Below, piece by piece: positions 1 through 64,000 of a stretch of DNA of 64,000 nt. A program made the position numbers and the translations under genes. Every line of letters starts with the position of its first letter. The first letter of the stretch is position 1. The notes beneath the pieces were generated by a model. It saw only the letters and a program-made list of their open reading frames with translations. It did no database searches and was not told where the DNA came from. The stretch covers positions 124,001 through 188,000 of the forward strand of contig JAGTXO010000002.1 of the NCBI GenBank assembly GCA_019448385.1, read 5' to 3'. The DNA comes from Diacronema lutheri. Its lineage: Eukaryota > Haptophyta > Pavlovophyceae > Pavlovales > Pavlovaceae.

Positions 1-150
1 GCGGCCGCCTGGCTGGCATCGGCGCCCGCCGAGAACCGCGTCCCTCGCGCTCCGCAGGGCTTTCAGCTGCAGCTAGTTCGTCACGCCCGCACGCGCGGCT
101 TGCTCGTCGAATCCGAACCATCATGCCGAGACGAGGGAGGCTAGACAACA

Positions 151-861
151 TCACATCGCGCCAGCTGTGTCCCTGGCCTGTGACGCGTGGGCGGTCTGCA
201 CGGTGGAGAGGGTTTCGAAAAAGTCCTTCGACTTCCGCCGGCCGCTGCGTCCGGCGAGCGTCGCACAGTCGTTCCCGCGAACGTCGCGAGCGGCAAAGTC
301 GGCGCCCGCGCTCACAAGGATGGCGCAGGCGTCCTTTGACGCGCGGAACGAGGCGACCTGCAGCGGGCTGCGGCCGTGGGCGTCCTTCGTCTCAATGAGC
401 GAGTCCATGCCATCGATCTGTAGCAAGGCGCGCAGCGTGTCCTCGTGGCCGGAGTACGCGGCGATGTGCAAGAGCGTCGAGCCGTCCTTCGTTGCCGCAA
501 ACAGATCGGCACCCTTCTTCACGAACTCGCCCACGAGCCCCCCGAGGCCATATTGGACGGCGATCATGACCGGCGTGATTCCATCTACGTCTGCGTAGTC
601 CGCGACGGCGCCGTACCTGAGCAGCTCCGCGACGAACGCGACGTCGCCGCGGCGTGTCGCCTTGTGCACCGCTGTCTCGCCGCGGTCATCCGCGACATTG
701 ATCTGCTGGCCCTTTTTGAGCATCTCGACGGCGCCGGCGTTGGCGCCGCGATCAACAAGCTCAAGGAATGCGCCGTCGGCAACCTCCACGTCCGTCAGCG
801 GCACGGACGAGCCGATCTGCTTGCGCCTCAGGCGCACGGGCTGCTCCACTTTGGGCGGCAT
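151..861 (-). CDS. Ankyrin-repeat protein
   Basis: Single-exon reading frame of 236 codons read leftwards from the ATG at 859-861. The protein opens with a basic stretch (MPPKVEQPVRLRRKQ) and then carries about four or five ankyrin repeats between residues 40 and 215, with repeat landmarks such as GETAVHKATRRGD, GSTLLHIAAYSGHEDTLRA and GRSPLQVASF. Ankyrin arrays are protein-binding scaffolds; no enzymatic domain, signal peptide or membrane segment is visible. The start was chosen because it is the only Met before the repeats and the upstream frame is low-quality Arg-rich translation. It is head to head with the MAPR gene, 159 bp between start codons, with the A/T element CTTTTTAGTT at 881-890 just upstream of the ATG. 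Partner and pathway cannot be inferred. Confidence 0.85.
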   Translation of the reverse strand: MPPKVEQPVRLRRKQIGSSVPLTDVEVADGAFLELVDRGANAGAVEMLKKGQQINVADDRGETAVHKATRRGDVAFVAELLRYGAVADYADVDGITPVMIAVQYGLGGLVGEFVKKGADLFAATKDGSTLLHIAAYSGHEDTLRALLQIDGMDSLIETKDAHGRSPLQVASFRASKDACAILVSAGADFAARDVRGNDCATLAGRSGRRKSKDFFETLSTVQTAHASQARDTAGAM

Positions 862-1020
862 GCCGAAACGAGTGACGCCCCTTTTTAGTTTCTCCCAAGC
901 TTGTGTGAATTTCTTATTTTCTGTCCTTTCCTCCCAGCAGGGCGCCCGTCGCCAACCCGTCACCGCAGCTGGGTGTGGAAGCGCGGGCGCGCGCTCGGCG
1001 GGCCGGCCGGCGCGGGCGCG

Positions 1021-1581
1021 ATGGTGTGGGCCGCGCCGCCGCCGCGTCAGGGTTGGGGCGCGTACCTTTGGGGCTGGGCGCCGTGGGTCGGCATGCTCGC
1101 CGTCGTCCGGCGCCTGCGCGCGCGCCTCGACTGGGGTATCGTCCCGCAAGCGGCGGCCGGCTGCGCGATGGCGTGGGCGTGGCTCCGCGTGAGCAGCTTG
1201 GTGCGCAGCCATATAGCGGAGCGCAAGTACCGCGAGTGGCAGCGCAAGCACCACCTGCCGAAGCGCGACTACACGATGGCCGAGATCCGAGCGCTCGACG
1301 GCTCGGAGCCCGACCGGCCGATTCTCGTCGTGATCATGGGCAAGGTGTTCAACGTGAGCGCGGGCGCGGAGTACTACGGGAAAGATGGCCCATACAACGT
1401 CTTCGCCGGCCGGGACGCGACCTGGCTGCTCGCCAAAGGCGAGCTGGAGCTGGGCAGCGCCGAGGAGATGGCCACGCCGCTCACGGCGGCCGAGCAGCTC
1501 GAGCTCGACGGCTGGTATGAGCACTTCGCGTTCAAATACGAGGTGCTCGGCGACGTGGCGCCGGAGGTGCGCGCCTCGTAA
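1021..1581 (+). CDS. Cytochrome b5-like haem-binding (MAPR/neudesin family) protein
   Basis: Frame of 186 codons from ATG 1021. The C-terminal half matches the membrane-associated progesterone receptor fold (PGRMC/neudesin type of cytochrome b5-like haem/steroid binding): LVVIMGKVFNVSAG followed by EYYGKDGPYNVFAGRDATW, where the Tyr residues are the usual haem ligands of the family. The N-terminal 60 residues are Trp- and Ala-rich (WGAYLWGWAPWVGMLAVV) and could form a membrane anchor. The frame is open upstream to 901, but the extra residues look like leader noise. The family binds haem and modulates cytochrome P450 or sterol metabolism, usually at the ER; the specific role here is not determinable. 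Confidence 0.85.
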   Translation: MVWAAPPPRQGWGAYLWGWAPWVGMLAVVRRLRARLDWGIVPQAAAGCAMAWAWLRVSSLVRSHIAERKYREWQRKHHLPKRDYTMAEIRALDGSEPDRPILVVIMGKVFNVSAGAEYYGKDGPYNVFAGRDATWLLAKGELELGSAEEMATPLTAAEQLELDGWYEHFAFKYEVLGDVAPEVRAS

Positions 1582-1782
1582 GGCGCGCCCGGCGCCCAGC
1601 AGGCGACGTCCGTGGCTTTTTAAATACGTCTTTGAGGGGGTTCCGGCCTCCACCGTAGTCGTTACAGACTGCCGTTTTCCCGTTCCGCGCGCGCGCGTGC
1701 CTCGTCGAGTTCGAGCGAGCCGACGCGTTCAACCTTGCTCCACGCCCGGCCGCCGCGGGCCAGCGTGCCCCCTCTCGTGAGC

Positions 1783-4700
1783 ATGGCGTGGGACAACGCG
1801 CAGGCCGCCGTTGTGATCCAGCGCATCGCGCGAGGTCGCGCGGCGAGGCGCGAACTCTTCCGCAGGAAGCTGCACACCGTCACAGGTGGCACGCTTCTCG
1901 AGATGCTCGAGGGCGTGCGCCTGTACCACACGAACGCTGCGCGCTCAGCGCGCGTGGCCAGCAATCTTGAACAGCTGCCCGACCTAGTGCCGCGGCTTTC
2001 CAAGGAGTACGACCTGGAGAAGCGCACGTCGGCCGCCAAGGACGTTGCGGTCGTCCTGTGCGAGGCGCAGGGCGAAAACGCGCTGAGGGCCTTCCGCCTG
2101 ATCAAGTCGTCGTCCGTCGCGCACTTTACGAATATGCTCGCGCGCGAGCAGCTCGAGCCGCCCAACACGGCCGTGCTCTACCCGCTTTTCGCGATCATGT
2201 CCAACTTGCCGTCGCTCGGCGGGCGGCCGGGCGAGGACCTGCTTAAGAGCTCGGGCTGCTTCGAGCTGCTCGTCGACTGCCTCTTCTCGAAGGACGGCGG
2301 CGTGCAGTACTACGCCATCGCGGCCGTGTCCAACATGTCGCACGATCTCGAGGCCGTCGCGATCGTCAAGGAGAAGAAGGCAACCGCGCAGCTCGAGGCG
2401 TTGCTCGACTCGCCCAACCGACACGTCATCAACTTTGCGCTCAAGGCGCTCGAGAACGTCAACGAGGTGCATGGCGCCTTCGACTTCCTCTTCGGCGCAA
2501 AGAAGCGCGAGATCGCCGAGCGCCGCAGCAAGATGGAGGCCGCGCGCATCAAGTACCGCTCGCTCTCCGACAGCCACGAGCGACGCGGGCTGGCGGCGTT
2601 GCACGTGCAGAAGTGGGCGCGCGGCCGTCTCTCGCGTCGCGGGATGCTCGACCAGGTGGACAGCAAGGCGGAGATGGCGCGCGCGGCGGTCCGGATCCAA
2701 GCCGTCGCGCGCGGCAAGCTCACGCGCACGACCACCGCCAGGGTGCGCCAGCGCACGCGCGCTCTCAAGATGCGTGCGGGCGTCTCGCGCGTCTCGCGAG
2801 TCAGCGTCAACCTCAAGAAGCGTGTCAAGCGGAACCACGCGGCGGCGGTGCAGGCGGGCGGCAGGCAGCGAATCGAGCGGGTACGCGCGCTCGCCGAGCA
2901 GCTCCATCGAACCGACGCCGCGCGCCCCGTCCACGTGGCGATGCTGCTCGACGCGACGCGCGCCGAGCTCGACGAGCTCGAGCGGCACGCGCGCGCGCCC
3001 ACGCCCGACTGCCTCGCCATCCTGGCCGACCTGCGCCGGCGGTACGCGTTGGCGTGCGCGGGCGGTGGGCCGGCGGGCCTTGCGCGCCTCGAGCGCGCGC
3101 AGCCGATCGTTGCGAAGCTCGAGGCGAGCGACGGCGTCGCCGTGCACGCGGCCATCATGCTCTTCGCGAGCGCGGCCGAGCTGCGCGAGCTGCACGACGC
3201 GCGGGGCGATGCGACGGACGCGTCGGTGCGCGGCGTGCTCGGCGTGCTCGCGGCACGGTACGCGCACGCGCGGGCCACCGTCGACCTCTCCGCCACCGAG
3301 TACGAGCGCGTGCAGGCGCTGGTGGCTATGCTCGACGCGCTGCCGTCCGGCTCGGCCGATGGCGCGAACGCGAACGCGCACACGCTCGTGCTTGCCGCGC
3401 CGACCGAGCTGCAGCAGCTCGAGGCGGAGGCGGAGGGCGAGGAGGCGAGGCGGCTGCTCATCGACCTGCGCCTGCGCGCCGAGCTCGCCCTCGTCTCCGC
3501 CGGCACCACGCGCTCGGCGCTCATCGCAAAGTTGCGCGCGCGGCCGGGCATTCGCGCGCTTACGCAGGCGCACCTCGGCGTGCTCGTCATGGCAACGAGG
3601 CAAGAGCTGCGCGCGCTCGAGGACGCGTGGCCGGAGGGCGCGTCGGCGTTTGGCGCGCAGGTTGATGCCATCCTCGACGAGCTGCGCGCGCGCTATGCCG
3701 TCGCGCTCGCCACGTTTCGCGCCGAGCTCGGCGCGCTCGGCTCGCCGGCCGGCGCGCGCCGCGTGGCGCGCTTCTCCCGTCCGATCATGGCGCAGGCGCT
3801 CTTCGGCAAGGTGGAGGAGGTGCCGCACGTGCTCGTGCACCCGGGCGTGCTCGCGCTGTGCACCGCCGTCGAGATGGAGCAGCTGCACACCGCGCGCGAG
3901 GCCGGCGCGCGCGAGGGGCTCACGCGGCTCATCGACGCGCGTGTGCGTCTCGAGCTCGCGCTCGCCGCGCCGGCGGGCGCGCTGCGGCTGCAGCGCACGG
4001 CGGCGTTGGTCGTCAAGTACGACGACGTGCCGTTCGTCCACGCCGGCCTCTTCCTCCTCGCGTCCAAGCCCGACCTCAAGCAGCTTTACGCGGAGCCGCC
4101 CAACGCGGTAGCTGCGCGCGGCCTCCTCGACACATTGCGCGCGCGGCACGAGCGCGCGGCGGCGGAGCTGATCGCCGCAAAGCGCGAGCGGCAGGCGCAG
4201 CTGGCTGCGCAGCTCGAGCGCGTTGCCAAGACCAGCGCGCTCGCCGCGAGCATGCACCTGACGCTGCAGCGCAAAGTGGAGAGGTCGACGGCCGTCGCGA
4301 CGCACGCGCAGGCCGTGTCGCGCAGCAACGAGGCGCGCACGCTCGCCGCCGCCAAGCGCGAGCGGCAGCAGGCGCTCTCGCACGCGCAGCGCGTGCTGCC
4401 CGCGTACACCGCCGCGCTCAACGCGCTCGCCGGCTCGGCCGCGGACAAGCAGCACGCGGCGACCGTCGTGCTGCAGGAGCGCGAGCGCGCGTCGAACGAG
4501 CACGCGCGGCAGGCGACGCTGCGCGGCGCGGCCACGACGATGCCGGCGGTGCGCGGCGCGGCGCGCGCTCTCAAGACGCGTGCGATGAGCCGCACCGACG
4601 CCGCGACCACCATCCAGCGTTACTGGCGTGGCTGCGTGTCGCGCCGCGCCGTCGCGCTCCGGCGCGCGGCGCGCGGGCGCATCCACGCGCTCGCGGGGGT

Positions 4701-5923
4701 CGCGCCAACGGTCCATGGCGCACCGGTCATCTTCGAGAGCGCGCTGCGCCGGCGCCACGCGGCCGCGACCACCATCCAGCGCTTCGCGCGCGGCCGCGCC
4801 GCGAGGCTGTACGCGGCGAAGAAAATGGCGCTCCTCGCGGAGATGGGCGAGCTGGGCGCGTTGTACCCCGCGCTGCACCACGCGCGCTCGGCGGTCGTCT
4901 GGCTGAGCAGGAGGCGGCACTTTGCCGCGATTGAGTTGCAGCGCATATGGCGCGGTGCGCGCGCACATAACCGCCGGGCGGCGCGCACGCGCGCACGCGC
5001 GCGCGCGCACGCGCGCACGCGCCGTGACCACCGCCACGCGGCGCGCGCGCCGCCCGGCGCGCGGCAGGCTTCGCCGCGCGCAAGCGCGTGCGCCGGTTGC
5101 TCGCCAAGATGGGCGCGCTCTACCGCCAGAGGCAGGAGCGCGAGTACGTGCTGCAAATGGACGCGCACATGTTCCGCGCCTTCCACGCGCGCAAGCGCAG
5201 GTGTGGACGGGCGCGCGGTTACGGCCGTTTCCCTGACCGCCGCGACGCGCGCGCAGCAACGTGCCTTGCTTCGCTGGCCGCGGCGATTGCGCGGGCGCGC
5301 CGATCACCGCGCGCTCGTCCGGCCCGTCGTGGCGCGCGCCGTCGCGCACCGCTGCCAGGGGCGCGCGAGGCTCGACTGCTCTCCCGTTGGTGCGCTCAGC
5401 CGGCCACGCGCCACGCGGCAAGCTGCACGCGAGCTCGTCGGGCCTGGGCTCAAGCTCTTACTCGGACACGACGAGCTACGTGTCGCACAAGTCGCAACGC
5501 AGCAGCGGCTCTCCGCGCCACGCGCCCGCCGAGCTCGGTGCGAGCGCGCTGATGAACGCCGATGAGCAGCTCGCGCACCTCCGTCGGATGCCGCGGACGG
5601 TGGCGGCGAACGTCACCTTCTACCCCGGTCGCGCGTACTTGCAGGCGACGTACGCGCTCCCATCCGCTCCCTCGCGCAGGTACGTGACCACGCAGCGCGG
5701 CCAGACGCTGCTCGCGCCACTCGCGCGGCTACCGAACGGGCTGAAAACGCACCTTGCCACGACGCTCAGCGTGCCCAGCTTCCGCGCGTCACCGCCGTCG
5801 CCGCCGGTGGACTTGAGCGAGCTCGCCTACGGTGCGCGTCGCAGGAGCCCGACCCAGCAGCGCGCGTCGGCGCGGCGCCTCCCCAACTCGTCTGTGCACG
5901 AAGGCACACTCGCCGTTCCCTAG
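1783..5923 (+). CDS. Large IQ-motif protein with armadillo-like N-terminus and six internal helical repeats
   Basis: Predicted exons 1783-4954, 5068-5200 and 5359-5923 (1,289 residues); the third exon's acceptor is less certain. The first intron begins GTGCGC and its removal joins two frames into a textbook IQ motif, ELQRIWRG|FAARKRVRR. Six IQ motifs are visible: VIQRIARGRAARR near the start, two around residues 270-310 (HVQKWARGRLSRR, RIQAVARGKLTR), TIQRYWRGCVSRR, TIQRFARGRAAR and the spliced one. Residues about 60-260 look like an armadillo/HEAT array. Residues about 366-800 hold six degenerate repeats of 65-75 residues ending in the pattern L-R-x-R-Y/A-x-x-A-L-A. IQ motifs bind calmodulin or EF-hand light chains, so a Ca2+-linked cytoskeletal or flagellar scaffold is plausible. 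Start chosen at MAWDNAQAAVV because IQ 1 follows directly. Confidence 0.8.
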
Positions 5924-5930
5924 GAAACGT

Positions 5931-8900
5931 CTACGTAACGGAGTCGGCAGATGTGTCTGCGCCAAGCCCGACCGAAGCCGCACACGCCCCGGGCGTGCGG
6001 TCTGGCGCGCAGGTGGCCGCGGGAGCCGCCGCCGACGGCGCGGCCACGGCCGCGCCGTCGGCGGCGGCCGGCGGCGGAGGCCCTGAGCGCGCGCGCGCGC
6101 GTGCGCTCCACGCGTCGAGCGGATCGACGGGCGTCCTCGAGAGGAGGACCATCGACACAAGCACCGTCTCCTCCGCCCGGCTCCACTCCTGCGCGCGCTG
6201 GCGCACCTGGCGCGTGCCGCCGACGACGACCAGCCGCTGGCGCGTGCGGGCGGGGCGCGCGCCGCGCGTATCGGTCGACGACGGCGGCAGCGAGGCGCTC
6301 GTGTCGCGCGCGATCAGGCGCGCGCCTGCTGCGGCGTGTGGCTGGCCGTGCAACACGAGCGCATCGGCCGCACGCTCATTGGCCGAGTACGTGTGCGCGT
6401 CGGCCGGCGCGTCGGCGCCCGCCGGGGTCAGTGCGTTTCGATCGCCCGCCGGCGCGTCGGGCGTCAGCTTTTGCGGCCTGCGACGGCCGACGCGGAGCGC
6501 GCGCGCGGCGCGCGCGTGAGCGGCCGCGCGCGTGAGCGGCGCGCGCGGCGGATCGCGCGCGGCGCGGCGCGGCGTGCGCACCACCAGGCCGGGATGGAGG
6601 CGGCGTCCGTGCCGAGCCCGAGCGCGATCCGCGAATAGTCGACGGTGAGCATGCTGCCCGCGGCGATTGGCACGCGCGCGTACACGCCGACGCGTGGCAG
6701 CCCGCTTACAAGCCACACCTGCAGTTCGCAGTTGGGCTGCGCGGCGTGCGCGATGAGTCGAGCGAGCGAGCCCGCGCGCGAGACGTCAAGCGAGATCGAC
6801 GACTTGTCGCCGAGTGAGAGGAAGCAGAGTTCCGCCGGCCACGGCACGCCCGCTGTGCGCAGTGCGCGTGCAAATTCGGCGGACTGCGCGAAGAGCTCGC
6901 CGCATGCCTCGAGGACGAGCGCGTCTTTTGAAATGTGCCCGATCGCCGCCAGCCCGTCGAGCGCAGGCCGCACGGGCTGCCAGAGCGCGCGCAGTAGCCG
7001 CTGGTTGTCGCACCGGTCGCGCAGCTCGCACGCCTCGCGCATGCATTCCACTCGGCTCGCGCGCCGGCGGCGGCACGTGTCCGCGTCAGAGCCGGGCACG
7101 CACACGCGCGCACACGCGCCGCGCACACCGCAAAGCTGCACGTTGGACTACCGTGCGAACGGCGCGCGCGCGCGGCGCGTCGGTACGCGGGACAGCGCAC
7201 GCGGGACAGCGCACGCGGCGTGCGCGCGCGGGGGCGTGCGCGCACGGGAAGCAATGTTAACGTTGCGAGCGCGCGCTCGAAGCCGCCGTGGCCGTGGCCG
7301 TGGCCGCCGCCGCCGCCACCGCCGCCGCCGCCGTCGCCGCCGCCGCCGCCGCCGTCGCCACCATTGTCGCCGTCGCCGTCGCTGCCACCGTTGTCGTCGC
7401 GATCGCCGTTGCCGTCGCCGTCGCCGCGCCCGCCGGCGTGCGCGTGCGCGCCGCGCGCGCCGCCGCTTGTGCCCGTGGCGCGCGCGGCGGCGTCTGCGGG
7501 CTCGAGCAGCGCGCGCACGCGCTCCATGTGCACAACATTGCCGCCCGCCGCGAGGAGCAGGAGCTCGCGCACTCCGCGGCCGGCGGTGCGGCGGAGCGCG
7601 GCATATAGGCAGCACAGCGCGACGCGCAGCCGCGGCAGGATCGCGCGCGGCGCGCCGGCGCGGGCCATCGTCGCGGCGTGTTGCGCGGCGCGCTGCACGC
7701 CGACGAGCCGCTCGGGCGCGAGCTGCCCGATGAGCTGCGAATGCATCGCCGCGAGCGCGAGCACCTCAATCACCATGCCGCTCACGAGGTCGTTCACCGA
7801 GTTGCCGTCGCGCGAGATCAACTCGGTGCACAGGTTGACGAGCGCCGAGACGAGCAGCGGGCCCTCGTCGGCGCACGCGCACACGTGCGCGCCGTGCTCG
7901 CACTTGAGCACCGCCGCGAGCACGCGCAGAACGGGCGCGCACGTCGTGTAGAGCATTGCGAGCGAGCGAGCGCCTGCGGAGGCGATGACGCGCGAGCGCA
8001 GGAAGGCGAGGAACGGTGGCATGCAGCCCGACGCGGCGGCGAAGCGGAGCGCGTCGGCGACGAGCGCGGCGTCGGACCGGTCGACGGGCAGCGAGCCGAG
8101 CGCCGTGTCCCAGAACGGCAGCAGCTGCTCGCCGCACGCGTGCACCGCCTGCGTGAGGGGCAGCGATAGGCGCGAGAGCGAGAGGCGGAGGGCGGGCGCA
8201 AACAGCGCGTCGCGCCGGTACGCGCGGCAGAGCTCGCGCGAGGGCGCAAGGCCAAGCAGCTCGCGCGGTAGCAGCAGCGCCGCGATCAACTGCAGCAGCG
8301 CCGCGTCCGCGATCGACTCGAGAGCGAGCTCGGAGAGGGCGCCGACAATGCGGCCGAGCAGTTTGGGCTGCGCGTGCAGCTCGGCGAGCAGCGCCTCGTG
8401 CTGCGGGAAGCGCGCGGAGTTGCACAGCAGGACGAGGCCTTGCATCACGCAGGTGAACGCCGTGCGGTGCGCGTGCAGCACCGGCCGCGGCGCGAGCGCC
8501 GCCATGAGCGCGCGCAGGAGCTCGCACAGCTCAAAGAGGCCGAGCGAGGGCACAGACACGTACGCGACGGGCCGAGTGCGAGGCGTGCGCGGCTCGTCGC
8601 TCGGCGAAGTGCACCGGGTGCTCCCGGCGGGCAGCGTGCGCGGGTCGGCAAAGTACACCGCGTGCGCAAAGTCGTGCACGCTCCGCCACAGCAGCTGCAG
8701 CGCGCGGAGCGCTCTGGTCTCGTCGAGCGGCTGCGCGCTGGGCTCGGCGCACGGCGCGACGGGCGGCGCAGCCGGAGGCGGGCCGCCCGTCGGCGGGCTG
8801 CGCGCCGGCGGCTCCCGCAACGGCTGCTGCTGCGCGACCGTCTCGCCGTGCGCGGGCGGCGGCGCGCAGCCCGCACGCCCCTCGGCCGTCGTGTGTGCGC

Positions 8901-10411
8901 AGAGCGCCGCGCACGATGGCTGCGCCGCGCACGATGGCTGCGCCGCGCACGATGGCTGCGCCGCGCACGATGGCTGCGCCGCGCACGATGGCTGCGCCGC
9001 GCACGATGGCTGCGCCGCGCACGCCGCGCCATCCGCCTGCGCCGCTCTCGCGCACGGCGGCCGCAGCGCGAAGGGCGCGCCGCGCGGCTGCGCCTGCTCA
9101 AACGATGCGGCTGTGGCCACCTGCCCATTCGCGGTGCTCGCCGCGCGCGCGGCGCACGCGTCGCGCGCAGCGGCGCCATCCACGCCGTCCACGCTGTTCG
9201 GCCGCAGCGGCGTGGACGCGGCGACGCGCGGTGGCGAGACGAGCGCGTCGGGCATCGAGTAGGGCAGTGGGCGCCAGTGCGTGCCCTGTGCCATGCCGAG
9301 CTGCGTCTGCTGCATCGGCTGCTGCGTCGCGCCGTACGGCCCGCTCGCGCAAGGCGGCGCGAGCGCGCGCGGTGCATGCGTGATGCGGCCATGGTGTACG
9401 TCCAAGGTGGCGGGCACTGCTGGTCGCTGTGCCAACGGGCCGCCGCATTGCGCGTGCTGCTGCTGCGGCTGCGAGAGCATGTGCGCCATCTGCACGGGCG
9501 CGGCCGTCGGCACCATGCACACCGGGACCGCGAACGTCGCGCGCTGCTGCGGCGCGAGCTGCTGCTGCTGGGCAGCGAGCGCGCGCACGTGCTGCGTGAG
9601 GCTGCGGCTTCCATTGTACAGCTGCGCGGGAAGAGGGCAATTTGCGGTGGTGAAGATGATGTGCGAATCGCCTGGGGCGGCATCGACATGCGGCGCAGAG
9701 CGCGACACGGCCGGGCGCGGACGGCGCGCAGGCCGGACGTCCGGTGAGCGGCGCACGGCTCAGCGACGCCGGCCGGGCGGTGGCTGGGCGGTCGCACGCG
9801 TCGCGCCGCGTCCGCCGGCGCGCTCGCGTACGACAGGCCGGGTGGCGCGTGCTCACGCCAAAGCAGTATTGCACGAGCACGCTGCCCGGCGGGCCCGTGA
9901 TCACGTGGCACTTCGCGCTCGTCTCGGCGATCTGCGCGCGCGCGCGCGCATGCGGCAGACCCGCTCGCCGCGTGATCGCCGAGACGAGCGGGCGGCCACG
10001 GCCAGCGCACGGACACGGCCAGCGGGCGGCCACGGCCAGCGCACGGCGCGGCGCGCACCGCCTGACGCTGCCAGACCTGCGGCTGCTGGTCTGGCGTGAA
10101 GACGTGCACCATGAAGCTACACTGCCCATCCTCCGCAAATGGTAACACGGGCGCCTCCCACTCAAGGCGAACCGAATTGTTCGGCAGCGCGCTCACCTGC
10201 CCGCGCAGAGGCGCGCGCAAGCAGCATGGCGGCGTGCGCGCGACGGGTCGACCGCAGCTCGCGCGCGGCGCGCGCGGCGCCAACGTCCTCGCCGCGATTC
10301 AAAACGGCCGCGCGTACCCGCAGGTTGCGCGGCTCTGACGCAAAGCCCAGCCTTGCGCCCACGCCCGCAAAGGTGGCGAGCCGCTCGACTGGCTCGGCGC
10401 CCACATACGAC
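5931..10411 (-). CDS. SET-domain protein, SETD5/MLL5 (UpSET)-like, with FnIII-like N-terminal exons (5' end unresolved)
   Basis: Proposed exons, transcribed leftwards: 10411-10285, 10196-10059, 9931-about 9832, 9671-7246, 7135-6582 and 6477-5931; junctions keep frame. The fifth exon carries the SET core: KDALVLEACGELF (compare KDALVVEYCGKF in SETD5/MLL5), then LARLIAHAAQPNCELQVW and GVYARVPIAAGSMLTVDY, i.e. the N-x-R-x-I-x-H..PNC and E-L-T-x-D-Y blocks. The long fourth exon is a Gln/Ala-rich region followed by about 400 residues of helical armadillo-like sequence. The first exons (SVRLEWEAPVLP, NLRVRAAVLNRGED) resemble fibronectin type III strands. SETD5/MLL5 proteins are chromatin regulators with weak or absent methyltransferase activity. 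The stop lies 7 bp from the convergent IQ gene's stop. More 5' exons may reach about 11,100. Confidence 0.6.
8911..9024. repeat. 18-bp coding minisatellite, six copies
   Basis: Six tandem copies of an 18-bp unit (core CACGATGGCTGCGCC) lie in the fourth exon of the SET gene. On the minus strand they encode a repeated six-residue unit (AAQPSC). The copies are essentially identical, so the array is recent or maintained by slippage. The length is a multiple of three, so copy changes keep the frame open. Confidence 0.9.
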
Positions 10412-11186
10412 CTGCGTCGGGCAGGCGCATCGCGCGTCGCGTTGCGCCGCGCCGCGCGCCGCGCTTGCGTACGTGATGAACGCGCGGCGGCATCGTGCGC
10501 GTTCCCCGCGGCGACACGCGCGGCCAGCGCAGCGCGGCTGGTCCGAGCGCGTCGATCGGCGCGAGCTCGGAGACGCGGTCGGCGCGCGACCGCATATCCA
10601 CGCGCGCGCGCGCGCGCACCTGCTGTCGAACGCGCCGCGCCCCGAGCCGGCAGCGAGGGAGCTGCGCATGGCGTCCATCCCAAGTGTAAGGCGTCGGTGA
10701 CTCTGCCGAGCCGGCGCCGCCGACGCGCAGAAAGTCGCCCCGTGCGGCGGTGCTTGCGCCGCACGAGCAGGCAAGTGCACCGCGCGGACGACCACGTCCC
10801 CGCGCACTCGCCGCGCACGCGCAAGGGCCCTGCGGGGCGCGCATACGAGGCAGGGCAGCAGCGACGTGGCGCGATTCGCGCCGCGGCGGCTTGGACTGGT
10901 AAGCACGCCTGCCCCGAGCGCCGGACGGTGGACGCAGCCGCGCGGTGCTCACGCGCGGACGGTACCGCCGACGAGCCCAGGATGCGCCTCGCACACGCTC
11001 GCGCCGGGCGCGAGCGTTGCCCTCCTGACGCACCTGGGACGCCCGTTCACACGGGAATGCTCGCACGATTTCCGCGCGGCCGAGCACGACGCTTTCAAAA
11101 GCGATCAAGGGTTCAAGCACGGACGGGGAGAGAAGCTGAGAAGGAGGTCTCAAGAGACAGGGTCACAGGGAGCCTTTGAGTCGCGG
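10412..11186. other. Intergenic or 5'-exon region between the SET gene and the BCS1-like gene
   Basis: No complete gene is visible. On the minus strand short stretches resemble further FnIII strands, for example DRVSELAPIDALGP followed by ALRWPRV near 10,520-10,590 and FLRVGGAGSAESPTPYTW near 10,700, suggesting additional upstream exons of the SET gene. I could not place splice junctions for them or find a start codon. The segment 11,100-11,186 borders the stop of the BCS1-like gene, which is on the same strand. Confidence 0.35.
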
Positions 11187-14177
11187 TCACGACGAGAGCG
11201 TGGGCGCCGCGTTGGCCGTGGGCGTCTCCGGCTCGGCCGCAAGCTGCCGGAGCAGCGCGAGCACCGCGCGCTGCTCGCCAGCCGTGCTCACGCCGATGGC
11301 GGCGAGGTCGGCGAGCTGCAGCGGCGGGTCGGAGAGCAGCCGCTCGCGCGTGCACAGCTTGTGCTCGATGAAGCAGGCGGCGATGCCCTCGAGGCCCGCG
11401 CGCTTGAGCCAGGTATATACCCACTCGGTCGGCTCGGCCGCCTCTGGCGCGCGCGCGCGCTCGGGACGCACGTGCATGAGCAGCTCGGCGACGACCGCGG
11501 TCGCGCAGGCCGCCGCGGGCTCGTGCGCGTGCGCCGCGAGGAACGCGTCGAGCTGCGCGAGCGAGATCTTGCCGCGCCCGTCTGCGTCGGAGAGCGCATC
11601 GGCAAAGCCGTCGGCGAGCGCGTCGGCCGTGTAGCGCGCGGCAAACGCGCCGCGCAAGCGGCGCCAGTCGGGCGGGACGAGGCGAACGAGCAGGTCGGGC
11701 CGGCCCTCGTCCGCGCCGAGCAGCGCGCTCAGCTCGGCAAGCGCGCGATCACGCAGGCCGATCCGCTCCTTGAGTACGTCTGCCCCGAGCGAGTACATCG
11801 ACGTGGCGCTCGCGTATCCCGCGTCGTCGAACGCGTCGGCGTGCTCCTCGAGGCCCGCTCGGCGCAGCCAGTCGTAGGTGCTCATCTCATCGAGCAGCGG
11901 CGCGCTCGCGCCCTTGCCCACCGGCCGCTCGGCGACGAGCACGTGCGCGCGCGCGACGCAGAGCGCGGCATCGTGCTCGTACAGCCGCAGGTGGCGCGAC
12001 AGTTGCCACACGGAGACTGCGCTCCTCCCCTCGCGCTGCACGGCACTGCACAGCGCCTCGCTCAGCTGCGACAGCTGCGACGACTCGGCCGCGCGCCGGA
12101 TGCCTTCGAACGGCGAGCGTGAGTATGGCGGCGCGCTGACGTCCGCCGAGCCATGGCGGCCGGGCGCATGGCTGCCGGTTGGCGCGCCCGTCGTGCCGTG
12201 ACCGGCCGCGCCCGCGCCGAGCGCGGGCGCCGGGTGCGCGAACGTCTGCAGGAACATCTCCTTGACCGTCGCGAGGTCCGCGATCCGGTATGCGTGCATG
12301 AGAGCCGCGTCACCATCGACAAGTTGAGCCATGCGCCGGGCGCTCAGCTGGTCGACGCGTAGCGCGTGCGACCATTTCTTGGCGTCGTCGAGCTTGAGCC
12401 CGCCCAGCTCGGAGACGAGCGTGACGCCGTGATGCTCGAACGTCGTCGCCCACTGCTCGAGCCCCACCCGCCGCAGGTGCTCGTATATGCTCGTGCGATC
12501 TACGACAACGGGCCGCGTGACGCGCAGGAGCCGCGGCACGTTTGCGAGCGCGCCCGCCGGGTCGGTCTTGTGCTCGAGGAGGTAGCCCTGCAGCTGCGCC
12601 ATCGAGATCTCGTACTCTGGCAGCTGCGAGGCGAACGCGCCCGCCCGCTCCGCGTGCTCCGGGAAGAAGCGCGCGAACAGCCGGCGTTGCTGCGCGTGCG
12701 ACGCGCAGCGCAGCTCCACCTTTACGTCGCACCGGCCGGGGCGGATGAGCGCGCTGTCGAGGCGGTCGATGTGGTTGGTCGTCCTAAAGGCGTCAGCTCG
12801 CGCGCGCGCGCGAGGCGCACGGCGCGCGGCGCGCAACGCACGCGATCAGGCGAGCTCGCGCGCGCGTGCGCGCCGAGCGCGGCGGCGCGCGGCTCAAGCG
12901 CCGCGACGCGCGCGCACATGAAGAAAAGGCGCCCCTCCTGCGAGGCGACGCCATCGAGCGCGTTGAGCAGCCCGGAGAAGGTGACGCCCGTGCCCTGCGC
13001 GCGCGACGCCGACCGCTCGACGAAGACTGCGTCCACGTCCTCGAGCAGCACGATCGAGCTCGCGGGCGCGTCGCGCAAGTTGGCCGCGAGCGAGTTGTCG
13101 TCGAGGTTCTGGTTGGCGAGGGTGAGCATGCACACGTCGAGCTTGAGCTCGCCCGCCAGGGCCTGGCAGAAGGACGTCTTGCCGCACCCTGCGCCTCTCT
13201 CACGCGTGCGCCGCGCGCCGTCAGCCGCAGCCGCAGCGGCGCGCCGCCGCCGGCGGCGGCGGCGGCGGCGCGCGCCGGGCGGCGGTCCGCCGCGCGCGCG
13301 GTGCGCACGGGGCCGTGCGCTGACCGGGCGGGCCGTAGAGCAGATAGCCGCGGCGGTACGGAATGCCCGTCTCCGCGTACCAATCGCACGCGCTGAGGAA
13401 GTGGCGCGCATCCGCAAGGAGCGAGTGGGCCAGGTCCTCGTCGAGGATGACGCTCTCGACGGTGCGCGGCTTCTTCGAGAGCGCGCGCTCCCAGCCGTTG
13501 AGCCAGCCGCTGGAGAGCACGTAGACGCTCAGCTCGTTGCTCTCCTCCTGCGCGGACGCGCTGATCGCCTCCTCGACGAGCTGCTTGAGCACGACGGCGC
13601 CGCCCCTCCACGTCGAGAGGGTGAGCGTCTCGAGCTGCGTCGGCGTGCGGCTGTGGCCGGTCACGACGGTCTCGCCCTTGGAGCGTGTGAGGAGAACGCG
13701 CGTGCCATTGTGCGAGAAGATGTGCACGTCATTGTTGTTGGCCGGCCGGTACTCCACTCTTGGCGTCGCGCGCTGGCCGATCGTCAACTCGAGGCGCCAG
13801 TCCTTCCACGTCTTGCGCTTGCGCTGCGTCTGCGCCATCAGCGCGCCCGCCGAGAGTTCGCGGTGTTTGCCTACAAAGTCGAGCACTTTGTCGAAGATCT
13901 CGTCCTTGTTCAGTATCGTGACGCTCGCGAACGTCGAGCTCCGCACCCATGAGGCCAGGATCTGCCCGATCATCACCAGCGAGAGGGAGAGGCCGCCGAA
14001 GAGCGAGGACGCGACGAACGCCTGCACGAGCTGGTTCGTGCGGAGCAGGCCGACGAGCATCTCGCGACTTGAGAACAAGAGCGACGCGCAAATCGCGAGC
14101 AGCGCCACCATTGACGCGAGCAGCGCCGGCGCCGAGCTCTCGCGTGTCGACGCGACTCGACGGTCGGACATAGACAT
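11187..14177 (-). CDS. BCS1-type AAA ATPase with three C-terminal SAM domains
   Basis: Three exons (14177-13325, 13188-12918, 12783-11187; 906 residues). Both junctions rebuild family signatures: Walker A becomes YLLYGPPG|CGKTSF and the sensor becomes LFFM|TTNHIDRLDSALIRPG, as in BCS1. Residues 15-75 are hydrophobic, about 100-245 match the BCS1 N-terminal domain, about 250-470 the AAA domain with Walker B IVLLEDVDAVF. BCS1 threads the folded Rieske protein across the inner mitochondrial membrane; other relatives sit on ER or mitochondria. Unlike BCS1 (about 420 residues), this protein continues with three SAM-like domains (about 473-532, 676-730, 827-889), each preceded by a helix pair like the end of the AAA lid (ISMAQLQGYLLEHK, VSVWQLSRHLRLYEHD, ISLAQLDAFLAAHAHE). 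SAM domains oligomerise, so a higher-order assembly is possible. Substrate unknown. Confidence 0.9.
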
Positions 14178-14252
14178 CACTAGTCTTGGCCCTTGAACGC
14201 AATTTTACGCGCCCTCCCTCGCCCGCGCGCCCTCTCGCAAACACGCGCCACG

Positions 14253-15230
14253 ATGTTCGTCGCCCTCCTCGCGTTGCACGCCTCGACGGGTGCCACCTCG
14301 CTCGGGCTTCGTTCGGCCTTCTCCGCGCCGACGGCGCTGGTCCGCTCGGCCCGCGGCGGCTCCTCGCCCTCCATGAGCTCCACCCTCCCGAAGGTGTTCT
14401 TCGACATTGACATTGGCGGCGCGCCGGCCGGGCGGGTCGTGTTCGAGCTGCGCGCCGATGTGGTGCCCAAGACGGCCGAGAACTTTCTGAAGCTGTGCAC
14501 GGGCGAGGCTGGTGCTGACCTCACGTTCAGCAACAGCCCGTTCCACCGCATCATCCCTGGCTTCAGTGCGTGCGTGGCCCACACGCGCGCGGGCCCCGAG
14601 CGCGGGACGGCCTCGTGCGCGCCGTGGCCGCGCGTCCTCGTGCCGACGCGGCGCCACCGAATCGCATTGCGCTATGCCACGCCACGCCACGCCGCGCCGC
14701 GCCGCGCCGCGCCGCAGTGTGTCAGGGTGGCGACATCACGCGTGGCGACGGACGCGGTGGGATGTCCATCTACGGACGCACGTTTCGCGACGAGAACTTC
14801 AAGCTCAAGCACGAGGGCTTTGGCACGCTCAGCATGGCAAACGCCGGGCCCGACTCCAATGGGTGCGCAAAGCTCGAGCCACGGCACGCCTCCGCGGCAG
14901 GTGCGCCGCGCTCGTCGCGGCAGCTGACGGCGCGCGCGCCCGTGCCTCGCGCCTGCGCGCGGCGCTCGCAGCTCGCAGTTCTTCATCTGCACGGGCGATA
15001 CTTCGTGGCTCGATGGCAAGCACGTCGTCTTCGGTGCGCGCGCCGCCGCGCGGCCATGCTGCGCGCGCGCGCCTCTCGCCGATTGGCTCGCGCGCTCCGC
15101 CCGAGCGCGCGGCCGCTTCGCAGGCAAGGTTGTGGAGGGCGACGACGTCGTGCGCAAGATGGAGTCCATGGGCTCCAACTCGGGCGCCACCAGGCAGCCA
15201 GTCAAGATCAGCGGCTGCGGCCAGCTGTGA
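14253..15230 (+). CDS. Cyclophilin-type peptidyl-prolyl isomerase with N-terminal targeting sequence
   Basis: Four exons (14253-14565, 14718-14862, 14972-15033, 15124-15230; 208 residues). All three introns start GTGCG and removal gives perfect cyclophilin blocks: [59 protein letters not shown]. The catalytic Arg in FHRIIP, the QFFICT strand and the Trp of SWLDG are all present. The first 20 residues are hydrophobic ([18 protein letters not shown]) followed by a Ser/Arg-rich stretch ([18 protein letters not shown]), so this is a secreted, ER or plastid form rather than the cytosolic one. In an alga with a secondary plastid this would fit a bipartite signal plus transit peptide. It is head to head with the BCS1-like gene, 75 bp between ATGs. 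Confidence 0.95.
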
Positions 15231-15330
15231 GATGACAGAGTTGGTCGCTGACTGAGTGGAGCGAGCAAGCTCAGGTCACAAAGTGAATTCCGAGACCGGA
15301 GCGCGACCTGAACTGGGTGGGGCCCCAAAA

Positions 15331-15756
15331 ATGGGGCGCCGCAATTCCTCGCCAGATGGATCGGACGTCGACCTGGAGCCGCCGTCGTGGCCCGGCGGCG
15401 TGTCGTGCGGGGACCACGGGCACGGCGTGTACGACGCGTTCAGCATCACGCCGGATCATTGCGACAGGTCAAACAACTGCAACCCGCTTAAGGACCTGAA
15501 CGCGCCGATCATCTACAACTCGTGCACAATGATCTGCATGCTCGCCGGCTTCCACAACGTCGCCGAGAAGCACGGGATGAAGTTTGGTGGCACGTGCTTC
15601 GACGACAACTCGATCGAAACCGACCATTTCGGCACGGGGCCGGTGTGCCCCGGCGCGCAGCTCGTACTCGAGAGCAAGGGGCCGGTCGGCATCCGGATGT
15701 TCACGTACAAGTGCACGGAGGGCAGCGTCATCGACTACGGAGGCCCGTACAAGTGA
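15331..15756 (+). CDS. Eight-cysteine orphan protein
   Basis: Frame of 141 codons from ATG 15331, which sits right after CCCCAAAA; an open frame reaches back to 15256 with no other ATG. The protein is unlike its neighbours: poor in Ala and Arg, rich in Asn, Asp and Gly, with eight Cys residues (VSCGDHGHG, DHCDR, NNCNP, NSCTMICML, GTCFDD, PVCPG, YKCTE). The even Cys number suggests disulfides in a secreted or lumenal protein, but no signal peptide is visible; a 5' exon supplying one may have been missed. I do not recognise the family. It follows the cyclophilin gene on the same strand by 100 bp. Confidence 0.6.
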   Translation: MGRRNSSPDGSDVDLEPPSWPGGVSCGDHGHGVYDAFSITPDHCDRSNNCNPLKDLNAPIIYNSCTMICMLAGFHNVAEKHGMKFGGTCFDDNSIETDHFGTGPVCPGAQLVLESKGPVGIRMFTYKCTEGSVIDYGGPYK

Positions 15757-16593
15757 GGGGCACGTACTGACCGCCGGGGCCACATTCGCCGCCGCGCTGC
15801 TCTTTCCGGAGCAGAGGCTCCGCCTCGCACGCGCGGCTCACGCGCGCGCGTGCCAGCGGGGCGAGGCGCGAGCGCGTGTCGCCGGCGCGGCCCCGTTCAG
15901 GCCGCGTGGCGTGCAGGCGTGGACGGCGCGCAGCGGTGCGCCGTTGGTTTCGCCTCGGCCTGAACCTCGGCGGCGAGGGTCGAGGGTCCGAAACGACGAA
16001 AGCCAGAGTAGGTCACGCGTAAGGCCGAGGGGCTGGGTTGAAGCAGGCAGTCGCTCAGCGTGCCTCCTTTCGTGGACGGACAGGATGAAGACGTGCCGCG
16101 CACACCTCATCCTTGGCTGTGGTCTCTGGCTTCTCCGCCTCCCGGCCCCCTCCCTCACTGCTACTGAAGGCATGGAAATTGGAAACAGGAAAACAGAAAA
16201 AATGTTAAAATCGAAAACTGTGCGATGGCCACGTGCAAAACCGCTGCCCGCGCGCGCCCTATCCCCGCCGACCAGCTGCCTCTTGCCGGCTGCACCTGAT
16301 CTCTTCATGGGATGTGGCCTTTAATGAGCAGCGAACATGCCCTCCAGCGCAGCTTCTCGGGCGATGGGCTTGATCCCCTCGCTCGCCTGCAACGGAGAAC
16401 ACGCTCGGGTCCGACCACGCGTTGCATTGGGCGTGGGTCCCCAATCGCGTTCGCGCGCCGCACCCCGCAGGCCGCCCTGAGGCGTGCGCGCGCGCGCCTC
16501 TTGATCTCATCGATTGCCACGTGCGCTCCTTCGCATGCAGGTGATGGGCAGGCGGCCTCAAGTTGTTTCAGTAATCAAAAACTACGGTCTTAC
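15757..16593. other. Gene-free convergent spacer with an AT-rich island
   Basis: About 840 bp between the stop of the eight-cysteine gene and the stop of the EamA-type transporter. I see no convincing gene on either strand. The segment 16,166-16,222 (around GGAAACAGGAAAACAG and AAAAAATGTTAAAATCG) is strikingly A/T-rich for this window and probably belongs to 3' untranslated or transcription-end sequence. Confidence 0.5.
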
Positions 16594-17700
16594 TCACTCC
16601 ATGTGCTCGAGAGCGGCAGCGGGCCACGCTGGGCGCGATTGCACGGCCACGCCGCCGGTGGCGTGGTGCGGGGAGTCACGCCGCGCGCCGAGCAGCGGCT
16701 GTGCATCGCCCTCGACGTCGCCAGGCGCGGCACTTGCGAGCGAGGGCGCGGGCTCGCCTTTGGCGAGAGTGACCAGAAGCGCGCACACGACGATCACGGC
16801 GGCACCAAAAGTCGCCGACGGCGTCGCGGCCTGGTGCATGATGGCGAGCTGCAGCACGTACGCAATCGGCACCTGCAGCGCGCCGAGTACATTTGCAGGC
16901 GCGGCCTCAAGCTTCTCGAGGCCGCAGTTGAGGGCGACGTTGGCGAGAAGGGAGGCGATGCCGCCGGCGAAGAGAATGAGCAACGTGCGCGATGCGACGC
17001 TGCCGGGCGCGATCGGAATGCCCATGAGAACGCACAGCGGCCCTGTGCTCGCCGAGATTGAAAAGCCCATCCACATGGTGAGCGGCACCGATCCCTGCCG
17101 AGGGCCGATCGCGCGCGTGGCGACGAGGAAGGCGGCGTCTGAGAGCGAGGCGACAAGGGCCAGCGCCGTGCCCACCACCGCGGCCGTCGCGTCCACCGCT
17201 ACGCCGTCGGGTGCGACGCCATCGCCATCGCCACTCGCGCTCGCGTGCGCGACGAGCGCGACGCCGGCGCAGACAAAGACGGCGGCAATCTGGCCCGTCC
17301 GCGTGATCGGTTCGCCGAGCCAGCAGAAAGCCATCGCGGTTGTCCACACGGGCGAGGTGAAGAGCAGCACCGTCGCGTTGCCGATCGGAATCTTTGCAAA
17401 CGCGGCGAACGCGCCCAGGATTGACACGGCGCCGAGCGCCTGCCGGAACACGCAGAGCGCGACGAAGTCCCAGCCATGCCCCGCGCACAGCGCGCGCTTG
17501 CGCACGTCGCCGCGCAGCAGCACGAAGAGCAGACACATCGCGAAGCGCACCAGCCCCACGTAAAAGGTGATCGCGAGCGTCGCGAGGCCGGCGTCGGCCG
17601 CCGAGCGCACGATGATGCTCGACATCGCAAATCCCAACGCCGAGAGGACGACGAGCAGCGCGCCGACCGAGCGCACCATCCCGACGCTCGCCGCTCCCAT
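16594..17700 (-). CDS. EamA/DMT-superfamily membrane transporter
   Basis: Frame of 368 codons from ATG 17700, or 387 from ATG 17757. About ten hydrophobic helices are visible in two halves, the hallmark of EamA (DMT) transporters: first half SVGALLVVLSALGFAMSSII, LATLAITFYVGLVRFAMC, IGNATVLLFTSPVWTTAMAF and GQIAAVFVCAGVALVAHA; second half VVGTALALVASLSDAAFLVA, LLILFAGGIASLLANVALN and FGAAVIVVCALLVTLAKG. The TSPVWTTAMAFCWLGEPITR stretch is the conserved helix-4/loop signature (compare SPVFTALLAWLFLGE). The soluble tail ends QPLLGARRDSPHH. Members export metabolites or carry sugar phosphates; the substrate is not assignable. It is head to head with the coiled-coil gene. Confidence 0.85.
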   Translation of the reverse strand: MGAASVGMVRSVGALLVVLSALGFAMSSIIVRSAADAGLATLAITFYVGLVRFAMCLLFVLLRGDVRKRALCAGHGWDFVALCVFRQALGAVSILGAFAAFAKIPIGNATVLLFTSPVWTTAMAFCWLGEPITRTGQIAAVFVCAGVALVAHASASGDGDGVAPDGVAVDATAAVVGTALALVASLSDAAFLVATRAIGPRQGSVPLTMWMGFSISASTGPLCVLMGIPIAPGSVASRTLLILFAGGIASLLANVALNCGLEKLEAAPANVLGALQVPIAYVLQLAIMHQAATPSATFGAAVIVVCALLVTLAKGEPAPSLASAAPGDVEGDAQPLLGARRDSPHHATGGVAVQSRPAWPAAALEHME

Positions 17701-17813
17701 CACGCCGTGCAAAGCGCCCGACGTGGTGCCGAGCGTGCTGAGCGCGGCGCGAGCCATCACGCCGTGCAAAGCGCCCGACGTGGTGCCGAGCGTGCTGAGC
17801 GCGGCGCGCGCTC
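17698..17813. repeat. 57-bp tandem duplication at the start of the EamA-type gene
   Basis: Two near-identical 57-bp copies start at 17,698 and 17,755. On the minus strand each encodes the same 19-residue unit (RAALSTLGTTSGALHGVM plus one residue) and each ends with an in-frame ATG, so the duplication created two alternative start codons for the transporter. It also changes the spacing to the divergent coiled-coil gene. Confidence 0.9.
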
Positions 17814-17864
17814 GCGCCGCAGGTCGGCCGGCTCGGCCGGCGAAGGGCCGACTCCGAATCAAAA

Positions 17865-20800
17865 ATGACGGGGCAACTCGGGCAAGCCGTTTCCCGTGGG
17901 GGCGCGGAAGCGCTCGCCGGGCGGATGCCGGAGCAGGTCGCGCGCTACATCGCGCACGTGGCGGACAAGGAGCTGATCGTGCCGTTCGACCCAAACCGCA
18001 CGGTCGCGGAGCTCACTGCCGACATCGATCGCCGCTGCCAACGCCAGATCGTCGCGTCGATCATTGGCCGGCGCGTCGTCAGCCTGCACGCTCGCATGCC
18101 ATCCGCGGCCAAGCTCAAGGGGAACCACCTGCTGCGCGACGTGCTCTCGGAGGGCGACGCGGTCTACGTAGTCCTCACCCACTCGACCGCGGCCGCCGCG
18201 CGCGCGAGGGCCGTCGCGGTCGCACCTGACGATGCGGAGCCTGCGCACGCGGCCGCGCTGCCCGCCCCTACGCGGCAGGCCGCGCGGCCAGCGCGGCCGG
18301 CGTCGGCGTCGAGCGCGCGCGCGACGCCGACGTCGCAGCGGCAGGCGGTGGACATACTTTTCCCAGTCAGCTCCGGCGCGCTCGCCCGTCCCCATTCCGC
18401 GGGACGGCGCGCGGCGGCCGGCGCGTGGCCGTCGTCGGCCGACCCGGCGAGCCACTCTGCGGTGGCGTTGAGCGTCACGGAGCTGGTGGACGCCGAGGAG
18501 CGCGCCACGCAGCGCGGTGCGAGGCGCCCGTCGCGTGAGGCGTGGGTTGACCGCGACTTCCACCACAACGCCGCCACGCCGCGTGACGCCGCCGTGGGCG
18601 GCGGCGCGGGCGCGCGCACGAGCACGGCGGCTCTCACGCTGCCGACCTCAAACACGCCGCGCCTCTCGTCCGCCGGCACGCCGCGCGACGGGCGCGCGCC
18701 GAACGACGCGGCGGAGGTGGAGCGACAGAAGCGCCTCGAGGCCGAGGAGGAGGTCCTCATCGCACGGCGCAAGGCGCTGCACCGCTTCCCGTCGCACTCG
18801 CGCGCGCAGTCGACCGTTGGGCGCAGCCAACTGCCGACCACCGAGCTCGCCGCGCGCGCGCGCTCGCTCACGCGCCGCGAGCGCTTCTTGCACCGGCTGC
18901 TGCGCGAGGCGAACGCGAGCGCGACTGGCGCGGGCACCACGCCCGCGCGGCACCAGCCGACCGTCCCCGAGTGGAAGGAGAAGATTCTCGACCGCGCAAA
19001 GGTGGCCGCGCTCGCGCCCGGACGCGCTGCGCCACAGCTCTACCGTTCGGTACCCCTGCCGGTGCCGCAGGCGCAGCAGACGCGCACGCAGCTGCAGCAT
19101 GACGCATCGCGCCCGCTGGTGCGGCCGGCATCGGCGGGCGCGCTCCGCCCCGCCAGTCCGAACGGCTCGCTCGCCGGCGGCCGGCCCGCACCGGGCGCAT
19201 CAGCCGAACCGTCCGGCCCCGCGTTGCGCGCATCCGTGTCGATGAGCAAGCTCATCTCGCGGCAAGTGGGCAAGCGCAGCTTCTCCGCGTCGAGCGCCAA
19301 GTACCTCGAGCGCGCCGTGCACGAGCTCGAAGCGGCCATTGCTGGCGAGAGCGTGGACGCGGACGAGCGCGCCGGCGGCGCGCCCACCGAGCTCGCCGAG
19401 CGCGCCGAGCGCGCCGCGAGCGCCGCGCCGCCGCGCACGCGATCACCGCGCGACATGTCCGCGCAGCGGCCGCTCGATTCGAGCCGGCCGCAGTCGGCGG
19501 AGGCGAGCGCGGCGCATGGAGTGACGAACGCGGAGCGCCGCCTCTTCCACTACACGGACCTGGTCGCGAAGCAGGAGCTCGACGCCTACCACCTGCGCGA
19601 GAGGGAGGTGCGGATGCGCGAGCAGATCGACGAGCAGGCGAGCGTCGAGGCGGCGGCGGTGGACGCGCGCTTTGCGCACGTTGAGGACCAGGGCGACAAG
19701 CTGCTCGTCGCCGCACAGACGATGCACACGGTGCGCGCGCCTTGCGTGCGGCGCGCCCGCGCCCGCCAGCGCGCGCGCGCGCGCGCTCACGCGCGTCCCA
19801 CGACGCGCGCGCGCCGGCGGCCGCCGCCGCGCGACGTTGCGCGCGGCAGCGGCTCTTCGAGCGGTTGGCGCTGTGCGAGGTGCGCGTGAATGAGACACTC
19901 GCGGTGCACGCCGAGCTGCGGCAGGCGGTGCAGCTGCTGCGCAAGGAGCGGACCAGCCTGCTCGTGCAGCTGCGCAGAGCGCAGTCGCGCACGGCCTCGC
20001 TCGCGCACGACTGCAAGCACGTTGCGCACGTCGCGCACTCGGGCGTGGACGACGCTGGCAAGATCGAGGCGAAGCTCGAGCGCACGCGCAGCGAGTTCCA
20101 GTGGGAGACGGAGATGCACGAGAAGAACCGCGCCGCGATGGACGCGCAGGCCGCCGAGCTCGACACGCTCCTCCTGCAGCGCATCGAGGACGCGGACGCG
20201 TCCGCTGAGCTGCACAAGCAGCAGCAGTGGGCGCGCCTGCACGAGCTGCGCCACCGTTTCGACGGCCTTGCCAACCAGCACGGCCTGCTCCACGAGTCGC
20301 TCATGTACATCGAGGGCAAGTTTGCGACGGTGTGCCAGCTCGTCGCCGTCAAGTACGACGGCCTCCTGCAGGTGCGGCTTCAGCGCGGCGCAGGCGTGGC
20401 GTCGACGCGCGCGGCACCGCGGCGCGCGTGCGTGGGCTCACGCACCCCGCGCGCGCGTCGCCGCGGCGCGCGCTCAGGGCGGCACAACGGCTGAGGTGCT
20501 CGCGTGCTACCGCACGCGGGAGGCGCACAACACGTCGCTCTGGCGGACAGCGGATGAGCAGACGCTGCTGCGCGAAGCGCTGCAGGCGGAAGTGCGGGCC
20601 CTCGAGGAGAAGGCCGCGCGCCTCGAGGCGTCGGCGCTCGCCCAGTCGGACGAGGAGGGGCGCGCACAGGACTACGCCGAGTCCGGGTACGAGGACCTCG
20701 AGGTGAGCCGCAGCAGCGCCCGAGCGCGCCGCACCGCGCGGCGCGCGCGTGCGGCCGGAACGGGGCCGGCACGCCGCCGCGGCGCACCGGCCGCGTCCGC

Positions 20801-21293
20801 CGCTCGCCCGTTGCGCGCGTGTTGGCGCGCGGTGCGACGCGCGCCGCGCGCCGCCCGAGACGCTCGAGTCACCCGCCGCGCACGCCGCGCGCACGCCGCG
20901 CGCACGCCGCGCGCACGCTAGGTGATCACATCTGAGCTCGAGCCGACCGTTGACTCGCTGCTCAACCCGATCGGCCGCTTATTTGACGAGCTCGACCTGT
21001 ACGAGTCTGACCAGCTCTCGCCCGTCACTGGCATCACTGGGCTCACGCGCGAGACGCTGTGCGAGCACATGCACGCGGTCGACGTCGGCGTGCGCGCGCG
21101 GCAGCTCCGCGCGCACGCGCTCGTGAACAAGCGGTCACACGCGGCGAGCGACGCGCTCGAGACGCTGCGGCAGTTTTCGAGCACGCTGCATCTCAAAGCC
21201 GCGCCGCCACTCGACAACACGCTGATGCGCTCGTCCGTGCTGCAGCAGGTCGCACGGATGGAGACGCTCATCACGGTGACGAGGGCGGCGTGA
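17865..21293 (+). CDS. Coiled-coil protein with ubiquitin-like N-terminus
   Basis: Four exons (17865-19730, 19850-20371, 20478-20702, 20922-21293; 994 residues), all three introns in phase 0 with donors GTGCGC, GTGCGG and GTGAGC. Residues about 20-110 resemble a ubiquitin-like or doublecortin-like fold (ELIVPFDPNRTVAELTADID ... GDAVYVVLT). A long Ala/Arg/Pro-rich, probably disordered part follows, then charged coiled coils (QKRLEAEEEVLIARRKALHR, AKQELDAYHLREREVRMREQ, KIEAKLERTRSEFQWETEMH). The last exon is a compact helical end (LFDELDLYESDQLSP). No catalytic motif. Coiled-coil proteins of this layout are often cytoskeletal or flagellar, but that is only a guess. The ATG sits immediately after AATCAAAA. 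Confidence 0.75.
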
Positions 21294-21661
21294 TCGGTGT
21301 GAATGCCCCGAGCACCGGCCGCACGTTGTGGTCCCGCCCAAGATGGGGTCGGGGTTCCGGCCCGATCGGCAAGTTGTGGGGCGAGCGAGCCAAGCGGCGC
21401 AGGGGCGGGCGCACGCTGATGCTTGAACCGAGCGGCACGGCGCACGCCGATGGGGCCGCACACGTGGTCGAGCTGACGTGCGCGAGCGCGCAGGACGAGG
21501 AATGCGGCTGCGCGCATTGCGTTGGAGCGTGTTGGGCACACGCCAGCGCGGCGTCTGCGCACACTCACAGCTGGCGGTGACGGGTCTGACCGCGGCACTG
21601 CGTACACGCGCCCATTCCTCGCGCTTTGCCACGCGTGCCCCATCCAAGGGCTGGCTTGGCC
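21294..21661. other. Convergent spacer
   Basis: About 370 bp between the stop of the coiled-coil gene and the stop of PHPT1. I see no gene, repeat or structured element beyond ordinary GC-rich sequence; it presumably holds both 3' untranslated regions. Confidence 0.4.
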
Positions 21662-22111
21662 TCAGTAGCCATCGTCGGTCCAGGTCACCTCGTACCCGGG
21701 GAAAGCGCCGCGGCACAACTCGGCCGCGAGGGCGTGGTCGCCCTTGCCGAAGCCGTACGAGAAGCCAAAGATTGAGATCGTCTTTGCCGCGTCGTCGCGC
21801 GCGATCCGACCGCCGCCCGGAATCTCGCTCAAGAGGCCGGCGCTCTTGAGGGCCTCCACGGTCGGCGTCGCCACCTCGACGTGGTAGCCCCCCGGGCCCG
21901 AGCGAAGCAGCACCTTGCGTGCAGCCGAACCAGGCGCGCTCGCGTTGATGAGCACATACTTGTACGTGCCGCTGCGCACATCGACTGCGTCAAACGCGTC
22001 GAGCGCGTCCGATGTCGCGGCGCTCGTCACCTGCTGTGCGTCGGCGCGGAGCGCTGCCGCGCGCGCCTGGTCCTCGTCGTTCGTTGTAGGCGTCCCGTGC
22101 GCGTCGCCCAT
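21662..22111 (-). CDS. PHPT1: 14-kDa phosphohistidine phosphatase (PHPT1/janus family)
   Basis: Frame of 149 codons from ATG 22111. The sequence aligns by eye with animal PHPT1 over its whole length: SGTYKYVLI, GGYHVEVATP with the catalytic His at about residue 77, IPGGGRIARDDAAKTISIFG, YGFGKGDHALAAE and the C-terminal FPGYEVTWTDDGY, which is nearly identical to the mammalian end. PHPT1 removes phosphate from histidine residues of proteins such as ATP-citrate lyase and KCa3.1. The N-terminal 45 residues are Ala/Asp-rich and variable. The frame is open further upstream to 22468, but that sequence is not family-like. Confidence 0.95.
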   Translation of the reverse strand: MGDAHGTPTTNDEDQARAAALRADAQQVTSAATSDALDAFDAVDVRSGTYKYVLINASAPGSAARKVLLRSGPGGYHVEVATPTVEALKSAGLLSEIPGGGRIARDDAAKTISIFGFSYGFGKGDHALAAELCRGAFPGYEVTWTDDGY

Positions 22112-22595
22112 GCTACCTCGCGCGCCTTTGCGAGCCGAACGACGCGCCGCAGGGCCGCGCTGCGCCGCGCTTGGGAGCGCGAGCCGCGCCACGCTGCTGC
22201 GAGTGCGGACAAGTCGCGGTCGGGTCCGGGAAGCGGTCTGTAGTTTATTTTGAATCGGGTGTGGGCAGGTGTTCTCCGCGGCCTGCGAGAGTGCAAGGCG
22301 GCGGCACAGCCTGCCGCAAATCACCCCTCCCCCACCCGGCGGGGGAGTCGCCGTCGTCCGCCGCCGGAATCCCAAAAGAGTGTATGAGTACACAGGGAGG
22401 GGGCCGCCGCCGGCCGAGAAGAAGAGGGAGAGCACTGTCATGTTGGTGCAATGATGTTCAACGACCAACGCTTGACGGCCAAGCCTTGGGCGCCACGCGC
22501 GTCGTCATCTATCGCCCGCTCCCGCGGCCGCGCCCAAATCGCCGTGCCAAGCTCCGTCCCGACTCGACCCGCGCCGACGCCAACGCGGCGACGGC
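22112..22595. other. Spacer between PHPT1 start and PDCD5 stop
   Basis: Roughly 480 bp between two minus-strand genes, holding the PHPT1 promoter and the PDCD5 3' end. No coding region is supported. A pyrimidine-rich stretch (CACCCCTCCCCCACCC near 22,322) and A-rich GAGAAGAAGAGGGAG (22,418-22,432) are visible. No TATA box is recognisable. Confidence 0.4.
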
Positions 22596-23089
22596 TCAGA
22601 CATCGTCATCCACGACAAAGTCGTCGTCCTCGTCGTAGCGACGCCGGCTGACCGTGATCTTTGGCTTCGCCTCCTCCCCCGGCCCGCTGATCTGCTCGAG
22701 GATCATGATGAGCTGCGGCTCGTCGATCTTGCTCCGCACCTGCCCCGAGCGCGCCATGTTGATCACGGCGTCCTCGACCCGCCTCGCCTTGTCCGCCTTC
22801 ACAATCGCGATGCGGCTCAAGCGCACGCGTGCCTCAGATGTCAAGATCTGGCCGAGCATCTCCTCGCGCATCTCCTCCATCCGCCTACGCCGCGCGCGCG
22901 CGTGCGCGCGCGTAAGCACGGCTGCGCAGCGTCCGCCACGACGCGGCGCGCGGACGCCGGCTGCGCGCGGGGCCGCATGCGCGCGCACGTTTGCTCGGCT
23001 TTCTGCTTTTGCATCTGCTCAACGTTGTACCCGCCTGGCGGGGTGGGCCCGCCCGCGGCGGGCACCTGGCTGAGGTCGCCAAGGTTCAT
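22596..23089 (-). CDS. PDCD5: PDCD5/TFAR19-family DNA-binding protein
   Basis: Two exons (23089-22989 and 22884-22596; 129 residues, the family's usual size). The 104-bp intron begins GTGCGC and ends TAG; its removal gives QKQKAEQT|RMEEMREEM, the expected charged first helix. The core LGQILTSEARVRLSRIAIVK, VEDAVINMARSGQV and QLIMILEQISG matches PDCD5, and the tail ends SRRRYDEDDD as in human PDCD5 and archaeal relatives. PDCD5 binds the CCT chaperonin and has roles in stress and apoptosis; archaeal members bind DNA. The start is only 29 bp from the first possible ATG of the divergent HIT gene. Confidence 0.95.
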
Positions 23090-23157
23090 CCCAACCGCCG
23101 AGCCGCCCTGCCGCTACGATGGCGTCGAGCCGCCCTTGGCGCGGGTGGAGGTGTACG

Positions 23158-23766
23158 ATGGCGTCGGGCGGAATCCGCTACGACTCGGACAGCGTGTTCG
23201 CAAAGATTGTGCGTGGAGAGCTGCCGTGCGTGAAGCTGTTCGAGACGCTGCACGCCATCGCCATCCTGGACGCGTTCCCCATGGTCAAGGGCCACGCCCT
23301 GCTGATCCCAAAGGCGGGCTTCCCGACGCTTGCAGACTGCCCGCCGGCGGTCGCGGCCGACGTCCTTCGCGAGCTTCCGAGGCTCGTGCGCGCCGTGATG
23401 GAGGCTACCGGCGCCGAGGGTGTGAACGTCGTCTCAAACAATGGCGCCGCGGCCGGCCAGGAGGTCTTCCACGTCCATTTCCACGTGATCCCGCGCTCGG
23501 CCGGCGACGGCCTCGTGCGGTTCGCGCCGTCTGCCGCGCAGATGCTCGACTCCGCGAGCGCCGAGGAGGTGGCCATGGCGATCCGCGAGCGCCTCGCGAG
23601 TGCCGGACCGGACGATGCATCTGCGCCGCCGGTCGCAGGCACTCCGCTCGCCATGCTCCTCGACGCGCACGCGCTCGTGCTGCGCTTGCACGAGTTCGTG
23701 CACCGGCACGTGGACGCGCTCGTCGTGCGCGTCGTGCGCGCGCTCTTCGGCCGCCTGCTCGGTTGA
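23158..23766 (+). CDS. HIT-family (histidine triad) nucleotide hydrolase/transferase
   Basis: Frame of 202 codons from ATG 23158; an in-frame ATG at 23119 would add 13 residues but lies only 29 bp from the PDCD5 start. The histidine triad FHVHFHVIPR follows NVVSNNGAAAGQEV as in HINT/FHIT-like enzymes, and the N-terminal FAKIVRGELPCVKLFE and LLIPKAGF complete the fold. Such enzymes hydrolyse AMP-linked substrates or dinucleoside polyphosphates. After the domain (about residue 140) comes a C-terminal extension ending in an amphipathic or membrane-associating helix (LHEFVHRHVDALVVRVVRAL), unusual for HINT and perhaps a membrane tether. Confidence 0.9.
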   Translation: MASGGIRYDSDSVFAKIVRGELPCVKLFETLHAIAILDAFPMVKGHALLIPKAGFPTLADCPPAVAADVLRELPRLVRAVMEATGAEGVNVVSNNGAAAGQEVFHVHFHVIPRSAGDGLVRFAPSAAQMLDSASAEEVAMAIRERLASAGPDDASAPPVAGTPLAMLLDAHALVLRLHEFVHRHVDALVVRVVRALFGRLLG

Positions 23767-23843
23767 AGCATGGTTTCGCGAGTCTGCGCGTGCACGACGT
23801 GGCGAAGCGCACGTCACGCCAAGGCGGCGAGACTGAGCAACCG

Positions 23844-25073
23844 CTACAATCCCTCTCCCTCTTTCCCTTTTGCGGCCGAGGCCGAAGGCCGCGCATCCAT
23901 GTCGAGGCCGTACCGTGCGCGGTAGTAGTCGCGCTCCGCCTCCGCCTTGCGCGCCACGCGGCTCGACAGCTGCGATTCGCGCTCGCACGCGCGCCGGACG
24001 AGCTGGGAGGCGCGCAGCTGGGCAAACTCATCGCAGCGCAGCTCGGCGTAGATGTCGAGCGTGCGCGCCGTTTCATACCGCTCGCAGATGCTCTGCTCGC
24101 ACGCCTCGGCCTCGTCGTCCACACGCGCGCGCACGACGACTGCGATGGCGAGCGACGCGATCATCTCGCGCGACAGCAGCCACGGTGGCGAGATGAGCAC
24201 GTCGTCGACGTGGCGGCAGCCAAGGACGCCCATCACGCGCTCGTTGAGCGTCAGAACCGGCTGCGCCGCTGGGCACACGCGGCGCACGGTCGCGTCGTCA
24301 TGCACGCCGACGATCAAGAAGTCGCCGAGGGCGCGCGCCGCGCGCATGGCGGCCACGTGCCCGGCGTGGAGGAGGTCAAAGGCGCCGTCGAGGTAGACAA
24401 CGCAGCGTGGCTCGTCGCGGGGCGCGCGCGCGGCGGGCGCAAAGTCGGCGAGCATGCGCGCCGTGAGCAAAAAGTGCGACGCGGCGCTCGGCGGCTCGGG
24501 GGCGGAGCGGCGCTCGCCCTGGTGTGCGCCCGCCGAGAGCATCCGTCGCAGCACGTCCGTCGTCGAGATGCCTTCGGTGCGCGGCACGGTGCGGTACTTG
24601 CCCAGCCGGATTGCCACCTCGTACACGTCCCTCCCGTCGACGATGCACGGGTCGTCGCCGTGCAGGATGAAGTCGATCTTGTGCTCGTCGAGGAGCGCGC
24701 GCACGTACGCGTCGTCCATTACGTACGGCACGCGCCGCACGACCTCGTCGACCCACCGGCAGCCGGCAACCGCTGCGGCGCGCTCGTCCTCGCTCATGAG
24801 CGGCGCGCCCTTAAGCCGCGTGACCGACTCGTCGTCGTTGACGCCCACCACCAGGTAGGTGCCCTGCGCGCGCCCCAGCCGGAACGCGTTGGCATGGCCA
24901 AAGTGCATCAGGTCAAAGACGCCGTCCATCCATACGCGCACCTCAGCGACCGCGCGCGGCGGAGCGCGCTCTCGCGCCCGGCGTAGCGCGCCACGCCGCG
25001 CGCCGCGCACGCGCCGAGCGACGAGAGCGAGGAGCGCCGCCGCCGCGGCCACGGCCGCGAGTCGGACGGCCAT
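23844..25073 (-). CDS. PCYT2: Ethanolamine-phosphate cytidylyltransferase
   Basis: Frame of 409 codons from ATG 25073 (an ATG at 25109 adds 12). Two cytidylyltransferase domains are present: the first with WMDGVFDLMHFGHANAFR and RTEGISTTD, the second with YLDGAFDLLHAGHVAAMR, each holding the HxGH nucleotide-binding signature. This duplicated layout is specific to CTP:phosphoethanolamine cytidylyltransferase, the rate-limiting enzyme of the Kennedy pathway for phosphatidylethanolamine. An N-terminal hydrophobic anchor (LAAVAAAAALLALVARRVRG) suggests ER or mitochondrial outer-membrane attachment, as in plants. The start lies 12-48 bp from an A/T element (CCTTTTCAAAAAAG, 25119-25132). Confidence 0.95.
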   Translation of the reverse strand: MAVRLAAVAAAAALLALVARRVRGARRGALRRARERAPPRAVAEVRVWMDGVFDLMHFGHANAFRLGRAQGTYLVVGVNDDESVTRLKGAPLMSEDERAAAVAGCRWVDEVVRRVPYVMDDAYVRALLDEHKIDFILHGDDPCIVDGRDVYEVAIRLGKYRTVPRTEGISTTDVLRRMLSAGAHQGERRSAPEPPSAASHFLLTARMLADFAPAARAPRDEPRCVVYLDGAFDLLHAGHVAAMRAARALGDFLIVGVHDDATVRRVCPAAQPVLTLNERVMGVLGCRHVDDVLISPPWLLSREMIASLAIAVVVRARVDDEAEACEQSICERYETARTLDIYAELRCDEFAQLRASQLVRRACERESQLSSRVARKAEAERDYYRARYGLDMDARPSASAAKGKEGEGL

Positions 25074-25208
25074 GAACTCGGTTCCCCCGCACTTTTGGGG
25101 CAGCACCATCAAGGCGCTCCTTTTCAAAAAAGAAGCGACGAGACGACCGCCTTGTTCGCCGTCCGGCAAGGAGATCTCGTCCGCATCCACGTGCAAGGAC
25201 CCCACCGA

Positions 25209-25209
<1 letters not shown>

Positions 25210-25268
<59 letters not shown>

Positions 25269-25285
25269 CCCCCCCCTCCCCCCCC
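25210..25285. repeat. Poly-C tract
   Basis: An uninterrupted run of 56 C (25210-25265), then T, ten C, T and eight C. It lies in the divergent region between the ECT gene and the ankyrin-repeat gene. On the minus strand it is poly-G and could form quadruplex structures. The true length may differ, since homopolymers are error-prone in sequencing. Confidence 0.9.
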
Positions 25286-25535
25286 TAGCCCGCGTCCTAC
25301 CATCGAGTGCGGCTGGAAAAGAAAAAGAAAGGTGCGCAAGATGACGAGCGCGCGAGCGGCGCGCGCGACACAACCCTACCTCGGAATCGCCGTCAAAGGT
25401 CCGGGCGGCCGGCCACGCGCTCGACACTCGCCACCTGCCCAGTTCCGGCCCACGAAAGCGCGGGAATCGACGACATTGGTGGCTACTCGATTCCCCCGCA
25501 GCTGGTGCTGACCCCGCTGTCCTGACGTAAGCGCC

Positions 25536-25550
25536 GTTAGTATAAAAGCG
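25536..25550 (+). promoter_or_regulatory. Upstream TATA-like element (copy 1)
   Basis: GTTAGTATAAAAGCG contains TATAAAAG and nearly matches the element at 25,898-25,915 directly before the ankyrin-repeat gene. The sequence after it (25,551-25,890) is open but shows no recognisable protein, so it may be a duplicated promoter or the relic of a second gene copy. Confidence 0.45.
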
Positions 25551-25897
25551 TCGTTAGCATAGGCGGGTGGCGGTACGCTTCGCGGCGGCGGCAGGGGGCT
25601 GCGACGCGGCGGGGAGGGCGGCGGCTCGCTGGCGGCGGGCGTCGCGCTCTGCAGCGGCGGCGGGCGGCTTGGCGACGTGGCAGGCGGCGGCTCGGGGGTG
25701 GCGGTCGTCGCCGACGATCTTCGGGCCTCGGCGTGCGCGTGCGCGTCGGCCGGTGGTGTGATTGACGGCGGCCACCGGTGCGGCGGCGCGCGGGCGGCGG
25801 CGCGCGGTGGCTAGGCGCGAGTGGGCCTTTGGGCCTGCTCCGCCTGGCGCCTCGCTGCACACTTCCTGACCCCATCTGTTGACCCGTCGGAAAGCGT

Positions 25898-25915
25898 CGT
25901 TAGTATATAAAAGCG
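25898..25915 (+). promoter_or_regulatory. TATA box of the ankyrin-repeat gene (copy 2)
   Basis: CGTTAGTATATAAAAGCG includes TATATAAAAG about 30 bp before the ATG at 25,945. It is the clearest classical TATA box in the window. The spacing implies a very short 5' leader of about 5-15 nt. Confidence 0.65.
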
Positions 25916-25944
25916 GCGGCGGCCCATAACAGGAAAGCGGCGGC

Positions 25945-27648
25945 ATGGCGCCCCCATCGGGCAAGCGCGCGCGCACCTGCGGCGGCGCCACCGCGAGCGC
26001 GGCGGCGGCGGCACGGGAGCTGTGCAGCCTGCTGCTCGAGATGCGCGCCGAGTTGGCGGCGATGCGCGGGGTCGTCGCCGCGCAGTTGCGCCGCCTCGAG
26101 CAGCGCGTCGCGCGGATGGAGCGCGCGCACGCGTTCGCCGCCGGCGTGCGCGGCGCGTGCGCCGCGCCGCGCGCCGACAAAGGCGGTGGTGATGTCTTGC
26201 GTCGCGTGGAGCGCGTGCCTGCTCGGACGCTTCGTCTTGATGACCTCTCCGCCGACGTGCTCGCGAGCATCGCCGCGCAGCTGCCCGAGGACGACGAGCT
26301 CGCGGCCGAGCTCACGTGCCGCAAGCTGCGCGGCGCGGTCGAGCGGCGGCGGCTCGCGGCCGGCCAGACGGGCGCGCGCACGCGCGAGGAGTCGGCGCTG
26401 AGCTCGAGCGCGCGGCTGGAATGGTCGGTCGCGTGCGGCCTGCCGCTGACGTGCTGGCTGTGCGAGTGCGCTGCGGCTCGTGGGCAGCTGCTTGAGCTGA
26501 GCTGGCTGCGCGCGCACGCCTGCCCGTGGGACGAGTTGACGTGCACCTTTGCAGCGGATGGCGGGCACCTGGCGGTGCTGCAGTGGGCGCGGACCAACGG
26601 CTGCCCGTGGGACGAGGAGACGTGCAGCTCTGCAGCGATGAATGGGCACCTGGCCGTGCTGCAGTGGGCGAGGGCCAACGGCTGCCCGTGGGATGAAGGT
26701 ACGTGCCGCTGTGCAGCGATGAATGGGCACCTGGCCGTGCTGCAGTGGGCGAGGGCCAACGGCTGCCCGTGGGATGAAGGTACGTGCCGCTCTGCAGCGG
26801 CTAATGGGCGCCTGGCCGTGCTGCAGTGGGCGCGGACCAACGGCTGCCCGTGGGACGAGGAGACGTGCAGCTGTGCAGCCGCTTTTGGGCACCTGGCGGT
26901 GCTGCAGTGGGCGCGGACCAACGGCTGCCCGTGGAACGAGGAGACGTGCAGCTGCGCAGCGGCTGGTGGGCACCTGGCGGTGCTGCGGTGGGCGCGGACC
27001 AACGGCTGCCCGTGGGACGAGGAGACGTGCAGCTGTGCAGCCGCTTTTGGGCAACTGGCGGTGCTGCAATGGGCGAGGGCCAACGGCTGCCCGTGGAACG
27101 AGCAGACGTGCAGCTCTGCAGCGACGCGTGGGCACCTGGCCGTGCTGCAGTGGGCGAGGGCCAACGGCTGCCCGTGGGATGAAGGTACGTGCCGCTCTGC
27201 AGCCGGTTTTGGGCGCCTGGCCGTGCTGCAATGGGCGAGGGCCAACGGCTGCCCGTGGGGCGAGAGTACGTGCAGATGTGCGGCGGATGGCGGGCAACTG
27301 GCGGTGCTGCAGTGGGCGAGGGCCAACGGCTGCCCGTGGGACGAGGAGACGTGCAGCTGTGCAGCGACGCGTGGGCGCCTGGCCATGCTGCAGTGGGCGA
27401 GGGCCAACGGCTGCCCGTGGGACGAGCAGACGTGCAGCTCTGCAGCGATGAATGGGCACCTGGCCGTGCTGCAATGGGCGAGGGCCAACGGCTGCCCGTG
27501 GGACGAGGAGACGTGCACCTTTGCAGCGGCTGGGGACCACCTGGCCGTGCTGCAGTGGGCTGTTCAAAATGGCTGCGCGATAGACGTACAGGAATGCGTC
27601 GCTGCAGCCCGCGATCCTACAGTCGTCGAGTGGCTCTCTGCTCTCTGA
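25945..27648 (+). CDS. Expanded ankyrin-type repeat protein with F-box-like N-terminus
   Basis: Single frame of 567 codons from ATG 25945. Residues about 95-140 resemble an F-box (LDDLSADVLASIAAQL, ELTCRKLRGAVE). From about residue 195 there are twelve nearly identical 27-residue repeats with consensus TC-S-AA--GHLAVLQWARANGCPWDEE, plus one degenerate copy at each end; the last drifts to an end cap (VVEWLSAL). These are the short ankyrin-like repeats known from haptophytes, brown algae and giant viruses. F-box plus ankyrin architecture suggests a substrate adaptor of SCF ubiquitin ligases. The 81-bp DNA repeat is highly uniform, indicating recent expansion or gene conversion. Has its own TATA box. 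Partners unknown. Confidence 0.85.
   Translation: MAPPSGKRARTCGGATASAAAAARELCSLLLEMRAELAAMRGVVAAQLRRLEQRVARMERAHAFAAGVRGACAAPRADKGGGDVLRRVERVPARTLRLDDLSADVLASIAAQLPEDDELAAELTCRKLRGAVERRRLAAGQTGARTREESALSSSARLEWSVACGLPLTCWLCECAAARGQLLELSWLRAHACPWDELTCTFAADGGHLAVLQWARTNGCPWDEETCSSAAMNGHLAVLQWARANGCPWDEGTCRCAAMNGHLAVLQWARANGCPWDEGTCRSAAANGRLAVLQWARTNGCPWDEETCSCAAAFGHLAVLQWARTNGCPWNEETCSCAAAGGHLAVLRWARTNGCPWDEETCSCAAAFGQLAVLQWARANGCPWNEQTCSSAATRGHLAVLQWARANGCPWDEGTCRSAAGFGRLAVLQWARANGCPWGESTCRCAADGGQLAVLQWARANGCPWDEETCSCAATRGRLAMLQWARANGCPWDEQTCSSAAMNGHLAVLQWARANGCPWDEETCTFAAAGDHLAVLQWAVQNGCAIDVQECVAAARDPTVVEWLSAL
26531..27590 (+). repeat. 81-bp coding tandem repeat array
   Basis: About thirteen copies of an 81-bp unit with near-identical cores (GGCTGCCCGTGGGACGAGGA, CTGGCGGTGCTGCAGTGGGC). 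Variation is concentrated at a few positions: the AA-x-x-G loop, R-A/T-N, and D/N/G-E-x. Confidence 0.95.
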
Positions 27649-27857
27649 CGGCTGACAGCGCGGGCCTCACTTCGAGTTTGACCGCGCTTGAAAATGCGTC
27701 GCAACGCGCTTCGAGCGATGGGTGGCCTGGTGAGTGTCACGAGCACGCCCGATGATGCCAGCGCGCGCTCAGACCGGGAACGCGCGCGACGACAGCGCGG
27801 CACCACCGGGCCCCGTAGGCGATGGCGGTCTCCGCCCGCCGCGGCCAACGCCGCGCA

Positions 27858-30773
27858 CTACTGCGCCTCGGCCGCCGCGGGCGGCGCGGCGACGGGCCGC
27901 TCGTCTTCGTCGCCGTCCTCCGCGTTGAGCAGCAGCTGCGCCGGGCGCGTGACCGCCGGCGCCCAGCGGAGCAGCTCGAACGGCACGGACATCAGGTCAG
28001 TCGCAAAGAGCGTGCGCCGCAGCGCCACGCTCGACTCGGCGCTCGCGCTCGCCACCTTTGGGTACCGCTGCGAGAAGTGCGTGAGCAGCACGCGGTACGC
28101 GCCCGTGCGCACGCCCACGTCCATGGCCTCGGAGACGGTCGAGTGCCGGCGCGACACCGCCTCGGCGCCAAGCGCGTCCTCAAACGTGGCCTCGTGGATG
28201 AGCGCGAGCAGGTGCGGCGCGCGCTGCGCCGCGCGCACGAACGCCTCGCACGGCCGCGTGTCGCCCGAGTAGCCCACGCTCCACTCGACGTCGCCGTCCG
28301 CGCACGGCGCGCCGGCGGGCGCGCCCGCCGCCTGCGCGCGCTGCGCGCTGCGCACGGTGAGGAGAAGTGCCCACGCGTCCGCGCAGTGCTCGACGTGCAC
28401 GGCGGACGCGGCGCACACGCCGAGCAGCGGTGCGGCCCGCCCGGCCTGCGCGGCCAGCTGCGCGTCGAGCGCGGGCAGGCGCGCGTGCACCGCCGAGCAG
28501 TGCGCAAACGTGAAGCTGTCGGCGCGCAGCACGGCGGGTACGCACGCTGCCAGCCACGGCTCCAGCCGGCGCGGGCCGACGACAAGCGCCGCGCGGAGCG
28601 CCGCGCACGTCCCGTTGCGCGCGCGCAGCGCGCGCGCGCGCTCGGCGAGCACGGCGGGCAGGCCGAGGTGGTGGTCCGCATGCGCGTGAGAGATCCAAAT
28701 GCACGCGACGGTGACGAGGAGCTCGGCGGCGGCGTCAAACCCAAACCGGCGGCGCAGCTGGCCGAGCGTGCCCTCGCCGCAGTCGAGAAGCACGCACGCG
28801 CCCGCCGGCAATCGCACGAGCGTTGACGAGACGTTGCGATACTTTGATGGCATCGCCGCGCCGGTGCCGAGGAAGACGACCTCGCCGCCAGCGAGCGCGC
28901 CGCGCGCGGCGGCGAGCGCGAGCGCGGCGGGCAACTCGTCGTACGGCGCGGCCGCGGCAGCGCGGTGCGCGCCGCGCTCGGCACTCGGCACATCTGCGTC
29001 CGCCTCGCCCGCGCGCTCGGCCGTGCTGCACACCTCGCCGAACGCCTCGCCCGCGCGCGCGGGGCCGTTCGGCTCATCCGGCAGGGGCGAAATGCCGGCT
29101 GCGTTGAGCGCGGCGGGCAGCTGGCGCACCGCGCGCGCGAGGCCGTTGGGCTCATCCGGCAGGGGCGAAATGCCGGCTGCGTTGAGCGCGGCGGGCAGCT
29201 GGCGCACCGCGCGCGCGAGGCCGCCAACGGCGCGCAGCGTGGCGCGCACGTGCGCGTCATCGAGCGCCTGCGCCTCGCCCCTCGAGTTGGCCCAGCGCAC
29301 GAGCCGCGCACACTCGCTCACGTCGAGCGCGCGCCGCTCGGCCGGCCACACGACCAGCCGCGCGAGGAGCCGCGCGTCGTGCACCGCGCACCCGCGCGAC
29401 CCGCTCTGCACCGCGTGCCGCGCCGCCGCGCCGGCGAACGGGCGCGTGGCGGCGCCGTCCGCCTCGTCAATGCCGGGCGGCGCGGGCAGCGCGTGCGGCA
29501 GCGGATAGAGCGACGGGAGCACGCCGTGCATCAGCGTCTGCAGCCGCGCGCCCGCCACGAAGGCGTGCTCGCTCGCGCACGCCGTCGGCTCGACGACGAG
29601 GTGGTGCGCGTCTGCGCCGAGCGCGGCGCAGAGGTCGCCCATCTCGGTGCTGCGCCAGACGGACGCGTCGCACACGTGCGCGCACGCCGCGACGGGCGTC
29701 TGCGCCACGAGGCGGAGGAGGGCGGCGTGGTGCGCGAGCGCGCGCGCGTGCGCAACGGTGGGCGTCACGAGCACGAGCAGCAGCGACGCGCGCGCGCCCT
29801 CCGAGACCACGTCGCGCGGGTGCACGACAAGCCCGGACGCGAGCGTGACGCTCTCGCCGCGCACGAGCTTGCCCCTCGCCGCGCCGATCACGCCGAGCTC
29901 GGCCGCGCGCTGCGCGTTCAGCTTGCCCACGCCGCCCGGCAGCTCGACCACGTAGCTGAGCGAGCTGCCGTGGCGCGCGCGCGCGTGCGCGCCAGCGAAC
30001 GCGTCGGCCGAGGGCAGCATTCGCCGGCGCTTCGATGCTGGCGGCGAGGGCGCGCCTAGCGGCTCGCCAGGCGCGCCGTTCGGCCGCGCACCAGCCGCTG
30101 GCGCGCTGCACGGAGTCGGATCGAGCGCATCCGTCGTGCCGAGTGCTGCTGGAAGGCGCGCCGCGTGGTCTGCAGTCAGGCATGGCGCCCGTGCTTGCGA
30201 GGCGCGCGGCTCGGACGATGGCGCCCCGCCGCCGTCGGGCTCGCCGTCGCTGTCGGGCGCGCCGTCTTCGTTGCCGACCGGCAGCGCGAGCGCGTAAAGC
30301 CGAACACCGTCGTCCTCGGCAAAGGGCAGGAGAAGCTCGTCGTCGCCCACGGCGGGCGGTGGCGGCTTGTCCGCTGCGGCCAGCGCGGGCGCGACGCGCG
30401 GTAGCTCGTCGATGGTGCCAAGCTTCGCATGCGCGGGCAGGAAGTGGCCGGCCGCTCGCACGATCGCCGCAGTGCCCGTCGGCCCGTGCACCGGCACTGC
30501 GCGACCGTGCCCGGCATCGGCGAGCGTGATGAGCAGGCCGGGCAGCCCGCCGATCGTCGACGAGTCAAGCGCAGTGAGCATCACGCGCTGCAGCCTGCCG
30601 CTCAGCCGGATGTGCTGCTCGCCGCACAGGCGCTGCAAGCCCTCGCCCGCATTGAACAGGTAGCACGTGGAGCCGCGCGTGCGCGGCACGTGCAGGAGCA
30701 GGCATGGCGCCGTGTCGGCACCGCCCGTGCCGAGCACCTGCAATGAGACGGGCCCGTGGATGGGTGCAGACAT
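27858..30773 (-). CDS. ELAC2: Ribonuclease Z, long form (ELAC2-like tRNA 3' processing endonuclease)
   Basis: Frame of 971 codons from ATG 30773. The N-terminal half has the inactive metallo-beta-lactamase features of long RNase Z (SLQVLGTGGADTAP, CYLFNAGEGLQRLCGEQ, LTALDSSTIGGLPGLLITL). The C-terminal half has the active site: VVFLGTGAAMPSKYRNVSST, the HxHxDH motif in ISHAHADHHLGLP, GYSGDTRPCEAF, EATFEDAL and LLTHFSQRYPKV. The enzyme cleaves the 3' trailer of pre-tRNAs in nucleus and mitochondria. A long Ala/Pro-rich linker with a 78-bp duplication joins the halves. It is head to head with the MFSD5-like gene, 191 bp between starts. Confidence 0.95.
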   Translation of the reverse strand: MSAPIHGPVSLQVLGTGGADTAPCLLLHVPRTRGSTCYLFNAGEGLQRLCGEQHIRLSGRLQRVMLTALDSSTIGGLPGLLITLADAGHGRAVPVHGPTGTAAIVRAAGHFLPAHAKLGTIDELPRVAPALAAADKPPPPAVGDDELLLPFAEDDGVRLYALALPVGNEDGAPDSDGEPDGGGAPSSEPRASQARAPCLTADHAARLPAALGTTDALDPTPCSAPAAGARPNGAPGEPLGAPSPPASKRRRMLPSADAFAGAHARARHGSSLSYVVELPGGVGKLNAQRAAELGVIGAARGKLVRGESVTLASGLVVHPRDVVSEGARASLLLVLVTPTVAHARALAHHAALLRLVAQTPVAACAHVCDASVWRSTEMGDLCAALGADAHHLVVEPTACASEHAFVAGARLQTLMHGVLPSLYPLPHALPAPPGIDEADGAATRPFAGAAARHAVQSGSRGCAVHDARLLARLVVWPAERRALDVSECARLVRWANSRGEAQALDDAHVRATLRAVGGLARAVRQLPAALNAAGISPLPDEPNGLARAVRQLPAALNAAGISPLPDEPNGPARAGEAFGEVCSTAERAGEADADVPSAERGAHRAAAAAPYDELPAALALAAARGALAGGEVVFLGTGAAMPSKYRNVSSTLVRLPAGACVLLDCGEGTLGQLRRRFGFDAAAELLVTVACIWISHAHADHHLGLPAVLAERARALRARNGTCAALRAALVVGPRRLEPWLAACVPAVLRADSFTFAHCSAVHARLPALDAQLAAQAGRAAPLLGVCAASAVHVEHCADAWALLLTVRSAQRAQAAGAPAGAPCADGDVEWSVGYSGDTRPCEAFVRAAQRAPHLLALIHEATFEDALGAEAVSRRHSTVSEAMDVGVRTGAYRVLLTHFSQRYPKVASASAESSVALRRTLFATDLMSVPFELLRWAPAVTRPAQLLLNAEDGDEDERPVAAPPAAAEAQ
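29066..29222. repeat. 78-bp tandem duplication in the RNase Z linker
   Basis: Two adjacent, almost identical 78-bp copies (period from 29,071 to 29,149), encoding on the minus strand two copies of a 26-residue segment (begins NGLARAVRQLPAALNAAG, ends PLPDEP). It lies between the two metallo-beta-lactamase halves, where length should be tolerated. Confidence 0.9.
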
Positions 30774-30964
30774 CGCGTCAAGCCCGCCGTCGTGCCGCCG
30801 CAGACGCGATGCACCGCGTTGCCGAGCGGACGCGGCCGGCCGCGTCGCCACTACTTTGGCGAAGGGCGGAGGAAAAGCGGTGTCGTTGGCAGAATCGTGT
30901 CGGCGGTGCGGCGCGCGGCGCGGAGGTGGTGCGCTGCGCGGGTGGGGCGCTTCGGCTGGCGCGC

Positions 30965-32845
30965 ATGGAGTACCTGCGCGGGATCGAGGAGACGCTCGCT
31001 CTCGGCGCGGTCTGCATCTGGGCGGCGTCCCTGCTCGTCGGCGAGTGCGAGCCGTGGGCGAGGCGGCGCGAGCGGAGGGCGCGCGCGCAGCCGACCGACT
31101 CGGACGTGGCCGGTCGCGCGCGTGGCTGGTCCGAGTGCCGACGGATCGCGTGGCGCTACCTGCCCGTGTACGCGCTCGCCACGCTCGGCGATTGGATGCA
31201 GGGCGGGCACCTGTACGCGCTCTACCAGTCGTACGGCTACTCGATCTCGCAGATCGCGCACATCTTTGCGATCGGCTACACGAGCGCGGCGCTGCTCGGC
31301 ACGTACGCGGCGGCGTTCGGCGACCGGTACGGCTATCGGCTATGCGTTGTGCTGTACGGCTTCTGCTACTCCCTCGAATGCGTCTCGATGAACTACGCTT
31401 CGACCGCCGTGCTGCTCTGCGGGCGGATGTGCGGCGGCATCGCGTACTCGCTGCTCTACGTCTCCTTCGAGTCGTGGCTCGTCGCGGAGGGGCAGGCGCG
31501 CGCGCTGCCCGGCGAGTACATGGGGCACCTATTCGCGACGGCGACAACGGTCAACGCGCTCTCTGCGGTGCTCGGCGGCGCGCTCGCCCACGTGACGCTC
31601 GAGCGCGGTCGCAAAGGCGCAGAGGAGGCGGGGCGCAGCGCGTACGCGGCGCCATTCAACGCGGCGACCGTGCCGCTCGTGTGCTCGTCGCTGCTCGCGG
31701 CGATGGTGTGGAGGGAGCGGTATTCGTACGAGCGCGCCGGCGGCTCGCGCCCCGCGCGGAACGGCCACAGCTGCGAGGATGAGCAGCTGACGAAACAGAC
31801 GGCTGCATGCGGCGAGGGCGGCAGCGAGAGGGGAAGCCCCGAGCTGGCGGGCAGCGACTCGGAGGCGTCGCTGCTGCTCGGTAACGGGCGGCGCGCGGGT
31901 GTGGGCGCGATCGTGGGCGCTGGCGACGGTGCGGGCGGGCATGGCGACGGGAGGGGCAGCGGCGGGCTGGGCGGGGGCGGAGGCAGCGGCGGAGGCAGCG
32001 GCGCAGGCGGCAGCGTGGGTGGGGGCGCACGCGGCGCCTCTGTGATGGCGTCGCTGCTCAGCGCAGTGCAGCGGCTGGTCGCAGAGCCGGTGCTGCTGCA
32101 CATCGGCTTGCTCTCGTCGCTGTACGAGGCGACGCTATACGCCTTCGTCTTCCTCTGGACGCCCGCGCTCGAGGGCAGGGCGATGCGCGCGACGCGCGCG
32201 GGCGGCGCGCTCGGCGCAGCCACGGGTGGGATCGCGCACGGCAAGATCTTCTCGCTGCTCATGCTCTTCAAGGCCGCGGGCTCGCGCGTCTTCGCGCTCG
32301 GCCTCGGGCGGATTAGCGCGGCGGGCCAGCTCGGGCGCGGCGCGAGGGGCGGCGTCGGCGCGGGCGCGGGCGTGGGCGCGAGCTCGCAGCGCGCGTTTGC
32401 GCTCGGGTCGCTCAAGCTCACGTTCGGCACGTCGGCCGCGTGCCTTCTCGTGCCCGTGTTCTCGCAACGATACGACGTCACGCTGTGCGCATTCTGCGTC
32501 TTCGAGATGATGCTCGGCTTCTATTGGCCAGCCATCGCCATGCTGCGCACCGACTTCCTCGCCGAGGGCCGCTCGTCGATGATGTCGGTCTTCCGCGTGC
32601 TGCTCAATGCGCTCGTCATCCTGCTCCTCGAGCTGAGCGGGCTGCTCTCCGAAAGCGCCATGTTTGGCCTCGCATGCTCCACGCTCGTGGCCTCATGGGC
32701 GTCGGCCTCGCTCTTGCACGCGCGTGTGCAGGGCGCCGCGCCGCTGCAGCACCTACCGGGCGCTGCAAAGGCGAGCCGCTCAGACGACCTCAACGCGGAG
32801 GACGACCTCGACGCGGATGAGGGTCGTGCGATGCTCCGCGTGTGA
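30965..32845 (+). CDS. MFSD5-like major facilitator transporter (molybdate-anion transporter family)
   Basis: Frame of 626 codons from ATG 30965; the frame is open to 30704 but would overlap the RNase Z start. The family-specific blocks are LGDWMQGGHLYALYQSYGYS, ISQIAHIFAIGYTSAALLG, GRMCGGIAYSLLYVSFESWL, SSLYEATLYAFVFLWTPALE and MMLGFYWPAIAMLRTDFLAE, all close to MFSD5/MOT2. About twelve membrane helices are expected. The cytosolic loop between helices 6 and 7 is enlarged by a Gly-rich stretch (residues about 315-360). MFSD5 homologues in algae import molybdate at high affinity, so a role in molybdenum-cofactor supply is likely. Confidence 0.9.
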   Translation: MEYLRGIEETLALGAVCIWAASLLVGECEPWARRRERRARAQPTDSDVAGRARGWSECRRIAWRYLPVYALATLGDWMQGGHLYALYQSYGYSISQIAHIFAIGYTSAALLGTYAAAFGDRYGYRLCVVLYGFCYSLECVSMNYASTAVLLCGRMCGGIAYSLLYVSFESWLVAEGQARALPGEYMGHLFATATTVNALSAVLGGALAHVTLERGRKGAEEAGRSAYAAPFNAATVPLVCSSLLAAMVWRERYSYERAGGSRPARNGHSCEDEQLTKQTAACGEGGSERGSPELAGSDSEASLLLGNGRRAGVGAIVGAGDGAGGHGDGRGSGGLGGGGGSGGGSGAGGSVGGGARGASVMASLLSAVQRLVAEPVLLHIGLLSSLYEATLYAFVFLWTPALEGRAMRATRAGGALGAATGGIAHGKIFSLLMLFKAAGSRVFALGLGRISAAGQLGRGARGGVGAGAGVGASSQRAFALGSLKLTFGTSAACLLVPVFSQRYDVTLCAFCVFEMMLGFYWPAIAMLRTDFLAEGRSSMMSVFRVLLNALVILLLELSGLLSESAMFGLACSTLVASWASASLLHARVQGAAPLQHLPGAAKASRSDDLNAEDDLDADEGRAMLRV

Positions 32846-33110
32846 CACCCTGCGTCTTCGGACGCCAGGCGCGATGTGCTTCCGAATGGACATCTGACTG
32901 TGCCCTGTCCATCTGCGAGCGTGGCCGGTGTGCAGAGGGTCATCGGGGGCTGAAAATGCCCCTCCCGATCGTTTGCGCGCGGATTTGGGCCCTGGGCCCA
33001 TCGTCGCGCGCGAGGTCGCGCTGCGGCCGCCGCCACGCGGCCCCGCGCGTGCCGACGTCTTTCACGCTGGATGACAAGGCGGACGGAAAGCCGACAGGCG
33101 GCCTTTCCCT

Positions 33111-33123
33111 CTTTTTAAAAAGG
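33111..33123 (+). promoter_or_regulatory. A/T core element before the NDUFB8-like gene
   Basis: CTTTTTAAAAAGG is the only A/T run in the surrounding GC-rich sequence and ends 13 bp before the ATG at 33,137. Similar CTTTTYAAAA elements lie near many starts in this window (see findings). Confidence 0.45.
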
Positions 33124-33136
33124 ACCTCAAGGCACC

Positions 33137-33586
33137 ATGCTGTCCTCGCTCGTACGCTCGGGGGCTCATGCCCGACGATCGGCTTGGGCGCTCTCGCGCG
33201 CGGCCTCGTCGGCGTCGAAGAAGTCTGCGGCGCAGAGGTTCAAGCCCGAGCCACTCGTCAATTCGGCGGTCGAGGCCGACGTCAACCTGACCGAGCGGCA
33301 GATTTGGGAGCAGCCCCACAAGCTCCTCCCCGAGAGGCAGGACCTCATCTGGGACGACGGCGTCGCCAAGCCCGAGTGGTACATCGACCGCGACTGCTGG
33401 TCCGTTTCTAACGGGCAGGCTGCCACCCGCCTCTTCGGCATGATCTTCTTCGGCCTCGGCGGGATGATCGTCTTCTGGCGCGCGTTTTACGACAAGCTCG
33501 GCTACAAGAGCGTCGTCGTCCCGCGCGAGCTGCCCTTCAACAATGCCTCGGCGGCGTACGGCGGGCCCGCCGAGGACGACGAGTAG
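33137..33586 (+). CDS. Probable mitochondrial complex I subunit, NDUFB8-like
   Basis: Frame of 149 codons. The N-terminus is a typical mitochondrial presequence (MLSSLVRSGAHARRSAWALS, Arg/Ser/Ala, no acids). The mature part has a PEWYIDRDCWS block, one membrane helix (LFGMIFFGLGGMIVFWRAFY) and the ending VVVPRELPFNNASAAYGG, which resembles the PKVYPYDNLRVELGG end of plant and animal NDUFB8 (ASHI). NDUFB8 is a single-pass accessory subunit of the membrane arm of NADH:ubiquinone oxidoreductase. The match is by eye and moderate; another inner-membrane respiratory subunit is possible. Confidence 0.6.
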   Translation: MLSSLVRSGAHARRSAWALSRAASSASKKSAAQRFKPEPLVNSAVEADVNLTERQIWEQPHKLLPERQDLIWDDGVAKPEWYIDRDCWSVSNGQAATRLFGMIFFGLGGMIVFWRAFYDKLGYKSVVVPRELPFNNASAAYGGPAEDDE

Positions 33587-34085
33587 GCGCTCGCCCACCC
33601 GTGCATGGGCGCGCGCACTCAGCACGGCGGCGCCGCATCGCCCTCGCCGCGGGACGGTGTGCGGTTTCGCCGTGTGTGATCCTCTGGCCGCCGCTCGCAA
33701 TTGCGCGCGCCGGCATCAACGGCAAACGCGGCGCCGGCGCGGCGCCGCGATGGGGATACTTGCGCTCGGTCCTAAATCAGCCAGAGGGCGTCCTCTTGCG
33801 CCGAAGTGCCACGCAGACTGGCCCAACGCCCAAGAGGCCAAGGGCTAAAGCACTGAATAGCGACGTGACGACGCGGGGGGGGTGGGGGGGGGGGGGGAGG
33901 GGGGGGGGGGGGGAGGGGGGGGGGGGGGGGGGGGGGGGGGCAGGGGGGCAGGGGGGCAGGGGGCCAGGCCCACGGCTTGGGCCGCGCAGTCGCGCGCCGT
34001 TGTGCGAGGGCACGCCAGACAGGTGTCAGGACTCAGGAGTTCTCATCAGGACGCCTTTCGACTGCTTTGCGCGACTAGGTTTTGA
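33587..34085. other. Spacer with poly-G tract
   Basis: About 500 bp between the NDUFB8-like stop and the PC-esterase frame. No gene is supported. It holds an interrupted poly-G run (33,875-33,963, longest run about 26 G) and then GCAGGGGG repeats. Near the end is AGGTTTTGAAAAGCGC (34,077-34,092), the A/T element form seen before other genes. Confidence 0.6.
33875..33963. repeat. Poly-G tract
   Basis: Nearly continuous G interrupted by single T or A bases, followed by three GCAGGGGGG-like units. It mirrors the poly-C tract at 25,210. It lies upstream of the PC-esterase gene and may hide the missing first exon of that gene if the assembly is imperfect here. Confidence 0.9.
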
Positions 34086-35807
34086 AAAGCGCTCCACTCC
34101 CCCTCGCTGCCGCCCGCGCGCCGCGCGCTCACGACGACGACTCGCTGCTTCGCACTGCTCGCGGCGCTCGCCGCCGGGCAGGTCGAGGTGCTACCACCGC
34201 CGGACGCGCCCGCGCGCCTCCTCTTGCACCCGTTCCCCTTTTTGCGCGACTGCGACGAGACCGCGGTCGTACGGCCGATCAGCAGTTTTTGCCGCGCCAT
34301 CCCGCACAACGTCTCCAAGCTCCTGCTCCCCGCGGGCGCGCCGGACGGCATGCGCGCGCCCATACTCGATTTTGCCCTCGAGCGCAGCGAGCCCAGCATC
34401 CGCGCCGATAATGTCGTCGGCCATGCCGACCTGCGATGGATGCTGCGCGCGTCGGCGCGCGGGCTGATCTTTGACGGCCTCGTGCTCGGCCCGGCGCAGC
34501 ACGCGGTCCTCGTCGAGGAGGAGCGGCCGGGCGAGTACGCCGTGAGCGTGCGCGTGTACGACGCTGGCGAGTACGAGCTCGAGCTCACTCTCATGTGGGA
34601 GGACCGATCGATGGCCTCCTTTCCAGACGGCGTGGATGGCGGCAAAGCGCCGCGCGACTTGCCGCTCTGCCGGCCGCTCGCGCGCGAGCTCGACGCGTCC
34701 AACTCGCCACCGCCGTACGCGCTCGCCGTCGCGCACGTCGACCTTCCGCCTCGGCCGCCCATCACGCAGCCGTGCGGCGCGTACGGCTCGGCCGCATTTG
34801 GGGACGGCTTGCGCGCAGACGAGGGGAGGTGGCTGTCCGATGCCCATCCGGACGAGCGTGCGGCGGCGGGTGGTGCCGACGGCCACCGCTGGCCGAGTTG
34901 CCGCTTGCGCTGGGCACCGCTCCGCTGCGCGCTCGTGCCGTACACGCGTGCCACGCTTGACCGCTGCGTCTCGGCGGGCGTGCGCGCCGCGTTCCTCGCC
35001 GACTCGCACACACGCGAGCTCTTCACCGCGCTCGCAAAGATCAGCGCGCAGGTCGCGGCGGCGTGGCGGCTGGAGCGCGCGGCCGACGTCGCGCCCGAGC
35101 GCCTGCGCGACGCGTCGCGTGACCGTTTCGCGATCGACGCTGCAGCGCGTGCCCTCGACGCGGCGCTTGCGAGCGCGAGCGCCAACAAGACGGCGGCCAT
35201 GACACACCTCGTCTTCAGCCTGGGCTCGTGGGAGGTCGAGCTGCTCCCCGCAGAGCGCTACCTCGCGGCATGGGAGCTGCTGCTCGGCCGCGTGTGGCAG
35301 GCGGACGCGCGGCACCACTCCGCGAGCGATCCGCCGCTCGCGCGCCCGCACCTCGTGTGGCGCACGACGCCGGCCACGGCCTACAGGCTCGACCGCTCGG
35401 CGGCGCGGCATGCGTTCTACTCCAATCAGCAGATGCGTCAGGCGAGCGCGCGGCAGCGCGAGTACGCGCGACGGGTCGTGCAGCAGCGCGGGCCGCGGCT
35501 GTCCGTGCATGACTCGTTCGCGCTCACGCAGCCGCGCTTTCACGACTCGATCGACTCGCGGCATTTTCTGCTGCACGCTGACCTTCCAAAGTCGGCGCTC
35601 CGGCCGCGCACGTGCGGTGCGAGCATCGGCATGGCGGCCAGCGTGCGCTGGTCGATCGCCAGGCAGTTTGCCTACTGCCCATTTGGCAAGAACGTGGGCA
35701 ACTCGGTCGGCATCGCCGACCTGCAGGTGATGCTCAACGGCCTGTGCAACGGCGTGGTGGCGGCCGGCGGACCCGCGCCACGGAGAGCCGGTGCGAGCAC
35801 CGGCTAG
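34086..35807 (+). CDS. PC-esterase/NXPE-like secreted acyltransferase or esterase (5' end uncertain)
   Basis: The frame is open from about 34,086 after a TGA; the first residues include CFALLAALAAGQVEV, which looks like the core of a signal peptide, but no ATG precedes it, so a first exon or a sequencing gap upstream is likely. The N-terminal half has an Ig/filamin-like stretch (GEYAVSVRVYDAGEYELELT). The C-terminal half has the SGNH/PC-esterase blocks: WAPLRCALVPYT, AAFLADSHTRELFTALAKI (GDSh-like block with Asp-Ser-His), LVFSLGSWEVELLPAERY and HDSIDSRHFLLHADL with a D-x-x-H-like end. Such enzymes esterify or de-esterify glycans in the secretory pathway. About 570 residues. Confidence 0.65.
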   Translation, partial: KALHSPSLPPARRALTTTTRCFALLAALAAGQVEVLPPPDAPARLLLHPFPFLRDCDETAVVRPISSFCRAIPHNVSKLLLPAGAPDGMRAPILDFALERSEPSIRADNVVGHADLRWMLRASARGLIFDGLVLGPAQHAVLVEEERPGEYAVSVRVYDAGEYELELTLMWEDRSMASFPDGVDGGKAPRDLPLCRPLARELDASNSPPPYALAVAHVDLPPRPPITQPCGAYGSAAFGDGLRADEGRWLSDAHPDERAAAGGADGHRWPSCRLRWAPLRCALVPYTRATLDRCVSAGVRAAFLADSHTRELFTALAKISAQVAAAWRLERAADVAPERLRDASRDRFAIDAAARALDAALASASANKTAAMTHLVFSLGSWEVELLPAERYLAAWELLLGRVWQADARHHSASDPPLARPHLVWRTTPATAYRLDRSAARHAFYSNQQMRQASARQREYARRVVQQRGPRLSVHDSFALTQPRFHDSIDSRHFLLHADLPKSALRPRTCGASIGMAASVRWSIARQFAYCPFGKNVGNSVGIADLQVMLNGLCNGVVAAGGPAPRRAGASTG

Positions 35808-35826
35808 ACGGGCGCCGCCACGCGTG

Positions 35827-36144
35827 TCAGGAGCGCGTGCGATTTCCGCGCGTGTACAGCGCGTTTGTGTACGTCTTGACGTCGTTCGGCATGCGGAAGT
35901 GCCTCTTGTCGGCTGCCGTCTTGGCCGTGGCCTTGTAGGCGAACGCGCGCGCCGTGGCCGCCTGCTCGAGCCCGGCGGCCGGCACGCGGCTCGGCATCGC
36001 GTTCATCCACAGCCGGCATGAGACTCGCTGCCGGTCCTCGGCGTCGTCGGGCTCGACGGAGCGCGCGAGCGGCGCGTCGACGGTCCTGAGCAGCTCATGC
36101 AGCTTCTGCGCGACCGTAGAGTTGGCCACCTTGCCTCGCACCAT
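35827..36144 (-). CDS. Small basic protein of unknown function
   Basis: Frame of 105 codons from ATG 36144: MVRGKVANSTVAQKLHELLR, a middle block RQRVSCRLWMNAMPSRVP and a strongly basic end (ADKRHFRMPNDVKTYT ... RGNRTRS). Composition and codon use look genuine, unlike antisense noise. Its size and basic ends would fit a mitochondrial ribosomal or RNA-binding protein, but I do not recognise a family. It is head to head with GCST, 157 bp between starts, and its stop lies 19 bp from the convergent PC-esterase stop. Confidence 0.6.
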   Translation of the reverse strand: MVRGKVANSTVAQKLHELLRTVDAPLARSVEPDDAEDRQRVSCRLWMNAMPSRVPAAGLEQAATARAFAYKATAKTAADKRHFRMPNDVKTYTNALYTRGNRTRS

Positions 36145-36301
36145 CGTCGCGCGGCGCGCCGGGCCTCCACGCGCGCCCGCCTGCCTGTGCAGGCAGCCGT
36201 TCCGCCTCGCGTAACCGGCAACACCTCGTGTTTGCTCACAAGGGCGTCCCTGTAATTGCCTCCCCGGCCGCGCCGACTCGGCTCGCATCCCCGCGCGCGC
36301 C

Positions 36302-37426
36302 ATGGCCGCCCTTCGCCGGACCGCGCTGTTCGACTTCCATGTGAAGCGCGGGGCGAAGATGGTGCCGTTCGCTGGGTGGGAGATGCCTGTGCAGTACAAG
36401 GAGAGCATCATCAACTCGCACCTGCACACGCGCGAAAAGGCCGGGCTCTTTGACGTGTCGCACATGCTCGGCGTGCGCTTCACGGGCAAGGACCGAGTCG
36501 AGTTTATGGAGAAGATGTGCCCGGTGGACGCGAAGAACCTGCCCGCGTCGATGGGCTCGCTCTCCGTCCTGACCAACGAGGCGGGTGGCATCATCGACGA
36601 CTGCATCGTGACGAATCGCGGCGACGACCTCTACACGGTCATCAACGCGGGCCACGAGGACAAGGACCTGCCGCACTTTGAGAAGCACATCAAGGCGTTC
36701 CATGGCGCGGGGAAGGACATCCACATGGAGGCGCTCACGGGCAACGCGCTCCTCGCGCTCCAGGGCCCGAAGGCTGTCGACGTGATGAAGAAGCTCTCGT
36801 CGCACAGCTTCGACTCAATGAAGTTTATGCAGGGCGCGCACATGACGGTGGCGGGCGTGCAGTGCTTCGTGACGCGCTCGGGGTACACGGGCGAGGACGG
36901 CTTTGAGCTCGCCTTCAAGAAGGAGGAGTCGGAGGGCCTCGCCGCCGAAATCTGCAAAAACTCGGATGTGATGACGATCGGGCTCGGCGCGCGCGATTCG
37001 CTGCGGCTCGAGGCCGGCCTCTGCCTGTACGGCAACGACCTGGACGACACGACGACGCCGGTCGAGGCCGGGCTGCTCTTCGTCATCTCGAAGGCGCGGC
37101 GCGAGTCCGGCGGCTTCATCGGCGCGGACGTGATCCTCGGCCAGATCAACAACAAGTCGGCCGCGCGCAAGCGCATCGGGCTCATCGTCGAGGGCGCGCC
37201 CGCGCGCAATGGCGCGGAGGTGGTGGACAAGGACGGCAAGCAGATCGGCGTCGTCACGTCGGGCGTGCACTCGCCGTGCCTCAAGAAGAACGTGTCGATG
37301 GCGTACGTCGCGACGCCCTTCTCCAAGTTGGGCTCCGAGATCGGCGTCAAGGTGCGCGGCAAGACATCCGCCGCCGTCGTGACCAAGATGCCCTTCGTGC
37401 CATCCAACTACTTCCGAGGCGCCTGA
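36302..37426 (+). CDS. GCST: Aminomethyltransferase, glycine cleavage system T-protein
   Basis: Frame of 374 codons from ATG 36302. Full-length match to T-protein: TALFDFHVKRGAKMVPFAGW, REKAGLFDVSHMLGVRFTG, GGIIDDCIVTNRGDDLYTVI, LLALQGPKA, VTRSGYTGEDGFELAF, LGARDSLRLEAGLCLYGNDL and VTSGVHSPCLKKNVSMAYV. The Asp of IIDDC (the T-protein catalytic Asp region) and the folate-binding residues appear intact. The protein transfers the methylene group from the H-protein lipoyl arm to tetrahydrofolate, releasing ammonia, in the mitochondrial matrix. The presequence is very short (MAALRRT), so targeting must use few residues or an unseen leader. Confidence 0.95.
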   Translation: MAALRRTALFDFHVKRGAKMVPFAGWEMPVQYKESIINSHLHTREKAGLFDVSHMLGVRFTGKDRVEFMEKMCPVDAKNLPASMGSLSVLTNEAGGIIDDCIVTNRGDDLYTVINAGHEDKDLPHFEKHIKAFHGAGKDIHMEALTGNALLALQGPKAVDVMKKLSSHSFDSMKFMQGAHMTVAGVQCFVTRSGYTGEDGFELAFKKEESEGLAAEICKNSDVMTIGLGARDSLRLEAGLCLYGNDLDDTTTPVEAGLLFVISKARRESGGFIGADVILGQINNKSAARKRIGLIVEGAPARNGAEVVDKDGKQIGVVTSGVHSPCLKKNVSMAYVATPFSKLGSEIGVKVRGKTSAAVVTKMPFVPSNYFRGA

Positions 37427-37658
37427 GGGCGCACGGCCCTCGTCCGCCGGGCGCTGCAGCCGAGTGGCGCGTCACCCGGCGCGCGCCCCAGACCGAGGTG
37501 CTGGCCCGTGGCCGATGCTGCGGTCGGGTGGGCAACTCACACTCTCATGACTGTTGCGGACCAAACTCGCGGACTACTACTCGCGGTCCTCACAGAAACT
37601 GCGGCTGTGGTACTAATCATTGGACGCCAACAACGCCCTCGCGGCCGGCTGCGGCGCG

Positions 37659-40409
37659 ATGCCCGCGCTGCACTGGGCGGGCAGGCTGTGGCCAATCGCC
37701 GACGACGATCTCGTTGGCTTCGGCGTCGTAGGCGGCGCGATCCGCATCGCCTACGTCGGTTTCATCGCGCACGCCGTTCTGCAGCTGTTCGCGCGCCTCG
37801 GCACGGGCGAGCCGCGCGATGACCCGCCGCACGCGTGCGTCAGCGACGTGGTGCACTTTGTGCTCGCGGCGGGCGGCCTCTCGGTTGTGGTGCTACTCGT
37901 CGACGTGGCCATCTCGCTCAGCTCCGCGAGCGGCTCGGTCTGGCAGTCCACACCGCGCCGCGCGGTTGGGCCGCTGCTGTCGCTCCACGTCGTCGTGGTC
38001 GCGTGCGAGGCGGCGTGGCTCGCGGGCGGGCTGCTGACGCCCGAGCGGCTCTTCCCGGCGTGCAACGGCGAGAACGTGCTGCACATTGCCATGCGCGACC
38101 TGTACGCTGTCAGTATCGCGTGGCTCGCGCTCATCGCAACCTCGACACCGGCGTGGATCGCGATGCTCTTCGCGCTCTCGCGCTCGGCGTCGCAGAGCTC
38201 GCTCGTGCTGCGCGACGAGTGGTGCGGTCGGCTCTGCGCGCTCTTCTGCAGCTGCATGGTGCGCGACGCTCCCGAGGACACGTTTGCCTCGATCGCGCGC
38301 GTCGTTGGCAGTCTGCTCTCGGCGCACGGCGCCGATCGCGCGGTCGTGTCCGACCTGCTCACCGGACTGCTGCTCGTGCGCGACGCGCAGGAGCGCGCGA
38401 GCCACGAGGCGCACCGGCTCGCGCAGCTGCAGCGCGCGCAGGCCTTCGGCGCGGAGCCGGCCTCGCACAGGCCCGCGCGCGGCCCGATGCGTGGCGCGCG
38501 GCGCGGCGCGGTCGAGCCGCCCTGGGGAGCACCACCTGAGCACGACGCGACGGCGGTCCGGGTGGACCCGACGGCGGTCCGGGTGGGCTGCGACCGGCCG
38601 CCGGCGGCGGCGCGCGGCGAGCGCGCGCCCTTCTCGGCCGTCGCGCTCCGCCCGCTTGGCTTGAGCGCCGAGCCGCCCAACCGCTCGCGCCAAAAGTTCT
38701 ACATGTACGCGCAGGCGCGCAAGCTTGAGCTCAGCGTGATGGATGAGGTGGACGCCGTGCGCGACGCTGCGCACTTCATGCGCTTCGCGCTCGGCGCGTA
38801 CGGCATGCCGATCGCCATGTGGGTCGGCGATGCGGCGACGGTGCGCGAGGGTCTCTGCGGCTCCGGCTGCGGCGGCGGCGCGCGCGGCTGCGGCTGCTGC
38901 TGCATCTCGCGCGGACGCGCGAACGCGGCCGGCGGCGCACGCGCGCCGTCCGCCTCCGCGAGCGCGCGCACCCCGCACGAGGTGGCCTTCGTGCGCATCG
39001 CGCGGATCGCGTCGTCGGACGTGCTCGCGTCCGACTGGGCGAGGCGGCACCGCCCGGCGGGCGCGTGTGCGTACGCCGTGTGCGTCGACCGCGCGTCGCG
39101 CTCCGTCGTGATAGCCGTGCGCGGCACGCTCGACGCGCGCGACGCGCTCACCGACGTGTGCGCCGAGACGATCGCCGCGGAGCAGCTGCGCGCGGGCGTT
39201 GCGCCCGCCATCGCCAACGGCACCGACGACGCCGCCGATGACGGCGCCCACTTTGCCGACGCGAGCGCGACCGAGAGCGAGCTGGCGGCCGCGAGCGCCG
39301 CGGCCGACCTGGCCGCGGCCGCCGCGGCATCGCGCTGCGCGAGCGACGAGATGCTGCGCGGCGAGGGCCGCGCGCGGCGCGCGGAGGGCGCGGCGGCGGG
39401 CGCGACATCGCCTGATCCGCCCGCGTTGGCGTCCGAGTGGATGTCGCACCGCGGGATCATCGAGGCGACGGCCGAGTTGATGGATGAGCTCGCACGCACG
39501 CACGTCCTCCGCACGCTCCGCCGCGAGCTGCAGGGCAACGCGGGGCTGCTGCGGGGCTTTCGCCTCGTCGTGACGGGCCATTCGCTCGGCGCCGGCGTGG
39601 CGAGCCTCCTCACGCTCCTCCTCCGCGCCAACGGCTTCCCCGCCGCGCGGTGCATCGCCTTCTCGCCGCCGCCGCTGCTGCCGAGGCGCGCGGCCGACGC
39701 ATGCAGGGCGGCCATCATGACCGTCGCGCTCGAGGGCGACGTCGTGCCGCGCCTCTCGCTCGCGTCGGTCCACCTGCTCGCCGCGCAGATCGTCGCCGAG
39801 CTCGAGCGGTGCGATGCGCCCAAGTGGCTCGTCTGGCAGCGCGCGGCGGTGCGTGGCGTACACGCCGCCCTCGGCCTCGGCGCGGGCCGACGCGCGACCG
39901 CGCCACCACTCAGCGCGCCGCTCGGGTGCCCGATGCGGGCATCGGCGCAGCGCGGGCAGCACGTGCTCGTCGACGGCGCGGCCGACGAGCCGGCCGGCCC
40001 GATGGCGCAAACGGACGCGGCGGCCGAAGCAGCGAGCGGCGTCGTGAAACTCTACCTTGCCGGACGGGTGATGCTTCTCGAAAGTGTCGGCGCAAAGGCG
40101 CACCGATACAGCATGCTGCCGTGTCTCGGCCACTCGGCGGCAGAGCACGAGGCCAAGTGGGTCGACGCTGACGAGTTCCAGGAGCTCAAGGTCGCGCACT
40201 CAGTGATCGACCACCTGCCCGACAGGATGGCGTACATTCTTGACACGCTCGCGAGCGCGACGCGCGCGTACGCCGACCGGCACGACGATGTCGAGCTCGT
40301 CGATGCGGAGGAGGGACGCGCGCACGACGACGAGGTTGCGCCACCGCGCGCCGAGCCGTGCGCGCGCGACGCCGCGAAGGCGGCCGCCGGCGCGCGCGTT
40401 TGCGCGTGA
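37659..40409 (+). CDS. DAGL: sn1-specific diacylglycerol lipase (class 3 lipase)
   Basis: Frame of 916 codons. ATG 37659 is favoured because MPALHWAGRLWPIADDDLV parallels the start of animal DAGL-beta (MPGMVLFGRRWAIASDDLV). Four membrane helices follow (about residues 22-200), then a linker, then the lipase domain: CVDRASRSVVIAVRGT, the nucleophile elbow VVTGHSLGAGVASLL, FSPPPLLPRRA and VALEGDVVPRLSL with the catalytic Asp. Acid- and Ala-rich inserts lie between the catalytic blocks. DAGL hydrolyses diacylglycerol to 2-monoacylglycerol (2-arachidonoylglycerol in animals) at the plasma membrane. Tandem with the GPCR-PIP kinase gene 243 bp downstream. Confidence 0.9.
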   Translation: MPALHWAGRLWPIADDDLVGFGVVGGAIRIAYVGFIAHAVLQLFARLGTGEPRDDPPHACVSDVVHFVLAAGGLSVVVLLVDVAISLSSASGSVWQSTPRRAVGPLLSLHVVVVACEAAWLAGGLLTPERLFPACNGENVLHIAMRDLYAVSIAWLALIATSTPAWIAMLFALSRSASQSSLVLRDEWCGRLCALFCSCMVRDAPEDTFASIARVVGSLLSAHGADRAVVSDLLTGLLLVRDAQERASHEAHRLAQLQRAQAFGAEPASHRPARGPMRGARRGAVEPPWGAPPEHDATAVRVDPTAVRVGCDRPPAAARGERAPFSAVALRPLGLSAEPPNRSRQKFYMYAQARKLELSVMDEVDAVRDAAHFMRFALGAYGMPIAMWVGDAATVREGLCGSGCGGGARGCGCCCISRGRANAAGGARAPSASASARTPHEVAFVRIARIASSDVLASDWARRHRPAGACAYAVCVDRASRSVVIAVRGTLDARDALTDVCAETIAAEQLRAGVAPAIANGTDDAADDGAHFADASATESELAAASAAADLAAAAAASRCASDEMLRGEGRARRAEGAAAGATSPDPPALASEWMSHRGIIEATAELMDELARTHVLRTLRRELQGNAGLLRGFRLVVTGHSLGAGVASLLTLLLRANGFPAARCIAFSPPPLLPRRAADACRAAIMTVALEGDVVPRLSLASVHLLAAQIVAELERCDAPKWLVWQRAAVRGVHAALGLGAGRRATAPPLSAPLGCPMRASAQRGQHVLVDGAADEPAGPMAQTDAAAEAASGVVKLYLAGRVMLLESVGAKAHRYSMLPCLGHSAAEHEAKWVDADEFQELKVAHSVIDHLPDRMAYILDTLASATRAYADRHDDVELVDAEEGRAHDDEVAPPRAEPCARDAAKAAAGARVCA

Positions 40410-40651
40410 CAGTGGGCGCCGCTCGGCGTGCCGCCCGCTCTCGACGCGCCCGGGGTCGCCCGCGCGGCGCGTGGTGTCGCTCGCGGCCCGGTGAACAACA
40501 TGGGCGAGGGCCAGGCGCGGGCGCGCGCGGGTGCTGGTCGCACGCGCAGATCCCCGGCCATGTCGTTTCGGCAGCGCAGCCAGCGCCCAGCAGACAGACT
40601 CGCGAAATGCCGACAGTCACTTCTTGTCCACTCGCGGTTTTCGGAGGCACC

Positions 40652-43600
40652 ATGGCGGTCAGCGTGCCCGTCGCGGGATCGGCGGCAGCGTCGGTCCTGT
40701 GTGCCGTGCTGATCGCCGGCTCGTACGTGGCGTTTCCCGCCCTCCGGCTCGACCCGGCACGCCCGCTCGTGTGGTGGAGCGCGGTCGACGGCTTGATGGG
40801 CGTGCTCGTCGTGTGGCAGTACGTCGCGCCGACGGATACGTGCGAAGGCTTCGCCTTCTTCACGCAGCTCTTCATGCTCACGTCGCAGACGTTCTTCGCA
40901 ACGTTTGCCATCGACCTGGTGCACACGCTGCGCCAGCCATTCGACCGCGTGCCTGCGTGGGCCTACTTTGTGGCCGCGTGGGCGGTCGGGCTCGCGTCGG
41001 CGGTCGTGCTGCGCAGCGCGGACGTGGAGGGCATCTCCGTCTTTGGCTTCTGCTGGGTGCGGCAGATGGCGGTGGACGACGGCTTCAATTGGTGGCTGTG
41101 GGGCCTCTTCTACATCCCGACAAGCATTTGCTTCGTCGTCGCGTGGTACGCGTCGCTCTTTGGCGCCGTCCGGCTCAGGCGTGGGCTGCCGCGCTCGTTC
41201 GCCGCGCGCGCGCGCTCGACACGCGCCCTGCAGCTGGTCGTGCACGTCAACTTCTCCTTCTTCTGCGCGTGCGGGCTCGGGTACGTCGCCGATCTGCGCT
41301 ACGCGCGCGGCCGCTCCGTGTGGCTTACGCAGCTCGTGTACGCCGCCTTCTCCGCCAAGGGCGTGGTCGACATGCTTCTCTGGCTCGTCGTGCAGGCGCG
41401 CTCTCTCGCCGCGCGCGCGCCGCTCACCGGGCTGCCCGACGGCGAGCTGCACCGCCGCGGCCACGCGCCGCTTCACGACGAGGGTGAGGGCGAGCTGTCC
41501 GGCGCGCGCGCCGCAGCGTGCGGCCTTGCGCAGATCGGCTCCGTGCTCAGCCTGCGCGGGCTGCGGACGGCGGAGCGCGAGGCCGAGCAGCTCGCGCACG
41601 CGCTCCGCGAGGAGGTGCTCGAGGTGACGCTCAAGGGGATACGCACGGGCGTGCGGCGCGCGGCGCACGCGATGGAGGGCGGCGCGCGCCTCCACTCGTC
41701 CGACCAGTATGCCGTGCTCGGCGACGGTCTGGACACGTTCCCCTTCTTCGACTACCGGCCGCACGCCTTTGCGCGGCTGCGCGAGCTGGCGGGCGTGAGC
41801 GCCGCCTCGTACCTCGCCTCGCTCTCGGCGCGGCCAACGGCGCGCTCCAAGCCGGGCGGTCGTTCCGGCGCCTTCCTGTACACGACTGCCGACTCGCGCT
41901 TCCTCATCAAGACGTGCTCCGCGGGCGAGTGCGCGACGCTCGTGCGCGTGCTCGATTCGTACACGGACTATGTCGGTGAGCAGCCGGCCACGCTGCTCTG
42001 CCGCTTCGTCGGCTGCCATGCCATCGAGATGTATTCGAAGCGCGTGCATTTCCTCGTGATGTGCAACGTCTTCGCGCAGCTGCCACACTCGCCAACCGTC
42101 ACCTACGACCTCAAGGTGCGTTCCAAGCAAAGCCTTGGGGGGTTGGGAGGGGGGAGGCGGGGGGCAGTTCGAAGACCGCTCGCCGACAGGGTCGCTTCGC
42201 TCCACTGCGCGCGTTGGCCCACGCGCCGCGCGCACGCCAACGCGCGCCGGCGCTCACGCGCCCTCGCCTCCGCTCGCAGGGCTCACACGTCGGCCGGTCA
42301 ACGAGCGCGAAGCAGTCGGCCGTCAAGCTCGACAACGACCTTGCGCACACCCTTTGGCTGCAGCCGCACGCTGCGCGCCTGCTCGCCGCGCAGCTTCGCC
42401 TGGACGTCTGCTGGCTCACGCAGCGCGGCCTCCTCGACTACTCACTTATCGTCGGGCTCCTCACGCGCCGCTTCTTCCCGGCAGCGCAGCCGCCACCCAA
42501 GCCGCGAGCCGAGCCGACCGACCCGGCCGCGCGCGCGTGCGCCGACTGCGGCGCCGACCGCGCGCCAACGGGCACGGCGGCTGAGCCGTCCGGTGCGTTG
42601 GCGTCGACGATCGGGTCGGCGCTCTCGCGCGGCGGTGCGGCCACGCTCGCGCGCGTGCCGGCCGCCATCGTGGAGGGTCCCGGACTATTTGCATTCGGGA
42701 TCATCGACATTCTGCAGACCTGGAATTGGAGGAAGAGGCGAGCGCGCGGCGGCTGCGCACGCGCTATTGCGAGGCGCTGCGCTCGCGGCTGCGCTGGCGC
42801 GCCGCGCCGCGCCGCTCACGCCGCGGCGCATGCCCCCAAGCCCTTTCCCCGTCCTCCTATGCAGGATCGAGTACTTTTTCAAAGCCTACGTGCTGCTCAA
42901 GGATTCGAAGGGATTCTCGGCGGTGAGGCCGGAGGAGTACGGACGGCGATTTGTGACAAACGTCGTCGACAAGCTGATCGATGCTCAGGCCGATGCGACG
43001 GACGCCCTGCTGCGCTCGCACGGCGAGCGCGCGCCCGCGCCGCCGCGCGCGCCGCGCGACGCGTTAAGCAGCGCGCTCGCCGCAGAAGGCGCGGGCGACG
43101 AGGGCGGTGCGCACGGTGCGCCCGTGCTCTGGTTCGACGCATCTGAGCAGCCCGTCACCGAACTGGCCGCGCGTGGCGGTGCGGAGCCCGCCGGACCCAA
43201 CGCCGGACTCAACGCCGGACCCAACGGCGTCGAGCCGCCACTGCGCGAGCTGCGCTCGCCCATGCGCGACAGGTCCGCCGAGGCGGGCTGTGTCTCGAGC
43301 GCCTCGGCCGCGTCCGCGATCGCGCTGCTGGCGGCCGAGCCGCCAGCCGCGGCGTGCGCGCGCGCCGCGCGCGCGCTGCGGTCAACCGGTGCGCCACTTG
43401 GCGGCACAGAAATGGTGCACATGCCACTCGCACGGTGTGCTTCGGTCGAGAGCGGAGGCGGGCAGGCGCCGCCGCAGCCGGGCAGCGAGCAACATCATGC
43501 GGCCGTGCTTTCGCTCGACGCCATGCTCGCGCGCAGAGTGAGCTCCGCCTCGACCTGCTCGCAGCTGAGCGGCGCGGCAGCCGGTGCACCGTCGGCGGTG

Positions 43601-44110
43601 GTCGCATCGGCGGCCGGGTCCGCGCGCCAGTCGCCGAGCTCCGCTCGCGCTCGGCTGGCGCAGTTGCCGCCCGCGCGGCGCGAGTCGCTCGACATGACGC
43701 TCGGCCAGCTGAGCGCCATGCCTGTCGGGCTGGGGCTCGCAGACTCTCTCGACGTCGACTCGCGCGTGCGCGCGCAGCAAAAGGCGCGTCACCCGCACGC
43801 GCTGAGCCGGGTCACGTCGAACGTGCTCGTGCAGTTGCGCGAAGAGCGCTCACACGACATGGCTGCGCAGAGCCCGCAGCCGGGCAGTGCGCGCGCGCTC
43901 GGCAGCGCAATCTTTGCTGTCGCGCACGTGCGCGAGTTTGAATGGGGCGCGGGCGCGCGCGGCCGGGCAGACGACGGCGCAGCCGAACCGGCGCAGGCCG
44001 CGCAACCCACGGGCGCAGGCGGCTGGGTGCGTGGCTTGGCGCGCAGCATCTACGCCGATTCCAAAGGGCGAGGTGAGCCGCAGGTGCCGGAGATTTCCCC
44101 CCCGGATTAG
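40652..44110 (+). CDS. GPCR-phosphatidylinositol phosphate kinase fusion (RpkA/GK type)
   Basis: Three exons (40652-42115, 42280-42737, 42865-44110; 1,055 residues). The first about 260 residues form seven hydrophobic helices (AASVLCAVLIAGSYVAFPAL, WAYFVAAWAVGLASAVVL, WWLWGLFYIPTSICFVVAWY, LVVHVNFSFFCACGLGYV). The PIPK domain follows: FLYTTADSRFLIKT, YSKRVHFLVMCNVF, YDLK|GSHVGRSTSAKQS, LLDYSLIVGL, FAFGIIDILQTWNWRKR|RIEYFFK. The first junction restores the DLKGS motif. The second intron is GC-AG (GCGAGC). Receptor-PIPK fusions are known from Dictyostelium and oomycetes, linking G-protein signals to PIP2 synthesis. A Ser/Ala-rich tail of about 370 residues follows with no known domain. Stop lies 31 bp from the convergent AAT stop. 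Confidence 0.85.
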   Translation: MAVSVPVAGSAAASVLCAVLIAGSYVAFPALRLDPARPLVWWSAVDGLMGVLVVWQYVAPTDTCEGFAFFTQLFMLTSQTFFATFAIDLVHTLRQPFDRVPAWAYFVAAWAVGLASAVVLRSADVEGISVFGFCWVRQMAVDDGFNWWLWGLFYIPTSICFVVAWYASLFGAVRLRRGLPRSFAARARSTRALQLVVHVNFSFFCACGLGYVADLRYARGRSVWLTQLVYAAFSAKGVVDMLLWLVVQARSLAARAPLTGLPDGELHRRGHAPLHDEGEGELSGARAAACGLAQIGSVLSLRGLRTAEREAEQLAHALREEVLEVTLKGIRTGVRRAAHAMEGGARLHSSDQYAVLGDGLDTFPFFDYRPHAFARLRELAGVSAASYLASLSARPTARSKPGGRSGAFLYTTADSRFLIKTCSAGECATLVRVLDSYTDYVGEQPATLLCRFVGCHAIEMYSKRVHFLVMCNVFAQLPHSPTVTYDLKVRSKQSLGGLGGGRRGAVRRPLADRVASLHCARWPTRRAHANARRRSRALASARRAHTSAGQRARSSRPSSSTTTLRTPFGCSRTLRACSPRSFAWTSAGSRSAASSTTHLSSGSSRAASSRQRSRHPSREPSRPTRPRARAPTAAPTARQRARRLSRPVRWRRRSGRRSRAAVRPRSRACRPPSWRVPDYLHSGSSTFCRPGIGGRGERAAAAHALLRGAALAAALARRAAPLTPRRMPPSPFPVLLCRIEYFFKAYVLLKDSKGFSAVRPEEYGRRFVTNVVDKLIDAQADATDALLRSHGERAPAPPRAPRDALSSALAAEGAGDEGGAHGAPVLWFDASEQPVTELAARGGAEPAGPNAGLNAGPNGVEPPLRELRSPMRDRSAEAGCVSSASAASAIALLAAEPPAAACARAARALRSTGAPLGGTEMVHMPLARCASVESGGGQAPPQPGSEQHHAAVLSLDAMLARRVSSASTCSQLSGAAAGAPSAVVASAAGSARQSPSSARARLAQLPPARRESLDMTLGQLSAMPVGLGLADSLDVDSRVRAQQKARHPHALSRVTSNVLVQLREERSHDMAAQSPQPGSARALGSAIFAVAHVREFEWGAGARGRADDGAAEPAQAAQPTGAGGWVRGLARSIYADSKGRGEPQVPEISPPD

Positions 44111-44141
44111 TGCCGGCTGAGCGCCTCCTCTGCCGTCAGCG

Positions 44142-45534
44142 TCACTTCGTGACCTCGTGGATGCCCTGTGCGAGGTACTCGACGTTGGCGCTCGTCACGC
44201 CGGCCATGCTGATGCGCCCATCCTTGGTGATGTAGATGGAGTACTTTGTGCGCAGCGCGTCGACCTGCTCGGCCGTGAGCCCTGAGTAGCAGAACATGCC
44301 GATCTGCTCAGTCACGTGGTTCCACGGCTTGGGCGAGCCCGTCGCCTCGAGGGCGGAGCGCAGCGCGGTGCGCATCGCGATGATCCGATTCGCCATCGCC
44401 TTGCACTCCTCGCGCCATTGCGCGGTGAGCGCCTGTCGGGCGCCGCACGCGGACCGCACGCGCACCGCAGATTGGTGCACGAGCAGGGGCACTGCGCCGC
44501 GCGATCAGCGGCGAGGAGGAGGGCCGCGCGGGAGCAGCGTGCGCTGCGCAGCTCGCGCACGGCGCGCGCACCGGATCGGAGAGGATCTTGGCGACGATGC
44601 GCGCGCCGTGCACGGGCGGATTTGAATAGAGCGGGCGAATGAGGATTTTGAGCTGCGAGTCGACGCGCTTGGCCTCGTCAGCGTCAGCGCAAACCATCGA
44701 GAGCGCGCCGACGCGCTCGCCGTACAGCCCAAAGTTCTTGGCGAATGACTGCACGAGCGCAAACTGGTGCCCTCGCGCGAGGAAGAGGCGAGCGGCCGCA
44801 GCGTCGCGCTCGGGATCGCCCGACGCGAAGCCCTGGTACGCGGCGTCGAAGAGGATGCGCACGTTCCTCTTGGCGAGCGCGTCGGAAATCTGGCCCCACT
44901 GCTCGATCGTCGGGTCGACGCCCGTCGGGTTGTGCGCGCACGCGTGCAGCAGGATGGCCGAGCCATCCTCCATCGCCGCGATGTCGGCGAGCATGCCGTC
45001 GAGGTCAAGCCCGCACGTGCGCGGCTCCCAGTAGCGGTACTGCTTGACGGTGAGGCCCGCGTCAGTGAAGATGTTCTTGTGGTTGGCCCAACTCGGGTTG
45101 GGCAGGTAGAAGGGCGTGCCCTTGCCGAGGAAGCGCGCGTAAAAGTCGCCGGCCAGCCGGCAGCCGCCCGTGCCCGAGAGCGTCTGCACCGCGGCCACGT
45201 TGCCCGCCTTGAGCGCGTCCGGCCCGAGCATGAGCTTGACGGCGAGCTGCACGAACTCGGGAAAGCCGACGATGCCCAGGTACTCTTTATTCATCTTCGC
45301 CTCCACGATCGCCTGCTCCGCCGAGCGCACGCACTGAAGCACGTGCGGCTTGTTGTTGCCGTCGCGATAGGCGCCGACGCCGAAGAGCGCCTTCTTCGGA
45401 TTCTGATCCTCGTTGAAGGCGGCTGTGAGGCCGAGGATCGGATCGGGCGGGCCCATCGGCACCTTGGCCCACACCGACATCGCGCGCCGCCCCGTCGCCA
45501 GAGCGCGACGTGCGCACATGCCGGACGGCGACAT
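44142..45534 (-). CDS. Aspartate aminotransferase, mitochondrial-type
   Basis: Two exons (45534-44572 and 44432-44142; 417 residues), phase-0 intron beginning GTGCGC; the join reads [19 protein letters not shown], as in class I aminotransferases. Family blocks: [72 protein letters not shown] and the PLP-lysine block [16 protein letters not shown]. The enzyme interconverts aspartate and oxaloacetate with glutamate/2-oxoglutarate and supports the malate-aspartate shuttle. The N-terminus ([20 protein letters not shown]) looks like a mitochondrial presequence. Located 147 bp downstream of the EB1 stop on the same strand. Confidence 0.95.
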
Positions 45535-45681
45535 CGATGTGACGAAGCGGCTCCCTGTCGTTTCAGGGTCGTCGTGCCTTACTCAGACTCAGAGTCCGAA
45601 AGATCCCAGTCAAGACTCAAGAGGCGAGCCCCGGGCCACCGCCGGCCGCTGAGAGGGGCCAGCGGCCGAACAGCGGCCGAT

Positions 45682-46473
45682 TCATGCGCCGCCCTCGCCG
45701 CCGTCGTCAATGTACTCGTCGTCGTCGCCCGCCGTCTGCCAGTCGTCAGGCACGTCGCCGACGATCGCGAGCAGGTCGCCGGCGAGCGGATCGCCCGGGT
45801 CCTCATCGACCATCTGCGCGCAGATGCGCTCCACGCGCTGCAGCGCGGAGAAAAGGAGGCCGCGCTCGTGCCTCGCCTCGTAAAAGTCGCTCTGCTGCTC
45901 CTCGAGCGCTTGCATCCGCTTGGCGACCTCTTGCTTGAGGCACTCGACCAGCTGGTCGAGCTCATCGCGCCGCTGGCTCACCTTTGGGCCATCGACGGGC
46001 GAGATGATGCCCGGGCCGCACGCGCTCGCGATGTTTGCCTGGCTCCGCATCGGACCGATCAGCGCGCGCGCCTCCATCCGCGCCTTGAGGGCCGCGTACC
46101 CTTGCACCGCATCGAGCCGGAGCGCCGAGCTGTCGGCGTGCGCCCTGAGCGCGTGCGCGAGCCCAGCGTGCGCGTCCGCGTCGCCGCGCGCAAGGCGCGG
46201 GACGTCGATCACGCCGCCGACGTCGACGCCGAGCCTGCGCACCGCCGCGTTGAAGACGTGCAGGTTGCGTGCGCGCTCGTCGACCGTCGTCGGCGCGAGC
46301 TCGAGGCGGTGTAGCTCGACCGCGCCGGGGAAGAGCGCATCGAGCATCTGCACGTAGAGCACGCCATCGCACAAGTCGGCGAAAGAAGTGGCCTCGCTCT
46401 CGAACTGCTCGTTCCACCACGCCAGCAGCTCGGCGCGCGCTTCTGCGCCGGCCGGCTCGCCCGTTCGCGCCAT
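45682..46473 (-). CDS. EB1/MAPRE-like microtubule plus-end binding protein
   Basis: Frame of 263 codons from ATG 46473. Residues about 12-115 form a calponin-homology domain of EB1 type (LAWWNEQFESEATSFADLCD, LYVQMLDALFPGAVELHRLE, NLHVFNAAVRRLGVDVGGVI). A coiled coil (QRRDELDQLVECLKQEVAKR) leads to the EB-homology domain (DFYEARHERGLLFSALQRVE followed by RICAQM) and an acidic tail (DDDEYIDDGGEGGA). EB1 marks growing microtubule ends and recruits partners via the EBH domain; the usual EEY/F tail is replaced by an acidic EYIDDGGEGGA end. Head to head with the phosphodiesterase gene, 55 bp between starts. Confidence 0.85.
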   Translation of the reverse strand: MARTGEPAGAEARAELLAWWNEQFESEATSFADLCDGVLYVQMLDALFPGAVELHRLELAPTTVDERARNLHVFNAAVRRLGVDVGGVIDVPRLARGDADAHAGLAHALRAHADSSALRLDAVQGYAALKARMEARALIGPMRSQANIASACGPGIISPVDGPKVSQRRDELDQLVECLKQEVAKRMQALEEQQSDFYEARHERGLLFSALQRVERICAQMVDEDPGDPLAGDLLAIVGDVPDDWQTAGDDDEYIDDGGEGGA

Positions 46474-46486
46474 CGCCGGCCGGCTG

Positions 46487-46497
46487 CTTTTCAAAAA
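46487..46497. promoter_or_regulatory. A/T element in the EB1/PDE divergent promoter
   Basis: CTTTTCAAAAA is the only A/T cluster in the 55-bp interval between the EB1 and PDE start codons and is nearly identical to the element before ECT (25,119-25,132). Being almost palindromic, it could serve both directions. Confidence 0.45.
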
Positions 46498-46528
46498 CGA
46501 CGAGGCAGTTGGTCGCGCTGCTGGAAGA

Positions 46529-49500
46529 ATGGCCTCCTCGGGCGTGCTGTCGATCCGGCTCGAGGAGCTGAGCGACCTGCCGCTGAACCCGGTTGCGCAC
46601 CCGGACGGCTCGGCGGTGCAAGTGGTTGCGACGCTACTGCAAGGCAGCCGCCGCGACCAGCGCACTTCCGCGCCGCTCGCGTACGCGAGCACGGCCAGCT
46701 GGGCGGAGGACGAGGTCCTCGAGTTTGGCGGCGTGCTGCGCGGCGCCCGCCTCTTCCTTGACGCGTATGCGCACCACGGCGTCCAGCTGCCGGTGGCAGG
46801 CGATGAGGATGCGGTTGAGGCGCTCCCGTTGCGCGGCTCGTCGCTCCTCGGCAAGGTGGCCGTGTGCGTCGACGAGCTGCCGAGCGACATGCAGCTCAGC
46901 GCTACGCGGCCGCTCCTCGTCGGCCGCCTCCGCTTCCGCCTCGCGTACGCGTGCGCTCACGGCTCGGTGGGCGAGCCGGTCGGCGTGCATGCGCCGGCGG
47001 TGCGCGTGCGTCTGAGCGCGCCCGACGACGCGCACGACTCGCTCGGCGCGGAGGCTGTGCCGCCGCTGCCGCTGCACAGCCTCCGCGCCGGCCAGAGGCG
47101 CCGGCCGTCGCTCAACGGCCGGCCGCTCGCGCAGCTGGGGCGTGCGCCCTCGATCGTGGTGAGCGAGGCGGAGGACGACGACGAGCTCGAGCTGCTGCTC
47201 GCGCAGCTCGCGGGCGAGACCCACCCCGCCGACGACGACGCGAATGAGGCGGCGGGCGGCGCCAACGCGAGCGAAACGGACGCGCACGCAACGCTTGCTG
47301 CCATGAGCGGGCCAGACGCGGCGCGCGTGCTGCGGCAGCACCGCGTGCTCTCGCTGCTCGGCGCACGCTCGCTCGCGTCGCCCACCTCGCTCCTGCTCCA
47401 GCTCGCGCGCAAGCACACCAGCCCCGCGCCCCGCGGCCATGCGGCGGCGCCCGCGGGCAGCGCGGCCGCGTCGAGCGACGGCGCGTCGAAACCGCCGTCC
47501 GGCCGGCCGTCGCCGCGCCGGCACTCGTGGGCGGCGAGCAAGTACCTGGTGAACGTCGAGGGGACGTTGCCGATGCGCGCCTCCGATTCGGCCCTCGACC
47601 GCGTGCGCGCCTCCGCCGACGCGCGCACCGACGGCGTGCAGGCGAACCGCCTCTTTGACGACTCGGAATTTTCCGACTTTGTGTCCGACTACACGCGCGA
47701 CGTGCACCTCGAGCGGATCGAGTCGCCTGGGCGGAACCGGAGGCATGCGCTCGTCTCGGCGCGCAAATTCTCGTCCCGCCCGCAGTCCTCGTGCCGCTCC
47801 CACTCGGGCAACGCCTCGCCCCTCTCCTTTGCGACGGCGGCCGAGAGGAATCGCGACGCGGCCGCGCGCACGGATGCGCTGCGCCACTCGCACGTGCCAC
47901 GCGGCGCGCCGCTCGGCGACGGGTCCGACGCGGACGACGAGCCGCCGATGCCGCAGATCGACGCGATTGCGACGCGCGCCGTCCCCGTCAGCGCGCAGGT
48001 GCCCCTCGGCCCGTCCGATCCGCAGGTTCGCGCGCTGCTCGCGGCGTTTGCGCCGTCGGCGGACGGCCGACCGGCGCCGCGGATGCTCGATTGGAGTTTC
48101 GACATCTTTGAGGTGGAGGCGATCCTCGGGCCGGCGACGCTGCCGTTCCTCGTCGTCTCGTACGTGCGCACGCTGCCGCTCCTCGCCGAGCTCGACGTCG
48201 ACCCGCTCTGCTTCGCGCGCTACCTGAGCGACCTCGCCGTCGCGTACCGCCCCCTGCCGTACCATTCGGTCACGCACGGCGCGGACGCGTTCCACGCGCT
48301 CGTGAACCTGCTCGAGCGCGGGCTGTGCCCACCGGCGCGCGATGGGAGCGACTCCGAGTCGGCGAGCGATGGCGACGGCGACGGCGGCGCGTGCTCGCGC
48401 CGTGGCAGCCGCACAAGCCGCGCGAGCTTTGCGCCGCAGTGCGGCAGCGGGCCCGACCTGTGGGAGCTCACGCCTGCCGAGATGCTCGGCATGCTCGTCG
48501 GGATGGCGGCGCACGATGTGGACCACACGGGGCAGAACAACGCCTTCCACATCGCGACGGGCTCCGAGCTGGCGATCACGTACAACGACGTGTCCGTCCT
48601 CGAGAACCACCACTGTGCCTTCGCCTTTCGCACCCTCGCCCACCCGGAGCGCAACTTTGCCGACGTGCTCCGGCCGGCCGAATACAAGGAGTTCCGCGAG
48701 ACGATGATTGCGGTCATCCTGGGCACCGACATGGCCAAGCACTTTGAGCATGTCGCGCACCTGCTCTCGACCATCGAGGGCGGCAGCGCGCTCAACCTGT
48801 CCGGCTCCGTCACGGACCGGCGCTTTTTAATGCAGACGGCCGCACACGCCGCGGACATCTCGAACGCGTGCCGGCAGACGGCGCTCGCGGTGCGGTGGAG
48901 CGAGCGCGTAACCGTCGAGTTTTACGCGCAGGGCGACGAGGAGAAACGGCGCGGCATGGCCGTGACCAAATTCTTCGACCGGCAGCACGTGCAGCTCGCA
49001 AAGTCGCAGCTCGGCTTCTTCGATTTCATCGTCACGCCGCTCTTCGAGCCGCTCTCAAAACTGATCCCCTGCGCGGATCTGCTCACGCAGCTCCACGCCA
49101 ATCGCGCATACTGGGCGGCCAGGCTCGAGGAGGACGAGACGACGACCGACCGGCACAGCGCGCACGCCGAGGGCGGCGCGCCAGACGACGGCGCGGGCGG
49201 CGGCGCAGAGTCGCGCGCGCTCTCAGGCGCGGACGAGAGCGCGTCCGCCGTCGCGCCCGCCGGGACGAGTGGCAGCCCGCCGCACGCGCCGTCCGCGGAC
49301 TGCGCGGACGGAACGCCCGCGTTGCCCACCTTGACGAGCCTCGCCGCGGCAGTCGGCTTCGTGCCCGCCGCCGCCGAGGCGGAGCGATACGGCGAGGACG
49401 AGTGGCTGGCGGCGCGCGAGGCCGAGGATCGTCTCGCACCGTCGGGCATGCGCGCGCACGCAGACTCTCTCAAGCTGCGCGATCGCCGCCCATCGGTTGC

Positions 49501-50071
49501 TTCAATCCCTGAGATGGCCGAGGTCGATGCCTTTGATGACGAAGCCGAGCAGCAGCTGTGCGCGCAGCCCTCGCCGCGCGCGAGCCCATCCGCACCGCGC
49601 TTCGCCGGCACGCGCACGCCGACCTTGCGCACGTCGCCCGCACGCTGGCCGGCCGAGCCCACGCCGACGCTCGACTGCACGCTCGGCGCACCGCTCGGCA
49701 TGCCGTCGGTCGACACGAGCAGCGCCGACAACGGTGCGGGCGCGCGCGGCGCGGGCACGCCGGAGCGCGCGCCGCGCACTCTCGAGGCTGAAGAGCTTGC
49801 GCAGCCGATGTCCGACAGTGCGACGGAGGGCTGCGCGCGCTCGGCGGACGACGAGCCACGCCCCCCCCCGCCACGTGCGGCCGAGAGCGGCGAGGCGCTC
49901 GCGCATCCGATGGACAGCAGCGAGGAGGGGGAGGAGGGCGAGGAGGAGGGCGAGGGCGACGGTGCACATGCCGCGCGGTCACGCGCGCTTGTGCCCGAAT
50001 CGCTCGATTCGCGTGCAGGCGGCGGGGACCCGGCTGCCGAGCATGCCGCGCACGATGACGGTGCGCTCTGA
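46529..50071 (+). CDS. Class I cyclic-nucleotide phosphodiesterase with C2-like N-terminus
   Basis: Frame of 1,180 codons from ATG 46529. Residues about 1-160 look like a C2-type beta sandwich (VLSIRLEELSDLPLNPVAHP, AVQVVATLLQ, LLVGRLRFRLAYA). A disordered stretch is followed by the catalytic domain at about 520-880: DWSFDIFEVEAILG, the metal motifs YHSVTHGADAFHALVNLL, MAAHDVDHTGQNNAFH and QTAAHAADISNACR, then FFDRQHVQLAKSQLGFFDFI. It would hydrolyse cAMP and/or cGMP; specificity is not readable. An insert with acidic and SRRGSRTS sequence sits between the first two metal motifs. The tail is acidic (SSEEGEEGEEEGEGDG). Confidence 0.9.
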   Translation: MASSGVLSIRLEELSDLPLNPVAHPDGSAVQVVATLLQGSRRDQRTSAPLAYASTASWAEDEVLEFGGVLRGARLFLDAYAHHGVQLPVAGDEDAVEALPLRGSSLLGKVAVCVDELPSDMQLSATRPLLVGRLRFRLAYACAHGSVGEPVGVHAPAVRVRLSAPDDAHDSLGAEAVPPLPLHSLRAGQRRRPSLNGRPLAQLGRAPSIVVSEAEDDDELELLLAQLAGETHPADDDANEAAGGANASETDAHATLAAMSGPDAARVLRQHRVLSLLGARSLASPTSLLLQLARKHTSPAPRGHAAAPAGSAAASSDGASKPPSGRPSPRRHSWAASKYLVNVEGTLPMRASDSALDRVRASADARTDGVQANRLFDDSEFSDFVSDYTRDVHLERIESPGRNRRHALVSARKFSSRPQSSCRSHSGNASPLSFATAAERNRDAAARTDALRHSHVPRGAPLGDGSDADDEPPMPQIDAIATRAVPVSAQVPLGPSDPQVRALLAAFAPSADGRPAPRMLDWSFDIFEVEAILGPATLPFLVVSYVRTLPLLAELDVDPLCFARYLSDLAVAYRPLPYHSVTHGADAFHALVNLLERGLCPPARDGSDSESASDGDGDGGACSRRGSRTSRASFAPQCGSGPDLWELTPAEMLGMLVGMAAHDVDHTGQNNAFHIATGSELAITYNDVSVLENHHCAFAFRTLAHPERNFADVLRPAEYKEFRETMIAVILGTDMAKHFEHVAHLLSTIEGGSALNLSGSVTDRRFLMQTAAHAADISNACRQTALAVRWSERVTVEFYAQGDEEKRRGMAVTKFFDRQHVQLAKSQLGFFDFIVTPLFEPLSKLIPCADLLTQLHANRAYWAARLEEDETTTDRHSAHAEGGAPDDGAGGGAESRALSGADESASAVAPAGTSGSPPHAPSADCADGTPALPTLTSLAAAVGFVPAAAEAERYGEDEWLAAREAEDRLAPSGMRAHADSLKLRDRRPSVASIPEMAEVDAFDDEAEQQLCAQPSPRASPSAPRFAGTRTPTLRTSPARWPAEPTPTLDCTLGAPLGMPSVDTSSADNGAGARGAGTPERAPRTLEAEELAQPMSDSATEGCARSADDEPRPPPPRAAESGEALAHPMDSSEEGEEGEEEGEGDGAHAARSRALVPESLDSRAGGGDPAAEHAAHDDGAL

Positions 50072-50187
50072 CGTTGCACTCCGAGCTGCTTTTTCACTTG
50101 GGGTCTAAAGACGGCCGCCCGTGTCTCCGACCTGTGCGCGCAACTAAGCCTAAAATTCGCCTGTGCATTCCTTTTGCGCCCGCCGCC

Positions 50188-52410
50188 TCAACTCGCATAC
50201 GCACGCGGGCGCGCACCGCCGACGACGCGCAGCAGCGTGTCGGCGTCCACGTCGATGAGTGCATCGACGGCGTGAGAGAGGAAGGCGCGAGACGCGCGCG
50301 CGCGCCGCTGGTGGCTGTGCGGCTGCGCAACGCCCGTGCGCGAGCCGGCGGGCGGCGCGGCGCGAACGGCGGCGGGCGTCGCCGACCTGTGGCCGGCACT
50401 GCCCGTGCTGCGCCGCACACCAAGCGGCGGTTCGTAGGGGAGGCGGGAGGAGGTCGTCGCGGGCGGCGAGACGGAGAGCGTCGTCATCAGCGCGAGCGCG
50501 AGCGGGTCGCGCTCGGCCTCGCACGCGCGCGGCGGCTCGGCGACGGCGTGCGCTCCACCGAGGAAGGTGTGTGCGCGCGCGCGCGCGACGCCGTCGCGTT
50601 CGGCGCCGAGGTCGGGTGGCGCGCCATCGACGAAGGCATCGTGCGGCGCGTCGGCATCGCCCTCCGCGAACCACGGGTGCGCTGCCATCTGCGCAACGCT
50701 CAGCCTGCGCGCGGGCTGCACGACGAGGATCTGCGCGAGCAAGCTGCCCGCAAGCGGCCGCACGCGCGCAGGAATGCGCTGCAGTCCGGCGCGGATGCGC
50801 GCGTAGAGCTGCGCGCTGTTGTCGCCCTCGAAGGGAAGGCGCGAGGTGAGCAGCACGTGCAGGATCACGCCGAGCGACCACGCGTCCGCCTCGCAGCCAT
50901 CGTACGAGGTGGAGCTTTCAAACGTGAGCAGCTCAGGTGCGACATAGTGGGGTGAGCCACATTGCGTACGGAGGAACTCGCCTGCGGGCATCAGCGTGCA
51001 CAGGCCAAAATCGGCGACCTTGACGCAGTACCTCGCCGCGGAGCGCGCGCCCGCGCCGCGCGCCGCGCCGCCCGATGCCGGCCGTGGCGCGGGCGCGCCG
51101 CCGGGCGGGCTGCCGTCGCTGCGCGACGCCTTGAGCGAAGGCGGGGGCGGCGCCGCGCCCCGGTTGGAGTCGGCGACGGACGCGGCGGGCGCGGGCGCGG
51201 CGGCGGCGAGCGCAGGAGCGCACGCCTCCAAAGCCGACGCGCTCGCGCCGCGCGCGGGCGGCGCGCCCGCGTCGGCGGCGGCGGGCGGCGCCGCAGGCGG
51301 CGCCGCGGCCTCGGCCGGCAGAACGTCGACGAGTATGTTCTCAAGCTTGAGGTCGCGGTGCGCGACGCCGAGCGAGTGGCAGAAAGCGACGGCCGAGACG
51401 ACCTGCGCGAAGATGGCGCGCACGTCCGCCTCGTGCAGCCTGCGCCTCTCATTTAAAAGCGCGAGGAGGTCGCCGCCACTGACGTACTCCATCACCATCC
51501 AGATGTGCTCGGGCAGGTGATGGACCTCCTCGAGGCCGATCACGTGCGGGTGGCGCAGGCACTTGAGGATGCAGATCTCCTGCGTCAGCCGGCCGAGCTG
51601 CGACTTGTGCCCGACCAGCTTCGAGCGCGAGATGAGCTTGATCGCGACCTGCCGGCCGCCGGGCGCGGTCGCGAGCTTGACCTTGCCGAAGGTGCCGCTA
51701 CCAATCGTCTTACCAAACACATAGTCGGAGGGCTGCAGGCCGAGCGTCGGCCACCGGCCGACGCGCGCCTTGAGCGCGAGCTCCGACGTTGCGCTCGCTG
51801 GCACAACCGCGTGCAGCGCGCGCAAAAAGCCGTCCGCCTCCGCCGCGTCTGGCGCGATCACAAAGACGCACAGGTACCCGCCAAACGGGCCGCCGCCACC
51901 GCCGCTCGTGCCGGCGGCGGCGGCGGCGGCGCGCTCGGCGGCGCGCGATGCGCGCCGGCGCTCCGCCGCCACGCTCGGCGGCTCCTCACCGTCGGGCGTG
52001 CGCGCCGCCGGCGGCGGCGCGGCCGGAGGGTCGGCCGCCGCGGCCGAGCCGATGCCCGCTGCCGCCGCCGCCTTGACCGCTGCGCTGGCCGCAGCGGCCG
52101 TCGCGGCGTAGGCTGCCGAGGCGGCGGCGAGCGCCGCGGCACCACGACCCGAGTCGGCCTCGAGCTCGATCGCGTGCGCCGGCGCCGTCGGGTCCGTCGT
52201 CGGCCGGAGCGCGACAACCGTGCTGAGCGCGATCGAACCCTTGTACGTGCGGCCGCGCCGGCCGTACAGCTTGAGCTGGTCGGCCTCGACGACGAAATGG
52301 CGCTGCTTAATCACACGGCTCTGTGCCCACGGCGTGCTCGACTTGAGCATGAACGCGCCCTGGAACATGGTCGGCGCGCCATCCCCCGTCGGTACGCCCG
52401 AATCCACCAT
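50188..52410 (-). CDS. PH-domain Ser/Thr protein kinase, SNF1/AMPK-like
   Basis: Frame of 740 codons from ATG 52410. Residues about 16-205 form a PH domain whose strands (QGAFMLKSSTPWAQSRVIKQ, RHFVVEADQLKLYG, YLCVFVIAPDAAEADGFLRA) are split by an Ala/Pro-rich insert of about 90 residues. The kinase starts at 229 (DYVFGKTIGSGTFGKVK) with VAIK Lys 258, HRD 351-353, DFG 467-469, TQCGSPHYVAPELL and AWSLGVILHVLL, an AMPK/SNF1-like activation segment. About 100 Ala/Pro residues are inserted between HRDLKLEN and DFG, which is unusual. The C-tail is Arg/Ser-rich. A PH domain suggests phosphoinositide- or membrane-dependent control. Head to head with the peroxidase gene (73 bp). Confidence 0.9.
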   Translation of the reverse strand: MVDSGVPTGDGAPTMFQGAFMLKSSTPWAQSRVIKQRHFVVEADQLKLYGRRGRTYKGSIALSTVVALRPTTDPTAPAHAIELEADSGRGAAALAAASAAYAATAAAASAAVKAAAAAGIGSAAAADPPAAPPPAARTPDGEEPPSVAAERRRASRAAERAAAAAAGTSGGGGGPFGGYLCVFVIAPDAAEADGFLRALHAVVPASATSELALKARVGRWPTLGLQPSDYVFGKTIGSGTFGKVKLATAPGGRQVAIKLISRSKLVGHKSQLGRLTQEICILKCLRHPHVIGLEEVHHLPEHIWMVMEYVSGGDLLALLNERRRLHEADVRAIFAQVVSAVAFCHSLGVAHRDLKLENILVDVLPAEAAAPPAAPPAAADAGAPPARGASASALEACAPALAAAAPAPAASVADSNRGAAPPPPSLKASRSDGSPPGGAPAPRPASGGAARGAGARSAARYCVKVADFGLCTLMPAGEFLRTQCGSPHYVAPELLTFESSTSYDGCEADAWSLGVILHVLLTSRLPFEGDNSAQLYARIRAGLQRIPARVRPLAGSLLAQILVVQPARRLSVAQMAAHPWFAEGDADAPHDAFVDGAPPDLGAERDGVARARAHTFLGGAHAVAEPPRACEAERDPLALALMTTLSVSPPATTSSRLPYEPPLGVRRSTGSAGHRSATPAAVRAAPPAGSRTGVAQPHSHQRRARASRAFLSHAVDALIDVDADTLLRVVGGARPRAYAS

Positions 52411-52483
52411 GCTCCCCCTCCTCCCCCTGGCCTCCTGCCACCCTAAAAGTGAGTTGAGTCGGGTAGCGTTCGTTACCTGGGCG

Positions 52484-54427
52484 ATGCCGGCGAGTGAGAG
52501 GCGCCGTGCGCCGCGCCTCGGCCTCTGCGCGCGCGAGGACGACGAGGCGCACTTTCGCATGCGCGCGGAGGAGATCCGTCCGGACGCGTGCCTTCCCGTG
52601 TGCTGCACGCTCTCGCCGCGCTGTTCGCTCCTTGGCGCGAGCTGCGCGCGCGTGTTCGCGCCGGTCGGCGCGGGGCGTGAGCTCGCCGCGCTCGGTGTCT
52701 TTAAGTACGCATGCACACCGTGCTGCTCGGTCGAGCCGCTGCTCACCGCGCTCGAGGCGCCCGGCGCGCATCGCCCGTGCACCCACGTGCTCATGCCCGA
52801 CGGCGGCAGTGGCTACAAACGCGTGCCGCGCGTGGTGCTCGCCGTGAGCCTTAAGGACGAGCTCCAGCTGCCCGAGCCGCTGCCGGCGGGCGCGGCGCGC
52901 CCGCCCGAGTCGAGCGGTTTGCACCCGCTCTTTCCGTACCTGGGCGCAGGCGGCCAGCCCTTCGCGCTGCTCGCGCCCCACGCGAACCCCGTGTACGTCA
53001 AGGGCGGCCATTCCGAGGCGCGGCTGCCCAAGCCGAGCGCCGTCTTCGACGCCGTCCTCGCGCGCTCCGCCTTTGAGCCGTGCCCGCGCGGCGCCAACTC
53101 GCTCACGAGCTACTTTGCTCTGCTCGTCGCGCACGAGCTCGTGCGCACCGACGTTGGCCGCGCCGCTGGCTCCGAGCTCGCCGCCGTCGCGACGCCGGCG
53201 ACCGCCGGCGGGCGCACGGCCGGCAGCGACGGCGGCCGACCGCCGCCGTTCGGCTCGGCTGACGGGCAGCGGGCGGGCGTGCTGGAGGAGCGGCCGTGGA
53301 TCAACGCGGCGTCATCGTTTCTCGACCTGCAGAGCGTCTACGGCGGCGACACGCTCTCCGCGCTCCGCGTGCGCGCTCTCGTCGGCGGGCAGCTGCGCGA
53401 CGAAGAGGGGACGGGTGCGACTGGCGCTCGGACGCTGCGGCTGCCCGTCGTGGCGGCGCTGCTCCGCCTCTTCCGCGCGGAACATAATGTGGTGGCGCGC
53501 GAGCTCGCCGCGCGCGAGCCGCGCACGTTTGGCGTCGTGGCGGGCCGGCGCGGCGAGGAGGCATGCTTCCAGGCCGCACGGCGCGTCACGACGGCGATCT
53601 TCGCACAGATCGTCCTCGGCGACTTTCTACCCGCCGCGGCCGGCGCGCCGCGCTGGGCACTCGGCCGCGCGCTGGCAAACGCGCGCCCGTTCCGGCGCAC
53701 GGAGCCCGTACCGTCGCACGTGAGCGCAGAGCTCAAGCTGCTGCTCCAACTGCATGCCGCCATACCCGACGGGTGGGAGCACGGCGCGGGTGGCGCGGCG
53801 GCCGCGCAGCCAGCGCGCGCGGCCGCGGGCGGCGGTGTCGGCGCACAGCCCAAGCACGACGACGGCGCGGTGCTCGGCGCGGCGATGCGCGCGCCGTCGG
53901 GCCGGCTCGGCGCGCAGCACGCGCCGCGCTACCTCAAGGCCGTCGAGGAGCGAGCGGTGCGCTGGTCGCGCGCGATGGGGATGCCGTCCTTCAACGCGGC
54001 GCGCGTCGCGCTCGGCTTGCCCGCGCTGAGCAGCTGGGATGAACTACGCGCGTCGCCGGCGGTGACGGCCAAGCTGGCGAGCCTCTACCCGGGCGGGATC
54101 GCTGATCTTGAGATCTCCGTCGGTGCAGCCGTCGAGGCATCGGCGACGGAGCAGGGCTGGTCGATCGGCGTGACGGCGCTCACGGCGCTGCGTGCGCAGT
54201 GTGTCGCGTCCGTGCTCGGCGACCGCTTCCTGACGGTTGAGCTCACCGCCGAGGCGCTCACGCCGTGGGGCCTGCAGCGCGTGCTCACGACCACTCGGCT
54301 CGCCGAGCTCATCGAGCGGCACGCGCCGATCGGCGAGGCGCTCTCGCGCGCGGACAACGTGTGGAGTGTGCACCGTGCGTCCGCCCGCGCGATGGTCGTC
54401 GGCGTCGAGGCGATGGCGCGTGTGTGA
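52484..54427 (+). CDS. Animal-type haem peroxidase
   Basis: Frame of 647 codons from ATG 52484. Animal peroxidase blocks are visible: WINAASSFLDLQSVYGGD, the proximal-His block RLFRAEHNVVARELAA (compare EHNRLA), ARRVTTAIFAQIVLGDFLP and MGMPSFNAARVALGLPALSS followed by WDEL. A His lies at TSYFALLVAHELVRTDVG, where the distal site would be expected, though the usual FGQFLDHD motif is not clear. The N-terminal part is Cys-rich (DACLPVCCTLSPRCSLLGAS). The family covers cyclooxygenase-like, dioxygenase-like and peroxidasin-like enzymes; lipid oxygenation is one possibility. No obvious signal peptide. Followed at 82 bp by the GT2 gene. Confidence 0.8.
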   Translation: MPASERRRAPRLGLCAREDDEAHFRMRAEEIRPDACLPVCCTLSPRCSLLGASCARVFAPVGAGRELAALGVFKYACTPCCSVEPLLTALEAPGAHRPCTHVLMPDGGSGYKRVPRVVLAVSLKDELQLPEPLPAGAARPPESSGLHPLFPYLGAGGQPFALLAPHANPVYVKGGHSEARLPKPSAVFDAVLARSAFEPCPRGANSLTSYFALLVAHELVRTDVGRAAGSELAAVATPATAGGRTAGSDGGRPPPFGSADGQRAGVLEERPWINAASSFLDLQSVYGGDTLSALRVRALVGGQLRDEEGTGATGARTLRLPVVAALLRLFRAEHNVVARELAAREPRTFGVVAGRRGEEACFQAARRVTTAIFAQIVLGDFLPAAAGAPRWALGRALANARPFRRTEPVPSHVSAELKLLLQLHAAIPDGWEHGAGGAAAAQPARAAAGGGVGAQPKHDDGAVLGAAMRAPSGRLGAQHAPRYLKAVEERAVRWSRAMGMPSFNAARVALGLPALSSWDELRASPAVTAKLASLYPGGIADLEISVGAAVEASATEQGWSIGVTALTALRAQCVASVLGDRFLTVELTAEALTPWGLQRVLTTTRLAELIERHAPIGEALSRADNVWSVHRASARAMVVGVEAMARV

Positions 54428-54508
54428 CCGGTGTGACTGTGAGGTGGCACGGCGGGACTGCCAGTGCGGACGCTGGCCCCGCCGGAAATTTGCATCCTCC
54501 CACAAAAG

Positions 54509-56344
54509 ATGGCTGACGCCTTCGTAGGAGGCGGGCATCGACCGGCGTTGCTCGACCAGATCTCGCGGGGACCGTGCAATGGCACGTGCCGGCGCGTGAC
54601 GTCGCTCGTCATCGCCGCCGCCTTTGTCTTGCCGCTCATCGCGGCGCTGGCGTGGTTCGTCGTCCGACCCCTCGTAAACGACTTTGGCGACCGCGCGGCC
54701 GCAGAGGTGCCGCCCGTTCATCGGCTCACGCCGATGAGCTTCACGCCCTATTTTCCCGTTGACAACGCGGGACAGTGGGCGCTGCTCGTCTGCTTGGCGC
54801 TCGCATGCTTCTTCAACGCGCTCGTCTCTGGCTCAACCTTCCTCCTCTTCATGCGCCGCCGCTTCCAGCAGTGCACGCTCTACAAGCCGCGCTACCCGCG
54901 CAACACGGGCCTGCGCGAGCACCTGCTCGACCGGCCGATCTCGGTGGTGGTGCCGTGCTACCTGCCCAACGAGCAATTTATTCTGCTCGAGACGATCGAT
55001 CACATCCTTACCAAGCTACGCCACGACGGCCCTCTGACGCTCCACATCGTGTACAACACGCCCACGCCGCTCCCGTTCGAGGACGAGCTGCACGCCAAGG
55101 CAGCGCGGCAGGAAGGCGTGCCGCCAGGCCGGCGGCTGGTCGTGACCAAGGTGGAGGGTTCGCGCTCTAAGGCGGAGAACCTCAACGCCGCCTTTGAGGA
55201 GATCGACGACGACGTGACAGCCATCTACGACGCCGACCACCACCCGGACCCCCTCTCGCTTTGCACGTTGCTGCGCAAGTTGCAGAACCACCAGGTCGAC
55301 TGCGTGCAGGGCTCGACGTACATCCGGAACACGGACTCCAGCCTGATGAGCCGCGTCATTGACGCCGAGTTCTTTGTCACGTACTTCATCTACTTCATCT
55401 CGCTGCAGGCAGTCGCGGGGACCGGCTTCTTCGGCGGCTCCAACGCTGTCTGGCGAACGTGCGCGCTCAAGGGCGAGAAGTTCTCCACGACGATGCAGAC
55501 GGAGGACATCGAGCTCGCGACGCGGCTGATCCTCAAGAACAAGCGCATACGCTTCTGCCCCGAGGCGCGCTCGGGCGAGCTCGCGCCGTCATCTCTCGTC
55601 GCGCTTTACAAGCAGCGGCTGCGTTGGGCGATGGGCTGGGAGCAGGTCACGCTGCACCACATTGGGCAGGTGGGCAAGGCGCGGATCAGCTGCTGGCGCA
55701 AGCTCGGGCTCGTGTACATCCTGCCGATGCGCTGGCTCCTCGCCTTCGTCTCCGTCGTCGCTGCGATTGTGACACCGATCCTGTGCTACGTGTACCCGCC
55801 GTCCATCTGGCCCCTCGCTCTCGACCTCCTCTTCACGCTTGGCCTCGTCGAGTCGTCGCTGCTCGTCGCGTGCACGCTGCTCGAGTCAATCTACCACGAG
55901 GCGTTCGTGCAGTGCATCTTCGTCGCGGCCTTCATGCTCCTCTCGCCACTGTACCTCTGCCTGCAGGTGTCGATGCTGCTCGCGTCCATCGTCCGGATCG
56001 CCACCGGCAGGACCGGTGGGTGGGTCGTCACGCAGCGCGCGACCGGTCAGCGCGCGGCGGCGGCCGGCGAGGGTGCGGGCCACGCGCCGCCGGCGTGCAG
56101 CTCGGGCACACACAGCGCAAGCGCCCAGCCCACCGGCCAACGTGACGCACAGCCCAACGGCCAACGTGACGCACAGCCCAATGGCCAGCCGGCCGGCGCA
56201 AACGGCGGCGCGCACCCGCACTTCAGCCGCTCGCCGCCCGCCGCCCGCCACCCGATGCGCGGTCTGGAGCGCTTCTACGCGGCGGACACGCCCTACCGGC
56301 TCACCAGCTCGCCGCCGCTCGGCCTGGCACGGCACACGGCGTGA
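54509..56344 (+). CDS. Membrane glycosyltransferase family 2 (cellulose synthase-like)
   Basis: Frame of 611 codons from ATG 54509. Two membrane helices at the start (VTSLVIAAAFVLPLIAALAW, ALLVCLALACFFNALVSGST) precede the cytosolic GT2 domain: ISVVVPCYLPNEQFILLE, the D,D,D,QxxRW set DADHHPDP, MQTEDIELATRL and YKQRLRWAMGWEQV. Further helices follow (LLAFVSVVAAIVTPILCYV, LALDLLFTLGLVESSLLVAC, FVAAFMLLSPLYLCLQVS). It synthesises a processive or single-addition beta-linked polysaccharide from a nucleotide sugar; the product is unknown. The C-terminal cytosolic tail has a short repeat (DAQPNGQR). ATG is preceded by CACAAAAG. Confidence 0.9.
   Translation: MADAFVGGGHRPALLDQISRGPCNGTCRRVTSLVIAAAFVLPLIAALAWFVVRPLVNDFGDRAAAEVPPVHRLTPMSFTPYFPVDNAGQWALLVCLALACFFNALVSGSTFLLFMRRRFQQCTLYKPRYPRNTGLREHLLDRPISVVVPCYLPNEQFILLETIDHILTKLRHDGPLTLHIVYNTPTPLPFEDELHAKAARQEGVPPGRRLVVTKVEGSRSKAENLNAAFEEIDDDVTAIYDADHHPDPLSLCTLLRKLQNHQVDCVQGSTYIRNTDSSLMSRVIDAEFFVTYFIYFISLQAVAGTGFFGGSNAVWRTCALKGEKFSTTMQTEDIELATRLILKNKRIRFCPEARSGELAPSSLVALYKQRLRWAMGWEQVTLHHIGQVGKARISCWRKLGLVYILPMRWLLAFVSVVAAIVTPILCYVYPPSIWPLALDLLFTLGLVESSLLVACTLLESIYHEAFVQCIFVAAFMLLSPLYLCLQVSMLLASIVRIATGRTGGWVVTQRATGQRAAAAGEGAGHAPPACSSGTHSASAQPTGQRDAQPNGQRDAQPNGQPAGANGGAHPHFSRSPPAARHPMRGLERFYAADTPYRLTSSPPLGLARHTA
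56125..56188 (+). repeat. 24-bp coding repeat in the GT2 tail
   Basis: About 2.6 copies of a 24-bp unit (core GGCCAACGTGACGCACAGCC) encode repeated DAQPNGQR. It is in the disordered C-terminal tail and keeps the frame. Confidence 0.85.
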
Positions 56345-56530
56345 CGGCGGGGCAGAGGGACGAGGGGCCAAAGCCCTCACTGCGCACTTGGCGTGTCTGG
56401 GGGAAAGAGGAAGAGGAGAGGCAGCGGAGATGCGACACCTCGCCTCCACTAGGGACCCGCCGTCATCAACCCCCCCCCCTATACCCCATCCCCCTTTCCT
56501 TTCGACTGCCGGCCATCCTCGTGCGTCGCC

Positions 56531-56824
56531 TCACTCTTGCCGCTTCTCGGCGCCGCGCGTGCTCGGAGTGTACGCCGCCCGAGCGTCGCTCGCTCTTCGC
56601 TCTGCCTCGTTGTTGAGAAGCTTGAACGGAAGCCAGAGCAACGGGATGAGCACGTCAAATACGGCAACGAGCGCGAGCACGAGGGCGAGCAAAAACGCAA
56701 AGGGGTAGTCGCGCACAACTTGCTCGAGCTGCTCGGGAGATTTGCCCGTCGCGCTGCAGACAGCCCCGAGGAGGGCGGCCAGCCACTCGACGAGCAGGGC
56801 GAACGCCTTGTCCGCGGGCGCCAT
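56531..56824 (-). CDS. Small membrane protein of unknown function
   Basis: Frame of 97 codons from ATG 56824. One clear hydrophobic helix (FAFLLALVLALVAVFDVLIP, running on to LLWLPF) follows an amphipathic N-terminus (FALLVEWLAALLGAVCSATG) that could be a second helix. The C-terminus is basic (NEAERRASDARAAY). No family recognised. Composition is not that of an antisense frame. Head to head with the DUF6492-like gene, 71 bp between starts. Confidence 0.6.
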   Translation of the reverse strand: MAPADKAFALLVEWLAALLGAVCSATGKSPEQLEQVVRDYPFAFLLALVLALVAVFDVLIPLLWLPFKLLNNEAERRASDARAAYTPSTRGAEKRQE

Positions 56825-56895
56825 CGTGCCGCCCTTTTGAGCACGATCGCCGACTGGCCGCCGACACGCGCCCGCCCCCGTGACGGGGCGCGGCG

Positions 56896-58341
56896 ATGCG
56901 CGGTGGCAGGCGGGCGGCGTTCTTCACCGCCTGCCTGATCGCCATCCTCGCACTTCTTCGGCTCGAGCTCAACGCGCGCCCCTCAGGGCTCGCGGCCGTC
57001 CCGGGCACGTCTGACGCGCTGCCCTCTCCGTTTGCGACCGTGCTGCCGTGCACGGTCAAGGACGCGCAGTGGCTGGTCGCAAAGATCATGTCATGCGCGC
57101 GCACGCTGAGCGATCAGAACACGCGCGTCGTGCTCGTCATGCTCCCGCGCAGGGACGTGCAGCCGATGCAGGCCGCGCTGCGCGAAGCGTCCACCGAGCT
57201 TCCGGCGCACTGGCACCTTGTGCCCGAGGACGAGGTCCTGCCGAGGCTGACGGAGGACGCGCCCTACCGTCCAAGGATCCCGGGGTGGAACCTGCAGCAG
57301 GCACTCAAGCTGCTCGCGCGCCACCATCCGCTTGTCGCGCTCGCCTCGCCGCCCATCGAATACATTATGACGATCGACTCAGATGTGGTCTGCGCGCTCG
57401 ACTGGGACCACGGCGCGGCAGACCCGCCCGCGCCGGCGCCGGCGCTCGCGCGCGTCGACGCGCGAAGCGCGCAGGTGCTCGGTGGCGGCGACGCGTTTGG
57501 CGGCCTCCTCTCGCCATCGCGGCGCGAGAGCGCCTTCGCGCAGGCGTTCCTGCTGCCGAACGGGCGGATCGTCACATGCGTCGAGCGGCTGTCCGGATGG
57601 TACGGGCAGCGGCACCTCTTGATGACGGCGCTCTCCTTCAACTTTACAGAGTGGCTCAGCGAGGAGCGGCGCGTGCCCAAGCAATTCCAGGGGGCGCACG
57701 TGATGGGCTGGACGCCGCAAATCCTCAGCGTGCGCGCGCTCGACCGGGTGGAGGCCGAGCTCGCGCGCCGCGTGCCCGCGCCGTCCGAGCCGCGCTCGGA
57801 GCCGCCGTCGACGGCAACGTTCCGCCGGCTGGCGGGCAGCACGATGTGGACCGAGTACTTCACCTACTTCCTCGCGCTTGACGCGCTCGGCCTGTGGTCC
57901 ACGTACCACGAGAGCATGTGCGCCGAGCACGGCTCGCGCATCGAGCCCGCGTCCGGCCGGTGCGTTGCGGAGCTGGCGCCCCTCGGCGCGCCCGACGATC
58001 CCGACGCGATCGTCGCGGCGCTCGCGCGCATCAACACCACACGCTCGTCGGCCGTGCCCGGCTGCCTCAAGGTGCGCGTGGACTGCGTGCAGGAGCTCGT
58101 GCTCGAGCTCGGCCACGCCGTCGTGCCGTTCCTCACCGTCAACGACCACAAGCTCGGCGCGGAGCAGGTCGTCCGCGCCGTGCGCGCCACGCTGCGCGAC
58201 CCGCACCGCCACGCGCGCCACGAGACGCTCAAGGCGGCCGCGACGCGCTGCTGCGCGGCGCACCGCTTGCTCTGGCGCAAGGTGGCCGGCCTCGTCTACC
58301 GGCCCTCGTGGCGCATCGTGGACACGTCATGCGCGCGGTGA
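56896..58341 (+). CDS. Type II membrane glycosyltransferase-like protein (DUF6492-like)
   Basis: Frame of 481 codons from ATG 56896. A single N-terminal signal anchor (AAFFTACLIAILALLRLELN) is followed by a lumenal domain with a nucleotide-sugar-like DxD (IEYIMTIDSDVVCALDW), RIPGWNLQQALKLLARHH, GGDAFGGLLSP, RHLLMTALSFNFTEWLSEER, AHVMGWTPQILSVRALDRVE and WTEYFTYFLALDALGL. This order recalls uncharacterised algal DUF6492 glycosyltransferases; assignment is by memory and tentative. It likely modifies glycans in the Golgi. Confidence 0.65.
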   Translation: MRGGRRAAFFTACLIAILALLRLELNARPSGLAAVPGTSDALPSPFATVLPCTVKDAQWLVAKIMSCARTLSDQNTRVVLVMLPRRDVQPMQAALREASTELPAHWHLVPEDEVLPRLTEDAPYRPRIPGWNLQQALKLLARHHPLVALASPPIEYIMTIDSDVVCALDWDHGAADPPAPAPALARVDARSAQVLGGGDAFGGLLSPSRRESAFAQAFLLPNGRIVTCVERLSGWYGQRHLLMTALSFNFTEWLSEERRVPKQFQGAHVMGWTPQILSVRALDRVEAELARRVPAPSEPRSEPPSTATFRRLAGSTMWTEYFTYFLALDALGLWSTYHESMCAEHGSRIEPASGRCVAELAPLGAPDDPDAIVAALARINTTRSSAVPGCLKVRVDCVQELVLELGHAVVPFLTVNDHKLGAEQVVRAVRATLRDPHRHARHETLKAAATRCCAAHRLLWRKVAGLVYRPSWRIVDTSCAR

Positions 58342-58373
58342 GCCCCGGAACTACGCCGGACGATCTGCGGCCC

Positions 58374-58410
58374 TCTTTTTCATTAATTTAATAATTTTTC
58401 TTTTTTGAGG
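58374..58410. other. AT-rich convergent 3' spacer
   Basis: Between the stop of the DUF6492-like gene (58,341) and the BRE1 stop (58,414), the stretch CATTAATTTAATAATTTTTC and flanking T runs are the most A/T-rich bases in the window. It probably contains transcription-end or polyadenylation signals for both genes. Confidence 0.5.
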
Positions 58411-58413
58411 CGC

Positions 58414-61400
58414 TCAAGAGGAGGCAGAGGTGAGGTAAATTTGGAGCACCTTGTCCGCAGAAAAGGGCCGCATGCACGTCGGGCACTTGCGGTCGCGCAG
58501 GTTGAGCCGCTTGTCGATGCACTCGCGGCAGAATGTGTGTCCGCAGCTCGTGATGCACACCTCCTTCACGTTGCGCGGGCAGAGTGGGCATTTGAGCTTT
58601 GAGCGGAGGAGGCTGATCTCCTCGTGCAGCATGCTATCGCCCGTGCCTCCGCTCTCAAGCCGCTCTTGCAACTGCGCAGCGGACGCGCGCGCCGGCACGG
58701 GATGCGCGCGTGCACGTGCGCCTCGCGCCGAGCGCGTGAGCGGTGTGGAGGGCGTCGGCGGGCGCGGCGGCGGCGACAAGCTGCGGGCGCAGAGGCGGCG
58801 CGGGCGCAGGTCAAGGGCGCGCCAGCGAGCGGCGCGTACGCGTTGCAGTTTGCGCCGCGCCTCCGCCGTCGCGTCCGCGCCTCGCTCCGCCCGCTCGCGC
58901 CACTCGAGGGTGCTCGCCTGCGCCTCCGCGAGCTGGGACGCGCTCCGCTCGTTGGCCTGCGCGCGCGTGCGCAGGGGAAGGGAGAGGGCGGGCTCAGGGC
59001 CTCACGAGAAGCGCGCAGGCGAGCACGAGCCCCGGCACGCGGCGCGCGCCGGCCGTGCGGCAGCGCGCGCGCGCCGCCGCCCGCGTGCCCTCGCGCCGCG
59101 ATGCGACGCGCGCCGGCCGCTGGGCGAGACGAGGTGGGCCCACACACGCGCCAACCGGCGGTCCTCGCGCGCGGCTGCACGGCTGCGCGGACCGCTGCCA
59201 CCTCCTCGGCGCGCGCAAGCTTCGCGTGCAGCTCCTTGGTGGCCTCGGCGAAGTCCGCCCTCAGCTTGTCGTGGTGCGCTGAGAGCGTCCTGCACTCCTC
59301 CGTGCGCTTCTCCTGCGCGACGATGAACGATGCGCGCGGCGCGGCGCCGTGGCAGGCTCAGCGCTGGTGCGCGCGCGCGCGCGCACGCTGGGCGGGCGAG
59401 GGCGCGAGGGAGCGAGCGCGCTGGCGGTGCAGGCAGACGAGCCGCGCGCTGCGGAGGAAACGTGCCCCCACCGCCAAGCGTCGCGCCACCCGACAGGCGG
59501 CGTCGTCGCACATCGCACGCGGCGCAGGAGCGCGCGCGCGTGCGCGCACGAGCTCTGCGGTGAGGGCGTGCGTGTGCGCCTCAAGCTGGCCGCACACCTC
59601 ACGCTGCCCATCGATCAGGCGCTGCGCGACGGCGGCGAGCGAGCGTGCACGCGCACGTGCCGTGCGCGCAGGGCGAACGAAGGGCAGACGCGGACGCGGA
59701 CGCGGAGGCGGAGGCGGAGGCGCGCGCCGCCGCGCACGGGAGGGCGCGGGCGACACATCAGCTCCGATGGCCCACGGGTCGAGGGCCACAGCTCGTCCGA
59801 AGGCGGGCGCGCGCCCGTCCGCGCGGCGGCGCGCACCTCGGCAGCGGCGAGCTTTTCCACGATGGCGCTCTTCTCGTCGCGCAGCGCGGTCGCGAGCGCG
59901 GCCGCCTTATGGCGCTCGGCGAGGAGCTGCGAGCAGAGCGCGTCCTTGCTGTCCGCGTGCGCCTGCAGCGTGCGCAGCGCCTCATGCCCCTCCTCGTACG
60001 AGCGCGAGATGAGCTCGATCTCACTGAGCAGCGCCTGGTGCTCCTCGCGAGCTACGTGCACCTCGGCAGCCAGCCGCGCGCGCGCGCCCTCCGCCGCGGC
60101 GAGCTTGTCCGTCGCGTCGGCAAGCGCCGCCTCGGCTGTGGCGGCGGTGGTTACCGCCGCCACAGCCGGCGCGCCTATGGCGGCCGATCCGGCCGTCGCG
60201 TCCGGCGCGCGCGCCTCGGCGCGCGCGAGCGCGGCGCGCAGGCTCACCTCCGTGGCCACCGCCTTCTCGCGCGCGCCGATCAGCTCGTCGCGCGCGGCGC
60301 GCAGCCGCTTCGCGTCCGCCTTGGCCTTGGCCGCCTCCGCGTCCGCGCGAGCCTTGCTCGCAGCCGCCTCGGCGGCGCGCGCGTCGGTGCTGTCGACGCG
60401 CGCGGCGACAGCCTCCTTGTCGGCGCGCACGGCGGCGAGCTCCTTGCGCAGCTCGTCGAGCTCCTTCCCGCGCGACGTGGCCGCTTCGCGCAGCGCGGCG
60501 CGCCCGCTCTCCGCGAGCCGGCTGACGCCCTCTCGCGCGGCGCGGTGCGCGTCGCGCTCGGCGCGCAGCTCAACGCCCTCGCGCTCGGCGCGCGCGCTGA
60601 GCGTGCGGTGTGCGCTGGCGAGCATCTCGAGCTCGCCGCGCAGCGCGTGGAACTCGGCCGACGCGCGCACGGCGGCCGGCGGTGGCGTGCGCGCGTCCGC
60701 GTGCGCGCGCTCACGTGCGGCGCGCGCGTCAGCAAGTTCTCTGCGGAGCGAAAACGCCTCGGCCGCGTATGATTCGGCGCGCGCCTTTGCGGCGTCGAGC
60801 TCGGCGGCTGCGTCGGCGAGCGCGGCGTCAGCGTCGGCGCTCGCCGCGCCGTTCGTCGCGCCGTTCGCGCCGTTCGCGCCGCACGCGTCCACGCCGCCCG
60901 CGCCCGGCTGCGCGCCCGCTGAGCCGGCCGCCGCCGACGAGCGCGCGGCCGCGAGCTGCATCCGCAGCTCGTCGCACTTGGCGTCGAGGCGCGAGGCGTC
61001 GCGCTGCGCGGCGAGGAGCGCCGTGTGCGCCTTGTCCGCAAGCGCGCGCGCCGCGGTCAGGTGCTCGGCGCTCGCCGCGGCCTGCGCGCGCGCGGCAGCG
61101 AGCGTGGCGGGCTGAGCGAGCTGGGCGTGGATTGCGGCAGTGAGGGCACGCTCGGACTCAGCGGCGGGCGGCGCGGGCTGCTCGCGCGCGGCGATGGCGG
61201 CAAGCACGCGGGCGAGCGAGGCAATGAGCGTCTGGTGCTCCGTGGCGCGCGCGACGAGCGCCGCGTCCAGCCTGCGCAGCTCCGCCTGCCCCGCGTCGTC
61301 GCCGCCGTCCGTGCCGCCGTCCGCGCAACCCGGTTGGCCGCCCGTTGGCTGCTGCGGCTCGCCCGGCCATTGCTCAGCCTTGACGAGCGCGCCGGCCGCG

Positions 61401-62026
61401 TCGCCGTTGGCGTGCGCGACCGCCGGCTTGAGCCACGGCACGCCCGCCGCCTCGACGAGCGAGCGCACCGCGCCGACTGCGCCGGCCGCGTCGTGCGCGG
61501 CCTGGAGCTCACGCAGCGCTCCGCTCTCAGCGGTTACGCCTGTCCAGACGAGCACGAGCGCGGCGTGGCACTGCCGCCAGTGGCCGTCGACCATCGCAAG
61601 GACCTGCGTCGCGTTCGCCGCCGTGCGCTCTGCCAGCCGCAGCGCCTCGGCCGCGTGCTCCTTGTCGCTCTTCATCTGCGCGAGCTTGAGGGTGAGCATC
61701 TGGTTTTGCCTCCGGAGCACGGTCGAGTCGAGCGCCTGCGAGTGGGTGGACGAGCCGCTCGTGGCGACGGGCGCGAGCGCGACGGGTGCGGCGATCGGTG
61801 CCGCCAGCGCGCTCGGTGGCGGCGCGCCCGCCGCGGCCGTAGCCGCCTCCGCCTCCGACTTGAGCAGTTGCTTCTTGGGCGGCTGGAAGTCGACGAGCTG
61901 CTGCTGCTGCTCCATCACGTAGAGCTTGCGCTTGTCGCCCATGCGCGGCGCTGGGTCCGCGGCGGGAACGCCGCCAACCCCACCGGTGCCGCCCACGCCG
62001 CCTGCCACCGAGGGCGACGTCGACAT
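58414..62026 (-). CDS. BRE1: BRE1-like RING E3 ligase (histone H2B monoubiquitination)
   Basis: Five exons, transcribed leftwards: 62026-59837, 59621-59550, 59312-59202, 58956-58840, 58671-58414 (915 residues); all four introns are phase 0. The N-terminus has DKRKLYVMEQQQQLVDFQPP followed by KKQLL, as in BRE1/RNF20. Residues about 90-820 are coiled coil. The RING is at the very C-terminus: LRSKLKCPLCPRNVKEVCIT, CGHTFCRECIDKRLNLRDRK, CPTCMRPFSADKVLQIYL, with the C3HC4 ligands. BRE1 works with RAD6 to monoubiquitinate histone H2B during transcription. The third donor (GTGGCA at 59,201) could instead be nine bases further on (GTCCGC). Head to head with the Pro-rich gene (90 bp). Confidence 0.9.
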
Positions 62027-62116
62027 GGCCCAGCCAGGCCCCGCGCCCCGACGCGCGAGCACCCACGCGCGCGGAAGGGCGACCACGCGCGGAGCTTCAG
62101 ACTTGGTTTTTTCACG

Positions 62117-62956
62117 ATGGTGGGGCGCGAAACGCCGCGGCGAGGGACGACGGCGGTCCTGCTTGGCGTGGCGCTGCTGTGCGTCGCCGCCCTGCTCGTG
62201 CGCTCGCAGAGCACGCCGACGCGCATCTCATGCGTGACAGGCGGCCACCCACGCGCCGGCGTCGATCTGCCGCCCTGCCCGTGCACGCGCTACGAGCACG
62301 GAGCATGCGCGGACGGCTCGCGACGCTCGCCCGAGGGCTCAGCACCCAAGGCGCCGGCGCAGCCAGCGGCGCCGCTCGGCCGCCAGCCTCGGCAGAGCGC
62401 GCCGACCGGCGCGCAGCTCGCACGCCTCGCGCCGACCCCGCGCTCGCCGCCGCCGCCGCCGCCGCCATCGAGCCCGCCGCCGCACGTCGCGCCGCCGCCA
62501 CCGGCAGATGGCAGCTGGACCGCCGCCTACGGTGGAGGGCGCACGCGCTGGCCAAAGGCGTCGCGGTTGCATCCACAGAGCCCCGACCGGCGCCTGCACG
62601 TCGACCCGCCGCACCCGCCGCCGCCGAGCCCGTCGCCACCGCCGGTGCCCCGACCCATACGCCGGCCGCCGGCGGTTGCAACGATGCCGGCGGTGCCTCT
62701 CGGCGACCTGCCCCTCCTCGCGCTGCCGTCAAGCGGGTCAAGCGTATCGACCACGAGAAAGCACACTCGCGCGCGACACTTGCGCAGTCGTCCGCCGCCG
62801 CTGGCGCTCGGCCAGCGACAGCCCGCCGCACTCGCGGCCGCGCGCGCGCTCGGCGCTGTGGCATTGCTGCTCGCCGGCGCCACACTCGCGCGCGCAATGC
62901 TCGTGCTCCGACCACGCGCATGCCGGACGCTTGCCGAACAGCCGATGTTGTTGTGA
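62117..62956 (+). CDS. Proline-rich membrane protein of unknown function
   Basis: Frame of 279 codons from ATG 62117, which is 5 bp after a T run (TTGGTTTTTTCACG). An N-terminal hydrophobic helix (TTAVLLGVALLCVAALLV) is followed by a short Cys-containing block (ISCVTGGHP, PPCPCTRYEHGACADG), a long Pro-rich spacer (PPPPPPPSSPPPHVAPPPP) and a second hydrophobic helix (ALGAVALLLAGATLARAML). This resembles a cell-surface or wall-linked protein anchored at both ends. No family recognised; the downstream half is low complexity and the frame could include an intron. Confidence 0.5.
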   Translation: MVGRETPRRGTTAVLLGVALLCVAALLVRSQSTPTRISCVTGGHPRAGVDLPPCPCTRYEHGACADGSRRSPEGSAPKAPAQPAAPLGRQPRQSAPTGAQLARLAPTPRSPPPPPPPSSPPPHVAPPPPADGSWTAAYGGGRTRWPKASRLHPQSPDRRLHVDPPHPPPPSPSPPPVPRPIRRPPAVATMPAVPLGDLPLLALPSSGSSVSTTRKHTRARHLRSRPPPLALGQRQPAALAAARALGAVALLLAGATLARAMLVLRPRACRTLAEQPMLL

Positions 62957-63100
62957 GGGCGCGGCGGCGTTGGCCCGTGCACGGCGGACCATCCGCTGCG
63001 CGACCGATCCATCGCTTCCAGTCAGACCCTGTGAAAGACAGTCCAGTCCACTCGGAGGGTCAGACCGCGGAGGCCATCAAAAAATCGGAACTCGCGTCGC

Positions 63101-64000
63101 ATGCCCTGCGCGAAGTCTTTGGCGCGAGCGCCGCTTGCCCGAGCGGCGAGCAACGCGCTCCACGCGCCGAACGCGCGCCTGGCCTCGCTGCCGCGCTCTA
63201 ACGTGTTTGCCGCGTGCACCAAGATGGCGGGCGACCATGGCGCTGTCAACCTGGGGCAGGGCTTCCCGTCGTGGCCGGTACCGCAGTTCGTGCTCGACGC
63301 CGCGGCCGCGTCGATACGCGACAGCGAGGCGGGCTTCAACCAATACAGCCGGCCAGGCGGGCACCCGCTGCTCCTCGACGCGATCGCGCGATTCACCGCG
63401 TCGCGCTTCCGCCGGCCGATCTCCGAGGAGAACGTGACGGTCGCGGCGGGCGCGCAGGGCGCAATCTCGAACGTCTTTGCGACGTTCTGCGCGGAGGGCG
63501 ACGAGGTGGTTTTCATCGAGCCCGCGTTCGAAATGTACAGCCGCATGGCCGCGATGCACGGCTGCCACGTACGCGGCGTGCCACTCGGCAATGTCACGGG
63601 CGCGTCGGTCGCCTCGACGTCGGAGCAGCTCACGCTCGACATCCCGGCGCTCGAGGCGGCCATCACGCCGCGCACGCGGCTGCTCATCCTCAACACGCCG
63701 CACAACCCGACGGGCAAGGTGTTCAGCCGCGCTGAGTATGAAGCCGTCGCTTCGGTCGTGCGCCGGCACCCGCGCCTGCTCGTGCTGTCAGACGACGTGT
63801 ACGAGTTCATGGTGCTCGAGGCGTCGCTCGAGCACGTGCACTTTGCGCTGCTGCCGGGCATGTGGGAGCGCACCATCTCGACGTTCAGCGCTGGCAAGAC
63901 GTTCTCATGCACGGGCTGGCGCGTCGGCTATTGCATCGGCCCGCCCGAGCTCATCGCGCCGCTCACGTCGACACAGTCGATCGTGTCGTTCTGCGCGGCG
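63101..64000 (+). CDS. Kynurenine-oxoglutarate/cysteine-S-conjugate aminotransferase-like enzyme (3' end outside window)
   Basis: Open from ATG 63101 to the window edge (300 codons, no stop). Class I aminotransferase blocks: AVNLGQGFPSWPVPQFVLDA, FNQYSRPGGHPLLLDAIARF, TVAAGAQGAISNVFATFCAE, LILNTPHNPTGKVFSRAEYE, VLSDDVYEFM and the PLP-lysine block STFSAGKTFSCTGWRVGYCI. GQGFP and FSCTGWR with YEFM favour the KAT/CCBL (and methionine-aminotransferase) subgroup. These enzymes convert kynurenine to kynurenic acid or cleave cysteine conjugates. The N-terminus (MPCAKSLARAPLARAASNAL) could be a mitochondrial presequence. An A-run (CATCAAAAAATCGG) lies 12-25 bp before the ATG. Confidence 0.9.
   Translation, partial: MPCAKSLARAPLARAASNALHAPNARLASLPRSNVFAACTKMAGDHGAVNLGQGFPSWPVPQFVLDAAAASIRDSEAGFNQYSRPGGHPLLLDAIARFTASRFRRPISEENVTVAAGAQGAISNVFATFCAEGDEVVFIEPAFEMYSRMAAMHGCHVRGVPLGNVTGASVASTSEQLTLDIPALEAAITPRTRLLILNTPHNPTGKVFSRAEYEAVASVVRRHPRLLVLSDDVYEFMVLEASLEHVHFALLPGMWERTISTFSAGKTFSCTGWRVGYCIGPPELIAPLTSTQSIVSFCAA

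Follow-up and report, generated by a model that had tools for sequence, protein, structure and literature searches.

A BCS1-type AAA protein with three lid-SAM units in the haptophyte Diacronema lutheri and its protist relatives

In the haptophyte Diacronema lutheri, a three-exon gene on the minus strand encodes a BCS1-type AAA protein of 906 aa (spliced gene model, GT-AG introns). Comparison of family profiles confirms that, after the AAA core of this predicted protein, a unit consisting of a BCS1 lid and a SAM domain is present three times. We read the protein as a BCS1 paralogue whose substrate is not the Rieske protein and, with moderate confidence, propose that its triplicated lid-SAM tail would serve as a docking or polymerisation scaffold.

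The DNA analysed here (the window) is a stretch of 64,000 nucleotides of one contig, with a GC content of 70-75% per 4-kb block. The genome of the same organism was searched as 43,492,796 bases in 103 contigs; the published assembly is reported as 43,502,671 bp in 103 contigs with 73.25% GC (PMC8379373).

Results

Gene structure and domain layout

The first-pass annotation had assigned positions 11187-12783 to a BCS1-type AAA ATPase, and this span proved to be exactly exon 3 of the gene model. The features of the gene, all on the minus strand, are as follows.

13325..14177, minus strand: exon 1, with the N-terminal hydrophobic segments, BCS1_N and the start of the AAA core up to GPPG of Walker A (GT-AG boundaries, Pfam)
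13965..14126, minus strand: two N-terminal hydrophobic segments, residues 18-36 and 53-71 (Kyte-Doolittle peaks 2.38 and 1.83)
12918..13188, minus strand: exon 2, with the rest of Walker A and Walker B LLEDVDA (gene model and motif positions)
11187..12783, minus strand: exon 3, with the AAA end, lid1 and the three lid-SAM units, TGA stop included
12510..12698, minus strand: lid1, the AAA motor's own BCS1 lid, residues 404-466
12288..12509, minus strand: SAM1, residues 467-540 (hhalign against SAM2, PDB SAM; weak in Pfam)
12237..12287, minus strand: lid2 helix 1, residues 541-557, RIADLATVKEMFLQTFA (alignment; helix predicted at exon-3 residues 170-181)
12093..12236, minus strand: linker within lid2, residues 558-605, predicted disordered (pLDDT <50 at exon-3 residues 190-222)
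11916..12092, minus strand: remainder of lid2, residues 606-664 (hhalign against lid3 and lid1)
11697..11900, minus strand: SAM2, residues 670-737 (Pfam SAM_2 above cut-off, PDB SAMs)
11448..11690, minus strand: lid3, residues 740-820 (Pfam AAA_lid_BCS1, PDB profile match)
11232..11438, minus strand: SAM3, residues 824-892

Pfam places BCS1_N (PF08740) at residues 71-243 (E 5.4e-22, 79.1 bits against a cut-off of 28.1), the AAA core (PF00004) at residues 278-399 (E 3.2e-22, 79.8 bits, above cut-off) and AAA_lid_BCS1 (PF25426) at residues 405-458 (E 6.2e-22, 77.7 bits against a cut-off of 27), the last split in two under the permissive E 10 threshold of the scan. Walker A, GPPGCGKT, lies at residue 282 and Walker B, LLEDVDA, at residue 332. 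The three domains and both motifs are shared with BCS1, BCS1L and yeast Bcs1. The tail beyond lid1 is 440 residues long and carries the SAM domains and the repeated lids; in it, SAM_2 (PF07647) is matched at residues 678-719 (E 9e-9, 35.8 bits versus 20.5, whole protein).

The lid-SAM unit is repeated

The first-pass annotation proposed that a module of AAA lid and SAM had been duplicated twice, and profile-profile comparison against permuted controls bears this out. With hhalign profiles built from 29 aligned proteins of the family (segment ends differed slightly among scripts; lid2 comprised residues 541-557 plus 606-664), the probability was 97.2% for lid1-lid3, 97.4% for the lid2 core with lid3 and 91.6% for lid1 with the lid2 core, or 80.5% when the linker was included in lid2. 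The SAM pairs reached 98.4% (SAM1-SAM2), 93.3% (SAM1-SAM3) and 95.5% (SAM2-SAM3). The best of 20 column-permuted controls per pair gave 1.8-9.0%, and pairs of lid with SAM or of unrelated segments gave 1.4% or less, except lid1-AAA (73%) and unit1-AAA (60%), which score because the segments have 8 residues in common. Profile searches find SAM matches in the tail, and the three segments align to one another above background. The duplication is also backed by the match of lid3 to BCS1 lids in the PDB, by the predicted helix series and by the three groups of the unit tree, all given below.

In the window protein alone, none of 500 composition shuffles reached the local score of any of the three unit-unit pairs (z 7.9-10.2). 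The single-sequence evidence is uneven, since lid1-lid2 was not significant (71 of 500 shuffles reached the score) and the mixed control lid3-SAM2 attained z 3.0 (5 of 500 shuffles), from which the shuffle test appears somewhat lenient. Shuffles, column-permuted profiles and unrelated-segment controls together rule out a chance repeat in a high-GC protein rich in Ala and Leu. An artefact of the gene model is likewise ruled out by transcript ORFs labelled complete that show the same order (P0003, P0015, P0021, P0023).

An AlphaFold model of exon 3 (mean pLDDT 86.8; 390 of 531 residues at 90 or above) shows the same helix series three times. By VIA-align, which resolved lid1 and SAM3 and barely probed lids 2-3 and SAM1-2, residues ~24-90 of the model match solved BCS1 lids and residues ~449-521 match SAM domains. 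Foldseek with the 531-residue model gave no match at E <=0.001. For the full-length model of a relative, BCS1 structures rank first (8t14, E 4e-31); its pTM is only 0.48, and the model does not fix the placement of the units relative to the ring. The repeated element was first described as a helix pair resembling the end of the BCS1 lid; by alignment and model the unit contains the whole lid, from helix 1 onward.

Relatives and age of the triplication

Searches with the tail returned 39 proteins for the window query and 35 for the Amorphochlora query, each among ~8,000 candidates sharing most words; the queries covered the whole tail, which favours complete copies. With P0001 and P0040 dropped as duplicates of the window protein, 51 distinct proteins were counted, the window protein included. 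All six domain profiles (HMMs built from 29 of these 51 proteins) are matched by 48, with a cut lid1 in P0014; the exceptions are P0019 and P0033, which end early, and P0035, without a SAM2 match. Named members with all six domains are Amorphochlora amoebiformis (a chlorarachniophyte) and Pteridomonas danica (Dictyochophyceae), which represent Rhizaria and stramenopiles.

A search with unit 1 added 26 proteins, five with all six domains and 17 with the lid only; 12 of the latter are named fungal proteins with no SAM profile match. P0057 is without SAM2, P0061 and P0062 are divergent, and P0056 ends after SAM1 on a contig of 1,948 bases and looks cut off. No convincing one-unit BCS1-SAM protein was obtained from this search, which covered proteins from about 499 aa upward. 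P0062 appears to have four units, with four SAM and four lid matches (the fourth lid partial; the weakest match ~10 bits, with E-values for four sequences), and the number of units therefore seems to vary.

A midpoint-rooted tree was built with units from 21 of the 29 aligned proteins and the four of P0062. In it the units separate by position into three groups, first, second and third (supports 0.94, 0.99 and 0.78). The first and third groups are pure, and the second is pure apart from one P0062 unit (P0062b). The named organisms in this tree are D. lutheri (window) and Amorphochlora; Pteridomonas lies outside it. The three groups imply that the triplication is old: it either came before the sampled lineages diverged or spread in its entirety. 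In the genome of D. lutheri, no units 2-3 were found besides the window copy. A tree of the AAA core (70 rows, P0060 and P0061 dropped) sets all 52 tips of the SAM family apart from 18 others; after re-rooting, the support of this node is low, at 0.63, and 0.14 with P0062 removed.

Prokaryotic and viral-contig BCS1-like AAA proteins (Deinococcales, Chamaesiphon, IMG/VR) share the BCS1-type core and lid. In 21 of 21 viral loci the reported matches end by P0002 residue 462, and in 13 of 13 prokaryotic loci by exon-3 residue 89, both at about the lid1/SAM1 border. A viral or bacterial source of the module was rejected, as relatives there match core and lid only; the search patterns were drawn from core and lid.

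The first-pass annotation knew of BCS1 homologues with short C-termini but of none with such a triple array. This agrees with the open-licence literature (titles and starts of abstracts), in which no report of a BCS1-SAM protein was found. Protist sequences, most of them unannotated, nevertheless contain the architecture repeatedly, and the family has a wider reach and a greater age than that annotation could have told.

Identity of lids 2 and 3

In the PDB, the lid3 profile matches best to three BCS1 sequences, in each case at the lid (E 0.0023-0.0042). Window lid3 alone matches AAA_lid_BCS1 (PF25426) at E 4.8e-4 with 20.4 bits, under the 27-bit cut-off, and three of 11 family lid3 segments match the Pfam BCS1 lid at E <=1, the best at 3.7e-6. 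These matches identify lid3 as a BCS1 lid. Lid2 of the window protein gave no direct Pfam or PDB match, and one of 13 family lid2 segments matched the Pfam lid (E 0.02); it is a putative lid by its match to lid3 and lid1. Alignment and AlphaFold model show that a disordered linker of ~48 residues splits lid2 between helices 1 and 2.

Because the loop of lid3 (DADGRGKIS) has the form D..G.G, which resembles an EF-hand loop by eye, lids 2-3 might instead be EF-hand-like helix-loop-helix elements in a calcium-regulated SAM array. Calmodulin is indeed among the PDB rows of the lid3 profile, but as the last one (E 0.88) in a search led by BCS1; no EF-hand family of Pfam was matched at E <=1 by the 11 lid3 or 13 lid2 segments, and the commonest residues at the third and fifth places of the loop are Ala (6/29) and Arg (9/29). 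We rejected this reading on the Pfam and PDB searches and regard it as extremely improbable.

In lid1, 28-29 of the 29 proteins retain each of the six fixed places of the motif SMA.LQG. What persists of it in lids 2 and 3 is mainly S..QL, with S in 29, Q in 27 and L in 24 of the 29 proteins for lid2, and in 29, 23 and 18 for lid3. Mean pairwise identity is 0.72 for the AAA core, 0.52 for lid1, 0.36 for lid2 and 0.28 for lid3. From the loss of the motif and the falling conservation we infer that lids 2-3 are spacers and no longer parts of the motor. It is quite unlikely that they are working lids, either packed on AAA cores, of their own subunit or an adjacent one, or stacked as extra lid rings beneath the motor, and regulating ATP hydrolysis. 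Such a role would suit the lid-like helix series kept in the model and the attachment of the lids in order in 48 of the 51 proteins; it is opposed by the reduction of the lid1 motif and by the lower identity of both lids relative to lid1.

The SAM domains and their charge

Of the three SAM-like domains first noted, the second and third stand on profile matches of their own, and the first is weak in Pfam. SAM2 can be assigned to the SAM fold from its matches: 10 of 11 family segments match SAM_2 at E <=1 (best 2.1e-8), and its profile matches a SHIP2/EphA2 fusion in the PDB at E 6.8e-7. For SAM3 the assignment becomes clear through relatives; the window segment alone gives E 0.09-0.1, under the Pfam cut-off, and all 13 family segments give matches to both SAM_2 and SAM_1 at E <=1 (best 1.4e-11), with Caskin tandem SAMs as the best PDB matches of the profile (E 8.4e-16). 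Window SAM1 reaches E 0.008 with Pfam SAM_EPH, under the cut-off, three of 13 family segments match at E <=1, and the best PDB SAM of its profile is SASH3 (E 0.0074); it is a putative SAM, recognised mainly through its hhalign match to SAM2.

Within the limits chosen by the analyst for mid-loop and end helix, the mid-loop of SAM3 is net negative in 27 of 29 family members and its end helix net positive in 28 of 29. The corresponding counts are 18 and 10 of 29 for SAM1, and 17 and 15 of 29 for SAM2. An acidic mid-loop with a basic end helix is the reported charge pattern of End-Helix/Mid-Loop SAM contacts (PMC5993539). The window protein's own SAM3 has a net charge of 0 in both regions, which makes SAM3-driven polymerisation least convincing in D. 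lutheri, where polymerisation may have been lost or may be different. The genome of this organism holds 19 further SAM_1 matches at E <=0.001, some in one frame.

It is possible, although somewhat on the unlikely side, that the tail is instead an adaptor platform without self-assembly. SAM1-3 would each bring in different host proteins with SAM domains, these would hand folded cargo to the BCS1-like translocase, and lids 2-3 would be mere spacers. The 19 other SAM_1 matches could supply such partners, SAM1 and SAM2 are without the polarised pattern of SAM3, and the window's own SAM3 is neutral. The acidic and basic surfaces of SAM3 in most relatives argue against it, being what is expected of a self-complementary SAM.

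A paralogue beside a canonical BCS1

Three genes of the D. lutheri genome have a BCS1 lid: the window gene, a gene for a canonical BCS1 of 489 aa (C28) and a third BCS1-like gene (C33). C28 alone retains both EWR and DDR, and its BCS1_N match is stronger than that of the window protein (1.6e-39 versus 4.3e-22). In yeast Bcs1 these two motifs are reported to bind the Rieske protein; E212A, D300A, R302A and charge inversions in both motifs are described as lethal on respiratory medium, and R214A and D301A as having only mild effects (PMC12219900). In the alignment, the window protein has G-W-E at the place of EWR and D-N-S at that of DDR and thus, compared with BCS1, BCS1L and yeast Bcs1, is without EWR and most of DDR. 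Among 53 family rows (seven fragments left out), E212 is kept in none (2 gaps), R214 in one, D301 in one and R302 in five; D300 is kept in all 53, and 19 have a lysine at the R302 position. The Rieske-binding motifs no longer exist as such, but D300 persists, often along with a basic residue, so that part of the cargo-facing site is retained.

The window protein further differs from BCS1 in its SAM/lid tail and at its N-terminus. Bcs1 is reported to have one TM helix (PMC12219900), whereas the hydropathy profile of the window protein has two peaks near the N-terminus, and the protein is probably membrane-anchored. An MGxxx[S/T] N-terminus is present in 10 of 46 full-length relatives and absent in the window protein. 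Such a start is suggestive of N-myristoylation and a cytosolic N-terminus. Of the three BCS1 homologues of a mould, two are reported to be located outside mitochondria (PMC10672213), and such paralogues therefore need not be mitochondrial. Aspergillus fumigatus Bcs1B and Bcs1C, reported outside mitochondria, are likewise BCS1-type AAA proteins beside one true BCS1 and have C-terminal extensions; we liken them to the window protein by description only (PMC10672213). No literature was found joining BCS1-like proteins, the outer mitochondrial membrane and OM66.

That the window protein is the ordinary Rieske chaperone of D. lutheri with a decorated tail is very unlikely and was rejected on the BCS1_N score and motifs of C28. 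Its own BCS1_N, AAA and lid matches above the Pfam cut-offs and its D300 would be expected of such a chaperone; the separate canonical BCS1 and the second hydrophobic segment would not. We read it as a non-Rieske BCS1 paralogue on the basis of sequence comparison.

Discussion

Starting from the architecture, unit homology, conservation and motif loss described above, the following course can be proposed for the non-Rieske paralogue with a scaffold tail. Tandem triplication of a unit of the AAA lid (the small helical domain) and a SAM domain would have created the C-terminus. Lid1 would still be in the service of the motor; lids 2-3, without most of the near-invariant motif of lid1, which presumably faces the motor, would have become rigid helical spacers carrying SAM2 and SAM3. 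If the protein forms a ring, by analogy with the BCS1 heptamer, the tails could surround the vestibule opening like a collar. SAM-SAM contacts, chiefly of SAM3, would then either connect adjacent rings to form larger arrays or dock cargo and partners that carry a SAM domain. The early suggestion that SAM polymers hold the heptamer in a larger assembly may apply in this form, by analogy.

In tandem-SAM scaffolds (Caskin, liprin, SARM1, tankyrase), the SAM domains are adjacent or joined to other domains. The SAM3 profile is closest in the PDB to one of these, Caskin, but the SAM domains of the window protein are separated by copies of the AAA lid. To our knowledge there is no other example of an AAA lid reused as a repeating SAM spacer, and such reuse would be a route of domain evolution.

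The same design in distant relatives suggests that this is probably an old, uncharacterised machine. A bolder version is tentative and, in our estimate, rather unlikely: an ancient protist machine in which the fusion of AAA lid and SAM was multiplied as a free-standing building block. Its BCS1-like rings would sit on a membrane that faces the cytosol, as the MGxxx[S/T] start of some relatives may suggest, would be joined through SAM3 into two-dimensional arrays, and would translocate or remodel a folded cargo that is not the Rieske protein.

Most of what is known of BCS1 concerns its role as a translocase for a single folded substrate. An additional BCS1 family in protists, old, widely kept and with a modular tail, would mean that rings of the BCS1 type have further functions, and it poses the questions of whether the tail drives assembly of the rings and what folded cargo non-Rieske BCS1 paralogues handle.

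Genes near the BCS1-SAM gene

The BCS1-SAM gene (start 14177, minus strand) lies head-to-head with a plus-strand frame encoding a cyclophilin-type peptidyl-prolyl isomerase, whose first ATG, located by eye, is at 14253. Approximately 75 bases thus separate the two starts, and the genes may therefore have a common promoter. The N-terminus of the cyclophilin-type frame, also judged by eye, resembles a signal or targeting peptide. This frame and some other genes in the window are as follows.

Some genes in the window other than BCS1-SAM
1735-5562, plus: large frame in which an IQ calmodulin-binding motif and armadillo repeats are matched
6467-7141, minus: piece of a SET-domain protein (PF00856, E 8e-10; AWS match weak)
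14193-14924, plus: frame for the cyclophilin-type isomerase described above (Pro_isomerase in Pfam, E 6e-11)
16597-17994, minus: EamA-type transporter (E 1.1e-15, two matched stretches)

Other BCS1-type genes and relatives

The D. lutheri genome has a third BCS1-lid gene (G000:C33:504448-504630, minus strand), and its 516-aa ORF gave no BCS1_N match. BCS1-type AAA genes are also present in bacterial assemblies, including Deinococcales and Chamaesiphon (loci L035-L047), where the match is limited to the core and lid.

Ten of the 46 full-length relatives of the BCS1-SAM protein (P0020, P0021, P0023, P0025, P0027, P0028, P0031, P0041, P0044 and P0047) begin with MGxxx[S/T], which we take to be a possible N-myristoylation signal; such a signal would be unexpected in a mitochondrial inner-membrane protein. 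In the divergent relative P0062 (894 aa), apparently four units, each a BCS1 lid plus a SAM domain, follow the AAA core, the fourth lid being a partial match, and this sequence suggests that the number of lid-SAM units varies.
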